In this document: piece by piece, positions 1 to 64,000 of the stretch
Numbering within the stretch: position 1 is the first letter of the stretch
How the letters are laid out: each line of letters starts with the position of its first letter
NCBI RefSeq assembly: GCF_008831285.2
Contig: NC_045142.1
Span: forward strand, 18,043,354-18,107,353
Direction of reading: 5' to 3'
Source of the DNA: Nymphaea colorata
Taxonomy: Eukaryota; Streptophyta; Magnoliopsida; Nymphaeales; Nymphaeaceae
Length of the DNA stretch: 64,000 nucleotides
The notes under the pieces: generated by a model
The model's input: only the letters and a program-made list of their open reading frames with translations
Told to the model about the DNA's origin: nothing
Database searches by the model: none
Translations under genes and position numbers: made by a program

Positions 1-260
1 TTTTTAAATTTCAACTAATGGTTTTGTAAGAAAGTGAGAGAACTCAAAATTATTTTTCGTATTTTTATATTTTTTGAATTCCTGAAACTTTCTCGAGGAG
101 AACAAACTTGCTGAATACTTGATAAAAACTTAGATAACAGCCCGAGAATGTCATTATGCGAATGTGTTGCACAAATAATGTATATGTCAGTGAGTTATTT
201 TCAAATATTTTAAATTGAGAATACTAGGTTTAATTAAGATCATTCTTCGTACATTTTCAG

Positions 261-1880
261 TTTTTCACAACACCACCATATGCTTGTGACCCGTCAAGCC
301 TGCCACAGTATCCTCCAAGCAAGGAAATAGATGCCAAGTTAAGGGATGAGGCTGCTAGAAGGTAATGCCCCGACTCTTCTAAACACAAGTTATGATTTTG
401 TCCTGCGGTGTTTTCTTCTTTCCATTTTTTTTGTTTTCAGAATTGATTCCAACTAGCTATGTACTACCTGGTATCACATTCATAAATCCGTGAAGTGTAA
501 ACTCCTTCCCTGTTCATATTATGTGTAGAAGGCGGGGAAACCTTTACTGACAGTAGTTAGCATATGAAACTACACGCAATGCCAGCTAAGTAGCAAACCA
601 ATCCGTCGGTTCAAAATTAATTTTGGTCATTTTATGTCAAACTTGCTGGAACACAATATTGCATGTGCACCTCTGTACCCGTGCTACTTTGCAAGATTTT
701 TAGATAAAGGCAAAGCTGCCATGTTTTTTTGCCATGTGTACAAAGCTTGATTGGTTTGCAAATCCAAGAAAAGGAAGTTGATTTGGCAACTTGAATTTTG
801 AACCAGTAGTGATGGACAATAATGATGAGTGGGTAATAACATTTGGAGTTGAGGTTTTCAAACAAGCTTGGTTTTATATTCTTTATTCCTTGATAGGTTA
901 AGAGCTGGAGGAAGGCCTAATGGCGGGGATGGCACCAAGAAAACTCGAAGCCGAACTAGTAGGGCAGTACCTGCTCCTGAAGCAAATGCAGAACTTCAAG
1001 CAAACTTGGATGTAAGAACTTATATGTTGTTCCTTTTAATAATAATGTTTATTTTGCATGATCTTCAGTTTTACCTTTTTTGGGGGGCTATACTGTGAAA
1101 CATGAGAATTCATGAAGACCACCCTGAGTCGTTCGACCAATCTGATTGGATGGCTTCTATGTTGACTGTTGACATCTCCTTCTTAAAAGGTCAAAGTATC
1201 ATGTGTCATCTACCTTTGAGAAAATTACTCTTTCTAGGTGACAGCATATAAACCATCTGATTAATTTTTTCGGGGGACTCATTGATTTTCATGAATTCTT
1301 ACCATTCTGTTTCTTCTATGTTCACATGGACATGTTTAGTTATCCAATCAAATCTGATTGTGCGCCTCACCATGGTTCTCATAGAATCTCATTTTTGTTG
1401 GTTCTCAATTTCCAGTAGCTCAACACCCTCCTCTCTTCTCTATCTGCAATTCACCAGTTTCATGTGTTCTTTCTCTTCAATTTGTATTATATCTGTGAAC
1501 AGAGGCGGCGCCTGATCACTCATGCTAATGCCAAATGTAAGAGTGAAAAGTTCCCTCCACCTCATCTGGATGGAGCTGTTGGTTACCCCTCAGGTTCATT
1601 GTATGGCGAGCCTGGTTTTGACCCTTCCGAGCCTTCCCTGTCTTCGACATCATTCATGTCCCAAAAGCTCTCTGGGTCAACATGGTCCGGCCCCTTGCTT
1701 GATCCTGTTGGCGTTGCACCAACAAGGCGCAAAAAGCAGAATCACAGTGAGAATGGCATGGCTCCTGCTCGAACCTCTGCTCGTGGCCAGAAACTCGCAA
1801 GTACTTCTAGCGTTTCATTAGAGCTTCGGAAAGACAAGCGTCGATCTAGAGGAAAGGAAGCCATGTTTGTAACTTCCTAA
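261..1880 (+). CDS. C-terminal part of a CDK-like Ser/Thr protein kinase (At1g54610/IBS1-type), 5' end outside window
   Basis: Three terminal exons are visible: 261-361, 897-1011 and 1503-1880, ending in TAA. Phases are 0, 2 and 0 and all junctions are AG/GT. They encode about 197 residues of the conserved C-terminal extension of plant CDK-like kinases. Landmarks are FFTTPPYACDPSSLPQYPPS, followed by KEIDAKLRDEAARR, then RAVPAPEANAELQ, RRRLITHANAKCKSEKFPPP, and a WSGPLLDPVG motif near the end. In this family the kinase domain lies upstream of FFTT, so the catalytic exons are left of base 1. The downstream tail is basic and low in complexity (RRKK, RKDKRRSRGKE). Family assignment rests on recognising this tail; the exact paralogue is not decided. 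It belongs to the same superfamily as CDKC/CDK9-like kinases, but the tail is that of the IBS1/At1g54610 group. Confidence 0.9.
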
Positions 1881-2119
1881 CAGCATGGGCAAGGTTGAGT
1901 TAGTCACATGTTCGTTGCTGCAGTTTGAAGTTAGTCGCAGACCGACCGGAAAAGTTTCATTTTGGCCGCAGAAAGATGGGTGGTCTTTCTGATACATTTG
2001 TTAGTTCTTTTTTCCTTAGTTTCCTTACGTTGTTGGATTCCTGGCCTTATTTATGCTCCATATGTATATTTAGCATTTGTTTTTTCCTCATATCATGCTG
2101 AAAACTAATGTAAGTTTCC

Positions 2120-2125
2120 AATAAA
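2120..2125 (+). promoter_or_regulatory. Candidate polyadenylation signal of the kinase gene
   Basis: AATAAA lies 240 bases after the stop codon in an AT-rich stretch with several overlapping near-matches. This is a normal place for a plant near-upstream element. No transcript evidence is available here. Confidence 0.45.
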
Positions 2126-2159
2126 TATAATAAAGTATTCGTTTATAGTGTAATTGGTT

Positions 2160-3417
2160 TTCTTTCAATGAGCTTATGGTGGTGATTCTTGATTCGTATT
2201 TATGGTGAACGATCATGATTCCAAGCTCAAAGAGAATTTGTCATGGAATCCAATGTGGATTGGCCCCATTCTTTACGATAGATATATAAAACAATTTGTT
2301 ACTATTACCATTGCCAATTACCCCTAAGTGATTAGTTCTTGTCTTTTTGTGAGCTTATCTTGTTAGTTTTTACAAAAACTTTATCAACCTGCCATTACAC
2401 AAACTTTAACAACCCACCATTGGGAAAAGACCTAAAGGCCACGTGCTTTTTATGCATCCTTTTAGCCGACCAGCTATTTTATGTTCCTGGGGACTGTCCT
2501 GTTAGCTTTTCAGTCCTCACAGAAATGTTTGGTTCCTAATTTGACAAGCCAATTGAACAATCCAGACTTGGTTTGGGCTCCTCGAGTATTGATCCCTTGA
2601 ATCTCAAGTCTAGTTTGGGGGGAGCTCTTGCTACCATAGCTGTGACAGTTAATGTTTTATTCCGTGGGAAAATTTGTTTCTAGCTTTTCAATGAATTATG
2701 TTTGCATATATATTTTTTGAAATACCTTGTTTACTTTTATATATAAGGTTTACAAAATGTTTAAATTGATTATGAGTTGTTCGATCAACTTAATTAATGA
2801 TTCACAAAATGTGACATGTATTCGAGGATACTTTTAAAAAAATGAAGTTTGTAAAATTGTAGTTTAAAGTTTAAACGTCAAACTGATCGAATCGGTTCAT
2901 AACAATCTACATATGCTCAGATACACATTGGCTATTAAATAATATAATTATTTAATTATATGAACTTACCTTAAGTCATTGAATCATATGCTTCTAACTG
3001 AACATGTCGGCAATTATAAATGCATTAAAACACAAAAATAGTTTTTTAGAAGGAGAAATTTATTTTATTCAAGACATCTCAACCACAAGCCTCCCATTTG
3101 CCGCAAATGTTTCATAGGAATCACAAGTCGTCAATTTAAAGATTGAGAGTTACTAAAGCCCCGAGAGGTGCAGCACAGTCCCCACTCTCAAGGGGGTTTT
3201 GTGTTATAAAAACTGTAATTGCTGTTACGATCTAATATGCTACTTCTTTTTTCAACTGCAGGTCTCAAAGCAACCCTTATGAATTCTGTGGGCGAGGGAC
3301 ACAGGATGAACTACAATCTCTTTTTGTGTAGTGGAAACATAACCACTTGCCCTAAAAAAGGGAAAAGTTACTTGACATCGTTGATATCATTATCAACAAA
3401 TAATTGACTATCCGTCG

Positions 3418-3495
<78 letters not shown>

Positions 3496-3567
3496 GAAAT
3501 AATCCGCTATATATATATGGGAAATAATCCGCTACACATTATCTAAGCCATCCAATGACACACACAC

Positions 3568-3602
<35 letters not shown>

Positions 3603-3647
3603 GAAATGAACCGCTACACATTATCTAAGCCATCCAATCACACACAC

Positions 3648-3685
<38 letters not shown>

Positions 3686-5665
3686 GCTAGTGAAAGTCAA
3701 AAAAATGGTTTGACCCCTTTAATTATGCTGTAACCACCATCAAAAGTTACCGTTCCTTATCTCTCTCGAAGATTTTCCAGAATCGAGTGTAAGCTTTCAT
3801 CTTCATCTCAAGTCCTCCATACAACAGACAAATTATCTTAGACACATGACTTTTGCTGGTTTTCTCAAAACTCCTTTCTCCACTGTCATATAAACGTTGA
3901 AAGAGTCACAAATTTATCATTTCTTACGGGCTTCAGTTTTGTATAACGAAAAAAAAAAGCAGACCAGAAGTGATGTTATAACTTAAAATTTGTTTCGAAC
4001 GGATGCAATTTCACTCTTTTTTTCACACAAACCCAAATTTAGGTGTGATTAATTTGTAAAGATTATTTCTATGTATCAAATTGGTTATAGCAAAACCTTA
4101 GGTGTGTTTGTGAAAAAAAAAAAGACTATACTTATGAACTCAATCTCATTTAGCTCATGTCGTTACCTGGAGATTGAGATAAGTTCGATCTTTGACTCCA
4201 CAATCTTTGACGCCCACAACCGCCTTTTCTCCATCTTTATTTTTGAAACTCGATCATTTCTGATAAGGCAGCAACAGCATCACTGTAACTCATTTCTGCT
4301 CTTTGATCCTGCCAATCAGGTTAGAACTCGCCATCTCTCTCTCTGTCTTAAATCTCCTGTTTTCATGATCTGGAACTATTCTTCCCCTCATTTTTCCAGT
4401 TTGGTGTCTCATGAAATGCTCTTGGGTATCTGTGATCTTCATTTCTGTTATATTTATTTCATTTCTGTTATATTTATCTTCATTCCATGCGTGAAAATAT
4501 TTTTCCTCTTGTGCTTGCTTTTGTGAATGGTATGGTTTGTAGAGATCTTTTCCCATTCGTGAAACTAAAAATTTCTCAAGACATATATATTCAAGTTAAC
4601 CGGACATTTCCTCACTAATTATCCGTTTCTTCTTCATAATAATGTATTCCCTTTCAAAATCTTCTTCAAAAGAGATCCTTCCTTCTTTATATTCAGAAAA
4701 TTTTTCCTGGCGTGGATTTGAGCCTCCTAGCCAATGTTCTTGGAGGCGTACACCTCAAGGCGAGGAAATGAGGCGCACGTCACCTGAGTGAAGCGTACAC
4801 CTGACCATGGTCTGCATGACTTGAAAACTTGTAATCGTGAACTTTAACTTGGTGAATAAAATTTCATAATTTTATTCCTAATAAAAAGCATAAGTCTCGT
4901 GAATATATTTTGATTTTTTTTTCCATTGACCCATTATACCAGTTCGTCGTATAGATTATACCACTCAGGTCAGAAACAAAAGCAGAATGCATAATTCTTG
5001 TTAAAATTATCTTAAATTAAAATATTAGCATGCTAGCATATTTATCGAATATTGATTTAGCATAAGAAAATGTGAGCTAGAAATGACCAACTATGCACAT
5101 TTTACTTAGAGAAAAACACCAAAAGAAAAGGTTTTGTTCTTGAATCAAATTAGCTCTGAATTTTTATGCAAAATGCCAACTTATTACGATCATAAGAAAA
5201 ATAAAAAATTAGTTTTCTTTGTAACAAATATTTTTGAAATTTGTCTCTGAAATTAAGTTGGTAAAAATCGGAAGTCGGATACGAGCCACCTAAGATCATA
5301 AAAAGGCTATCTAGCTTGTCAGAGTTAGTCAGTTCAGAGTAATTGATTGAAAATAAACAAATAAATATAGAATTATATAGACATAACCAAACAATATGTG
5401 GAAAAAACCATTATATAGTGATTTTTTGTTAGGGTTTAGATGAAAAATCCTCCAACCAATATATTGCATCGAGTAAAGTGTTTAATCACATCCACCGGAT
5501 ACATGATTGCTATAGTATTTTTAGCTCTCTAAGTACAAAAACCATATATTTATATGATTGTGCCGAGAAAACAAATTCCAATGTCACTTTCTCGAATATG
5601 AATGTCCACATTGCCCTTTTTTTTTTAATGTTCATGTCTTGAATGGCTTGTGAAAGGGAAGAGCT
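2160..5665. other. Intergenic region, with a possible 5'-UTR exon of the next gene
   Basis: No protein-coding gene is visible between the kinase and the BAR gene. The interval is AT-rich and carries the TA/CA-rich tandem array at 3421-3683. Around 4180-4320 a stretch of higher coding-like complexity ends in a good donor (CAG|GTTAGAA). It could be a non-coding first exon joined by a 1.3-kb intron to the BAR gene at about 5655. This is inference only. Confidence 0.4.
3421..3683. repeat. TA microsatellite with an embedded ~110-bp tandem unit
   Basis: A (TA)n tract of about 70 bases is followed by repeated copies of TATGGGAAATAATCCGCTA-type sequence. Two of these copies continue into a nearly identical block (ACACATTATCTAAGCCATCC, then CACACA) and another (TA)n tract. 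The pattern is a minisatellite in which the unit is the GGGAAAT...CACACA block plus a TA tract. Confidence 0.85.
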
Positions 5666-7364
5666 ATGAAGGCTCTGAAGCGCGCTGTTCTCAGATTACC
5701 TCAACAGGACACTCATCACAAGAAGGAAGAAAAGATGACCTACTATGATCCTTTTGTACAACTTGATCTTGATGTTGCACAAGCTACCAAGGTGCTCTCT
5801 TTGTCTCTTTCCTCCTCTTCGATGCTTCCTCACTTTGGTTGATGATTTATTGTATGTGTTCTTTGTGATTATTTAAGGCTTAATGTATTTGATGCTAGCT
5901 TAAGCTTGTCATCTTCACTATGCTTTAACTTGTGCATCAGTTATCCTTTTTTGCAGCATAAAAAGTTTGTCCGAACACTTTAAATAGAGACTAACCGCCT
6001 ACCAACTTTACCATTTTGTTTTTTTAGTTGTATATTTTGAGTATAAAAATTAAAGTTCTCGTGATCTTCACATTCTTCTTTACTTTTCTTAGGTCTTTCT
6101 CATACATATAATGCATCTATTGGTTATCCTTTTGCCACAAGGCACATTTGAAGAATACTTCTATTAAGTCGAACTAGTTTTTTGTTATTTTTCTCAATTT
6201 AAAATGCTCTTTTTTTTTATTTTGCAGGATGTGCAGATCTGTAGAGAAGTTATTTTTGCTCATTCTTCAGTTTCATCAAGCGTGAAAAACAGCGTTCACG
6301 GTATGATCACATCCTAACGTCGATTAAAGAGGAACAATTAACTTGTCGCATTAAAATATCGTTTCTTTGCTAAGTTAATTTTATAAAATGTAAAATAAAC
6401 TAACTTGATCAGCTTATTTTTGTCTTAGTTTTTCCTAGTGTTAGTGATGTTTCACTAGATCTACATTTATGTTTTTTTTAAGAGAAAATTTTTTATTTAT
6501 TTTTATTTTTAATCTTTATTAATATTGAACTCTTTGCTTGGAAGAGAATTGAACTTGTTATATGCTTCGATTTGACGCTTGATCTTTCATTAAAACTGAA
6601 TAGTTTGTATCATTTAACAGAATTCTCCAAGTCACGTAAAGCTATTAGCACGTTCATGTTGCAATTGAAGATAACATCAGAGAATGACAAAATCAGTAAG
6701 TACATAGAAGTATTTTCGGTTGCAATTCTTTACTTCATTTACACAAGGGCGGAGGCCGGTGCAGGCACTGTGTGGTCAATTACCCACACAGAGTGCCCAC
6801 AAAAATTCTTATTGTTATATTGATACTTCAAAGAAGTTGTTCTCATTTACAAATCGGTACCCTTAAAAATTTAAAATTTTATAACTAGTGTCCATTAAGT
6901 AGAATTTTCTGGCTCTACCTCTGTTTCCCAACATATTATATGATAATATATTCACTTGTATTTCATGTTTTGGTTTTTTGTTTCATTCTATATCTTGTTG
7001 AATAATTTTACATTGGTTGGTACGGTTAATGCAGATAATGTTCTCCTTAAACTAGGAAATGCTCAGAGCGAACTCCACAAGCTTGCTGAAAAATATGTAG
7101 GCCGATATCTTTATGAAGGTTAACGATCGCTTATTGATTATAAATATGAAAAAAAATATTGAGTTCCTTGTTTAATCTGTTGCCGCAGCACGCCCAGCTG
7201 TCTCAAGAAATGTCAATTCCTTCGGAGTGTCTCTTAAATCAACTTCAAACTGTTGAGGTATTTTAAATTTCTTTCAATTCATTTGCATAAACATAATTTA
7301 TTTGGTATTTATTTGGTGACTATTATTAAAAAAATATATAAAGTGGCATTTGAATAGTCGCTCA

Positions 7365-7420
<56 letters not shown>

Positions 7421-7752
7421 TATACATATATATAACATATCATTTGTTGGGTAAATAGGATGAGTATGTCGTCATATCACCTAACAAAAGAGCCAAGCTC
7501 TACCGCTTGCCATATCCCCCCAAAGTATAAAGCCGCAGTGTGGTGCCCCGCATATGTTACAATTGGCATATCAGTGTCCTTTTTTTTACAGTATAGTGAG
7601 TTAGCACCCCATGAGCTCAAAATGTAAACTAGCCGCCTAACAACCGCCATTTATAGGTATAAGCAATTCATGGCGGTTTAAATTCTTCTAATCAAATGTT
7701 AGGATGACGAAACTATGCAATTGAATTAAGCGAAGTACATATCTATGTGTAA

Positions 7753-7803
<51 letters not shown>

Positions 7804-9819
7804 TCATAGGTTGCATCGGGGCCACGGTATGTGATAGGCTGCCTTCAGATCAACAACAGCATACCCGGCACTTTTTTTAGTTCCAAGAGAATAGTACTCA
7901 GGAGAATAGAAGCGGAACATACTATCTATATCACCCCAGCTATGCCATGCCTTTGAGGCTTCTGTCTTATGATTTATTTAAGTTAAATTTTAATTTTTTT
8001 TTTTTTGCAATTTACACGTTTCTGTCCTTTTCTGCAGGAAGTAAGGAGGCAGTGTGAAGAAAAGAGGTCAAACTTCATATACTTGGTTAATTAGAGCATC
8101 ATTTATGACAAATTCACACTATTTGATTGATGGCATGAATTTTAGGTTATTTTATCAACAAATGAAGATGAAGAAAGAGAAAAGGAATGGAAGAAGTGTC
8201 AAAGAACAAGTGAAATTGTTCCAAAATTTTCAGACTGCTAGAGATGCGTATTACAATTGGGGATCATTTTATGTTGGCCGATGCAAATCTTTGATGCAAT
8301 CAGTGTGTCAAACTCTCATCGCTCAGACAGCCCAAAACTTTTCAGCAGAGGTTTGGTGTTAAAGTTTTCATGTTATTTTCATCATTTTTTTCCCTTTTTC
8401 TTCTTGTTGATATTATCCTTTCTTTTTTCCCTGATAAGCAGATTGATCTCTTTCAAAAGGCTCTAGCATCATATGAGGCTATTGTAGATGAGGTACAAAA
8501 TAGTTTTGAGAAATATTATGATGGCAGCAAGCTCAAAGGATCCAACCAGAATGATCATTCCAATGATGGAAGTGTTAGTTTAGAGTGTAGAAGCAATATG
8601 TGTTTTGAGGATTCTTCAAGCTTACAAGATTCTTTGGAGGTCAGATATGGTTGACTTTTATGACTGAAATTTCTTATTTCCATTTTATGAAATTTTAATT
8701 TGTTCCATGATAGATATAGTTATTGTCACAGAAAACCCGACTTTTTCGAAAAAAAAAATCCCATAAAAATGTTAAAAACAAAGAAAACTACAAAACCCAT
8801 TTTTTCCATTCTTTTTGGAAAAAAAAAAAACTAACTCTGAATTAAATGAATTGTTCGTGTTTATTTTTTCACTTTTCTCACGTTTTCCTTGTTGTTTTTA
8901 TGTTATTTTTGCTTCAAAGTTTAAAACTTAAGTTGAATTATTTATCTTCATTTTTATCAATACTAAAACATCATTTTTACCATTTTATCAAATTATTTTT
9001 TATGTTTTCTTGTTAGTTTTTCATGTATTTTACAAGAAATAGCCGATTTTTGCCCGACTGTTTAAAACCCATTAAAGACATTTGTAACAATGGATATAAT
9101 AATATTTATAACAATTGAAAAAAAATCATTGAAACTTTGGGGCACCAATATACATAAATGAGCAACTGGTAGAGAACATCAATATATAAGTAAGGAAAAT
9201 TTTTGGAACCATGTGGGCATGGGTAAACTGCCCACACATGCCTACATGTTGCTCTACTATCGCCATTAGCGTCAGGGGTTCGACATAGCTAGTTGGGTCA
9301 ATGGAATTTTTAGCGAGGGTTTTCGGATATTTTGTCATCAGGCACCATCTAGCAGCCGGCTGGTTTCAATTCTCCGGCTGGTTTCAATTCTTCTTATGAG
9401 TAGATAGTCATTTTTTTTCTCAATTTAAAATTACACATTTTTTTCACTACAAATAGTGATATTAAATTCATACAAACAAAAACGTACGGTTTTGCCATTC
9501 AAAAGATTACAAAAGCACCAGCTAGCAATCAACAGCAATGTTGATAATTACTAGATACTGAGCTGGAAAATTGAATTTTTCAATTATATATTCAAATACA
9601 TGAATTCATGTGAGTTGGATACTTTTTCTTATTTATTTTATACATAACCTACCCTTTCATTTGTGATCATTTATCGAATATCTGACACAAAATTTTCAAC
9701 ATATTTAAGGAATGTTATTTCTTGTTGTGTTCATGCAGAAATCTGAAGGTGCCAATCAAATTTCTACTCCTATAGAATTGGGGGCTGATAATGTTGAATC
9801 GGAGAATGAGCTTGTTTGA
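5666..9819 (+). CDS. BAR-domain protein, At2g33490/At3g26910-like
   Basis: Nine exons: 5666-5791, 6228-6300, 6621-6695, 7035-7096, 7189-7257, 8038-8066, 8146-8350, 8442-8639, 9739-9819. They sum to 918 nt, giving 305 residues. The protein follows the plant BAR (AH/BAR) helical bundle order: a short basic N-terminus (MKALKRAVLRLP), LDLDVAQATKDVQICREV, EFSKSRKAISTFMLQLK, LLKLGNAQSELHKLAEKY, the conserved IPSECLLNQLQTVEEVRRQC, then CKSLMQSVCQTLIAQTAQNF and FQKALASYEAIVDEV. BAR dimers bind and bend membranes in trafficking. The Arabidopsis relatives continue into a long Pro/Ser-rich tail, but this protein stops about 75 residues after the bundle, so it is a short-form member. The 79-nt intron 6 uses a weak donor (AG|GTCAAA), and without splicing a stop follows. 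Introns 3, 5 and 8 contain TA repeats and transposon relics. Confidence 0.85.
6746..6932. mobile_element. Degraded hAT-type MITE in a BAR-gene intron
   Basis: The left end reads CAAGGGCGGAGGCCGG and the right end TTCTGGCTCTACCTCTG, whose complement CAGAGGTAGAGCCAGAA resembles the hAT end CAGGGGCGGAGCCAG. The interior has the TGCCCACA-type motif shared with other copies here. No target-site duplication could be matched, so the limits are approximate. Confidence 0.5.
7370..7438. repeat. CT/TA compound microsatellite
   Basis: A (CT)n run passes directly into (TA)n with occasional CATA interruptions. It lies within intron 5 of the BAR gene. Confidence 0.85.
7757..7801. repeat. (TA)n microsatellite
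   Basis: About 45 bases of uninterrupted TA lie in intron 5 of the BAR gene. Confidence 0.85.
9120..9277. mobile_element. hAT-type MITE fragment in the last BAR-gene intron
   Basis: The right part carries CTGCCCACACATGCCTACATG followed by GCTCTACTATCGCCATTA, matching the end of the intact element at 48804-48986 (CTGCCCACACCAGCC, then GTAGCTCCGCCATTA). The left terminus is not recognisable. Confidence 0.5.
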
Positions 9820-11190
9820 AATGTTCATAAACGTCGATGAAACTATGCGTGCGGGAGGACTGCTTAAGCTCGCTTTCCTTCATATGACGCATTTGCTTTT
9901 TCTTGTCCTAAGAAGTGCACTTCTCCTTCGTCTTTATTGTTCATATTGACCATCTTTTGTTTAAAATTTTAAGCACTATTATTGATGCTTATTAGTTTGT
10001 TTAAATATGTCTAGAACTGTATATAGGCTCATTATCTTGACATAAACATATAAACCTTCAGTTTACAAGAGAGATGAATTTCCTTCGATCCACTGATGGG
10101 TCAGATCTGGTTTGATGATCTTCTCAGTTTTGTTTCGCTAGATTTTATTTTTGCCTTTTTAATTAACTCGACCATTCCAAGCATAGTTACCAAGATAGAA
10201 AATGGATATGAGTAAGTGACATATAGTAAGCAAAAGTAAGGAAACGAGCCTCAAAAATTGATAAGCAGGAAGCGCTATATGTTTATATCGTAAAACACAA
10301 ATAATGTACGTGATATTATATGAAAATTCAAACTTGCCGGATGTCGAATTTTGCCAGAATGCTAAAAATCAGAAGTGTGCTGCCAAAAGCACATAAAGCA
10401 TCACTAATTTTCATGTTGCAACTGGTTTTAGTGGTGAATTTTTAATTTTAACATCTCACAGTATCTGCTAGATTTAAAATCCCATATTATATAGAAAAAC
10501 TCAAATATACCGGATGCCAGATGAATGAAAATTAATCATCACGTTAAGACTGTAAATCATCACTAAAAGACTGTAACTAGACACATTAACGACGATTTGT
10601 AGTGCAACAACAGTTTATATAATATAGGTTTTGTAATATTTGAAGGGCTGTAATAATTACATACTAGAAATTTTTGTTGGGTTTTAAAATATATCACGAA
10701 ATGCTAGTAAACTTGTTATTCTAGTGGCCGTTGGCAACAATAACAATGTGTCCTGTTTCATGAACCTGCCCTACGAATTGGAACAGATTCATGTTCATAT
10801 GAACCCTAGTGGAACCTCCCTTTGCTAGAAATTGTGGCAGCAAACAGGGCACAAAGGAAAACTATACGTTCTCTGTTGTTATCTGTGAAACACGTGTACC
10901 ACCTTTCCTCCCCTTGCAAAATGCAGGCATTAATAAACACACACATACATAAATGGACTACAAGAATGGTGCAAAATTCATTATTGGTGAAGCGCGAACC
11001 GGCAAAGCGTTTTGTTAATTATACAACCTGTGCCAAAAGAAAGGGCGCTCTCTCTCTCTCTCTCTCTCTCTCCAGCAACCAACCGTGGTAACGTCCAAGG
11101 CAGCGCCTAATATGCTTGTGCCTGTTGGTTCCCATAGCAGATCGATAAGGTGCTGGCAGAATTTTCTTCAAGCTTCAATATATCCATAAT
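9820..11190. other. 3' intergenic region between convergent genes
   Basis: It holds the 3' flanks of the BAR gene (+) and the PPR-like gene (-). It is AT-rich, with a (CT)n tract at 11047-11072. No further gene is seen. Confidence 0.6.
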
Positions 11191-14100
11191 TTAGCTAGCA
11201 ACAGGTTTATCTTCCATGTTGAGCTCCAGTTCGAGGCCCATACTTAGTAGATGTTCCATCATACTTGTGATATCACTCTTCAAGCGTGCAGAAAACTCCT
11301 GGTCCAGATCAAAGAGATCACGTTACAAACAAACATGAAAAGGACGTCAATTCAGCAACCCAACAAAAGATTACTGGATAACTGAATTAATGACCAAAAA
11401 CAAAGGTTGGGCGTTGAAACCCAATTGTTTGATTAAGGTAAAGTAGAATTTGTACAAACCATTACTAGCATGATGGTATTTTTATTCAACATAGCTTTCA
11501 AAGAATTATAATAGAACAATTCAGACAAGAATGAACCTTCAGGATATTTGTGATAATCCATTCATATTCCAAGGGAAAATTAATTTGTCTTATAGTACAT
11601 TTAATCATGTATGTTTCGGCAATCTTGGTCAAATTTGCTCAAGTTTTTAGATGTTATTTTTGAGGTGGCAATAGAAAACAAACTAAATGGATGTGTCAAG
11701 TGAAAAGAGGACCCAGCTGGAGGAACTTTATAAGCAATTTTTGTGAAACGTCATGAATTTGGCAGTCCACAAGCTGACCAGCTCCATGGCTGGACCCTTG
11801 CTGTTGTTCGCAAATCTGACCAAGTAGTCATAGATGCAATCAGAACGTCCAAAACTTTATGGTTCAAAAACAAATCAATGAAATCCAATGTGCAGATGAA
11901 ATTTTATATAACCATCAAGATTGACAGCATCAAATTTCCATGTAATAAAACCCAACCTCATTGGAAAATTCTTTTTGTTCTGGAACATAGATTTGGATGA
12001 TTGGACTACATCCATGTGGTCAGATCATCAAAACTTGGTTGAAATCCAGCTGGACAGCCATATACTGAACAGCAGAAATTGAACACACACAACATATATA
12101 AATATAAAAGGGTCGATCTGCTATATATGCCATGCTTGCCCTCGCTGGCAAGTGCTGTATGGCTATCAAGAGATATGGCCAACATAATGTGGAACCTTTT
12201 TATATGTGTTGTATATATATGTATGTATGTGTGTATGTATAGCAACACCAAGAAGATTCTGCTTTTTTAGCAACTAAGTCTCATGCTTTGGATGCAGTTT
12301 GCTCGTGTTAGAAATAAATATGAAACAGTGACTTCAGGAGGAATTGAACAGGCAAAAACCACAGCAACAAACTCGTGCCAATTCATCCAACAGTTAATCA
12401 GAAAAAGAAGCAGCAGAAATTGACCTTTCTTTCCTCCTTATTTTGTTGCTCTTTTACTGCTGAAATCCATTCAGTCACTAGTTTCTGAAGCTCTATTTGG
12501 ATCAATGGTTTCTTTGCATCAGGTAGGTTCTAGCAGGTTAACAGATATACATAAGATTAGTCTTGCAATGTCAAAAATTTAAAGAGAAGACAGCACAAGA
12601 CACTTTTATAACATGAGCAAGAATATGGAGGGAAACAGGAAAAGAAAAGACTCAAGTGAATTCAGGTCTTTGCAATTTTCCCCACCTAATACAGGTTATT
12701 AGGTGGGATGGTTTCGTTATCACTAAACAAAAAAGGAAACATCAGGAAAATCATGCCTTTTGGCATTTTGAGGATGATCTGTGCACCACAAAATGGAAAA
12801 ATATAACCGAGGACCATATCAACAAAATGCTAGCAAGTAAGCAAATTTGAATATCTACTTTGACCTTATATAAACAACAAAATCTTACCGATGGAAGAAG
12901 CCAGTACAATTTCTTATTAGCCATTTATTGCCGACAAGAAGTACAGTGAGGAACTTTAAACTTGAATGGAAGTCTTTCTTAAATCTCCAATTGCAAACAA
13001 ACGCCCTTGTAGACACCAACTCAAAATACAAATGCATGCTCTTGACTCATTATGGAAACTATAAGCGCTATTCTAACTTGAAATTTGAAACATTTAAAAA
13101 AACTGACCCAACTGAACATATAGGTGGAATCGAAGCACTTTAAACTTGAATAAAGGACATCCAAATGTACACCAATTACCAATGAATGCCCTAGAAGACA
13201 CCAACTCGATATGCATGTAGATGCTCTTGACTCAATGTGGGAACTATGGGACTGCACTTCCATCTTGAAAATTTCAAATATGAAAAAGCATACCTGACTG
13301 AGCAAATGAATGGTGACAGCAGCATTTTCAGGCTGATGTTGAAGTAGATACCCCTGTAGATGACATACGATAGAACATGAATTTTAGATTTTACATATCC
13401 CTTGACAACACAGATTAGATCAACATAGTTCATTTAAGGCACTTAATTTTACTTAGATAAGATAAAAATGCTCTCTAAGGTCTCATCCCTAGAAGGACTG
13501 AGAGGTCGGCTGTTTCTTCAGCAAAAAGTCAAGAATAAGCTTAACTAAGCAAAATTCAAAAGAGCACTGCCTCTAAAATGAATATTCAGAAGCCATCAGA
13601 GGCAATTTCTGTTCCAGTAAAAAAAAAGGGTTGTTTCATTTTTTATGACAATTTATCCTCTCAATAATAGGCATCCATCAAAATTGAAATTGCATAAAGG
13701 TGCTCATATGCCTCCAAACCCAACCCTCTGATAGTGGTTTCCTTCAACAACTTGGCTGTTTCCTTGAAAATTTACATATTCGTGTGTTTCTCATTTCAAA
13801 TTAATCTGTGATTCTTCTTTTCATCTTAAACGTATTTGTACAATAAATATAGGAAATAAAAAATAGATGGAAAAGGATTGGACCTTGACACAAGCAAAAG
13901 CAGTTGGAACAGTATGTTTCTTCCCAGATTTTGACCTAAGCTCCTCAATTTCCCATATCAACTCCATCTTTCCTGCAATTACCGATAAGAAAGTAAACTA
14001 CAACATCAAGGAAAAGAGAAGGTGGCAATCACATGGCACAGAACAAACAAAATCATGAAGACACATGAAACAGCAGTCCTTATCAGCATACATGGTCATC

Positions 14101-17100
14101 TACTGAAATCTGGTTTTCTTTGTACATCTTGAGATGTATTATATCTAATGGCAAATATATGAAAGGTAGACACTTTGGTTCCTTTATGCAATCACACCTT
14201 TAACTAACTTGTCCATCCAACACATGAGCTGTCTGAGTTAACGAAGATATTTCTTACCCATTTTTGCAGCAAAATCCATCCAAATGTCATAAGCAGTTCG
14301 ATGCAGTTTTATTCCACTCTTAATGAATTTTTTCGCAAACTTACAGATGAGATCCCAGTCGCCCACATTGTAACAGATGCTGCAATAAGATGAATCCAAC
14401 TTCAGTGTTCACAGAATCATGCGACTGGATGAGACTTTTAACCCATGAAATGGAAAAATATACTTACATGATTGCCAAGGTGAATTTAAAGGAATATGGC
14501 TAATAAAATTAATGAAATAAAGTGCGAGCTAAACAAGTCATGGAATGTGCATCCAAATATTTTGCAGAAGACCAACTGGGGACCTCAGCACCCTAATGTA
14601 TTAAATCAATCCACTCATGATAATAATAATATTTCAAGGATGAAGTCACCAATAAAGGACCTGAACAGCAAAAAGCATGCTGTTGTTAAAAGGGATGGTG
14701 TTTCAATGAAAAAGAAAATTTACTTGTTAACAAGCGAATTTTGCATCTTCCCTAGCTTATGCAAGAACACATCTGACTAACAAAATAGAACTCTTGTACC
14801 TGAAAACTATGTCGGCTGTCGTTGGTTGAAATTGTAAGGAATTCCTTTTCATCACTTGCAATATCTTAACCATCGCTTTTGCATCATTGTGTTCTTTTGC
14901 ATGTAACTAGAGCCCCATTAAAAGAGTCAAATGGTATCAAGGCAATTGCACTATCAAATGAAAAATTTAGCAATCCATTGAAAAAGTCCAGTGTGAGAAT
15001 CACCAGCAGGTAATGAGCAGATCCAATAGTGGGAGTTATACCATAGACATTATGCTTCCAAAGCACTTTTAGTCCTGCATACACCAAAATTTTATATACG
15101 TAAGCACCACACTTGCCAAGAATTTTGTCAATTGGTGCCTCAGCTGAACCAAACATGAAAGGAAACAACTTGACTAAACCACATTTCAGACCAAAGTTGG
15201 TTCTAGTGTTTATTTTTAGAAGGGCATTGTTCTCCTTCTGCTCTGACAATGAGAAACCATGAAACGTAGCAACAGCAGGACAGGGAAAGGACAGTTATTT
15301 CCTTGGAAAAGGCCAGGAGGTCATACCAAGGTCTACAGCACCAGCACGTGCACATGCCTCGGCAATTTGCATACAGTATTGAGAATTGAAATTATCATGG
15401 ATGCGAAGGTGGGATAGCCGCTGTAGCAAGAGATCATTTCTGCATGTCAGTAAGATATCCCTTATCAACCAAAGGGTGTTCAAAGGGGAAGAAATGGCTC
15501 TGATCAATTAGTCACTAACAAAAATTCGAAGCTTTTGCAGTATTCCGAATAGAAGCTTCACATCTTCCCGGTTTACACAGCTTGCAAACATAGCCCTCAG
15601 CCAAGCATTTGGAGGCATTGTTCCAGCTTCCACAGATTTCAGCATTTTATTGTAGAGTTCCTGTGCAGCTTCTGAATTGCAGCATCACACAACATGCCAA
15701 AGTTAGAATCTTTTGGACATGAAGGCTGAAACAAGAAAAACTTTTATGTCTTCAATGCTTGATGCAGTAAACTATGTCAACCATAAGATATGTGTAACTA
15801 ATAAAGGAAAACGAGTTTCTCCAAACACTTATGAGCTTACTCCTCATATACACAAGTATCTTTCAACCAAGAGAGAAATGGCTGAATACTTAGTACAATG
15901 ACACTCTACAGAAGTATTTATTCATTGATCATAAATTGAAATAAACACTCAACCCACAAAAAAATGTTTTCTATTAATTTGAATAAACTATAAAGTAACA
16001 ATTTGGAGGTTGAACCATGACTACTGGAATCCTTTAGCACAAAGCTGGATTTTTGCTTGTTTATTGCTCATAATTGGAAATATACACTCAGTTTACAAAA
16101 AGATTCTATTACTTTGAATTAGACTATAAAGTAAGAATATTTGGAGATCGAGCCATAACGACTGGAAACCTTTAGCACTGGATTTTCAATCCCAAGGAAT
16201 GGAAACTGGAATCCATCAAGAATTTTGATTGCCACGCATAAACTCTACTCACTTATACACACACACACACATATACATAGTGCAATGAATTGACTTCTAA
16301 ATTCTGATCCCATTCTGCTTACTGTTCTTATTTCCCACTCTATCAACTAAGGACCATTTAATTAGAATAAAAGAAGAAAAGATAGCCAATGACCGGTGAT
16401 GCTCATATCTGAGGTGGCAGTGCCAGTATTAGTGGCAGTAGTATAACAGTAATGATGGTAGTACAAGTGGTGGTGGTTGTTGAAAATGGTGGGGCCTTAT
16501 TGCCGTTCTGATTATAGCAGGGACAGCTGAAGTGGTCTCTACGGCAACAAGTGCCGAATGTCAGTGTCGTGCTGGCAGCCTAGATGGTGGTAATAGCAAG
16601 GTTCAGCAACAAAGGTTGGAATGGTGACAGAAGCAGAGCTTGCAGTGGCAGGCTGGCAACTATAGAGATGGTGGTGGCGGTGGTGGTGTGACGTGATGCG
16701 ATTGAAAAATTGGAATGTAAATAGAACAAAAGGTTTTCACTTGTTCTTCGGAAAAGGGATTCAGCTCCACTTAAGTCTGTAAAATTCATTAAAACAGTAA
16801 AAATAGAACAGCCAGATACAATAGCTTGCCATTTAAAATAACATAAATTGTTGTTTACAAGGATGTCCAGACAAGGAGCAAATATCCATGAATAACGTCT
16901 CCAATAAACAAGAGTGTATCTGTTACCAACGAATGAAAATACAAACTAACAAGACTGAAAAAAGGTGAAATCAACAAAGGAGTGTCCAAGAAAGCTTACA
17001 TACAAGAGCCGTACTGCCGGCAATTTTGCTTCTCTAAGTATATCTGAGTTTGACAAAGAACTTTTGTTGTGTTTGATAGCCTTGGATCTTAGATCCGAGG

Positions 17101-18610
17101 CTGCGTTAAAGGTGTGTTTTGGAACATGGATTTTAAATCCACTTTACATGTTAAAAACCAAGGATTTAAGGTCGGAGACTCGGAAGGGTGGAGGGGTCCG
17201 ACCTTAAATCCGTGAATCTCCATGGTGAAACAAACACAGCCTTCAGAAGATCTAATTAACCTACTGATAAGACAATAAAAGTATGGGTTCAGCCACCATG
17301 CACATACATAAGATGCCACCTAGACACATGATACTTTGTCCAAGCTAACTGCACAGGCAAGAAAAAGAGAAGACAGTGACAGAGTGGACTAGAAAAGGGA
17401 TTGCATGAAATGGATATCAAAAGATGAATTTTCAAGACCTGAAGGTGTAGCTGTAACCGTCTTTGCCTCAGTACTGAATGATGCCTTCACACTTGTAGAG
17501 CAAAATGCTTGATCCAGAAATTGTTCAATTTCATCTGCTCCAAAAGAATCCAGAACCAGTCACGTAGGTTTCAATAATGAGAAAGGGGCTGGGTAGGCAT
17601 CTAGGAAAAGTAAATTGACAGCTTCTGACCTAATGGTGGACAAACTAAATATATATTTACACCAATTTCAATTCCCTGACAGTATTGTGTAGAACAAACA
17701 CATCCACTCGACCATTCTTACCTCCCGAGACTGCCACAATGTAACTCTTAAACCAAAAAAGGAAAATGAAACAAGAAATCGTGAAGTTGCCATTCTGTAG
17801 GTTACCGTATATAAGATCACGTAAAACTGCAATCTTTCACTATAATCAACGGAAACAGCATGGAATAAAAAGAAGAAGACAAAGCATGAAGCTCATCGAT
17901 GCAATACGCTGCGTTCAAAACCGTCCTGCTTCACAGAGCTCCACCACAAAACCAGATAAGAATAAGAACATAAGACAACACCTTTCTTGTCCCAGTGAGA
18001 TTTTCTGAGCCGTATTCCTCCTCCACGAGAGGTCGACTTCTGCTTCTACAAGGGTCTACATCAACAACTACTGAATTCGTCGAAAAGCTTTCTATTCCGC
18101 GACGACAATGCTGACAACGAAGTGTATAATCACTAAACAGAGAAGCAGGAAACTAAAAACCCGACACTTGCCTTCCACATTTTTGACATTCAACAAAGCA
18201 ACATAACACTGTGTCTCATAAAATAAAATAATAATAATAATAAAAGACCCGAGCACCATATAAAGGAAATTCCTTCCAAGGAACTCTTCTCCAACCTAAA
18301 GCTTAAGTGGACCAAATATCTCCAAAAAAAAAAAAATAATAACAACAACAACAACAAAACGAGAATGGTCGCAAATGCAATCGGCATTTCTCAATGAATC
18401 TATTCAAGAAAAAGTGAAGCGAACCATCAGAAAGGAAAACTAACTTCGTGAGCTTGGAGGCAGAAGGGAAGGGATGGATAAGGTCCGGCGCTGTTGAGAG
18501 TAATAAGAGAACGGCAGAGACGCCTCGATGGCGGACGAAATGGAATTCTCCGAACGGACGGCAGAGCACATCGATGCCCCAAGAAAACGAGCGCTTCGGG
18601 AGATCCTCAT
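11191..18610 (-). CDS. Probable mitochondrial PPR-like helical-repeat protein
   Basis: Thirteen exons in transcript order: 18610-18445, 18070-17982, 17746-17722, 17534-17439, 15671-15520, 15420-15327, 15074-15004, 14906-14800, 14379-14258, 13972-13884, 13353-13294, 12529-12425, 11298-11191. They total 1284 nt, giving 427 residues, with every phase compatible. The third exon is only 25 nt but is needed to keep the frame. The ATG chosen begins MRISRSARFLGASMCSAVRS, rich in Arg and Ser and lacking acids, a typical mitochondrial presequence. The remainder is alpha-helical with PPR-like spacing: EAAQELYNKMLKSVEAGTMP near residue 126, CMQIAEACARAGAVDLGLKV, DAKAMVKILQVMKR, CYNVGDWDLICKFAKKFIKS, and MELIWEIEELRS. 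Length and layout recall the mitochondrial PPR protein At4g35850, but I compared it only from memory. RNA binding in organelles would be the usual family role. The C-terminus is acidic and helical. Confidence 0.8.
17098..17242. mobile_element. Putative short MITE in a PPR-gene intron
   Basis: The left end AGGCTGCGTTAAAGG with nearby AACATGGATTT mirrors the right end, whose complement reads AGGCTGTGTTTGTTTCACC with CATGGAGATT. The interior holds inverted GGATTTAA blocks. Target-site duplication was not resolved. Confidence 0.4.
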
Positions 18611-19719
18611 CCTCTCAATCGACTCTCTCCCTTCCTTGAACACTTGCAGAAGCAAGAAGAAGAAGAAGAAAGGAAATAGTGGCAGTGAAGGGAAGACTCC
18701 CCTAAACCCTCGCGGTTCTCTGTTGCCGGTTCGGGTTGGTACTCGGAATCAACCCAAATTACTTCACCAACAAGCCGGTGGCCCAGCTAGAAAAATCCAC
18801 TCGCATCAACTCATAGTATACTTAAAAAATTTTAAACTCACTACTCTATGACTCAAGCCAATTCGAGGTTTAACTTATTTAATAATAGATGAGTTGAGTT
18901 AGAGTTAAGAAATATATTATATTAAATAAATTAGTTGAGCTCAAGCGGAGTTAGAACATATTCAATTAAGTAAACGAGTTGGGTTCAATTCTAAACGCAA
19001 ATTCAAGTTGTTTATATTTTGTCAAGCTTGTGCGTAAATGTAAAAGAACATGTCAAAGGTATCTTAAAATGTTCACCAAAAAAAGAAAAATGTTGCAATG
19101 GATTTCCTTGTGGCTCTTAAGGGTATGGTCAATAGTTCATGGATCAGTTATATTTGTGTTTAACAATAAATTTTTTAATAAATGGCTCAAATGGTTCTTT
19201 AAGCTCAAGCCAGATCCCTACTCGAGTTGAACTGAACCAATTTTGATCCTTCTTAGCTTGAACAAGCCGAGTTCGAGTTAGGTAATTCATACTCAGATTG
19301 AGCCGAGTTCGAGTTCGAGTTGAGCCTTTTAAAACTCCAGCCAAATTTAAACTGGCCTGGCTCACAAACCCTTGGACAGAACTAAATATAGGTGTAAGTA
19401 ACATTTGTAGCTTCCTTGACCTACCAACTGAACTGGACTGGACTGGACTGGGTTGCTACCAACTTGGACAGAGCCAAATTGGTTCCAATACCAATTTACA
19501 TTTCAACTTTATCGACATTATTTAAAAATCAACTCATGTGATGAATGGGTTCTCGTTTTTTGGATCAGCATTTTGGAGTTGACCATTTATTTGAAATTGT
19601 TGTTAAAAATATCATTAGCTTTTAATGAGTTGATGAAGCGATGGCTTGTTGCATTGCACTTCATTTCAAACACATAGCTTTCACCAGAAAAACTCTCTAA
19701 AAGTAAAATTTCATATGGG

Positions 19720-19912
19720 GGCATCCGATGGTTTGGAATTTTGGTTTGAGAATGAAAATTTCATAATCATAATGAAATAGTTTCAGTTTCCTAATTTCAT
19801 AAACAAAATACCATGTTTGCTTAATAATTCCAATTTCTTAAACAATGAGTATTATGATTCTAAAATTCTATGATTGTGGGTATATCAAACATCCCTTAAA
19901 TAAATCTATTGT
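19720..19912. repeat. MITE-like repeat, copy A
   Basis: It begins with a GGGGGCATCCGATGGTTTGG-type end, contains AATGAAAATTTCATAATCAT, and ends GGTATATCAAACATCCCTT. Copy B at 20886-21072 has the same order of motifs. The terminal sequences are imperfect inverted repeats (GGG...TTTGAT). Confidence 0.55.
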
Positions 19913-20249
19913 AATAAATATTTTATGATTGTTTTTAGCATAGTTGGCAACCCTATGACTTGGAGTAAGATTGGCTGAAGATTAGGTCACCGGCTTAAAA
20001 ACTTGACTCGGTTGAGTTAGGTTATAAGTTTTTATATTGATTTTTTATTGTCAATAGATGTCAAAGGTAGGTCTGTTAGGACTTTATATTTGTTTTTTTT
20101 TTATCAACTAAAAATGAATAATATGTAATATAAGCGTCTATCTAAAGTTTGAATTATTTCACAATTCAAAAATTAACAAGCTTGAGTATTGAGTAATGCA
20201 CGACAAAGGAGAACATGTAATTTGTTGAGAATCCCAAGGTACTCAATGG

Positions 20250-20572
20250 GTCCGACTAGACTTGAGCAACGGGTTGGGTACCCATCGGTTACCTGATACC
20301 TGGCTTGGTTGGGTCCGAGTTTGGGCCGATGGCTCGGTGGGCTGGGCCCGGGCTTGATGTGAGGCCCGGGTCGGCTCGGCCCGTTTATAATTTAAAAAAT
20401 AAATTTTTAAATTTTTTAAAATTTAATAATATGTATTTTATTATTAAAAATATATTTTATATTACTAAAAAATTATTCTATAATTAAAAAATATTTGTTA
20501 TTACCAGGCCGAACCCGGGCTATCGGGCCAAGCCCGACGGGCTGCCCAGGTCGGGTTATAACCATCCTAATG
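20250..20572. mobile_element. Degraded MITE with GC-rich ends and AT-only core
   Basis: CCCGGG/GGCCCG-rich arms of about 100 bases enclose an AT-rich core of about 120 bases (20390-20500), and the arms are partly inverted copies of each other. The plan matches the intact element at 45900-46122. No clean target-site duplication is visible. Confidence 0.5.
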
Positions 20573-20885
20573 GATTGGAAGATTGATGAATCACCGCGAG
20601 TTTGCCAACTATAGATGACACTCTAAAGAATGTAGTTATCAACCAATTTTTGAGAACATGGGTTGTGTGTCAGAATGACAAGGCAAAACAACACTTTCAC
20701 ACATAAAAAGACAGCGGCCCAAGTTTTTGTTCGCTTTTGAAAAAAGTTTTTTTGTCCAAACTACATAAACACACACCAAATATCGTATTGGAGGCAAGAT
20801 AAAAAAAAACATTCATGAGGCATTTGATAAATACATATTTTATTGTGGGCAAAGCATTTTTGTTTGAGTTTCCGAGTTTCAATAA

Positions 20886-21072
20886 GAGGGTGCTTGATGA
20901 TTTCAAATTTTGATTTAATAATGAAAATTTCATAATCATAAATTTTCCTTAAATTCAGTTTTTCAATTCCGAAAACAAAAATTTTTATTTGTTTAATAAT
21001 TTTCATTCCTTAAAATTTGAGCATTTTGATTCTAAAATTTAATGATTTTAGGTATATCAAAACGGCCCCTGG
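20886..21072. repeat. MITE-like repeat, copy B
   Basis: It begins GGGTGCTTGATGATTTC, contains AATGAAAATTTCATAATCAT, and ends GGTATATCAAAACGGCCCC. It is homologous along its length to 19720-19912. Confidence 0.55.
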
Positions 21073-21096
21073 ACGTAGACTTATGAAAGGAACAAG

Positions 21097-21150
21097 CGAT
21101 TTGTTAACATATATTGATTTGTTCGATTTGTTAACATATATTGATTTGTT
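21097..21150. repeat. Exact 27-bp tandem duplication
   Basis: Two identical adjacent 27-base units begin CGATTTGTTAACATATATTG, at 21097-21123 and 21124-21150. They lie about 350 bases upstream of the SDR gene. Confidence 0.95.
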
Positions 21151-21495
21151 TGTAAGGAATTCAACGCACGCTTTAGTGTCTAGTGACAATCAATGATAAT
21201 CAAATAGTTGTTCACCTACCTCTACTTTTTAGAACATTAATTACTAAAACAATAGCATTTAATATTCATATTAATTCGTCTATAAGATTCTAAAAATTAC
21301 ATCAACGGTGTTCCTAGAACTGTATGAAAATACCACTTTGGCCTCCCTTTAACACTTTAATGGGAAAATGTCGACAGTTTGTTACTGCGACTGTTCGGCA
21401 ACCTTCGCGTGAAACTTGATAATATTTAGAAAATCGGCCAAGTGGATAAAAGAAAAACATTTTATCCAGTATGAGGCTGTTGACCTCAAATCCCC

Positions 21496-21561
21496 ATGAA
21501 GGCGATCGACAGCTCCGCCATCAAGTACTCCTCACATGGCCCTTCCTCTGGCTGCGAGTAG
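21496..21561 (+). other. Possible upstream ORF overlapping the SDR start
   Basis: An ATG 40 bases before the SDR start opens a 21-codon frame that runs over the main ATG in a different frame and stops at TAG. If transcription begins upstream of it, it would reduce main-frame initiation. The transcription start is unknown. Confidence 0.4.
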
Positions 21562-24500
21562 CTCCAGACCCTTCATAGGACACCATCCCTTCAAGTTTGG
21601 GGCACACCCTTCTCCGTTCGCACCCCCCTGCCTTCTTCCCGGCACCTCTCTTCGCAATTCTACTCATTTTCCGACTTGTAGAAGGCTCAGAATGGAAAGC
21701 CAATCGTGTTGCTCTTCTTTTCCCGGTGAGTTTGGTCGTTGGTTCTCTTTCGTTTGGCATTTCCTGACAAAAAGTCGTCTGGTTCTTCTCATCGAACCCT
21801 GTAGAGATGTCGAGATTCTTTTTCGTTCGTGTACGTTCTCTGCATCGTTTAATCTGGTTTGCGCGTTTTGGTCGATGCCAACTTGGTCGCTTTGTCTCTT
21901 TCGCGTTTTCTTGGTCGAATGGTATAATTGAGATCTATTTATGCATTTTAGTTTGATCCTCGGGGTGTGTTTTAAGCATTAGTTCGCACGGTTTTGGTGG
22001 CGATGTTATTTTGTTCCTGGACTCAGACTTCAGAAAATGAAGTGAGAATTTATATGTACAACGGTGGGATGTCAAAGAGATTTTTGCTGAAGCAACGGGA
22101 TAGTTGGTTAGTTTTAAAAGGCGTCTTTGCCTGTTCCTTTTTTGTAAACTGGAGGATGGTATTTGTCGTTTTATTTGCAAGTGGTGTTCTGAACTTTTGA
22201 TGTTATTTTCAGTTGCTTGGGTGCTAGTTCATAGATGAGTCTATCATCGTTTTATGTCGATGGTTTATTTGTTGCTTTTGAGTAGCAAATTTAATGCTGT
22301 TTCCGTAATTAGTTATGATTTGCATGAAATTGGTTGTGGTCTCTGCAGTGTAGATTTGTAGAGCAATGTCTTGCAGGGATTATTCAGAAATCGCCCTGCG
22401 AGTATCTAAAATTTTTTACTAGCCTGCACGTAATTGGTTAACGTCATTCTTTTAAAATTGTTTATTCGAGAGGAGGAAGTGGAGTGCGTTTGAAGTGGAG
22501 GAGGTACCACATTTATTTATCTTAGTTTATTGGGAAAAGCTCGTTAGCATGATTATCACTTTATCTTTCCATGAGTTGGTGACAATATCGGTTCAAGAAC
22601 TTATTTCCATTGGGAACCCCTAGCTGAAGGTTTTGATTCGCTGAACTGCTATACATTTTCTCCCATTTTTTGGTTTAGTTGGAACACCTTCAAAATAGCA
22701 GTTAGCCTTCTGGATATCTCAGTGAATTGTATGGAAGCTGGAAAAATCAATAAAGAAAATAAGTCTAGACATTGCCTAGAATCCTGAATTCCTGATCCTA
22801 TATGTACATATATCGAGATTCTCTTCTCCTAACAGATTTTAATGTCTTAGATCTTGAGTAGTCACCAAGGCTGTAACCAACTGGCCAAGGAATTCTGGAA
22901 GTAATGTGTGTGTTCCACAGCTCATTTGTAGAATCACATGTATTAATTCATGGGGAAGGGTGCTTGCCTTTCTTTGTTCTTTTTACTATAAATGTTGTCA
23001 CAAGTTTGCCTGCCTGGATTTTTTCAGCGAGGTTCTTTTTTCTGGGTATTTTATGGGAAAGATTGTTTTATAGGAAAACACCAGAAATTCAAAAGACTAA
23101 AAATATATAAGAATAACAGAAAGATATAACTTTTTATGTGTTTTACTAATTCTCCTACAAAAATATCGATAATATTCGAAGCAGTAATTTTTAAATGTTA
23201 AAAGAAACACAAGATAGAAAATAAGGGTTTTAAGTACACTAAAATATGTTTTCTGGAAAAAAACTTATGATATTATTGCCAAATATCAAGAGAAATAGTT
23301 ATGATATTTTTAAGATGTCATTATGTTTTGTCCTTCATTTTGTTTTACTCTGTTCTGCTGATATTATTGCAATGTTTTTAAAAAATGTTGTGACGTTTGT
23401 ACAAATGCTAGAGAATAGAATTTACTGGTGATTATACTTGAAAAGATAGAGGCCTAGTTTGGTGAGATTACTTTTTCCTTCCCTTATCCGAGGAGCCAAC
23501 GTACTTTTCTTCAAATCTGCAGATCTCCCTGTCGGTAACTTCATATTTTTTGAGATTGTTATGTTCTTCTAATTTTACTTTACCTTGGCTACTAGTTGAC
23601 ATGTCAACTACTAAGTTGTTACTAGTGATTTAAATCAATGCACTGAGCATCATTTGCAATGGCTATTAGACTGCTAATTTCATAAATACCTTACTCTCTA
23701 TCTCTCTCTTTATCCACACCAACATATGTACATACTATAAATCATTAGAGAATAAAAAAAAATGTCATTCTGTGTATACAGATGCAACTTCTGCGGATCT
23801 GGATGTCTCTTCTGCTGGTTTGATTAGAGAAGAGGATTTACTAATTGTGGGTCCTGGTGTGCTCGGTCGTATTGTGGCAGAAAAATGGAGATTGGTATGC
23901 TTATGTGCAATAAAGCATTCTATTCATTTAAATAACTAGTAATCCTATATTATTTATTGATAGCTTATGATGCATTATGTTTAATTTGTCAGTAGCATTG
24001 CTATAAGTATTATATAATACGTGAAAGATTTTGTCCCGATTGCTGGAAATATATACAGGTACCATTAGCTAAATGCATCTTTATCTTGTAACTTTTTGGG
24101 TTGTGGTAACCTTTTGTTATTCAATTCAAACTAATTAAGATGGTTTCATTTCATCATGGATGGCAAAGATGGAAAATTTTAAATGTTATCCATTTATAGA
24201 GAATTGAACTCTCCTTCATGAGTGATTGTTTGATTGGAATTTGTTGGCAGTGTGTTATGCTCTTAAATGTTGAGAACCTAGCAAAAATTAGAAAAAGGGT
24301 GATTGTTGAATGAACAAGGAGCTTTTTTGATGAACTGGGTCTGTATTTAGGAAATAGTCTTTATTTAAAGGCAATGGTGGGTGCTGAAGCAGTTGATGAT
24401 TTTGGATGGTGGATGGGGCAATGTTGTGTTCGCAGGCACTCTGTAACAATTGGAATAATATATTTATTATTGTTTTTCATAAATTATTCAATGAGATCTG

Positions 24501-27500
24501 ACCTAATGAACTGCCTGACTGCACAGACTGGCTGATCATTCAACCCAATAATGTCGACTGTATATTTTCTCATACAATTTACAAATAGTTAACTGATCTT
24601 TTCCATTTTCAACTGACATTAGTTTGCTACAACTGATTACTTGTTTACTTGCATGCTTCTTGATAAAAAAGAAGGGTTATGACTTCCCCCTGGTTTACGT
24701 GTAAAGCTTCCCATGATTTATGCCCCATAGTTCATCTTGTAAAAGCTTTAACACTTTCTTTGCCTTTCACCTATAAAAGGCCAACCAGGTTACTTTCAAG
24801 TTTTCATGATCTTCAAGTTGTGTAGTCATTACATGGGAAATATCAGTGGATGACATGTGCCGGTACCAGGTCCTGAACATTTGCTTTATTTTGAAAGGCA
24901 ACTGTCGATTCACATGCATTACTTTTATTTCCATTCTCTTCCATGTCCTAGAACTAGGCCAATGCTTAGCTATATCTATAATAGCTTATTCATATCTAAC
25001 AGGAAAATCCAGCGTGCAAAATTTTTGGACAGACAGTGACTACAAATCACCATGATGAGTTGCTTAAGATTGGGATTACACCTTCCCTAAGAGATTCAAA
25101 AACAACATATAAGTTTCCATATGTCATCTTTTGTGCTCCTCCTTCTCAAACCATAGACTATCCAAGTGAATTAAGGTATGTATTGCATTTTAATAGAAGT
25201 GCACAAAATACAAGACCTCCTCCTAAGCGTATTTATACTGGATTTTCTTGCGGCACTTCATGAAAATGTGCATCATACCATTGTCATTGATCAATTAGAA
25301 CTTACTGTCTTTCATTGTTCTTACCTATTATTTTCATTTCAGTTCTTTCTTAGTTTGATATAAAAGCAAAGTATTTGTGGAGTTGATTAAGAAGGTTAAC
25401 TTATCTTGCATTCAAATGTATGATGGGTCCACTAACTCATAATTGTGAATCATTTTCTCTTCTGTTTAGAAATAGGTATCCTTGTGATAGAACTCTTCCT
25501 GCCCCCTGCCACAAGCCTATGGTCTGCAAAATTGGGTTTCTTTCTCTAGTTAGCCTTGTCTACTTCTGTGAAAAAACATGAGATTATTTCATATGAAGCA
25601 CAGGCATAAACTTTTGGAGCAGACAACCTTTAGGCCATAAAATATTCAGTTCAGCACTTGGACATAGGGTAAACCAGTACCACAAACATCAGTTTTTCTT
25701 TTCAAAAAAATGCAAAAAGAGAAAAAAAAATAAAGGGAAACAAAATTGAAAAGATTACTATATTTTGAAAAAAAAAAGCCAAAAAGAAAATGTGTGTTTT
25801 TTGTGTTTTTAGGGAAAAAGTTTTTCGGTATATTTTATTTTTTGACTTTTGAGGATTCTTTTGACATTTTAAATTTTAACAACAATTTTGTAATAATGGA
25901 AAACTCAGATTTTCATAATTTTCTTCATTCTTCCTTAATAATTTTTAGTTTTTTTTGTTTCATGAAATTTTCCTATGAAAACCAAATTCTACGTAATACC
26001 CGAGAAACCTCACTGATAGAAATCTGCAGTTGATATTTGTGACAATGGTGTAAACCTATTTAACTCAGCTAACTTTTGCATGTTAATGGTTACATGTGGT
26101 ATATGACATTTGTTGGATACTAGAGATGTTTTTTTGCTTTTGATGTTATGGCTTGTACTTCAGCAGCATGCAACTCTTTTAACATAGTTAATAAACTTTC
26201 TTATAGAACTTATTTTTTGTAGTTCACATACAACTTTTAGATGGATTATTATGTTGCTAATGGTTGTAAAGTTCTTGCTGCATCTTGTTCTTGACAAACA
26301 CTTAATCTGTTTCTATGAATGGTTATTGTGGCAGTAGAAGATTTTATTAATCTGAATGAATCAAGCAATTTTCAGGCTAGCTGCATCAAAGTGGAGCGGT
26401 GAGGGCTCATTCTTGTTTACATCAAGCACAGCTGTTTATGACTCCGAAGACAATGGGTGGTGCTCTGAGGTATCAATTAGGGAAAGGATATTGGTTTACC
26501 ATTCAGTTCTATTTTCACTTCCCTCTTGTTTCATGCTGCATTGGGGTTGCAAAAGCTTATTGGATGGACATTAAATAATGATGTTAACATAAGCTCCCTA
26601 GAACATCTTCTGAAGTTTAAGCTGAGGCCTTATTGCTAAGTTTCAGGGAGTACCATTAGTGACTTGTTAACTTAATGAACTCGAGGCTCTAACTAATTAT
26701 GCTGTCAATTGATCTATAGTCATTCTTTCACCCCTACAGTACCGAAGCTCTTGTTTTACTTTTCATAGGTCTACTCTTGCTAGCCTTTATTTGTTGCTGG
26801 ACAAATTCACATGTAACCAAGAGTTTTCCATGTTATGGTTTTCTAGGAGTGTCTCACTTTATGCTGTTAACACATGAACATATGGGGAGGAATACTGTGC
26901 TGCATTTTCTTTTTAGATAAAATGATAAATATCATATTAAGCTTCAAATTTAGCCTTTAATGTGGTCTTGTCATCACTTTGATTTCTATGCAGGACAGTC
27001 CAGTTTTGCCAATTGGGAGAAGTCCTCGGGCAGATGTTCTTCTTAAAGCAGAAAAGGAAGTCCTTGAGGTTGGTGGCTGTGTGGTTAGACTAGCAGGACT
27101 TTATATATCCTTGGAGCTGCTTTTATTTTTCACTTTTATACTTATGTATTTTTTAACTTTAAATAACAGAAGTTATAGTATTATGCCATGGAATTAGCAG
27201 ATTGCCTTGACTTTCAATACAGTTCTAGTAAGGGTGCCCACTTATATTGGCTGGAGAAAGGCACTGTTGACAGTCGTCCAGATCATATACTGAATCTTAT
27301 TCACTATGAGGTTACAAGTCTTGCCTTCCATCTTTTTGTTGAAAATGTTTGGCACATCATCTGAAGCACTAAAAGAAAGTTCTGACATTATATTGTCAGT
27401 CTTTTCATAGAGGTTGAGTCTTTGTGGTGTGTGACTTCTTAATTTATTCTTTTCCCTGGATTGCCACGGCAGTGCAGTTGACTAACGTATTCGATGTTGC

Positions 27501-27802
27501 CTATCTTTTGTTTTTTTTTTTTTTTGTCTAGACGGGTAGCTAATTTGGCAATGCCTATTATATCCTTTAGCGTAAAAACAATGGCTTTTACTTTGACAGA
27601 ATGCCAGTTGGTGACTTTTAACCTTGCATAAAGATAAGTAGGTCAATGCATATTGGATCTATCCATTTTGGAGTTAGCCAACCTTATGCTTCTCTGTTAT
27701 GACTGATGGTTGCATACTTGTACATTTGCTACATCCTTTTATGGCTGTATTAGCTATCTTCTAGATGATTTTCTAGAACATCATGCATCAAATCATTTAT
27801 GT

Positions 27803-27834
<32 letters not shown>

Positions 27835-29693
27835 GTGTATCGGGTTGTTTCTGCAATTTCTGTGTTCTTGAATGTTCAATTTGGAACTGTTGGTTCTATG
27901 CTCGTAAGAGCTTTTTGTGTGCCTGCATTATGCATAAAGTAGGTGTTGCCTGTGCCAATATCTCCTGCCATCTGGCAGATTGGCAATATCTCCTTCCATC
28001 GGTCGATATCTCTTGCTGTCAGTAAGCTATCTGTTGATGGTTGAGGTTAATCCTTTGTGAAAACCAGTGTCTGAATGTATTGATTACTTCTTTTTCTTGC
28101 TGTAGCTTCCACCGTTCCACATGAAATGTGAGTCTCTATATTTTGTGCGTTCTTCGGTTTCAGAGGCTTGCTGCCGATAGTAATTTGGAGAATTTATTTA
28201 TTTTCTTTTGAATTTACATGCATACAGTGTGTGATGTATATTGCTAGTGTTTATGTTGTTTTTCTTTTAAATTTATATGCTAGACAGTGCTCTGTATTCT
28301 ATATTGCATACCGTGCTGTTACGGCTGTGTGTTTTCAGTGTATTAATACGTTTTCTACTTAAGGAGCATAGCATGATAACAATTGGTACAGTCACCAATT
28401 GCTTTTATGAGTATATTAAACTTTAAATTCTTTATATATATATATATATATATGTTGGTGTCCTCATACCCAAGTTTTTTGAAAATGCTCTGTACCCACA
28501 GTGGTACCTGTACCTGTTCCCATACGACATAGGGTTTGCATTGATATAAGGGGTGCTTGGATCATAATTTTCATCACCATACCTGAGAAGTTGGATTCTG
28601 GTTGAGACAGGTGTCTGACAAATACTTGATCCAGTGATACCTGATGTCTTCTAGACTGGATTTCTGACTATTATACTCATGACAGGACGCAGCATCTCTT
28701 GCAATTACAATTTTAAAGAAGCAGCTTCGCGGTAGGGTGTTCTTGGGTTGTGACAATCATCCTTTATCGAGGTATGTTTATTAGTGCTATCTTTTGCTTA
28801 AACTTTTCAATCAGAAAATCAAACCAATATTTATGATTTCTGTCAGCATTAATTTTAAAAGAAAAAATTTATGATCAATCGTTTCAGTTCTTGAAACATA
28901 AGCAAGCATAAGTGATTGAAAAGGAAGGACTGGTGTGATGAAGCTTCCATCATTTCATTTCTTGCTGGTTTCATTTCCTCTGCGTCCCTACTTTCGATCC
29001 AACATGCGAGTTTGCATAGCAATTTTCCTGCTTATTTATGATAACACATTCGAATTGTTATTTTGCAGGGTGGAGCTGATGGACATTGTGAATAGAAGCC
29101 GAAAATTCAACAAAACCTTTCAGGGATTTACTGGTAAGATAATTCAGTATGGGTGCACCTAAATACAGTAGATCTCAGATCCTTGTATTACATGTGGTCT
29201 GGAAGCCATACCAAAATCACATTCCTTTCAAATGATCGTATATCCAAAGATCTAATTGTTGAAACCTAGCATTGAAACATGAAGTTGGCCTGGGAAACAC
29301 ACCGAGTTCATGCTACCCGTAAGTAGTAGGTCACACATTTAAAGGCATGAAATAAAACAGTGTCATGGCATTCATGAGTTTCTTGCCCGACTATCGGAAG
29401 AAGGGGCAGGGAATACCTCTTTGTCTGTTTTTTAGTCCAGTAAAGCCAAAGGACATGGTACCTGATGGAATCAAATGCACTCTTAGTTTCCCTGTAATTT
29501 TTCTGTTTGAATATGAGAATCTTGTATACTAATGAAAGATAAAAGCCTTGAAAAGAATCTGTATCTGAAGGTATGCACCTAATGTGCAGGAACTAGTGGC
29601 CCACTGGGGAAGAGGTTAAGCAACTTGAAAACACGCGCCGAGCTTGGTTGGGAGCCAAAATACCAGAGCTTTGAGAGTTTCCTGGGGGTATGA
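21536..29693 (+). CDS. Plastid-type atypical SDR / NAD(P)-binding Rossmann-fold protein
   Basis: Nine exons: 21536-21725, 23782-23894, 25003-25175, 26376-26469, 26994-27104, 27221-27310, 28686-28771, 29069-29133, 29590-29693. The total of 1026 nt gives 341 residues. Residues 1-60 are Ser/Arg/Pro-rich without acids, a chloroplast-transit type leader (MALPLAASSSRPFIG). Next come the dinucleotide-binding motif LLIVGPGVLGR (GxGxxG near 87-92), KFPYVIFCAPPSQT, the strand FLFTSSTAVYD, and the conserved C-terminal blocks GCVVRLAGLY, GAHLYWLEKGTV, IHYEDAASLAI, RVFLGCDNHPLSR and LGWEPKYQSFESFL. These identify the plant/cyanobacterial atypical SDR group with an epimerase-like fold; At1g19690 is the Arabidopsis protein I believe it matches, unverified. 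Substrate unknown. Intron 5 is AT-AC U12-type and is needed for the frame. Intron 1 is 2.06 kb. Confidence 0.87.
27105..27220 (+). other. AT-AC (U12-type) intron of the SDR gene
   Basis: The intron begins ATATCCTT, the exact U12 AT-AC donor consensus, and ends CAATAC. The branch-point-like TGCCTTGAC is at 27203-27211, with its A ten bases before the end. Removing 116 nt joins GGACTTTAT to AGTTCTAGT in phase 0 and restores conserved protein on both sides. No GT-AG pair in this interval does so. Confidence 0.9.
27802..27834. repeat. (TA)n microsatellite in SDR intron 6
   Basis: A pure TA tract of about 33 bases. A second, shorter one lies at 28434-28453 in the same intron. Confidence 0.8.
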
Positions 29694-32171
29694 AGTTGCG
29701 ATTCCTCTGAGTAATGCTAGATGCAGGGACATCCACAATTTTGGGACTCTTAAACGTTACTGTTGAACAATCACATTTTTCACGGCCACGCAGATCATTC
29801 ACCTGCCACTATTGTTTTCAGCATATTCAAATAAACGTTGCAGCTTGGTATCATCATACCACCCGTACCTGAATGTACTGAGATCATTGTTCAAATTTAA
29901 GATCTGGAAAATCCAGATGAGTGACTGTTTAAGGCTTCTATTGCCCAGCACACGCAGGTCTTGGAACCAAAAGGAGGGGAAGTGGGAGCGGTTTCGATGG
30001 TGAAAGTGAAATACCACTACTTTTAACATTACCTTGCCTGTTTTGTTAGTCTCTGGTTATTGACTTAATGCGATTGTGGTAACAGAATACCCAAAGAATG
30101 GTATTTGACAATTCCAACCAGTGGCTTCTCTTGGATTATCAAAAGATTGGTGCTTGACGGCAGATATTTTTTGGCTTGATGAGGCTTGTTCTTCCCCATC
30201 ATGTGAACTGAAATTGGGTTTCTGAAATCAAAGTGTTGTTAAACACACGAGCTAGCTTAGTTGAATGCCGCCGGCTAGAGGTATCAGGATTCAACTGTGA
30301 ACTTGAACGCCTGTAGATTACAGCCATAGAAAAGCTTTGTTCCAATCTTTGTTTTCGTCACATTGCTTTTTTTTCAGTTGCAGAAAATATAACCAAATTC
30401 CTTGCCTGCTTCTTATTTGTAATTTCTCTTTTGTGAGTCCTGATCTGGGTGTTTAAGAATCCCTTGCATTTGTTGTCCTTTTTTGTAATATCAGAATGTT
30501 GCTTCAAGAGGCCTAGCATAGCTGGTCGGGCTTTTAGTTTGATTCTTGTAGGCGCTATACTAAGTCGTCGGTTGCAGTACCTAAGTTCAATGGTACACTG
30601 CTGCCATTATTGATGCCAAAGCGTCCAGGACTAAGAGGTAGGGGAAATGAAGGGGGTTTCTGGGCCTCTTTTTTGGGTGGTGGGTTGTTAATTCCATTTG
30701 CCCGGTCATATCAAAATCTCCAAATACTATGGTCACTTTTCAAATAGAATTGCTTTTTTCGAAAAAGTCTCAAAAAATCGATTCAATTGGAATGGCTTGA
30801 ATCAGGACAATTAAGAGCTCGCCGATTTGATTTTAAAATCCAATATATATGAGAGTTCGGCTGAAAGGTTATATAAACAAAATTTATGAATATTTTAAAT
30901 AAATGTAAAAATGAATAAACTAGTAATAATCATGTAACAAAAAATGTTTAAAACACTTAAATTTAGCTGTAACATCTTATGAATTTGATTCAAACAGGCC
31001 GATTCAGTCCAGTTTGCATTGAATCTAAGGATCGTCTTTAACAACGTTGGTTCGCACTAGTAGTCGTGTGGAGTCCAATCTCTAGTAATATTTTACAAAT
31101 GGTTCAATTTTGTTCAATTTAAAAAATAAATTTTCTAGCATAAAAAAGCAAAGGAAAATGAAAAAGAGAAAAAGCGGACTTGAACGTGACCTATTACTTA
31201 AACCTTAACAAAAACAGTTCTACTGAATTGGGAATCCAATGAACCCAAACCCAAATCGCTTTCTTCCCAAATATAATCACAATCTGGATCGACTTGGACC
31301 TGACCCGATTCTCGAAAAGATTGAGGTCATATCCAGTTACCCAACTCTGATTACTGTACTCTCAAATAGTTACTTTTTAAAAAAAAAAAAAAAAATTGTA
31401 ACATTTATGATTCAATTTTAAAAAAGTTAAATTCACACAACTTATAATTTGGAAAACCCTACATATAACTTAAAAGAGTTCCTTGGTAGCTGAAGATTTT
31501 AGTGGTTAGCAAGTCAAGAAAGTCTTTCATTTCTCCAAATAATTTAAATTTTGCTCCAGAAACCAAGCATCACGAAGATTGGTTTTAAGCCCCACAGTTG
31601 GCAGGTTACATTAGATTTCGTCCACTAACAAGACATTCTGGGTTCAAATCCTACGAGAAGTATCCTTTCGGGCGGCGAATGTAAAACCCCGAAAGCTAGT
31701 GCCCGTGATTCTAAGAACTATACTTGTTGGGGTTTATATAGGGGATTGATGCACACGGGAATTGAACCGATGACTGACGTTGTGCCAGCCATAACATCTT
31801 CTAGCTCATGCGGTTTCACCTTTTTGTTTTGTGGACAAAGAACAACTGCATCCTTCAACACCCAAAAGGCACAGCCCATCATGCACAGGTAAGCAGCAAG
31901 ACTCCAAACTAAAATAGTCTCAAATCCGATGATTTCAGATCAGAAGCAATCAAACGCCCAAATAAAAACTGGAAAGCCTGTTTGAGGTGGAGACCATGAT
32001 TTTGGTCTTCAATAGAAAAGCCATTCTGCAAAACCCAGAAGACTCGACTGAAATAGCAGAGACATGATTCATGACGCCCCCGACTTACCCATTGAAGATA
32101 TAAAGCTACTGCTGTAAAACCCTACCGTCGTCTTCAGTTGTACCCAGAGCCATCCTCCTTAATTGGTCGTC
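29694..32171. other. Intergenic region after the SDR gene
   Basis: It contains the SDR 3' UTR and flank, then degenerate AT-rich sequence and the SINE-like segment at 31590-31760. I see no coding region with a recognisable protein. Confidence 0.5.
31590..31760 (+). mobile_element. Possible tRNA-derived SINE
   Basis: A perfect-looking Pol III B-box core, GGTTCAAATCC, lies at 31641-31651. A TTGGCAGGTTAC stretch about 45 bases upstream could be a weak A-box. The following TATCCTTTCGGGCGGCGAAT, then GTAAAACCCCGAAAGC, looks like a SINE body. No poly(A/T) tail or target duplication could be fixed, so this stays tentative. Confidence 0.45.
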
Positions 32172-32429
32172 ATGGGGAAACACTGCTGCTTAGAGTCAGA
32201 AGATGACAGGGTGTTTCTGATGCTATTCGGGGCTTTAATCATTGTGTTCGTCATCATGGCCACCACTATCCCTCCAGCAAATAAAGTTTTCAAGTATCAG
32301 CTCACCGTTTCTGCCCCTCGAAGATGCCAATCACTTGCTTTACTGTGGGAAGACGGAAACCTTTATAGCTTTGAACTTATTTTCTGCCTTGGCCATGCCC
32401 GGATTTTGTATGTATTCTTAGGAAGATGA
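32172..32429 (+). CDS. Small hypothetical membrane protein or gene fragment
   Basis: An ATG-initiated 85-codon frame starts MGKHCCLESEDDRVF and then has one clear membrane segment (LMLFGALIIVFVIMATTIPP). An AAAACCCTA motif lies about 55 bases upstream. The layout (short cytoplasmic head, one membrane helix, then VFKYQLTVSAP) loosely recalls the N-terminus of LEA-2/NDR1-like proteins, but the beta-rich domain is absent. It may be a truncated copy or a chance ORF. Confidence 0.3.
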   Translation: MGKHCCLESEDDRVFLMLFGALIIVFVIMATTIPPANKVFKYQLTVSAPRRCQSLALLWEDGNLYSFELIFCLGHARILYVFLGR

Positions 32430-32887
32430 ATCTGTGGAACAATTCGTTCATGTTGTACCTGTTCTAAGTTCTAACACCATCATCAGTCAACAAGCACCAT
32501 GTATACCTTGAATAGCTTGTAGGTGTGCTGTACAAGCATTAATCCTCCCAAGAACAGTGGTGGTAATTGAATGTAGTCAGGGATGAGGAACCCGGAATAT
32601 TATATATATACTTGCAAAAAGATTTTAACAGATTTTAATCCAAAAAACATTCTCATCCTGTTCATAAATATTCTCTACCCATTTGGATCTGGGCAATGAA
32701 ACTAACAGTAACATGCAGCAAAAATGAGAACAGGTACCTATAAAATATGAAACTAAGGAGCGATACATGAAATTTTGCATTAAAACTTAACCGGAGGCAT
32801 CACGCGAAAAATGAAGCAGCAACGTGCACCTTATGCCACATCGTATGTTGTGCTGCAAGCTATGCCATCTCAGTTTTGTGGAAAAGC

Positions 32888-35800
32888 TCAGTCATCTCTG
32901 TTTTTCTTCTTCTTTTTCTTCTTTTTTTCTCCATCGTTCTGTTCTGGCTCAGCAGCTTCATCTTTCTTTTTCTTTTTCTTCTTTAAACCGCCTTCTTCCT
33001 CTGGCTTCGCAGTTTGATCTTCCTCTGATGTGGCATGCTTTTTCTTCTTTTTCTTCTCTTTTCCGGTGTCTTCTTCCTCCTTCGGAGCAGAAACTTCCTC
33101 CACCTTTGAGCTCTCTTCCTTTTGATGCTTCTTTTTCTTCTTCTTTTTTTCAGGAGTTGCCACTCCGTCTTCCTGGTCAAGGTTTGCCACATCAACTCCT
33201 CTTTCAGAGTCTTCTGCTGCTTTAACCTTTTCATGTTTCCTCTTCTTCGTTGGAACTTCTGCATGCTCATCAGCTGGCGCATTTTCATTTTCCACTGTCT
33301 TCCCAAGAACAGAGTCTGATGCTGGATTATAAGTCTAAAGAAAAAGAGAAAAGGGGTAAAGTGATTAGATCTGTCAGTAGCAGCATTATTCCACGAAGTT
33401 AATTTAACATTAATAACCATAAAATGCATACAATATAGTTTCAAAACAAAATTGCCGAATAGAAATTCTTTGCAACATTAACAAGTACGAAAATTTCCAA
33501 AAAAAGCTGAGGGACTTATTTGATTGAGGAGCAACCCTCTTGAGCTATCCATCCAACTTCAGCAGACACCAGCCCTGCTGGTACAAGGCAATCCAATGAT
33601 CTTGTACAGTTGGCAGAGAGGATGTGGATGGAAGTTGGAACAGATAAGTGTCTTTAGGTACACAATTCCACCAATTCACCTAGCAGCAGCACGCTGCTTG
33701 TAGTGGTCATTCATGGAACTGTCATATGAGGCTCTCAAGGCCTCAATTAATCTATAAATTCTGATGAAGGTCAGACCACAATTCTACATTAAGAAATTAG
33801 TCATCAGGATGAGCATTTATCCTTTTGTGTGGCCTTCACAATCTTCTTTGACTGCACATAGAGAGAGATAACGGACACATGTAGCAGTAAAACTTGGGTT
33901 TAAGCTATGTCACATGAGTGCGGGCATGATACGGGTAAGGGACACGGCAATTTTCAAAATTTTTGGACATGCGATCACAGCAAATTGTTATATTCTCAAA
34001 AATGATAAAATGAAAAAAAAAACATTAAAATAATAGTTCACTCTTACAATCTCGTAAGAAAGTTTGTTTTATCAGAAAAGCACTGAGTATTTGAAAGGAT
34101 TGTTCATGGAAATAATTGGATGCATCACAAAAAAATGATAAAATGAAGAAAAAAAACATTAAATTAATAACTTTTATTTTTTGGCGTGTCCCAGCCGTGT
34201 CCCGTGTCCGGATCCGCATGCCAATAGGGGTACGTGGGCAGTTTAGCCGTGTCCGTGTGTCATAGGGTTTAAGTTTAACCAGCCAATAATTATTATATAT
34301 TCAGTCAAATGCTCCAACAACAAACCTACAAATCCTTGCCATGGTGCACCCAGTGGAACCATTAAGAACTGGGTGAATTCACTCTTCTGAACTCACTATA
34401 TCATCAACAGTTTAGAATTCGTATTTCAGCAAAAGAGAAAATGACAACTAATTCATGATGACACAACCATTTTCCTAATATATCCACAGATTGCAGACAC
34501 GAAAATTGGGAAAATGAAAAATGAGACTCACCTTTGCAGCCATTAATAATGCTCCAGAGCCTGCCTTGCGATCTTGGCTATAGGGTTCAATCTTGGGCTT
34601 TCCTTTAGTAGATCCAGCTGAATGTCCCAGTTCCCTACCTTCCAAATTCCTCAAACGGGCTTCAAGCTGGTCAAAAGTTCAAAAATTGACTCAGTGAAAT
34701 GATCAAAACACCAGAATAGATTGAATAATTACTGGACAACTGAAGGATAAGATTGTTTGTCACCTTTGCACGGTTTTCAAGACCCATAGAAGCATCTTGA
34801 TTTTCTCCAAGTGCATCATATCTGATTGCTAGCACAGTCTTTGCGGCGAGTGATCTAGATATTTTACCTTTGAACTTAGGTGCTGCTTGCCCAATCAAAG
34901 AGGCATGGAATAGCAGCCCATACTTTGGTGTTGCATGTTTCGACTTCAGTGCTCTAAATAGAGCCTGTACATATAAAAGAAACAAGACACATGGATCAGA
35001 ACCTCATAGATGAGCTGAGAGTCGCATACAGCATCATTGTGTATCTCTTGAAGGAGGTTATGGATGAAATATTACAAGGTAGCTGGCATTCAACTTTCAT
35101 CATAAAGGAATATGCATAAACAAGCTTACCTTCTCAGCACCAAGAATCTGGACAGTGCTTCCTGGCTGTTTTGCCAAGTTTAACAAGCTACCTCCATGTG
35201 CTATGAGACGAGCTCCAACAAGTTCCCCAACAAGGGCAGTGAGATTTGGGGCTATGGTGTTCATTCTATTTTTCAAATAATCATACAGTGTAGCTCTATA
35301 CTCTGAAAGAGATAACACTTGTTCACAGAGGGACTTAATATTGATCAAGTCAAGGTCACTGACTTCTGTGCCCATTGATATCATAGCCACGGCCTTCAAA
35401 TTAGCTTCAGTCTCTTCAGGTAATATCTGAAGAATGGAAACCGCTAACACAGAATTAAACATACATAAACGTCTCAAAAAGAAAAAAAACCTAAACACAT
35501 TATTTGGAAGTAAATGCCATTGCTTACCTCAGAAAAATCAAGATTTGCAGCATTGGAGCGGTTGCCCATGAGCTTTACTGTCTTGGCATAAAGAATATTG
35601 TCCGGAATAACCTTTACGAGCTCCGGAAAATGCCAGCCATACCATTCACGCACCCTCATGGCATAAGTATTAAGCTCTTTATCAAGATCATCCAGTAAGC
35701 CAATAGCTTGAACAATCATAGTATCCAACTACAACAACACAAAAACAAATAATGAAGGTTTAGGACATGGAGAAAAATCCTAAATGTATGACACAGCACA

Positions 35801-37018
35801 AAATACTGACAAGTTGATTGCATTGAAATAGTTCTAACTTCTAACTTCTATCCACCGTTGTTGTTAAGCAGAAGATATGATACATTACACAGTTACATGA
35901 AGGGAGACACTTTGAAGTTTACCAATTACCAGGTGGTTTCAATATAAGGAACTACCCTTCCCAAAATCTTGGCTCCCGTTATACGGACCCTACAGAGTTT
36001 CAAATCATATTTAATGGATTGAAAAAAGCACTTCGACATTCTGCAAGATCCAAGGGTGAGTGACATAATATTTCACCAACCAAGTACCTAAGATAGCAGG
36101 AAAGGAAGTAATGAACATAACAAGAACTTCGGAAGTGGAAGCACAACCATCAACCAATCGGCTTTAAAAGACAAAGGAAGAAGGGTAGTCAAAAACCTAA
36201 AAAGTATACAATTTTGAAGTTATATAAGGACAATGATCACCACCTTGTCTGGGCTGAACTTCAGCTTGTATCTTGACAGGCTCCTTGCCAGACCACAACT
36301 CATTCGACTGAAATCTTGCACATCTAGTCCTGCTATGAGTTCGTTCAATTGATTTCTGACTCCCCTCATCAGTTCCATTACTGCGCTGTTGTGTACGCAC
36401 TCTATTTCCTGTCAGAAACACCAAAGATTGGATAACGAGAAAATCAAATGCTAAATCTAAGTGAGTAGCAAGAGGAATACCAATTTCTCCTTTATGATGC
36501 CTCCGAGCTTTGCATCCGCGACAGCCAATTCTTCACCAACACAATTGGCACGCAGGAACTTGCGCAGAGCCTTGCTCGGCTTACTATCAATGAGAAAAGT
36601 GGCCGAGCTCAATGCATCTGGGACGTTCTCAAACTTCTGAAACGCCTTTAGCTTCACCACCTACAGAAAACGAACAAGAAGTTGGGAAAATCATCACGTA
36701 GAGAGAGATTTTGGGGGGGGGGTGGGGGCAGGGGGAGGACTGGGGAGAAGGTGGAGAGAGAGAAGACGGGTTGGGGGGAACAGAGAGACCTTTCTGGCCG
36801 ATTCTGGAGTTGTAAAATCATTCCATAAATCCTGAAAAAATATCATAACAGCGATACATGGTGAATAAGTTGACGATCTAGTATCTGTCAATGCACGCAC
36901 GCACGCACAGAGAGAGAGAGTGAGAGTCGTTGACACCCACCTCTACTTGGGAGAGCTTCCCCTCATCCAAGACCTTGAAGAGAGCAAACCCCGTCGGGGT
37001 CTCAAAAAGAACCAGCAT
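32888..37018 (-). CDS. NOP58: Nucleolar protein NOP58 (NOP5), box C/D snoRNP core
   Basis: Nine phase-0 exons in transcript order: 37018-36941, 36831-36790, 36660-36481, 36408-36244, 35728-35528, 35426-35130, 34964-34764, 34666-34532, 33334-32888. The total of 1746 nt gives 581 residues. The N-terminal NOP5NT domain starts [20 protein letters not shown]. The coiled-coil/NOSIC part includes [17 protein letters not shown] near 180. The Nop RNA-protein-binding domain has [20 protein letters not shown] and [16 protein letters not shown] around 293-328, followed by [19 protein letters not shown]. The last ~130 residues are alternating Lys runs (KKKKKKK) and Glu-rich blocks, the usual nucleolar KKE/D tail. 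NOP58 binds fibrillarin, NOP56 and 15.5K in snoRNPs that guide 2'-O-methylation of rRNA. Every intron lies between codons. The intron between exons 8 and 9 holds a 360-bp MITE. Confidence 0.97.
33905..34264. mobile_element. 360-bp MITE (MULE- or hAT-like) with 9-bp target duplication, in a NOP58 intron
   Basis: It is flanked on both sides by the identical 9-mer GGGTTTAAG (33896-33904 and 34265-34273). The left end reads CTATGTCACATGAGTGCGG; the complement of the right end reads TATGACACACGGACACGG, giving imperfect terminal inverted repeats. The interior contains repeated ACACGG/CCGTGT blocks around an AT-rich core. Nine-base duplications suggest a Mutator-like origin, but an 8-bp hAT reading (GGGTTTAA) is also possible. 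Confidence 0.7.
36703..36780. repeat. G-rich/GA-rich low-complexity tract in NOP58 intron 2
   Basis: A run of TTTTGGGGGGGGGTGGGGG type is followed by GA-rich sequence. On the transcribed (minus) strand this is a pyrimidine-rich stretch. Confidence 0.6.
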
Positions 37019-38200
37019 TTCGCCTCAGGTTGCTTCGCCCTTCCCGACACCTGCACCCACCACCACCACCAACACTACCAACATCAACAGACCACTCAAA
37101 TAGTCACCTAATGGTTCTTTTACATCAAAGTAATACGAGAAACAAGAAAACATAGAGAGGGAGAGAGACCTGCGACTGGTTCAGGGCACTTGCGAGGGAG
37201 AAAGAGGAAAAAAGAAAGACAGCCTTCAGGTAGCGCGTTCGATGGCATTGAAAAGCTTTAATGGAGAAAGATCTTTAGAAATGTTCTCCAAGGAGAATGT
37301 GGAATAGGAGAAATTTTGACTCCTTCCAAATTCAAGGCGTTTGATGCATCAGAACAAAAAAAGAATTGAAAAAACAATCTGTTGTTTGATGACATATGAT
37401 AAGGAGAAGAGGAAAACATTTACGACCATTGCAAATGGGCAGCATGACTGCTGTAAGCACGATACAAACAGGACAATAGCCATGACAAAAAAGAACTGCC
37501 AAATGTGCCTGCTGCCTGTTGTAAACACCATGACAAAAGAAAAACCATTTCCACTTTAAGCACAATACAACCATGTAATAACTCCTTATCACGCCAAACT
37601 TTCAAGCATAGTGTGTTATGGAAGCCATGTAAATGGAAACAGAAAGGCATCGGTTTAATTATCTGACTTGCTGTCTGTGTAGAAACAGACAGCGAATAGA
37701 AGAGCAACGGAGGCATCTACAAATTCCATTACAAGGGAAGAAAAGGAACAAAAAAAAAAAAACGCAGTTGCAGAATGAGAGGGAGAGAGAGAGGTCTCCG
37801 AGCCCTCTGTTTCCCCTGCTGGAAAAAGAGGACTCAAAGCCCTGTGTTTCCCCTGCTGGAAAAAGAGGACTCAAAGCCCTCTTTAACTATCGACCGAAAG
37901 CGAGAGAGACAGAGAGAGAAAGCGAGACGGAACAGTGAGAAAGAGAGGTTTTACCTCTCACCCGCGGAGAAAGAGATAAGAGAATACATTCTTACCTATC
38001 ACCGGCAGAGAGGTATGCTCAGAGGAAGGGGAGCCGCTTCTGAGATGCGAAGATGAAGAGGAGGAGACGCACGTTGCTTGGGAGGAAGCCTCAACGGGCA
38101 AAAGAAATTCTGGTAAAAGGTCGGACGCAGAGTATTGAAGAAGAAGAAGAGGAGACGGAGGGAGACGTTTCAAGAAAAACCCTAAACCCTCCTGGTATCA
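37019..38200 (-). promoter_or_regulatory. NOP58 5' leader (with inferred intron) and promoter
   Basis: An acceptor-like CAG lies about 20 bases upstream of the ATG, and a strong donor (GATAG|GTAAGAATG) lies near 37998. This suggests a 5'-UTR exon at about 38000-38170 spliced over about 950 bases. A double telo-box (AAAACCCTAAACCCT, + strand 38176-38190) sits just beyond; such boxes are typical of plant ribosome-biogenesis promoters. The leader is CT-rich on the transcribed strand. Splicing is inferred from sequence only. Confidence 0.5.
37809..37882. repeat. 37-bp tandem duplication
   Basis: Two adjacent units begin GTTTCCCCTGCTGGAAAAAG and differ at one base (37809-37845 and 37846-37882). 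They lie within the inferred NOP58 leader intron. Confidence 0.93.
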
Positions 38201-40397
38201 ACGGGTCGGGTCTGTGTCGGACCCAGGTCTTTCGGGACCCACTTAGTTCCTAATTGGCTTTGGTAGTTTCGGACTCAAACTTATTATAAACCAGACCCGG
38301 TCAGATTAGGTCAAGACCTGGAACTCGGACTCCGTATCAAACAGGGTACGAGCCCAAGCTGGCTCGGCTTGTTGTACATTTCTAATTAGGGCCTACCTTT
38401 TTATTATAATTCTAAAAGGACGGCTACCTTTTGTAATTTTCAAAACAATTCTGTTGACTGCACAACCACATGAGATGATATCTACATCGGTTCCTAGCTT
38501 GTGCCATTGTTAAACTGATGAATGTATTTTTCATTAATAATGCATATTGCATACAATAAGATATTGAATAACTTTAAGTAGGGTTCGAAATATGTGTGTC
38601 TCTACTTGCACTTTAATCATGCATTCACTTGCAAATATTTATATTATTCACGGCTTTTATGTGACACCATTACATAATTGATTTTGCTTCTCAAATTTCC
38701 CAACACTTCTTGCATTTGAGGCTCTAGTCCTGCGTTTGTATTTTGCTCTCAACATTTCCACGACTTTTTCCTTCTTTTTTTGGGCGTGGGGAGAGTATGA
38801 TCTTTAAATTTTTTGAGGAGCCCAATTAATTTTTCAAGTAATAACAAGGTTTCTTTTTTTCAAAAATCTAAATTGACTTTTTTGTTCCCCTATGGAGGGG
38901 AAAACACCTAAAAGAATAGATCTTCATGTTGCTTAAAGGTACATAGCCTAGCTGGTCGATCGAAAACCATAATAAGAATTAGTGTTTTTGTATCTACATA
39001 GCCTAGCTGATCGACCAGAGACCATGATAAGAACCGTGTTTTTTTTGTTTGGATACCCATAGGGACTATGTTTTTCGACTGTACAGGATCGGGCACAGTA
39101 CCCGACAGTGTGTTCTTTTTTCCCAGCCTAGACACAAGAGGCATGGGAAAGGGGAGTTTCGACTCTCGTCTGGGCCGATTTCGTCCACTCCTAGTGGATA
39201 TTCATGTGAGTAGGGTGCATTATGCTCATATTGTCTCATTTTTAACCATGTGCATTAATCTCTCAATATCTTGGGGAATTCTTCTTAACATTTTTACTTT
39301 TAACTGTTTTATATCTTTTATTATCAAGATGTCTCTACATTATATTAAAAAATATAAAAATAAAATCATATATACGCATACATCCTACTTACTTTGCGAT
39401 GTTATTCAAAGTTTACACAAAATAGAGTACATGCATGCACTGAAAGCAAAAAAACACATGCAAAAGGAGGGCCACAATATGGGTGCTCTTGTGTGGCTAT
39501 AAAGGGTTTGGTGTAGCTGATTGGACCAGTACTAAATTTGGGATGTCAATATATCTATATCTGATTAAACCATTTCAAAAAAGTCAGAGATGAGAAAAAA
39601 AAAATCTGATTAAGAAATCAGATCGGCTTCAGATATAAGAAATAACATCTGATTGGATTTGGATTCATATATACATAAATATTCGATTGGATTCATATTC
39701 AGATTGGATTGAGTTTTAAACAAACAACCTATACCCAATGCCTTTATATTTTGAAATTTGGCCAGCTTTGGTTCATAATTCATATTTGGATTTGGATATA
39801 CATGTAAAAATCGGGTATAGATCAAATTGTGAAACCGGATTTGGGATTCAGATTCGGATAAGCTGAGAGACTTTGTCACTGCTACCATTCCTTAGCTGCC
39901 AGTTATTGTATGACTTGTCCCAAGTATTAGGAGCTTTTGGCACAAGCATAATCATGCATCTAATCATAAAACTGAATAATAAGCAATAACATCAATGAAA
40001 TATTGTAACTTCCATTGATCTTCCTAGATATTAACTTTATGCAAGGACATTACCAACCAAAAACTAAAGCGGGAGAAAAGAAGAGGAAAAAAACTACCAG
40101 TCTTTGCTCTATTTCTGGTTTTAAAAGAAACCAAAACCACCATCAAATTGGACCTACTTGATTCAATAAAAGACTAGAACAGCAGAAGAACAGAACACCC
40201 TTCAGAACAACAGAAGAGGATTCTCCCACTCACTCTTCACTGAAAGTGCAAATATTCAAGCAATGACACAAAATAAAGTCAACTAAATAAAGTACTACAA
40301 GCTGCCATTTTCATGAATTGATCTAAGCGACATTGAGTTTCAAAGAGAGCGGCCATGGAGAGCTTGTGCAAGAAGTGGTAGCTACCAATGATATGCA

Positions 40398-40556
40398 AGA
40401 GACTGTTTGGCAATATATAATAATAGTTTGTTGTTGTTTCATAAATCAGCCGTAAAGATTGGGATAAATTCATGGAATACTATAATAAAGTGTTCCATGA
40501 ATCTACCTCAGTGTTTAGGGTAGATTCATGGAACAACCTGTTGCCAAATGCCTCTA
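40398..40556. mobile_element. MITE of the GTTTGGCAA family, copy 1
   Basis: The left end AGAGACTGTTTGGCAAT and the complement of the right end (AGAGGCATTTGGCAACAG) form terminal inverted repeats. The interior has inverted AGATTCATGGAACA blocks. No target duplication was resolved. Confidence 0.5.
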
Positions 40557-40931
40557 AGGGCTGCTGCTTGAATTGGAGGATCAACAACACCAACATTAGC
40601 AGAATTTTCTCTTGATGTTTAAAAAAAAAAAGATTTCCAAAATATAGTAGGAGACTTCTTATTGAGTGGTGGGGGGCTTTTGTGTTTGTTATTGAGTTCA
40701 ATCTGATGTTAGAAAGCGGTGGGCATTCGGGGTACAACACTGACCACATGTTCAACTCTTTAAAGGCTACCACGTGATCGTGCAAGCGGTCGATAATTTA
40801 TCTTTCTGCAAAATATATGTTTTCACCTTTTATTTTTGTTTATATAATGGGTTATTTGGCTAATGGAATGTTACATATGGTCCCATGAACCCGACCAAAA
40901 AAAAAAAAAGGTTGGTTCATGGAACAATTTG

Positions 40932-41058
40932 GGGTCGTTTGAGAAACATAACACTTTGTAATTGTTCTATGAACTTGCCCCAAAAAAGATTGAGTCAAAT
41001 TCATAAACACATCGTTCTAGTGAAACACTCACAGAGTGTTCCAACTGCCAAACGGTCT
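40932..41058. mobile_element. MITE of the GTTTGGCAA family, copy 2
   Basis: The left end GGGTCGTTTGAGAAACA and the complement of the right end (AGAGACCGTTTGGCAGTTGG) are imperfect inverted repeats. The motifs TTCATGGAACA and GTTCTATGAAC nearby match copy 1. Confidence 0.45.
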
Positions 41059-42300
41059 CTTTAATTATCCAAACAACCATGAAGGGGTTATTTTTCTGGA
41101 TCCAGGGAATTTTCATAATTTGGGCAGCCAATCACCCACTCCAGACACATAACTCGCTTCACCTTTCTTTTCTTTCTATTATGAATTATGTTGGCAACGC
41201 AACTTTGTTTTCATGTTTCTATTTTTCCAAATTTTTGCACTTAGAATCATTGGATGGGGGAAATGTAGATTAAGGGTGATTCGACCCCTTTATGACTGCA
41301 CCTTAAGGCCAAATCTGTCTGATTACGAGATCTGATTAAGATTGTATAAGAATTCATCCTAATTATATGTAAATGTCATATCTTATGCTAGCTTGCAGAA
41401 AATTTGGTGATGAAAAGATTGGGTCCAAAATCTAAATCTGACTAATTCCAGTTCGTCAAAGGCTAGATACGAACCATTTACATTCTTAGGCCAGATAATG
41501 GAGCGCAGAGTGTGGTGTATAGAGCATGAAAATTGATTGGCTTATCTTAGTTTGAGAATGCCTCACAGGCAATGTTTTCAGAATCAGCATATTCGTATCA
41601 ACTTGGCGGCAAATCAATTCGACTCTGTCCGCGATTCAATTAATTATTTTTTTGTTAAGATTTTGAAGTTTTTTTGTATTTTAATTATACTCCATGTGGT
41701 CTGAATTGTTCAATTCATATTGAATTGGACACTTTGGATTGAATATCAACAGCACTCCAATGGGGTGACGTATTTCCTGATTTTAATATCATGTTTTCAG
41801 TGTCTTCGGTTTCTAATTCTTTACATAAAAAGATGACTATTTTGATTTTGAATGATTCACAAACTACTTGAGTCAAGCCGATCCTCTAAAATACTTTTGC
41901 TGACCGATTCAATTTTAAACCCAATCTTAACAAGATTGATTGCACTTGCAACAGAACGCCTAGAGTAAACTTAATGCAACGTGATCTGTTCTATCCATCT
42001 CTATGCCCCATGGACATGATTTTGGAGAAGCCTTTGTACAACACGGGGATGTAGACTGTGATATGGTACCCGCATGCACGAAGACAATCTAGTAGGCTTT
42101 GATCACTTTTAATAGCTAGGATTCATATTCTTGTGTCCTTCTTCACAGAAGAAATTCAAACTAAATGAATCCCACGCACATTGTCATAGACCATTTCATC
42201 TTTGTAATGATATCAACCATAGAATCATGGCTCAGGCTTACCAGAATATATCTGCTTCAATCTATGGAGACTGCAAGGAAAAGAAACCTGTCACTAAAAA

Positions 42301-42325
42301 AGAGAGAGAGAGAGAGAGAGAGAGT
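42301..42325. repeat. (GA)n microsatellite
   Basis: A pure GA run of about 25 bases, just beyond the 3' end of the RING ligase gene. Confidence 0.85.
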
Positions 42326-42557
42326 CCTGTATTTCAGGTATGACCGATAATACAAAGTTCATAATGATACATAGTCAATTTATACCGAGTGAAGCAACCA
42401 TTGATGGAATCAGTGAAAAAGAATTGATAGTTACAAGAAGATTATTGGTTGCCAGATTCCAATGAGTCCCTTCATACATCACAGAAACAGTTTTGCTTTG
42501 ATGACCAACAATGAAATAGGTTAGAAACAATACCGAGGTTCCTTCACCAATAATCTC

Positions 42558-45500
42558 TCATTGAGCAATTTCACCGTTGACAGTGGGTGTTGCTGTTTTC
42601 CGTGTATTGTATGAACCGCAGGTCTGACATTTCAGCCCAATTACATGGAAGAAAACCTCACTGGTGGCACTACAGTCGTTGCAGAGGATCCAAACCTGTT
42701 ACAATTTCATGAATTTAAGATCTACTGTCAAGGCTTGCGACTGGTGATGAACCAAAGTTTTTGCAACTGAACCCAATAATGAGTTTATTCATGCTCCAGA
42801 ACTACACCTTACCAGCTTGCTGTGAACAATGTAATGCTAGGATCGGCATCAACCATTGTCACAAATATTGGCTATATTTTGAAAATAATGCGATAAGATC
42901 GCCAAACAAAAATAGAAAAAATAGGAATCAATTCATTGTTTTAAAAATATTGCCAACTGGACTTTCTTGCGAAAATATTTTGATATTTTCACAAGATTTG
43001 TTACAATTTTCCAAATCTATTTTCAACTTTTTTAAAATATTTTAATAACTACGTAAAATTGTTTACCAGTGTTTCTGTAAGAAAATTAGTACAAGGCTCT
43101 TCAGCTCAGAACTTTTTCCATTATTGTTGTTTATTTAACCACTCTTTTGGAAATCCTAGATTTTCCCAAGAAGAACAAACTTATTCGATTAGTACCCAAA
43201 CAACTACATGATAAAATCCCAAGAACACGATATCTGTGACTGGTTTTCACAATATGATGCTAAAGAAGATCTTGACGTAAAGGACATCAGCAGTAACTTG
43301 CATTACAAGATGTTGCATATTTAAAGAAAATTCACCACAGCCACTACTGAAGCTGGTGGCTAGGATAATTGACTTCAGCGTACACTTGGGAGAAAGCCAA
43401 CGAAAGCCTGGATAGGCAAGAGGCCCAATCGATTCAAGAACCAAGAACATATCTTAAACAAATACTAAATTTTCACCTTCATGTATCGATAATCTTCAGG
43501 CATGATTGTTGCAGCAACCTGCAAACACAAAAATATTTGCTATGAGGCAAGAGAAGGCTCTACAATTAGAAAAGCAACCTTAATTCCTTGTTCTCAGACG
43601 TGTTAATCTAGGAGAAAACTCAAATAATATACAAGGGAAAAAAGTACTTAATCAGCTAGGTGCTATGATTGCTACTCCAGTCACTCTACACTAAAAAAAA
43701 CTAACATCTTAAACTCCCAGAGAAAACACATGAAAATTGTTTAATATCCAGAAACCATGTATTCCAAAAGTGGAAAACAATAAAAGAAAGACGAGGATGA
43801 ACCATCATCAAGAAGTCTAGCCAAATGGATATCGCCCAACTTGCTTACTAAAATGAAAAAACTAAACTTTTACTGACATTTAAGATCAAAAGTAATGTTG
43901 TATGAAGAAATATGATCAGTTTGGGCATTCTTATGCAAATGGGCAAGGCACAATGATGAGTTGATGATAAATAGTACCGGTGGACAAGCATTACAACCAT
44001 ATGCAGTACCATGCTAAATAGGTAAGTAAATGATCTAGAGAAGTGTAATCAGTCAGACATCCATTTTGGAGATTTAAAATATCAATAGCACTCACGGATT
44101 GCAAGAGAACACGGTGACCATAGAATAACAGGCAAAAGCCTTACAATTTAACATGCATAAAGCCTTACAATGGCTACAGAAGTGCAACTTGATGCTTCTG
44201 CATCTTAGATTAAGACTGTATATGACAGGCATGACCTAAGGCTGTGAGGCAGCTTCGTTACCTAAGTTTTAGACTTAAATTCTGGAGACCTAAACATCAT
44301 GAAAGTTCACACTCCTATCGAGTGCAATGCAGACGGTTGAAATGTTTGGCCCCCCAAGCACATCTTTTAAAGTTCAAAACCTATGTCTCAAATCTCTCAG
44401 CCAGAAAATAAAGTATTGTTCAAAAACTCCAGAAACAGAGAATCCAAAATATCAACAGCAAGAAGATGGATGATCCTAGATATGTAAGCTGTATAACAAG
44501 TAATTTACATTCACTAGAGAAGCGCATACAATGAAAACTACAGTGACTCCAACGGTTTCACAGATAAGATACAATTAATCCAGATAATAAAAGGTTGAAT
44601 AGTGGACACCCAATATTTTTATACTAATAATTACATTTTCCTTGACATTAAAAAACCACAACCAGATGCCAAAGGTTTTGGCAGTGTGGTGCTAGCAGAA
44701 GTTGTTGTATAACCAAGGTTAGATTTCCATGAGCATGACTCTCTATGCAAGCCAAAGCCATGGATGCACAACTACGTATCATGGAGGTAACATCATGGTG
44801 CATTAAAGCTGCAGTGTGGAGGGGTTGAGTCGGGCGTTTCTCTTCAAACCGATTCAGCAAACAAGAAAGGAATAAGGGACATTACATGATTAAAAAACTA
44901 AAAATGAAAAAAATGGGGCGCCTCACTGGCAATAATCATTGCCAATGAGGGAGAGAAAGACCTCATCATCCATCTGCTTCCAGACTTTTGACATGTCAAA
45001 CATGGCCTTAGAGCATATTGGACATGAGTATCTAAAAAAGCAATCAATAGAAAAGTTAGCATCAAGATCAAAATGCTGATTTTATGCAGTAAATGTTCAG
45101 AAAATGTGTAAACTTAATGCAAAGACTTACTGCTCATGCTCTGTCATTTCCCTGAAACACTCTACATGCATGGTGTGCCCACACCTTAATACAGTTGTAT
45201 CTAGCAGGGAATCAAAGAGATACTGCAATACACAGAACATAATCAACATCGTACTCCGCAAACATGAGCAAATGACTGATACAGTCACATGCAATAAAAG
45301 AACAAAGAAATCCTGCAAGTTGGTTGCCAAATAACCATGTTCAATGAGGTCTCTATCAGCCCATGTTTGGGAATAGAGATTAGAGATTTTGGTCGGAAAA
45401 AGTTCAAAACCCGTGGATATAAAAGTGGAGACACAGAAGATGCACCTCATTGCAAACTGCACAGTTGTGCCTCATTGAATTCTCCACACATGAATGGTTG

Positions 45501-48084
45501 CCACGTAATTCATTAGAGTAACAAGATCCTGCAAACAATTTATGTAGGTGTAGACATGTCAAACTTTGAACCTAGCAATAGAACTGAAGATATGGATTCC
45601 AACAACTTCTACAAATGTACTGTAAGTAAAACCATACAGTCAATATTTCTTTTTCCTCTCATGCAAAAATAAATTGGTTAACTGAAGATAATAAGTAAAA
45701 AAATATTCAGGAAAAGAAGTCATCACATCCCTTGCAACAGAATAAGAGACAAAAATGCAACCAATCAAGAATCTTTTAGCAAAGTGAAAAACTCAAGAGA
45801 AGACAACATACTCTGCCAAGAAGAAGAGTAAAAACCAAACAGCCCATTTCAGTGTAAACCTGTTGTCAAATTAAAATATACCTAAGAGATGGCCACATCC
45901 AGAGGTGGGCGCTGGGCCGGGCCACTGGCAGGGGTCCGGTACCCAGCACGTAACGGGCCTGGGCCCGACGGGGCCCAAACCCGCCCGTTAATATTAAAAA
46001 AATATTTTTATTATTTTTAGTTTAGTAATATATAATTTATATTAAAAAATTATTTTATAATTTTAAAAACATTTTTTTTATTGTAACCGGGCCGGCCCGG
46101 CCCGGTCCGATGCCCACCCCTAGCCACATCAAAAATAAGTTGCTTTTGGAGTTCAATATACTGCCTATGGAAGCTATTGTTACTTATTTCATTTTAATAA
46201 CTATATTTTAAAAGGAAAAATATGTCCTCCAATATCTGAATTAATTGCTAGGCCCAAAAGCCATATCCTCCTGGATTGAAAATGTTTGCCCATTGTTGGA
46301 TCCTATGGTCGAATAATCCAGCTGAATTCATTTGATATGAAGATCTCTTAGTATGGATAGCACTGAACACATTGACGGGTAAATGGATAGAAATTGGTGC
46401 TGAAAGTGAATAGAAGCCTAGTGTGATTCCAAATTTCAACTCTAACAGACTTATTCCTCTGATAGAAATCTCTGGATGACTCTCCTTAAAATTCATCACA
46501 GATACTAATCCTCAGGTATAAGAGTGTCCTAGAGTTTCAGAAAGATCCGTACTATCTAATATGAAACTTTTTGAAGCTTTCGTCAACTTAATAACATCTA
46601 ATAGATCATATTCTCAAGAGACACTAATTTAATTTTAGGAAAAAAAATATGGGCCTAAGTGTCCCCCAAGAACCAACCAGGGAGTCTCTTCATCATTAAA
46701 AGGCACATGTAGTTAAGTGCTTCTTATCACATGAACAAGAAAATGCTGCATTATAGCATTAATATAAAGGTTCCATATGCCATTGATCTCTTCTTTCTAA
46801 AACTTCTTTCAAATGAAACATTCCAGAGAAAGCACTTTCAAAGGACTAGCAGAGATCATTTTAAGATCATGCAATTGGCGAATTGTCCATGTTCACTACT
46901 CAGTTCTCAAAGCCACACTATCTTCTTGTTGTGAAGAAAGTAGCAGACACCAGTTTAAATTGTAACAAGAAATGAGAGTGGAAATAATCAGTTCATACCA
47001 CACTTCTTGCAGTGGAAAAATTTTTCAGCCCCACCAACTCTGTCCAACAAGGAATCAAACATGAATATTATGTAACCAACAAAATCAGTGACCAGACAAA
47101 ACGTAAAAGAAGGAATGCAAGAATCCTGGAAGTAACCTGCAGATTCCACAGTCAGTGCAGTGAAACTGTTCCTTGGTAGTCTAAGAAAAATAAGATATTT
47201 AGATATCAAATACGAAAGAGTCTAAAACAAGATGTTAGCTGTTCGAGCAATGAAAGAAGGTGACGAATCTCAGAAGGGAAATACTGAAAGGGTCATGATT
47301 ATGGTCTTACATCATCATCGTAGAATTTACAAACGCCACAGAAATATTCCCCCATGTTGACACCACATGATACGCATATTTGAGACACCTGAACAAATAG
47401 ATCCAACTCATAAGCAGTAAAATCAGATGAAGAAACTTGGGAGGGCGCTTGAAATTCCATTACCTACCTTCTGCTCAGTATCACAAACTGCACAAATGAC
47501 CTAAAACACCACAGAAAAATCAAAGATCTGCCCACAGTAAGCAACCCAAGCTCGATATCGTCCAATAAAACAAAGCCAAATGGAGAATCATATTAAGCAA
47601 GTGAATACACAAAAACTTACGCGCTCAACGTTGTGCCTAACAAGTTCATGGGGATTATCACTGCTCCAATGATTCTAAAAATCCAAAACAAAAAAAAAAG
47701 GAAAAAGAAATAACATCTCATCAGAACCACCCAACTTTTGGATCAATATCTTTAAACCAACAAAAATCCATCAATGTCACCAAAACCTAAGGCCATCATG
47801 AAGCTCTCGAAAGCTCCCCAGATAAGGCCAACGGTTACTAAGAAAAAGGAAAATACACGATAGCCGTGAGAATGTCACCATAATCTCATTGTGGCAGTGC
47901 CTGCACGCAAACACTTCGTTGCAACAAGGCGCTCTTATCTTGCATCTCCTCCTGTAGTGTTTGCATCTAGAGAGAGAGAGAGAGCAATTTAACCACAATA
48001 TGTACGCTTAAAAACTGTCCATCCAAAACAAACAGAGACAGATTAGTACCCATATTCAAGCTTCCCAGAGTGTGGATTATCCAT
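42558..48084 (-). CDS. CHY zinc-finger and RING E3 ubiquitin ligase, MIEL1/RZFP34 type
   Basis: Twelve exons in transcript order: 48084-48050, 47966-47879, 47674-47621, 47500-47468, 47388-47311, 47180-47137, 47039-46999, 45528-45446, 45222-45131, 45031-44962, 43518-43477, 42695-42558. The total of 798 nt gives 265 residues. The N-terminal CHY-type zinc-binding region has [17 protein letters not shown] and CRHCHNE. The CTCHY region has [20 protein letters not shown], then [11 protein letters not shown] and [12 protein letters not shown]. The RING runs C147-C150-C166-H168-H171-C174-C186-C189, with all eight ligands present ([10 protein letters not shown] core). The C-terminal rubredoxin-like zinc ribbon has WILCNDC and [11 protein letters not shown]. 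Known relatives ubiquitinate MYB transcription factors or act in ABA/drought responses. Without splicing exon 11 to 12 the frame would stop at once and lose the ribbon. Intron 7 (1.47 kb) carries a hAT MITE. Confidence 0.95.
45900..46122. mobile_element. hAT-type MITE with perfect 8-bp target duplication, in RING-gene intron 7
   Basis: The 223-bp element begins CAGAGGTGGGC and ends GCCCACCCCTA; the terminal inverted repeats match at 9 of 11 bases. It is flanked by identical GCCACATC copies (45892-45899 and 46123-46130). GC-rich arms (GGGCCCGACGGGGCCC, GGGCCGGCCCGGCCCGG) enclose an almost pure AT core of about 110 bases. It has no coding capacity. Confidence 0.92.
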
Positions 48085-48400
48085 CCTGTTCACAGAGAGA
48101 GAGAGAGAGAGATTGAGAGGTGGTGGGTGGGTTGCAGAAAGGCCCACCCACCAAAGGAGGAGGGACAGTGCAGCAGAGAACAAGGGCAGGTGAGAGAGAG
48201 AGAGAGAGAAAGAGGCCCCAGGAACAAAGACAGAAAGAAAGAGATCGATAGAAAGCTTTCCTTGCTTCTTTCTTTTTGGGGAAGGCGTGGGTTCGCTCCC
48301 AAGATTAACCAATAAGCTTTTGTTTCCCGACAGTTGAGCCTCCCCCCGAACAAATTTACCAGTACACAATGGCAACGGAAACTTTTACAAAAGCACGCCT
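48085..48400 (-). promoter_or_regulatory. 5' leader/promoter of the RING ligase gene
   Basis: On the minus strand the first 200 bases upstream of the ATG contain several (CT)n runs (48091-48113 and 48191-48210), typical of plant leaders and Y-patches. No TATA element is convincing. Confidence 0.45.
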
Positions 48401-48803
48401 GGTGAATGTCCGAATAACAAAAGCACACTTAAATACTGACCTTTTTCATTCGACCCCAGGTTAAGAAAGTATCACAAAAAGCAGTCTCTGGAACCTTTGA
48501 GATATTCTGACGAATATTGGTACGCTGAATTTATGACACTGGCAATATTTGGAGGAAATTGTTAATGTACATTATGATGCTTTAATGTTTTCACCAACGT
48601 TGCAAAATATCGAATTTCCAATTCATGTAAAAAACCTAAATGTGTTCAATCCCAGACTAATCTCAAAACAGTATTAGGTGAAATCCACCACCGGGTTTTC
48701 AGATTCAACATCTGCATTACATTACAGAAAACAATTACACATTTAGGGTTTTAAAATCTCCATTCATACATGGTAGTTTTAGATGGATCTTAGGTTATTA
48801 AAC

Positions 48804-48986
48804 CAGTGGCGGAGCAAGAAATTTTTTTTGGAAGGGCATTGATTTACAGATTTTCATACCTAAAGGAGAACTTACATGTATAACTAAGCAAATATTAAAC
48901 GATTTTAATGTACAAATGAAAGAAAATTAAAAAGCTGATATTGTTAACTAACTGCCCACACCAGCCTATATGTAGCTCCGCCATTA
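48804..48986. mobile_element. hAT-type MITE with perfect 8-bp target duplication
   Basis: The 183-bp element begins CAGTGGCGGAGC and ends GCTCCGCCATTA (10 of 12 terminal bases inverted). It is flanked by TATTAAAC on both sides (48796-48803 and 48987-48994). The CAGKGGCGGAGC end is that of Tip100-like hAT elements in plants. It is non-coding, and is the reference copy for the fragments at 6.7 and 9.1 kb. Confidence 0.92.
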
Positions 48987-49245
48987 TATTAAACATAACC
49001 TAAAAATTAGTATTGCACTTAGTCCAGTCTCATCTGAAGATTCCAGTTCACGAGAAAGTCATATCAAGTATCTATATAAACAAATGGCTTCGAAAACAAA
49101 AGTATTGGTGAGGCAACTGTATACCTTTCAACTTAAGAAAAGTACTGTGCCTCAACAATTAAAGCGCATGTACATAGTGCCACTAGCGAAATAAGAAAAA
49201 TTCGCTAAAGGGGCACTTGATTAAAAATGTTCAAATCTGATAGGG

Positions 49246-49249
<4 letters not shown>

Positions 49250-49303
<54 letters not shown>
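49250..49303. repeat. (TA)n microsatellite
   Basis: A pure TA tract of about 54 bases. Confidence 0.9.
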
Positions 49304-49304
<1 letters not shown>

Positions 49305-50462
49305 CTTTTAAGAGACTGGTATGAGCAACTGCCTACACCAATTACAATGTGGCGTAGTGCCCAACAGAATCAAATTATAGATGCACCTCTTTAAGTATCA
49401 CTAACATGAATAACTACCCTTGTTTAATTTTTAATTTGAAAGATGAGTCAAACGCCTAGTGTTCTAAGTTGACAAGCAACTCGAAAAAGCGGATATTGTT
49501 GAGACGTGAAAGGCACAAAAACCGATTCAAATTCAAAAACCTAATTTTCGCATAGAAACCAGAGTTTGCCTGCCCCTCGTCTCCGCTTAAAAAAATAAAT
49601 TAATTTTTCCTCCTTTATGAAAACAGTGTTTTTAGAAAACCAATTTTTTTTTCCGAAAACTCTGATTTCAAGTCATCCAAACAAGTTCCCTCTAAAAAAA
49701 AAGCCTCTAAAATGCTGTTTTGGGTGTGCATTCAAACACCCACTTACCCTATGCCTGGTTGGACTTGCATGCCCTTGTCACTCGAACTAGCGACCTGTCG
49801 CACCCTATCGGCCCCTGCCCGCGAGGCTAATTGTGTTGATAGTGCCAACTTGGGAATTGCTTAATTTGCTGTTTTCTCTCCTTAATCAAATGTTCATAAT
49901 TAAGCATTTAAGAAAAAAAAAATCAATAATGAAAGAGATAAACTTAGTTATTTAGATTAAAAGGGGTTAATATAATTAGCTTATTAGATCAACATTGTAC
50001 TTTGCATGCATGTGACCAAACTTATTGCAACTTATACAACAATTATGAGGTCAACCACTTAATGGCAGCATGAAGATCTTCTGCCAAGTATTGAGGAATA
50101 TTTGATAAAAAAGCATGTTTAAGTTTTGAATTACACTTGTAAAAATGGTTTTGCTTCTAAAAAACGCGGTTTTATGAGTGTTTGGATGATACAAGCAGTG
50201 AGTTTTGCCAAATCTCTTTTCTGGCAAAACCAACTTTTCAAAGGGAGTGAATAATTTACCACCTCTCATGTTATTCACAAAAAATGTGTTTTGGTCATAT
50301 TACCGCAATTGCCCACACAGACCTAACACATAGTAGTGTCTCCTAACCACATTTACTTATTTATATTTTGATGCCACTCAGCTTTCACTTACTTACATTT
50401 TAGTGTCATTCAACTATTGATTTTTTTATTTTCAAGTGTCTATCTCTCGCTCAGACTGAAAT

Positions 50463-50522
50463 TTCTGGCTCCGCTGCTATTGCTTGCTGCATTCTATGGG
50501 CTTGATCGTCTACAACCCCTGA

Positions 50523-50609
<87 letters not shown>

Positions 50610-50832
50610 GTTTTCGAATTTCTTTAACCAGAGGGATTGAATTGGCATCCACAATTCTTGTTTTCAAGGGGGCCCTAACCCCCACCTCTTCAAATTTTTT
50701 TAAAGTTTACATATATATTTTTCTAAATTCATCTTATATAAAAATTTTAAAAAATAACATTTGGACCCCTAACAAAATTTGGAAACCATAATTACCCTCC
50801 TCATAAAGAACTTTTAGCTCTGCTCCTCTAAA
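50463..50832. mobile_element. hAT end-like motifs around a TA tract (relic)
   Basis: TTTCTGGCTCCGCTG at 50463 and TTTTAGCTCTGCTCCTC near 50811 both resemble right ends of the GGGGCGGAGCCAG family. Sequence such as GGGGGCCCTAACCCCC is common inside such elements. Borders and duplications are lost. Confidence 0.35.
50524..50608. repeat. Long (TA)n microsatellite
   Basis: About 85 bases of uninterrupted TA, the longest simple repeat in the window. Confidence 0.95.
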
Positions 50833-52101
50833 GAAGGTAAGGAACGTCAGTTGAAAGTTAAAATGTTGGACATTAGGTACACGGGCCGAACAGCTTATTC
50901 CGTTAACCAAAAGGAAAAAAATGGGATAAACCAAGAAAGTTTAACGTCAATACAAGTGCTTGCATGTTCCTATTAATTAGGTGTTGTGAAGCTAATGTCG
51001 GAAAATTATGAATAACCGCTCGAGTTTATAAGATACCTTACAAAATCCTTAAAGTAAAAAAGATAAACAAATACAATCGATAAAATGTTTTTTTTTTTTT
51101 TTGATTAATCTATCATCAATTTGACATCTCCCTATACAGAATTTTCATTCGTCTTTACAGAAGCACCAACCACCAAATCCACGATTAAAAGAGAAACCAA
51201 ATAATGAATAAACCAATAAAAAAAAAAAACAGATAAAATCTTCTCATTCCAAAGTACTTTCCTAAATTATTATTTTTGTCTTCTTTCATGTCCGAAGAGA
51301 TGTAATATGAGAGTCAGTCATCATGTGCTACTTCATTAGATCCCAAACAGTGGATGTATGACACTTAGTTGAGTATTTCTTTTTATGAAAAATAAAATAA
51401 TACTTTTAATATATTTTAATAAACATAAGCAGTTATTTTTATAAATTTTTAAGTATTAGTCTAGTGTTGCAAAAAGGTATCAGTTATTTTGTAAGTTTAA
51501 AAATTAAAAGGGTAGCGATAAGTCGATAACATTACATTGGACGGTTTTTCACAAATATATCAAAAGTTGTGTAGTTTGTCGTACATTTTTCAGGAAAAAA
51601 AAATCCCATCCTTCTCTCTCGAAGCAAAGAATATAAACCTCCGAGGCATTAAATACATGCAAGCAATGTTCTGACGGAAAAGTAGAGTTGCCAAATCATG
51701 GGGACCATAGTTTCCTCCACAGCAGAAGAAAACCAGGGGAAGAAGTCTCCCTTTCTTTCTTTCTTTCTTTATTATTCCCTCCCACTTTAGTTTTCCTTTT
51801 CCCATTTCATTTTCTTAATCAAACACGGGATTTAAGACATGATTTACTAAGATTTGGCATTTTCTATTTTTTCACCAAGTCCAAAAATTTCTTCTCCAAG
51901 TTGAGAGAAAAGAACAAGACAATGTTTCGGAGTGGGATTTTGAGTCCCAGGAAAACCGACGGTTGTCCCCTTTTGACTAACTTGGTTCCACTAAAATTTG
52001 GGAGGGTGTTTGCCCCAAGTGAATGCAAGGGCTTAAAGGGTTACATGATATCGCGACCATTCATTTTCTTTGTCAGTATACTGACTTCACTTCTTCATCG
52101 T

Positions 52102-52190
52102 GGCGGCGGAGCCAAGATTTTTTTATTGAGGGGCACACGACACGAGTCACCCCAGTGTGGACACTATTAGGCTCGCGTATCTCTGCCACA
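52102..52190. mobile_element. Fragment of a hAT-type element
   Basis: GGCGGCGGAGCCAAGATTTTTTTATTGAGGGGCAC has the terminal signature of the GGGGCGGAGCCAG family. The partner end is not visible, so this is a one-ended relic. Confidence 0.45.
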
Positions 52191-52475
52191 AACTTTGTCA
52201 TAATTTTGAGATTAAGAAGAAGAAGGAAAACAAACATACAAGAATTTGCGTGGTTCAATTTCCCCGAAAGGCAAATCAAAGAAATGTTGGTCCCATTTAA
52301 AATGAAGGAGCGTAATAGTAAATGCGGACTCCACCTATATAATTATTCTCTATCAGCTCATTAATTTATTATGATATCTCATGTCAATATTACTACTCAT
52401 TCTAGTTTATATATAAACTTTAATGCATGGCATCAGACAAGTTGTTTGCATCAGCTTGACAGCATTGCATGCATG

Positions 52476-52671
52476 CAGGGGCGGAGCCAGAATTTTGTTG
52501 AGGGACGGGCCAAACCATCGGCGGGTCGGGCCAAGAGGAGCGACGGTAGGGCCAAGAGAAACGATGGGTCGGGCCAAACTAAAAAAAATTAATTTTTTAC
52601 ATATAAAAAAGTTTTTTTTTCTGGGCTCACCCGGGTCATGGCCCGGGCGGCCCCCCCCCCCTCCGCCCCTG
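52476..52671. mobile_element. hAT-type MITE with perfect 8-bp target duplication and internal 21-bp repeats
   Basis: The 196-bp element has perfect 11-bp terminal inverted repeats (CAGGGGCGGAG and CTCCGCCCCTG) and identical flanking CATGCATG copies (52468-52475 and 52672-52679). Near its left end are three to four tandem GGGCCAA-containing units with a 21-22 base period, and a poly(C) run lies next to the right end. The perfect ends suggest a recent insertion. Confidence 0.95.
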
Positions 52672-55504
52672 CATGCATGCATTAGCTTTGGTGGGTCAAC
52701 GACTGGACCAACCTACCTTTGCGGGTATGCACCAAAGGAGCTATTTTTGAAAAGGAAACCTACATTTGAGGATTTTACCTTTTCCTTGTTTTTATAAGAG
52801 GGCTTCTGCTTTGATATACCAGGGTATTATCGTCATTTTAACATCAAATGTTTTTAAAAGGAACAACCTTTCGACGATATGAAAAGCCATGAATGAATCC
52901 CAATCACAGCTTATGAAAACTTGCTAGTATATGACAAAATACTTCAAATTTTAAGTTTTAGACTATCGCTACAATTTTCATTCTTGTCCTTTACTTGTTT
53001 CAATATATATATATTACAGTTTATTGTACTTTCATATTATTGTCATTTCTTTTTTATTAGAGGAAGCTGGCGTTGCACTACTGATTACAAACAACAAAGA
53101 GAGTAGGGTGGGCTAGTGAAAGTCGGTCATCAGTTCAACTCCAAAGAAAAGTTGGAGTCTAGCAATTTAGGAGCACTATTTGAAATTTATTGGTCAATAT
53201 TTGTAAATTTAGAAAAATAAATAAATAAGTAAATTATGATAATAAATTAATAAGTAAATAAATAAAATAAAATAAAATAAAGGGGAGCACATGGCATGTG
53301 CTGTCATTTAGCTTTTGCCCATCCCATAACAAGCTGTGTACAACAAGACCTTACAGAGACAATCCGTGGCCTTGACTGGTCAGATATGGTTCGGGTCCGA
53401 ACCGAAGCATAGCCCTCGGGAGCCAAAAAGGAAAAAGAACAGTAAATTATACTAAGAATGGATCAGATCCAAGGCAAGTCGTATCTTTGGAACAATAAAA
53501 GGCATTAGAAGTTGGATCAAGATTGGATCGGGTAAAAGATAAAATGACATTTCTCAAACTAACAAATCCAGACTATTTGCAAAAAGAATTTCTGTTGGAT
53601 TCAAACCTGAGTTCCTCTTTGCTGAGACTGGCAAATTTTAAGGTGAAAAAAATTGGGGAAATTATTTTTCGTTTCCCTTAATAGTAATTTAGAAAGGGTT
53701 TTAGTTTTTCTCACATACATACCAAGTACCATATAAGTGTCGGGTGAAATGATAATAATATTATTTTCTTTATAAAGTTAATGACGAAAGATTCTCACAA
53801 AATTTCACACATTAACCTCAACCTTAGATATATCTATTTATCAGTTGTGAGCAAAAATGTGTCCCTTCATCAAATATTTTTTTCTCCAATAAGTTTGGAC
53901 CAACCTTGTTCCATCTAATCTTAATTGATCCATAATGAATCATATATCTTTTTTATAACATTTATTTTTGAATACTATAACTTTGTTCTAACAAATATAA
54001 TATCTTATTTGATGGAGAAGATCATATATTTGGGCCCCAACACAGACGTACATGTTAGGACTTGTATGCCCCTTCAGCTTGAAAAAGAGGACTCATCCTT
54101 AAGGATAATAAACACATGTGAATAAAAAAAGGTTTTTTTAGGATAAAATGTCAGTTTCTTTTTTTAAAAAAAATGACAAAGCTACCTCTCTTCTCACGCA
54201 GCATGACATGGCCCCCTCATAGGCATAGCTTCCAAACACCCTTTCTTCTCTCTTTGTTTAACAAGTGTAAGCGAGAGCAGGTCTCTTTATGAAATTTTTC
54301 TTATATTTTGTCCCCAATAAGTGTGAACCAATTTCGCCTCGAGGTTCAAGGTTTGAATCGCGTGGTTGCTGTCACAACATGGGTGCTGTCACAACATGGG
54401 TATTATTCTTTTGGGATGCAAACGGTGACAAGTGCGATACTCGAGTTGAAAGATGTGCAATAGGTTCATATATGATTCAGAGTAGGTTTGGCCCCATCCA
54501 ATTTGAACCTTGAACACTTTGGTAGAAGAACATTATGTCCTTGAATCATATGTTTTTAAAATTAGTGTTTTAAAGCACCATATTTTTGTTCTATCAAATA
54601 TAATATCATTACAGTCATTAGCTTGTTTCTGGATCTAACAATCAAATAATGCATATAACTTGCATACTTATAACAAGAATATGGTGTTTTTAAAACATAT
54701 GTTTTAAGAAATGTGTTTGAAGAACAATATGTTCTTATCACACACCCTCTTAGACTGTTTTGATTAGTTGTTGTTACAATGGATGAACAAGACATCTTCC
54801 TTTCAATGATCCTTCGTTCAAATAACAAGCACCAAATGGAGAAACCGCTCCAACATTCTTTTAAGCTATTTCACTCGTCTGCTCTTCAACATTTCACGCT
54901 TTAATCTAAAAAGCGGAAGAACATTGAACTCAAAACATGTGGATGGTAATGTTCTGCACGTGGACGTCTGCTTCCATGTACATGAAACAGAACTGTGGTG
55001 TTCCATTTCGAAGACAAGAACAACTGAGCACATATGCTCTTAGAGGTGATTCCAGGTCCAAAGTTCACACTATAAAGTCTCAAACAGAGATTGGGGGAAG
55101 AGAGACTTGAAATCTAAGTACTTCAATTTTTTTCAAGCCAAATATATCTGAAATTTAGCAAATATGATATTCTAAGTTCTCAATCAGGACCCCAAAATCT
55201 ATGAGACAACTGCCTGAAAACTAACAAAAGGTTAGATCCTTCTGCGCCTGCCATCTTGGGACATAACAACTCTCAAGAAGAAAGAAGGAAAAGGTCAAAA
55301 CTGAAACTGTTGTGAATTTTGTGATCTTACATGTTTCTGGTAGCTAAATATAGTAAGAAGAACCATGCCAACCAGTACCCACAAGGGAACTCTTTTTCAT
55401 GTTCCTTTCTTCAATTGTTTCTGCTACTTTTCCTGTTCTCATTTTCTAGTCCCTTTGAGTCGCTACCCTCTTCATCCTTCTGTCTACCTTCCCTTGTTTT
55501 CATA

Positions 55505-56800
55505 ATGGGATGTGGTAGCTCGAAGAATGATGTCATAACAGGTAACTCTTTCATTAGAAAGAATTCGAGTGCTAGAAGCAAGAGATTCGATCAGGCTGCT
55601 ACTAATGCAACCAGAAGCTCTGCAGAAGCTGTGAACAGGCTTGAGAAGCTGGCGGTGATAAAGGACATAGTTGAGAACAGTGAGCTCAAAGATGGGAATG
55701 TGATTGACGATCTCAGTTCCCTTGATGATGCTGACACTGCCAAGCAGATTACAAGGGAACCCTCAGAGAGGTACTTCTCATCAAGAAAGGATGAGTCAGT
55801 TGATGCAGTAGTCAGCGAAGGTTCCGAGTATTTCTCGCCTAGCCCTGGGCCAGTCCTGCATGTTGAGAAGACAAATGATGAAGCTGGTAGGAGATCAATA
55901 CTTGGATATGTGAATGGCAGCAGTAAGACTAACGAATGGATGCCCAGGGATACGAATGATAAGAACGTTGAAGAACTGCCTAAGGAAAAAGGTACACCAA
56001 TTTTAACAACAGGCAGAGGTACTTGTTATTTTACCCATTGATTTTTCTTTATGGGGACTTCAGAAGGAGTCCATGGCCATAAGAAGGGCTGCATGTTTCA
56101 GTTGGAATCTAGATAAGCTCCTTGTCTGTACTTTCAAGATGGAAAGGATGGTTCATGTGAAACTATGCCCCAGCAAGACGGTACAATTCATGGGCTTCAC
56201 CCAAGAATCATGAGAAATGAGCTAACCCTAACAGCTCATCTGTTCTAGTAGTCTTGAGATAGTTTTAAAGAGCAGTGTCCAAGCTGGAAATTCTGGGCTG
56301 AGGCACCAATTCAAATAATTTTAGATTCTTAAAGGCACTATATAAGAAAGCTGATCTCGTCTGAAGCAACAAGTCTATTGACATTTTTGGAGTAAGTTAG
56401 TAACTATTCAATTAGTTAGGCCTTCAGATGTCATCATGAATTCGGTTTATTTTCTAAATTCTAAGTAATGTTATCAGCCTTTGATTGTTCTGATTGCTTG
56501 AAATCTGTAAAACTGGCATAAATATCTCATTCTTGTTCCAATTCCTCTAGATTTCAGTCTCGTGCTTCTCGAAACAGAGAATTTGAAAGAAAAGGAGGCT
56601 GAGGATATGAAAGAGCCAATTTTAGTAGAGATCGCCGAAGTGGAAGCGCCTGCTAAGGAGGTATGACTCAAAGACCTAGTTCCTGTCATTGTACTTCTAT
56701 ACAAGAACGGTAGTGAGCTACCAACAAACACAAAGTCCTTGAATTGCTATCGATGTGGTGGTTAAGCTTAATATCCCTTCTTCGGTTCCTGCAGTATTAA
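55505..56800 (+). CDS. Small MGCGSS-type, probably N-myristoylated protein
   Basis: Proposed exons are 55505-56018, 56551-56660 and 56795-56800, totalling 630 nt and 209 residues; the terminal exon is the least certain. An alternative donor at 55992 removes 27 nt in the same phase. The N-terminus MGCGSSKND fits the N-myristoylation rule (Gly2, Ser6) with Cys3 available for palmitoylation, so membrane attachment is likely. The rest is polar, Ser/Glu/Lys-rich and probably disordered. It includes AEAVNRLEKLAVIKDIV (short amphipathic helix), EGSEYFSPSPGPVL (phospho-site-like), and an acidic C-terminus KEPILVEIAEVEAPAKE. I do not recognise the family. An in-frame ATG at 55331 would add a hydrophobic N-terminal extension instead. 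Confidence 0.65.
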
Positions 56801-58660
56801 TGCAGGCCGGCAGATTCCTCAGATGAGAACTAAATAGTGGTGCTGGATGGAGATAAGAGCGCATCGTTAACATATCATTGAAGTTTCAGGAGACAGCCAT
56901 GAGGTAAAAATGAAGCTCATCTTCAAAACCAAGCATCTATAGGACAAAGCAAGCCGCAAAGATTTCAAGATCAAGTGTAGAAATATTGTATGGTGATTTG
57001 GTTGACTGTAAATCCCACACTAATGGTTTCTAATTGGATCAAAGCTCATGTGACTGTTTCACTAAATTGGCAAAGTTGGAAGAATGTAAATCCAAAGTCC
57101 AAACTGTTATTTGTGAATGTTACACATTGTTTCTATATCAGTAAGTCAGTGACTGTGACCATCTAGGTTCAGTAGATAACATCCATAAAGTATCCCCAAT
57201 GTCTGAATCTACCGTATTTCCTTAAACTTAGCAGTCAAACGCATGGCCCAGGTCGATGGGTTGAAGATGGACTGGAGATTTACCACATGATATGATGATT
57301 GATATCCTGCTTGCAGCATTCTCTGCCCATGGATTTGCATATCTTTCTGTTCCAGCAGAAAACATGAGAGAATCGGTAATTACACTTTCACAACACATCC
57401 AAGCTCAAGACTTCCGTCTCCATGAACATGCAATCCCCCCCCCCCCCCTCAGAAGTATTCTGTGGTGCTGTTCAAGCCAACAAACTAAGTGCAAGGAGGC
57501 TGGGTACCGTCCTTATGATAATTTTTGCTACAAGCAAATAATTCAATTTTAATCTCAAGCATTTCCTGGACCAATGTTCCAATTACAAAGCACATGTAAG
57601 GGGAAGAAAAAAAAAGAGGCTTCTCAACCTTTCTGAAAATGCCACAACAATAACCTCAACCAATTCCTATATTATAATAAACTACAACGGAAGGCTCAGA
57701 ATTACAGTGATCTTTATGGGCAATCCGTTGCATACGATAAGGAGATTAAACATCCATTAGTATTTGCTAAGAGGTGATAAAACAAGTAACTTTGGAGTTC
57801 ATTGGATTTTTTTGGGTGCTCACACATCAAGTGATGATCCGCTGCAAGCATCTCAGAAATGGATGGAGACGCCACCAATATGATATAAAGAACATAAAGG
57901 GAAGGGTGGTTAATAATGCCTCTCCAACTTAAGGTCCAAATGGAAATAATTGGATAATTTAAGATGTTTAAGAGGCATATTCGTGAAACTACACCACAAA
58001 ATCGAAATAGGACATCCATCATGGAACAAAAATTCCTGTCAGTTTTCCAGATCATCTAGTATAAAACTTGGATGCTGTTTACCACTTTGTTCTTAAGAGT
58101 CCACAACAAACCAAGGAAAGAGATAATTTTTCAGGTATCAGCTAATCAATATGTTGACCCTGTGGTACAACCTGAGAAGCATTTACCCTCATCATCCAAA
58201 TCCCCCAAATCTTGTCGCATATACTTGTAAGCTCGCTTTTAAAAACTTAAGCAACTTTGCTTCCAGAATGAAACTTGCAAAGAGAGATTGAGATGGTTTT
58301 GCTGTAAGGGCATTAGAGAGGGCAAAAAGTAAATATGCAGATCATGCGAAGACTCGATAAGGCTGTTGATAAGAACTGCAAGCATAAATTCCAAGCAATT
58401 AAGCCAAACAAACAAATAAATTAGTTGCACGGCACATTCATTTGAAGTTTGAATAATATAAACAGTTGTAGAGATTACAAATTACACGTTCAACTCACAT
58501 CATTAAGCAGTTGCAGGAAAAATCCTAGAAGCTCACTCTTCAGTAGCCAACCGACTAAGGCTGGCAATTTCAAGCAAACCACAAAACTACGCATCTGACC
58601 TTCCAAAGATAAAGCACAACTGCATCCTATCGGCATTTTTACCGCTTATTTCTCACGATC
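56801..58660. other. Intergenic region between convergent MGCGSS and DVR genes
   Basis: It contains the 3' UTRs of both genes, with a C-run at 57437-57448. No further conserved ORF or RNA gene is seen. Confidence 0.55.
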
Positions 58661-60184
58661 TCAAAAAATTGATTGCTCTCCCAACTCTTGGCCGGCCATA
58701 CCTTCTCTAAGAACCCGCCTGAAGAAATCTTCCAGCGTATCATTCCCGTAGCTTGGAGTTGCATCCGCATCATACTCATCAGTGTCTGGGTTAAGCAGCA
58801 ACATACTTTCTGCAGCATAATACCTTCCAATTTTTCCAAATTCTGCAGCATCTTCCAGAGAAGGGAAGAATTTAACCAAAAAATCAAGAATGCCGATTAC
58901 AAAGTCCATCACTCCTATTGGAACTTTCAGAAACTTGGGTTCCTTGCCCAAAAGTTTGAACAACAATTCTCCCTGCTCAAGTGGTGTTAATGCCTTTCCT
59001 GGTCCACCAATTGGGAGAATCTTGTTAATTTTATCTTCACAAGAGATGCAGTCAGCAATGAAAGAGGCCAAATCCTCTTCGCTGATGGGTTTACAGGCGC
59101 ATAGTTCGCCATCTCCGAACATTACATATGGCTTCCCATCCTTTACCAACTCAACCTGCCCACCTAAACTCTTGAAGAAAGCCGTCGGCCTGACAATGCT
59201 GTAGGTGAAATCCCCATTTTCTGCTTCCTTCTGCAATTCTGCCTCAAACTTCAGCTTCGCTCTTTGAAATTCAAGGAGGGGCTTCTGAACACATATTGCA
59301 GACAACAGAACAAAATGAACAGCCCCGAATTTTTTACCCGCAACGAGACTATTTTTTGTCGCTTCATAGTCGATCTTCCAGGAGTCCTTAACACCACCAG
59401 ATCGACTGGCAAGGCAGGAGACGACTACATCGATTCTGGTGTCCAAGCCCTCCAGAGATCTCTCAAGAGCACTCAATTCAGTTACATCAGAAAAGCAAAC
59501 GTCGGCTCCCCTCAGCTCTTGGAAGGTCTGTTCCTTGCTGTTCTTCCCTTTAATTCCACTCCTCTCTCTGGATACTGCAATCACATTATAACCCCTTTTC
59601 ACCAGTTCCTTCACAACAAATTTTCCAATATACCCGGTTGAACCCACAACCAATACATTGATATCCTGCGGTCTCCTACTTCCAAGCGAAGGCAGTGTTG
59701 CAGACTCAGTGGTGCTAGAAGCCATAACCCGGCGCACACTTTTCCTCTCAAAATTGCTACATAGATGGAAGATCCCAACTGGGTACCCTCCTTTTCTACT
59801 GTATTCATTGCAAGGATGAAAAGCCTTAGATGGGTGCCCATTGTTTCTTACAAACCTCTGAGAAACTTGAGTAGCAATCTTCGCAAACCCAAAATCCTCA
59901 AGTGGGTACTGCAATTTTCTGCTGCTTCCAACAATCGATTCGTTGAGACAGTTACTGAATGATAAAAAATGAGTTTGTTGTGCTTGTCTTATGCAAAGTG
60001 CAGTAGAATCTAGACATAGCGTGGAGTTGAGTCGTGAACTAGAAGAAAAGGAAACGCATCTGGCAGAGCATTTTATGCGACTCGAGGGAAGGAACGCACT
60101 CACATTGACTGGTACCGATGGTGCCGGAAGATGGTGATGGCGGTGTCCTTGGAGAGCAATGGCGTCTGAAGACGTGAGAGCCAT
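58661..60184 (-). CDS. DVR: Divinyl chlorophyllide a 8-vinyl-reductase, chloroplastic
   Basis: A single-exon frame of 507 residues. The enzyme reduces the 8-vinyl group of divinyl (proto)chlorophyllide with NADPH, giving the monovinyl pigment in plastid chlorophyll synthesis. After a Ser/Arg-rich transit leader comes the Rossmann motif [20 protein letters not shown] (GxxGxxG at 181-187). It is followed by [88 protein letters not shown], and [17 protein letters not shown]. The C-terminal helical part has [20 protein letters not shown]. The absence of introns agrees with many plant DVR genes. The part before the Rossmann motif is about 170 residues, roughly 85-90 longer than I remember for Arabidopsis DVR (417 residues). 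Confidence 0.95.
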
Positions 60185-60581
60185 CTGTCCACGGACGACA
60201 CAGAAGTGAAAAGATCATCTGGCACGTTTATGGAAGCGAAGTAAGGAGATTAGGTTCGCTGAAGTGGCAGATTCTGGTGATACATATGAGCCACGACAAA
60301 GTTTATCTCTCTTCTCTCTCTCATTCCAACGGCTCACAAACGATTCGAAAGAAGGAAATATGGGAAGCTGGTGGTGCCCATGTACCTGGTGGAATGATCT
60401 GATCTGAACCGTCGATTTTGCAGATTTGACGGCGTCGATGTAATGTGGGTCTCACTTTTATACGAGAAGTAAATGGATCTGATTCGGTTACTTGCAACAA
60501 CCTGTCAAACCTAATAACCGATATCGAATCTGGATCCTATCACCTAGAATACGATCCAGAAAAATCATCGATGCAATTACA

Positions 60582-60749
60582 AGTTGTTTGGCAACTGTAA
60601 CATACTCTTATTGTTTTATAAATCTGTTTTAAAAAAGTTGCAAATTCATGGAACACTACCGGTGTTTTCATGAATCTAAGAACCATACTTCAATTTTTTT
60701 TGCAGATTTATTGGACAACAACAATTTTGTTACTGTTGCCAAACAATCT
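60582..60749. mobile_element. MITE of the GTTTGGCAA family, copy 3
   Basis: The left end AGTTGTTTGGCAACTGTAAC and the complement of the right end (AGATTGTTTGGCAACAGTAA) form about 20-bp terminal inverted repeats with few mismatches. The interior TTCATGGAACA motif matches the copies at 40.4 and 40.9 kb. The flanks (AATTACAA and AATTAAAT) match at only 6 of 8 bases, so duplication is not proven. Confidence 0.65.
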
Positions 60750-63318
60750 AATTAAATTTCAGAAATCCAAATCCTTGCCGCAGAAACAAACGAGCCTGAG
60801 TTTGACAGCATCTTGGGTCCCTTTAGAAAAGAATCATACTGCAAGCAAGCAATACAAAGGTTAATGCGCTTCTATCTATCAGGCTACCAGCCTTCTTGAA
60901 TCTGTCCTTTCGAATTTCCATGTTTTGGAAAAATGAAAATTGGAACCATGGTCAAGAACAACATATGGAATTAATACATCAGTCTTCCATTTTGTTCCTT
61001 TACAAAAAAAATTTCTTGCTCCGCTACTTACTATTCTCCAAACCGGTACCTTCTGGTCTGGTCGTTGGAAAGTGTGCCATTTTTATAAGCTCTGGTCATT
61101 GGAATATGTTTCCATTTTATAAACTCGAAAGCAAAAGCAAAGTTACAAGCAAAGATCAGCAGTCACGGATCTCCACGGGCCTTCTCTCAGTCACATGATA
61201 ATCTTAATAACAGCAGGAACAAGAATTAAGTCTGCTGATGTTAGGTAGTTGCCAGTTTATCAAATATTTATTCTAATAGGTGTTTACATGCAGTTCGGAT
61301 TTAGAACAGATAAACATATTGTGAGCATGCAGGGCTCAAAAATCAAAATATCCGGTGTGGAATACACATTCACAAACACACATATTTGGCCTTACCTCTC
61401 CAGACTTTTCGGAATTCATTCGAGCTGCGCTGGGTGGTGTCATTTCTCTAAACTTGCTCTAATCTAAGTTGCAGCATTATTAGAAGAAAATCACCCGACT
61501 CATGGAAGATTATCAGAGAAAGAGAACAACCTCTGCCCAATGACTCAGGAACAAGAAGGGTAGTATAAGAATGGATTGAAGTCTATGTAGCCAAAGACAA
61601 CCTGCCCAGATGCACCTAGCCAGCTCAACGGCTACCAGTGCTTTAGGCAAGTCATCCTTGGCTACAAAGCCTACTCCATTCCTTCGGCATGGCATGGAGT
61701 CGTTTCTGTGCCTTCTCGTCGATTTGGCCTCGTAGCAAGGCACCACCCTCGCTATTGAACTCTAGACCTCCTCCTTCGACTCGAAGTTTGAAAGCAAGAG
61801 ACCTTGTGGGTACAAACTCAAAGTTCTTGTTTCTGTCTGTCTCTCTCTCTCTCTAATAGGATAGAAGCATGGGGAGGTCTGCTTCCTTATTTGTAAGAGT
61901 TTCTGTGGGGACAAGAAGAAGAGAGGATAAATAAAACCCAAGTTGTATTTTTTTTTATTTGTAGCTACCCAATCAAGGCAGACCTTTACCTAATTTTAGG
62001 ATTCTGGTTCAGGAGAGACCAAGTGATTATATATGAGGGATGATTGCTTATATATATATATATACATATATATAGTGTGTGTGTGTGTTGCCCATCCTAG
62101 GGATTGTGGTTTGGTGGGCTTAGGGCAAAAGGAGGAGGGCACTTTTTCCAGAGGTGTTGGGGTTGAAATCAATAAGATCTTATGACGAGGAATATTTTGA
62201 TCACCACAAAGTAGCAAGACGCATTATATAGGCAACTATTCTCTTTATGTACTCTCTAGACCATAAAACATTATATATATATATATAAAGAGAGAAAGAG
62301 AGACAAATTATAGTTATGAATTTAGTTTTGGAGTTTTAAAGGGTGAGGTTTTTGTCATGTTTAAAACATCAAAGTTGTTTTTAAAAAAAAAACATTGAAT
62401 TTTAAAGCAGTCAATTTTTTTGGCAAAAAGGAGAAAAATGACCAAAATCTTGAGAATAAAATGCAAAATAATAAAGTTAGACACATGTTAATAGTAGGTT
62501 TCTAATTCGAAAACCTGCGTTTTAAGATGACAAAGGTGCAACATCCAAGTTAATAGGTGTATTTCGGGCTTGTTTCAAGTGGCAAGGACAAAAGATGAAC
62601 TCCTCACCCGAAAAAATATATGGTAATTAAAAATTACAAAACATTAAAAGGATAAAAACAGGAAAAAAAAACTTATTTTAGCCTGACCTGTTTTAAACAT
62701 TTTTGATATTTTTTTTAAATACATTTTCTATGGCTACGATTCAAATGCATGAATGAGACCTGCATTCTTTTGGTTGCTGATCATTAAGAGAATCGATTCC
62801 CAGTAGTCTATAAATTTTTTTGCACCATTGCTGGCGACCTGTAAAGAAAGGCTTGGCGCAAACGACGTTGATATTCGAAGAAATGTCGACAAAAACTTCA
62901 AAAGCATGCCCTTTCCATGAGGTGCATTCTTTTGACGATCGAAATATGCAGACAATATCACCCACGAGCAAAATTTTCATTTGTTAAATTAATATTTTTT
63001 TAATATTCTCGGTACTAAATATTAATTTTCTCCCTCAAGTGGCCTCTTGCATGCTCCGCGCCTGCCGCGCTTACCAAGGCAAAGATACCAAGGCAAAGAT
63101 TCTCCGGCAACCGGCAAAATCTTCTCCGGCCAATTAATTTTTAAAATCTGCCGGAAAGCCACCACAGAGTACGGCAGATTAGACCGATATGATCATGAGT
63201 ACAATTAGTAGTAGATGGAGTACAAGAAGCAAGTGCTTTGAATCTGTTCATTGGGAGTACTCCACTGGTACTGACAGTCTCAATCGTAAGACAAGGGAAC
63301 TGCTGCAGTGGGGCACTG

Positions 63319-63605
63319 CGCTGGGTACCGTTACTCAGCCCGATTAGAGCTTGTCCTCGGGCTTAGAAAAATGAGACTCGGGCAAGTTCGGTTGGACTTG
63401 ATAAGCACGGTCGGGTCTCATAATTATTTTTTTTATTTTTATTAATTTATATATATATATAATATTTATTATAATTAATTATTTTTATGTATTATTTCAT
63501 ATTAAAAATATTTTTTTAATGTAATCGAGCTCAAGTTTTTCCAATCAAGTCGGGCCCGAGCTCGAGTTTTAGATGTCAAGCTGGTCCGGCCTGATGCCCA
63601 GGCTT
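63319..63605. mobile_element. Degraded MITE, relative of the 45.9-kb element
   Basis: CGGGC-rich arms enclose an AT core at 63420-63520. The right end (CCGGCCTGATGCCCAGGCTTA) resembles the CCGATGCCCACCCCTA end of the intact copy. No duplication was found. Confidence 0.45.
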
Positions 63606-64000
63606 ACATTGCACCAACAAATTGTAAGGACTAGCTCCCCTTCTCCATGAATTGAATGGAATTAGAGATTCATAGTTTGTGGGTCTCATTGACCAAGTGT
63701 AGGAGTGTACAACTGATCCAACTAAAAACTTTCTAGTTTGAACTTGACTCGAGTTCCACTTTTCTAATAAGTGAAGTAACAAGTCAAACTCTAGTTTGAG
63801 ATAAAACTTGGGTTATACATGAGTTGAGTTTGAATTACATGAGCTCAATTAGTTTAAATTCAACTCATCTCATGTCTTCCGTGTTTGTTAGTATTCAGAA
63901 GGGTGTCGGTTATTTTTGACAAGTTTTAACACCATTTTTTATGGTTTTCATTTTCATTTTAAAGAAAAAAAAATTCTCAATCAAGTGACTATAACTTAAA

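What the first reader, a model, noticed from the sequence alone, without database searches (positions are those of the whole stretch)
27105..27220. AT-AC U12-type intron in the plastid SDR gene
The donor ATATCCTT, branch site CCTTGAC and terminal AC fit the minor-spliceosome pattern exactly. The phase-0 join restores LAGLY followed by SSSKGAHLYW. AT-AC introns are a small minority of all plant introns. If this one is retained when minor splicing is limiting, the enzyme would be truncated before its conserved C-terminal half.
Basis: partly seen in the sequence, partly recalled or inferred. Interest (0 to 1): 0.72.

Follow-up and report, generated by a model that had tools for sequence, protein, structure and literature searches.

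The report
Ordinary AT-AC minor intron, plant gene

Summary
Window 27105-27220 (+) is a 116-nt, phase-0 intron, intron 5 of a gene rebuilt by eye (9 exons, CDS 21536-29693, 341 aa): tat|ATATCCTTG...TGCCTTGACTTTCAATAC|agt. Donor and branch site each match 8 of 9 consensus positions; the branch A lies 10 nt from the end. Of 211 in-frame joins scored against 77 prokaryotic homologs this one is best (116.3 bits, tied with a join giving the same protein); best GC-AG 109.8, best GT-AG 101.9. The junction lies in a motif that 77 of 77 homologs keep without insertion or deletion. The genome carries U11, U12 and U6atac genes; U4atac searches did not complete. The protein is a YeeZ-like Rossmann/SDR relative without an evident catalytic tyrosine; plastid targeting is only hinted. 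Retention would add 30 residues and a stop, losing the last third; mRNA decay is likelier than a truncated enzyme (inference). By motif alone there is no clear genome-wide excess. AT-AC introns are 13-26% of U12-type introns in four plants: a new member of a known kind. No RNA or plant ortholog was available.

The parts
27105..27220 (+). AT-AC U12-type intron (intron 5, phase 0, 116 nt)
27105..27113 (+). U12-type donor ATATCCTTG (8 of 9 to ATATCCTTT)
   Evidence: can pair with U11 AAGGGT (6 bp incl. one G-U) and U6atac AAGGA (5 bp) of the same genome
27203..27211 (+). U12-type branch site TGCCTTGAC, probable branch A at 27210, 10 nt before the intron end
   Evidence: can pair with the U12 snRNA segment GAGTAAGG if the A is bulged
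27219..27220 (+). AC terminus
21536..29693 (+). Coding span of the YeeZ-like gene, 9 exons, 341 aa (exons 21536-21725, 23782-23894, 25003-25175, 26376-26469, 26994-27104, 27221-27310, 28686-28771, 29069-29133, 29590-29693)
   Evidence: Rebuilt by eye, one open frame; homology over residues 82-341; exon 1 and the start codon have no homology support; no RNA evidence
26994..27104 (+). Exon 5, ends ...VVRLAGLY
27221..27310 (+). Exon 6, begins SSSKGAHLYW...
27195..27197 (+). In-frame stop reached if the intron is retained

Best explanation
A U12-type spliceosomal intron of the AT-AC subtype, removed by the minor spliceosome. U11 would recognise the donor ATATCCTT and U12 the branch site TGCCTTGAC; U6atac would replace U11, and the exon after the AC, 10 nt downstream of the branch A, would be joined. 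The join between codons 227 and 228 restores the conserved R-LAG-Y|SSSK segment of a YeeZ-like atypical SDR protein. Shown here: the sequence signals, the reading frame, the fit to the protein family, and snRNA genes with segments that can pair. Inferred: actual splicing, the snRNP steps, plastid location, and the fate of unspliced RNA (decay or nuclear retention).
For: Donor 8/9, branch site 8/9, spacing 10 nt; none of the other 7 introns of the gene combines such a donor with such a branch site (donors of 7/9 to GTATCCTTT go with branch matches of 6/9). Best of 211 in-frame joins. In 77 of 77 homologs there is no insertion or deletion at the junction; R, G and Y left of it and G right of it are invariant. 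The alignments to 3ius and 3gpi run through the junction. U12 88.9 bits, five U6atac matches with best 97.6, U11 75, all over the Rfam cut-offs, with 0 of 14 control genomes ringing in each search. U11, U6atac and U12 segments can pair with donor and branch site. The unspliced reading runs into a stop.
Against: No RNA or orthologous plant sequence was available. The next-best joins score only 0.9 bits (AT-AG 27105/27232) and 1.9 bits (AT-AG 27107/27222) lower, so the exact acceptor rests on the splice signals more than on the protein. The indel count was made on an alignment of the assumed join. The genome-wide pattern shows no clear excess over its control once repeats are set aside. An unbulged pairing test found no run of 6 or more between U12 and the branch site, and U6atac's only 6-bp run with the donor was at another place, CAGGGA. 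U12 introns are biased against phase 0 and, in many plants, towards the 5' part of genes (PMC7367187, PMC10639083, passages); this one is phase 0 and two thirds along the coding sequence. U4atac was not tested.
Confidence: 0.95

Rival explanations
1. The intron is an AT-AC intron removed by the major (U2) spliceosome.
For: Such introns exist: PMC8280824 (passages) speaks of 85 major AT-AC introns or related subtypes in its human data, and PMC6310983 (passages) mentions the class in its background.
Against: Strong U12 donor and branch site at the right spacing.
Confidence: 0.02
2. The exons are joined at GT-AG or GC-AG sites, or at another AT-AG or AT-AC acceptor, and the AT-AC 27105/27220 pair is chance.
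For: In-frame alternatives exist; AT-AG 27105/27232 scores 115.4 and the best GC-AG (27116/27228) 109.8 against 116.3.
Against: The best GT-AG join scores 101.9. The alternatives lose or add residues beside a motif that 77 of 77 homologs keep without indel. The joint chance of donor, branch site and AC at fixed exon borders is about 4e-9 under window base composition, a post hoc figure.
Confidence: 0.02
3. The gene is a decaying copy and the 116 nt are an insertion rather than an intron.
For: No transcript evidence.
Against: All 9 exons join in one open frame of 341 aa with homology over residues 82-341; the genome search with the exon 5-7 protein matched this gene only (3 matches, all here).
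Confidence: 0.01

Closest known systems
U12-type (minor) spliceosomal introns, AT-AC subtype
   Same: |ATATCCTT donor, CCTTRAY branch element close to the 3' end, AC terminus; [quoted passage not shown]
   Different: GCCTTGAC in place of TCCTTAAC; phase 0 and in the 3' part of the gene, both less usual; nothing outside the known range
Bacterial YeeZ-like NAD-dependent epimerase/dehydratase proteins (PDB 3ius, 3gpi; the name YeeZ is recalled)
   Same: Sequence match over residues 165-287 (3ius, E 4.1e-8) and 169-292 (3gpi, E 2.4e-5), through the junction
   Different: The plant protein has about 80 residues before the homologous part and SSSK where the 77 prokaryotic homologs mostly have GPGR

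Membership tests
U12-type intron, AT-AC subtype | Donor ATATCCTT at the exon border | tested here: met
   8 of 8, and 8 of 9 with the ninth base
U12-type intron, AT-AC subtype | Branch site like TTCCTTRAY (consensus recalled; PMC3488318 gives TCCTTAAC) near the 3' end | tested here: met
   TGCCTTGAC, 8 of 9; branch A 10 nt from the intron end
U12-type intron, AT-AC subtype | AC terminus with correct reading frame | tested here: met
U12-type intron, AT-AC subtype | No polypyrimidine tract needed (recalled) | tested here: inconclusive
   Pyrimidine fraction 0.55 before the acceptor, within the 0.45-0.68 of the 7 other introns
U12-type intron, AT-AC subtype | Host has U11, U12 and U6atac snRNAs | tested here: met
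U12-type intron, AT-AC subtype | Host has U4atac snRNA and minor-spliceosome proteins | not tested
   RF00618 and PF14968 were sent but did not complete; no other protein was sought
U12-type intron, AT-AC subtype | Removed by the minor spliceosome in vivo | not testable with these tools
   needs RNA-seq in wild type and minor-spliceosome mutants
YeeZ-like atypical SDR (Rossmann fold) | Gly-rich nucleotide-binding motif and family homology | tested here: met
   GPGVLG at residues 87-92, the first two Gly present in 76 of 77 homologs; homology over residues 82-341
YeeZ-like atypical SDR (Rossmann fold) | Catalytic YxxxK of classical and extended SDRs (recalled) | tested here: inconclusive
   No Tyr in RADVLLK at 202-208, and none among the four commonest residues listed at each of those columns for 77 homologs; the place was chosen by recall of GalE. 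No Pfam or NCBIfam SDR model over its cut-off
Plastid-targeted protein | N-terminal transit peptide | tested here: inconclusive
   About 80 residues before the homologous part, no acidic residue among the first 53, rich in P, L, S, A, R and F; exon 1 is itself a prediction and no targeting predictor was run

The most novel reading that the evidence does not exclude
The gene was acquired from bacteria after the last common eukaryotic ancestor (for example with the plastid) and the AT-AC U12-type intron was gained afterwards, making it a datable case of minor-intron gain, an event held to be extremely rare.
Probability: 0.12. Interest if true: 0.55.

Novelty: new member of a known kind. Interest (0 to 1): 0.17.

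Why it matters
It is a clean gene-level example for annotation: a pipeline limited to GT-AG and GC-AG introns would misread this gene around the LAGLY|SSSKG junction. If the gene proves to be of plastid or other late bacterial origin, it would also bear on whether U12-type introns can still be gained. As it stands it confirms a known class.

Tried and rejected
Rejected: GT-AG and GC-AG alternatives for the same exon pair; a chance motif at that position. The genome-wide count of the AT-AC pattern did not serve as independent support: 47 matches against 26 control matches, and by eye 23 of the 47 rows come from three repeated sequences (16, 5 and 2 rows; some rows are the same site with two ends). 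Repeats among the control matches were not listed. The 30 loci fetched there were not examined further. Pfam and NCBIfam gave no family over its cut-off for the spliced protein. No cyanobacterium is named among those 80, so cyanobacterial origin was not tested.

Literature. Eight paper searches did not bring up this intron; intron databases and supplements could not be searched, so this is no proof that it is unlisted. AT1G19690, a gene number recalled for the Arabidopsis ortholog and not verified, gave 0 papers. U12 with Rossmann and chloroplast gave one paper, not opened; Nymphaea colorata with U12 gave two, not opened. Of the papers opened I saw passages only. One paper on plant U12 splicing efficiency is not held.

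Full report
Observation. Window 27105-27220 (+) reads tat|ATATCCTTGGAG...GATTGCCTTGACTTTCAATAC|agt. I rebuilt the gene around it by eye on the + strand. Nine exons, 21536 to 29693, give one open frame of 341 residues; seven of the eight introns are GT-AG and intron 5 is AT-AC, 116 nt, phase 0, after codon 227. The donor matches ATATCCTTT at 8 of 9 positions and the best branch-site match near the 3' end is TGCCTTGAC, 8 of 9, with its A 10 nt from the intron end. No other intron of the gene combines the two: introns 2 and 4 have donors 7 of 9 to GTATCCTTT with branch matches of 6 of 9, and intron 3, with a branch match of 7 of 9, has a donor of 6 of 9. The consensus for the ninth donor base and for the nine-base branch site is recalled; [quoted passage not shown]

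Is it the right join? I scored the in-frame, stop-free joins with donor at 27000-27199 and acceptor up to 27299 that have GT-AG, GC-AG, AT-AC, AT-AG, AT-AA or AT-AT ends (211 joins) against a profile of prokaryotic homologs. The homologs came from a scan with a three-sequence alignment; the tool kept 80 loci, and 77 stop-to-stop frames were used, three being dropped by a length filter of 150-450 residues. The AT-AC join scores best at 116.3 bits, tied with an AT-AT join shifted by 2 nt that gives the same protein. Next are AT-AG 27105/27232 (115.4) and AT-AG 27107/27222 (114.4); the best GC-AG is 109.8 and the best GT-AG 101.9. The small margins over the other AT joins mean that the exact acceptor is fixed by the splice signals and not by the protein alone. 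In an alignment of the protein as joined at AT-AC with the 77 homologs, the junction lies in a motif that is mostly R-L-A-G-[IL]-Y|G-P-G-R; R, G, Y and the G after the junction are each 77 of 77 in the homologs, and none has an insertion or deletion at the junction. The window protein has SSSK where the homologs mostly have GPGR.

Chance. In the window the pattern ATATCCTT, 40-400 nt, CCTTRAY, 6-16 nt, AC occurs once on the two strands; 40 first-order Markov copies gave on average 0.05 per strand. In the whole genome the pattern ATATCCTT N75-105 CCTTRAC N5-12 AC has 47 matches against 26 for the same pattern reversed; by eye 23 of the 47 rows come from three repeated sequences. The motifs by themselves therefore show no clear excess and would not establish an intron; their place at the required junction does.

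Machinery. The window lies in contig 5 of a 407.8-Mb genome of 783 contigs. The genome has one U12 snRNA match (88.9 bits), five U6atac matches of which the best is 97.6 bits and one U11 match (75 bits), all over the Rfam cut-offs. U11 AAGGGT can pair with ATCCTT of the donor (6 bp, one G-U), U6atac AAGGA with TCCTT (5 bp), and U12 GAGTAAGG with the branch site if the A is bulged. Without the bulge no run of 6 or more was found for U12, and the only 6-bp run of U6atac with the donor was at another place, CAGGGA. U4atac and the AT-AC-specific protein CENATAC were asked for but did not complete.

The protein. Homology to prokaryotic proteins runs from residue 82 to 341, best to two planctomycete sequences (31.6% and 31.4% identity). 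Solved relatives are 3ius (E 4.1e-8, residues 165-287) and 3gpi (E 2.4e-5, residues 169-292), both aligned through the junction. No Pfam or NCBIfam model is over its cut-off. The Gly-rich motif GPGVLG is present, but no tyrosine is found where I expected the YxxxK of SDR enzymes, in this protein or among the commonest residues of the 77 homologs, so 'SDR' describes the fold and not a shown activity. The first 53 residues hold no Asp or Glu, in keeping with a plastid transit peptide; but they come from exon 1, which is predicted without homology support.

Mechanism and consequence. The likeliest course is recognition by U11 and U12, exchange for U6atac, and removal by the minor spliceosome. PMC11039992 (passages) reports that CENATAC is needed for U12-type introns with AT-AN ends and that mutations in the plant protein DROL1 impair AT-AC U12 introns in Arabidopsis; PMC8280824 (passages) describes CENATAC. 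If the intron stayed in, translation would add 30 residues and stop at 27195-27197. Three introns follow, so decay of the mRNA or nuclear retention, which PMC8329584 (passages) describes for retained U12 introns, is likelier than a truncated protein; this is inference.

Known kind. PMC7367187 (passages including part of its Table 2) gives AT-AC as 23% of U12-type introns in soybean, 26% in Arabidopsis, 13% in maize and 22% in rice, and PMC6310983 (abstract and passages) gives AT-AC as 0.06% of splice sites averaged over its plants. Against typical behaviour, this intron is phase 0 and in the 3' part of the gene, while U12 introns are biased against phase 0 (PMC7367187) and towards 5' positions (PMC2426677; in 112 of 290 streptophytes in PMC10639083; passages). 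Neither trait is outside the known range.

Most novel reading. The homologs that I fetched are prokaryotic because that collection holds only prokaryotes, so bacterial origin after the last common eukaryotic ancestor is possible but not shown. If true, the U12 intron would have been gained later; PMC10639083 (passages) calls a case of significant minor-intron gain extremely rare.

In passing, intron 3 of the same gene holds a second U12-like pair (GTATCCTTG at 25476, TTCCTTAAT at 25931-25939, AG at 25947-25948, branch A 10 nt before the end). In 300 second-order Markov copies of the gene's introns the strict pattern averaged 0.01; but it was found by scanning the whole window, where a looser pattern averages 0.175 per strand. 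It may be chance.

Noticed in passing
25476-25948: U12-like GT...AG pair nested inside GT-AG intron 3 of the same gene: GTATCCTTG donor, TTCCTTAAT branch site (A 10 nt before the AG end), 473 nt. Expected 0.01 per intron set of this gene in simulation, but found by a whole-window scan. Possible twintron or chance.
   Followed up: partly
27560-27568: A perfect U12 donor ATATCCTTT in intron 6; no CCTTRAY followed by AC or AG within 500 nt was matched: probably chance.
   Followed up: partly
27311-27316: Intron 6 has a weak donor, gag|GTTACA, as reconstructed.
   Followed up: no
58661-60214 (-): Intronless 517-residue open frame with NAD(P)H-binding/NmrA domains, by recall like plastid divinyl chlorophyllide reductase: a second Rossmann/SDR-type gene in the window.
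   Followed up: partly
61575-61675 (-): MIR169_2 microRNA precursor match, 55.7 bits.
   Followed up: no
G000 contigs C2, C4, C8, C10, C11, C13: A repeat beginning ATATCCTTTGCATACTTTGTTTGACA (16 of 47 rows by eye) carries U12-like donor and branch motifs and inflates genome-wide motif counts.
   Followed up: no
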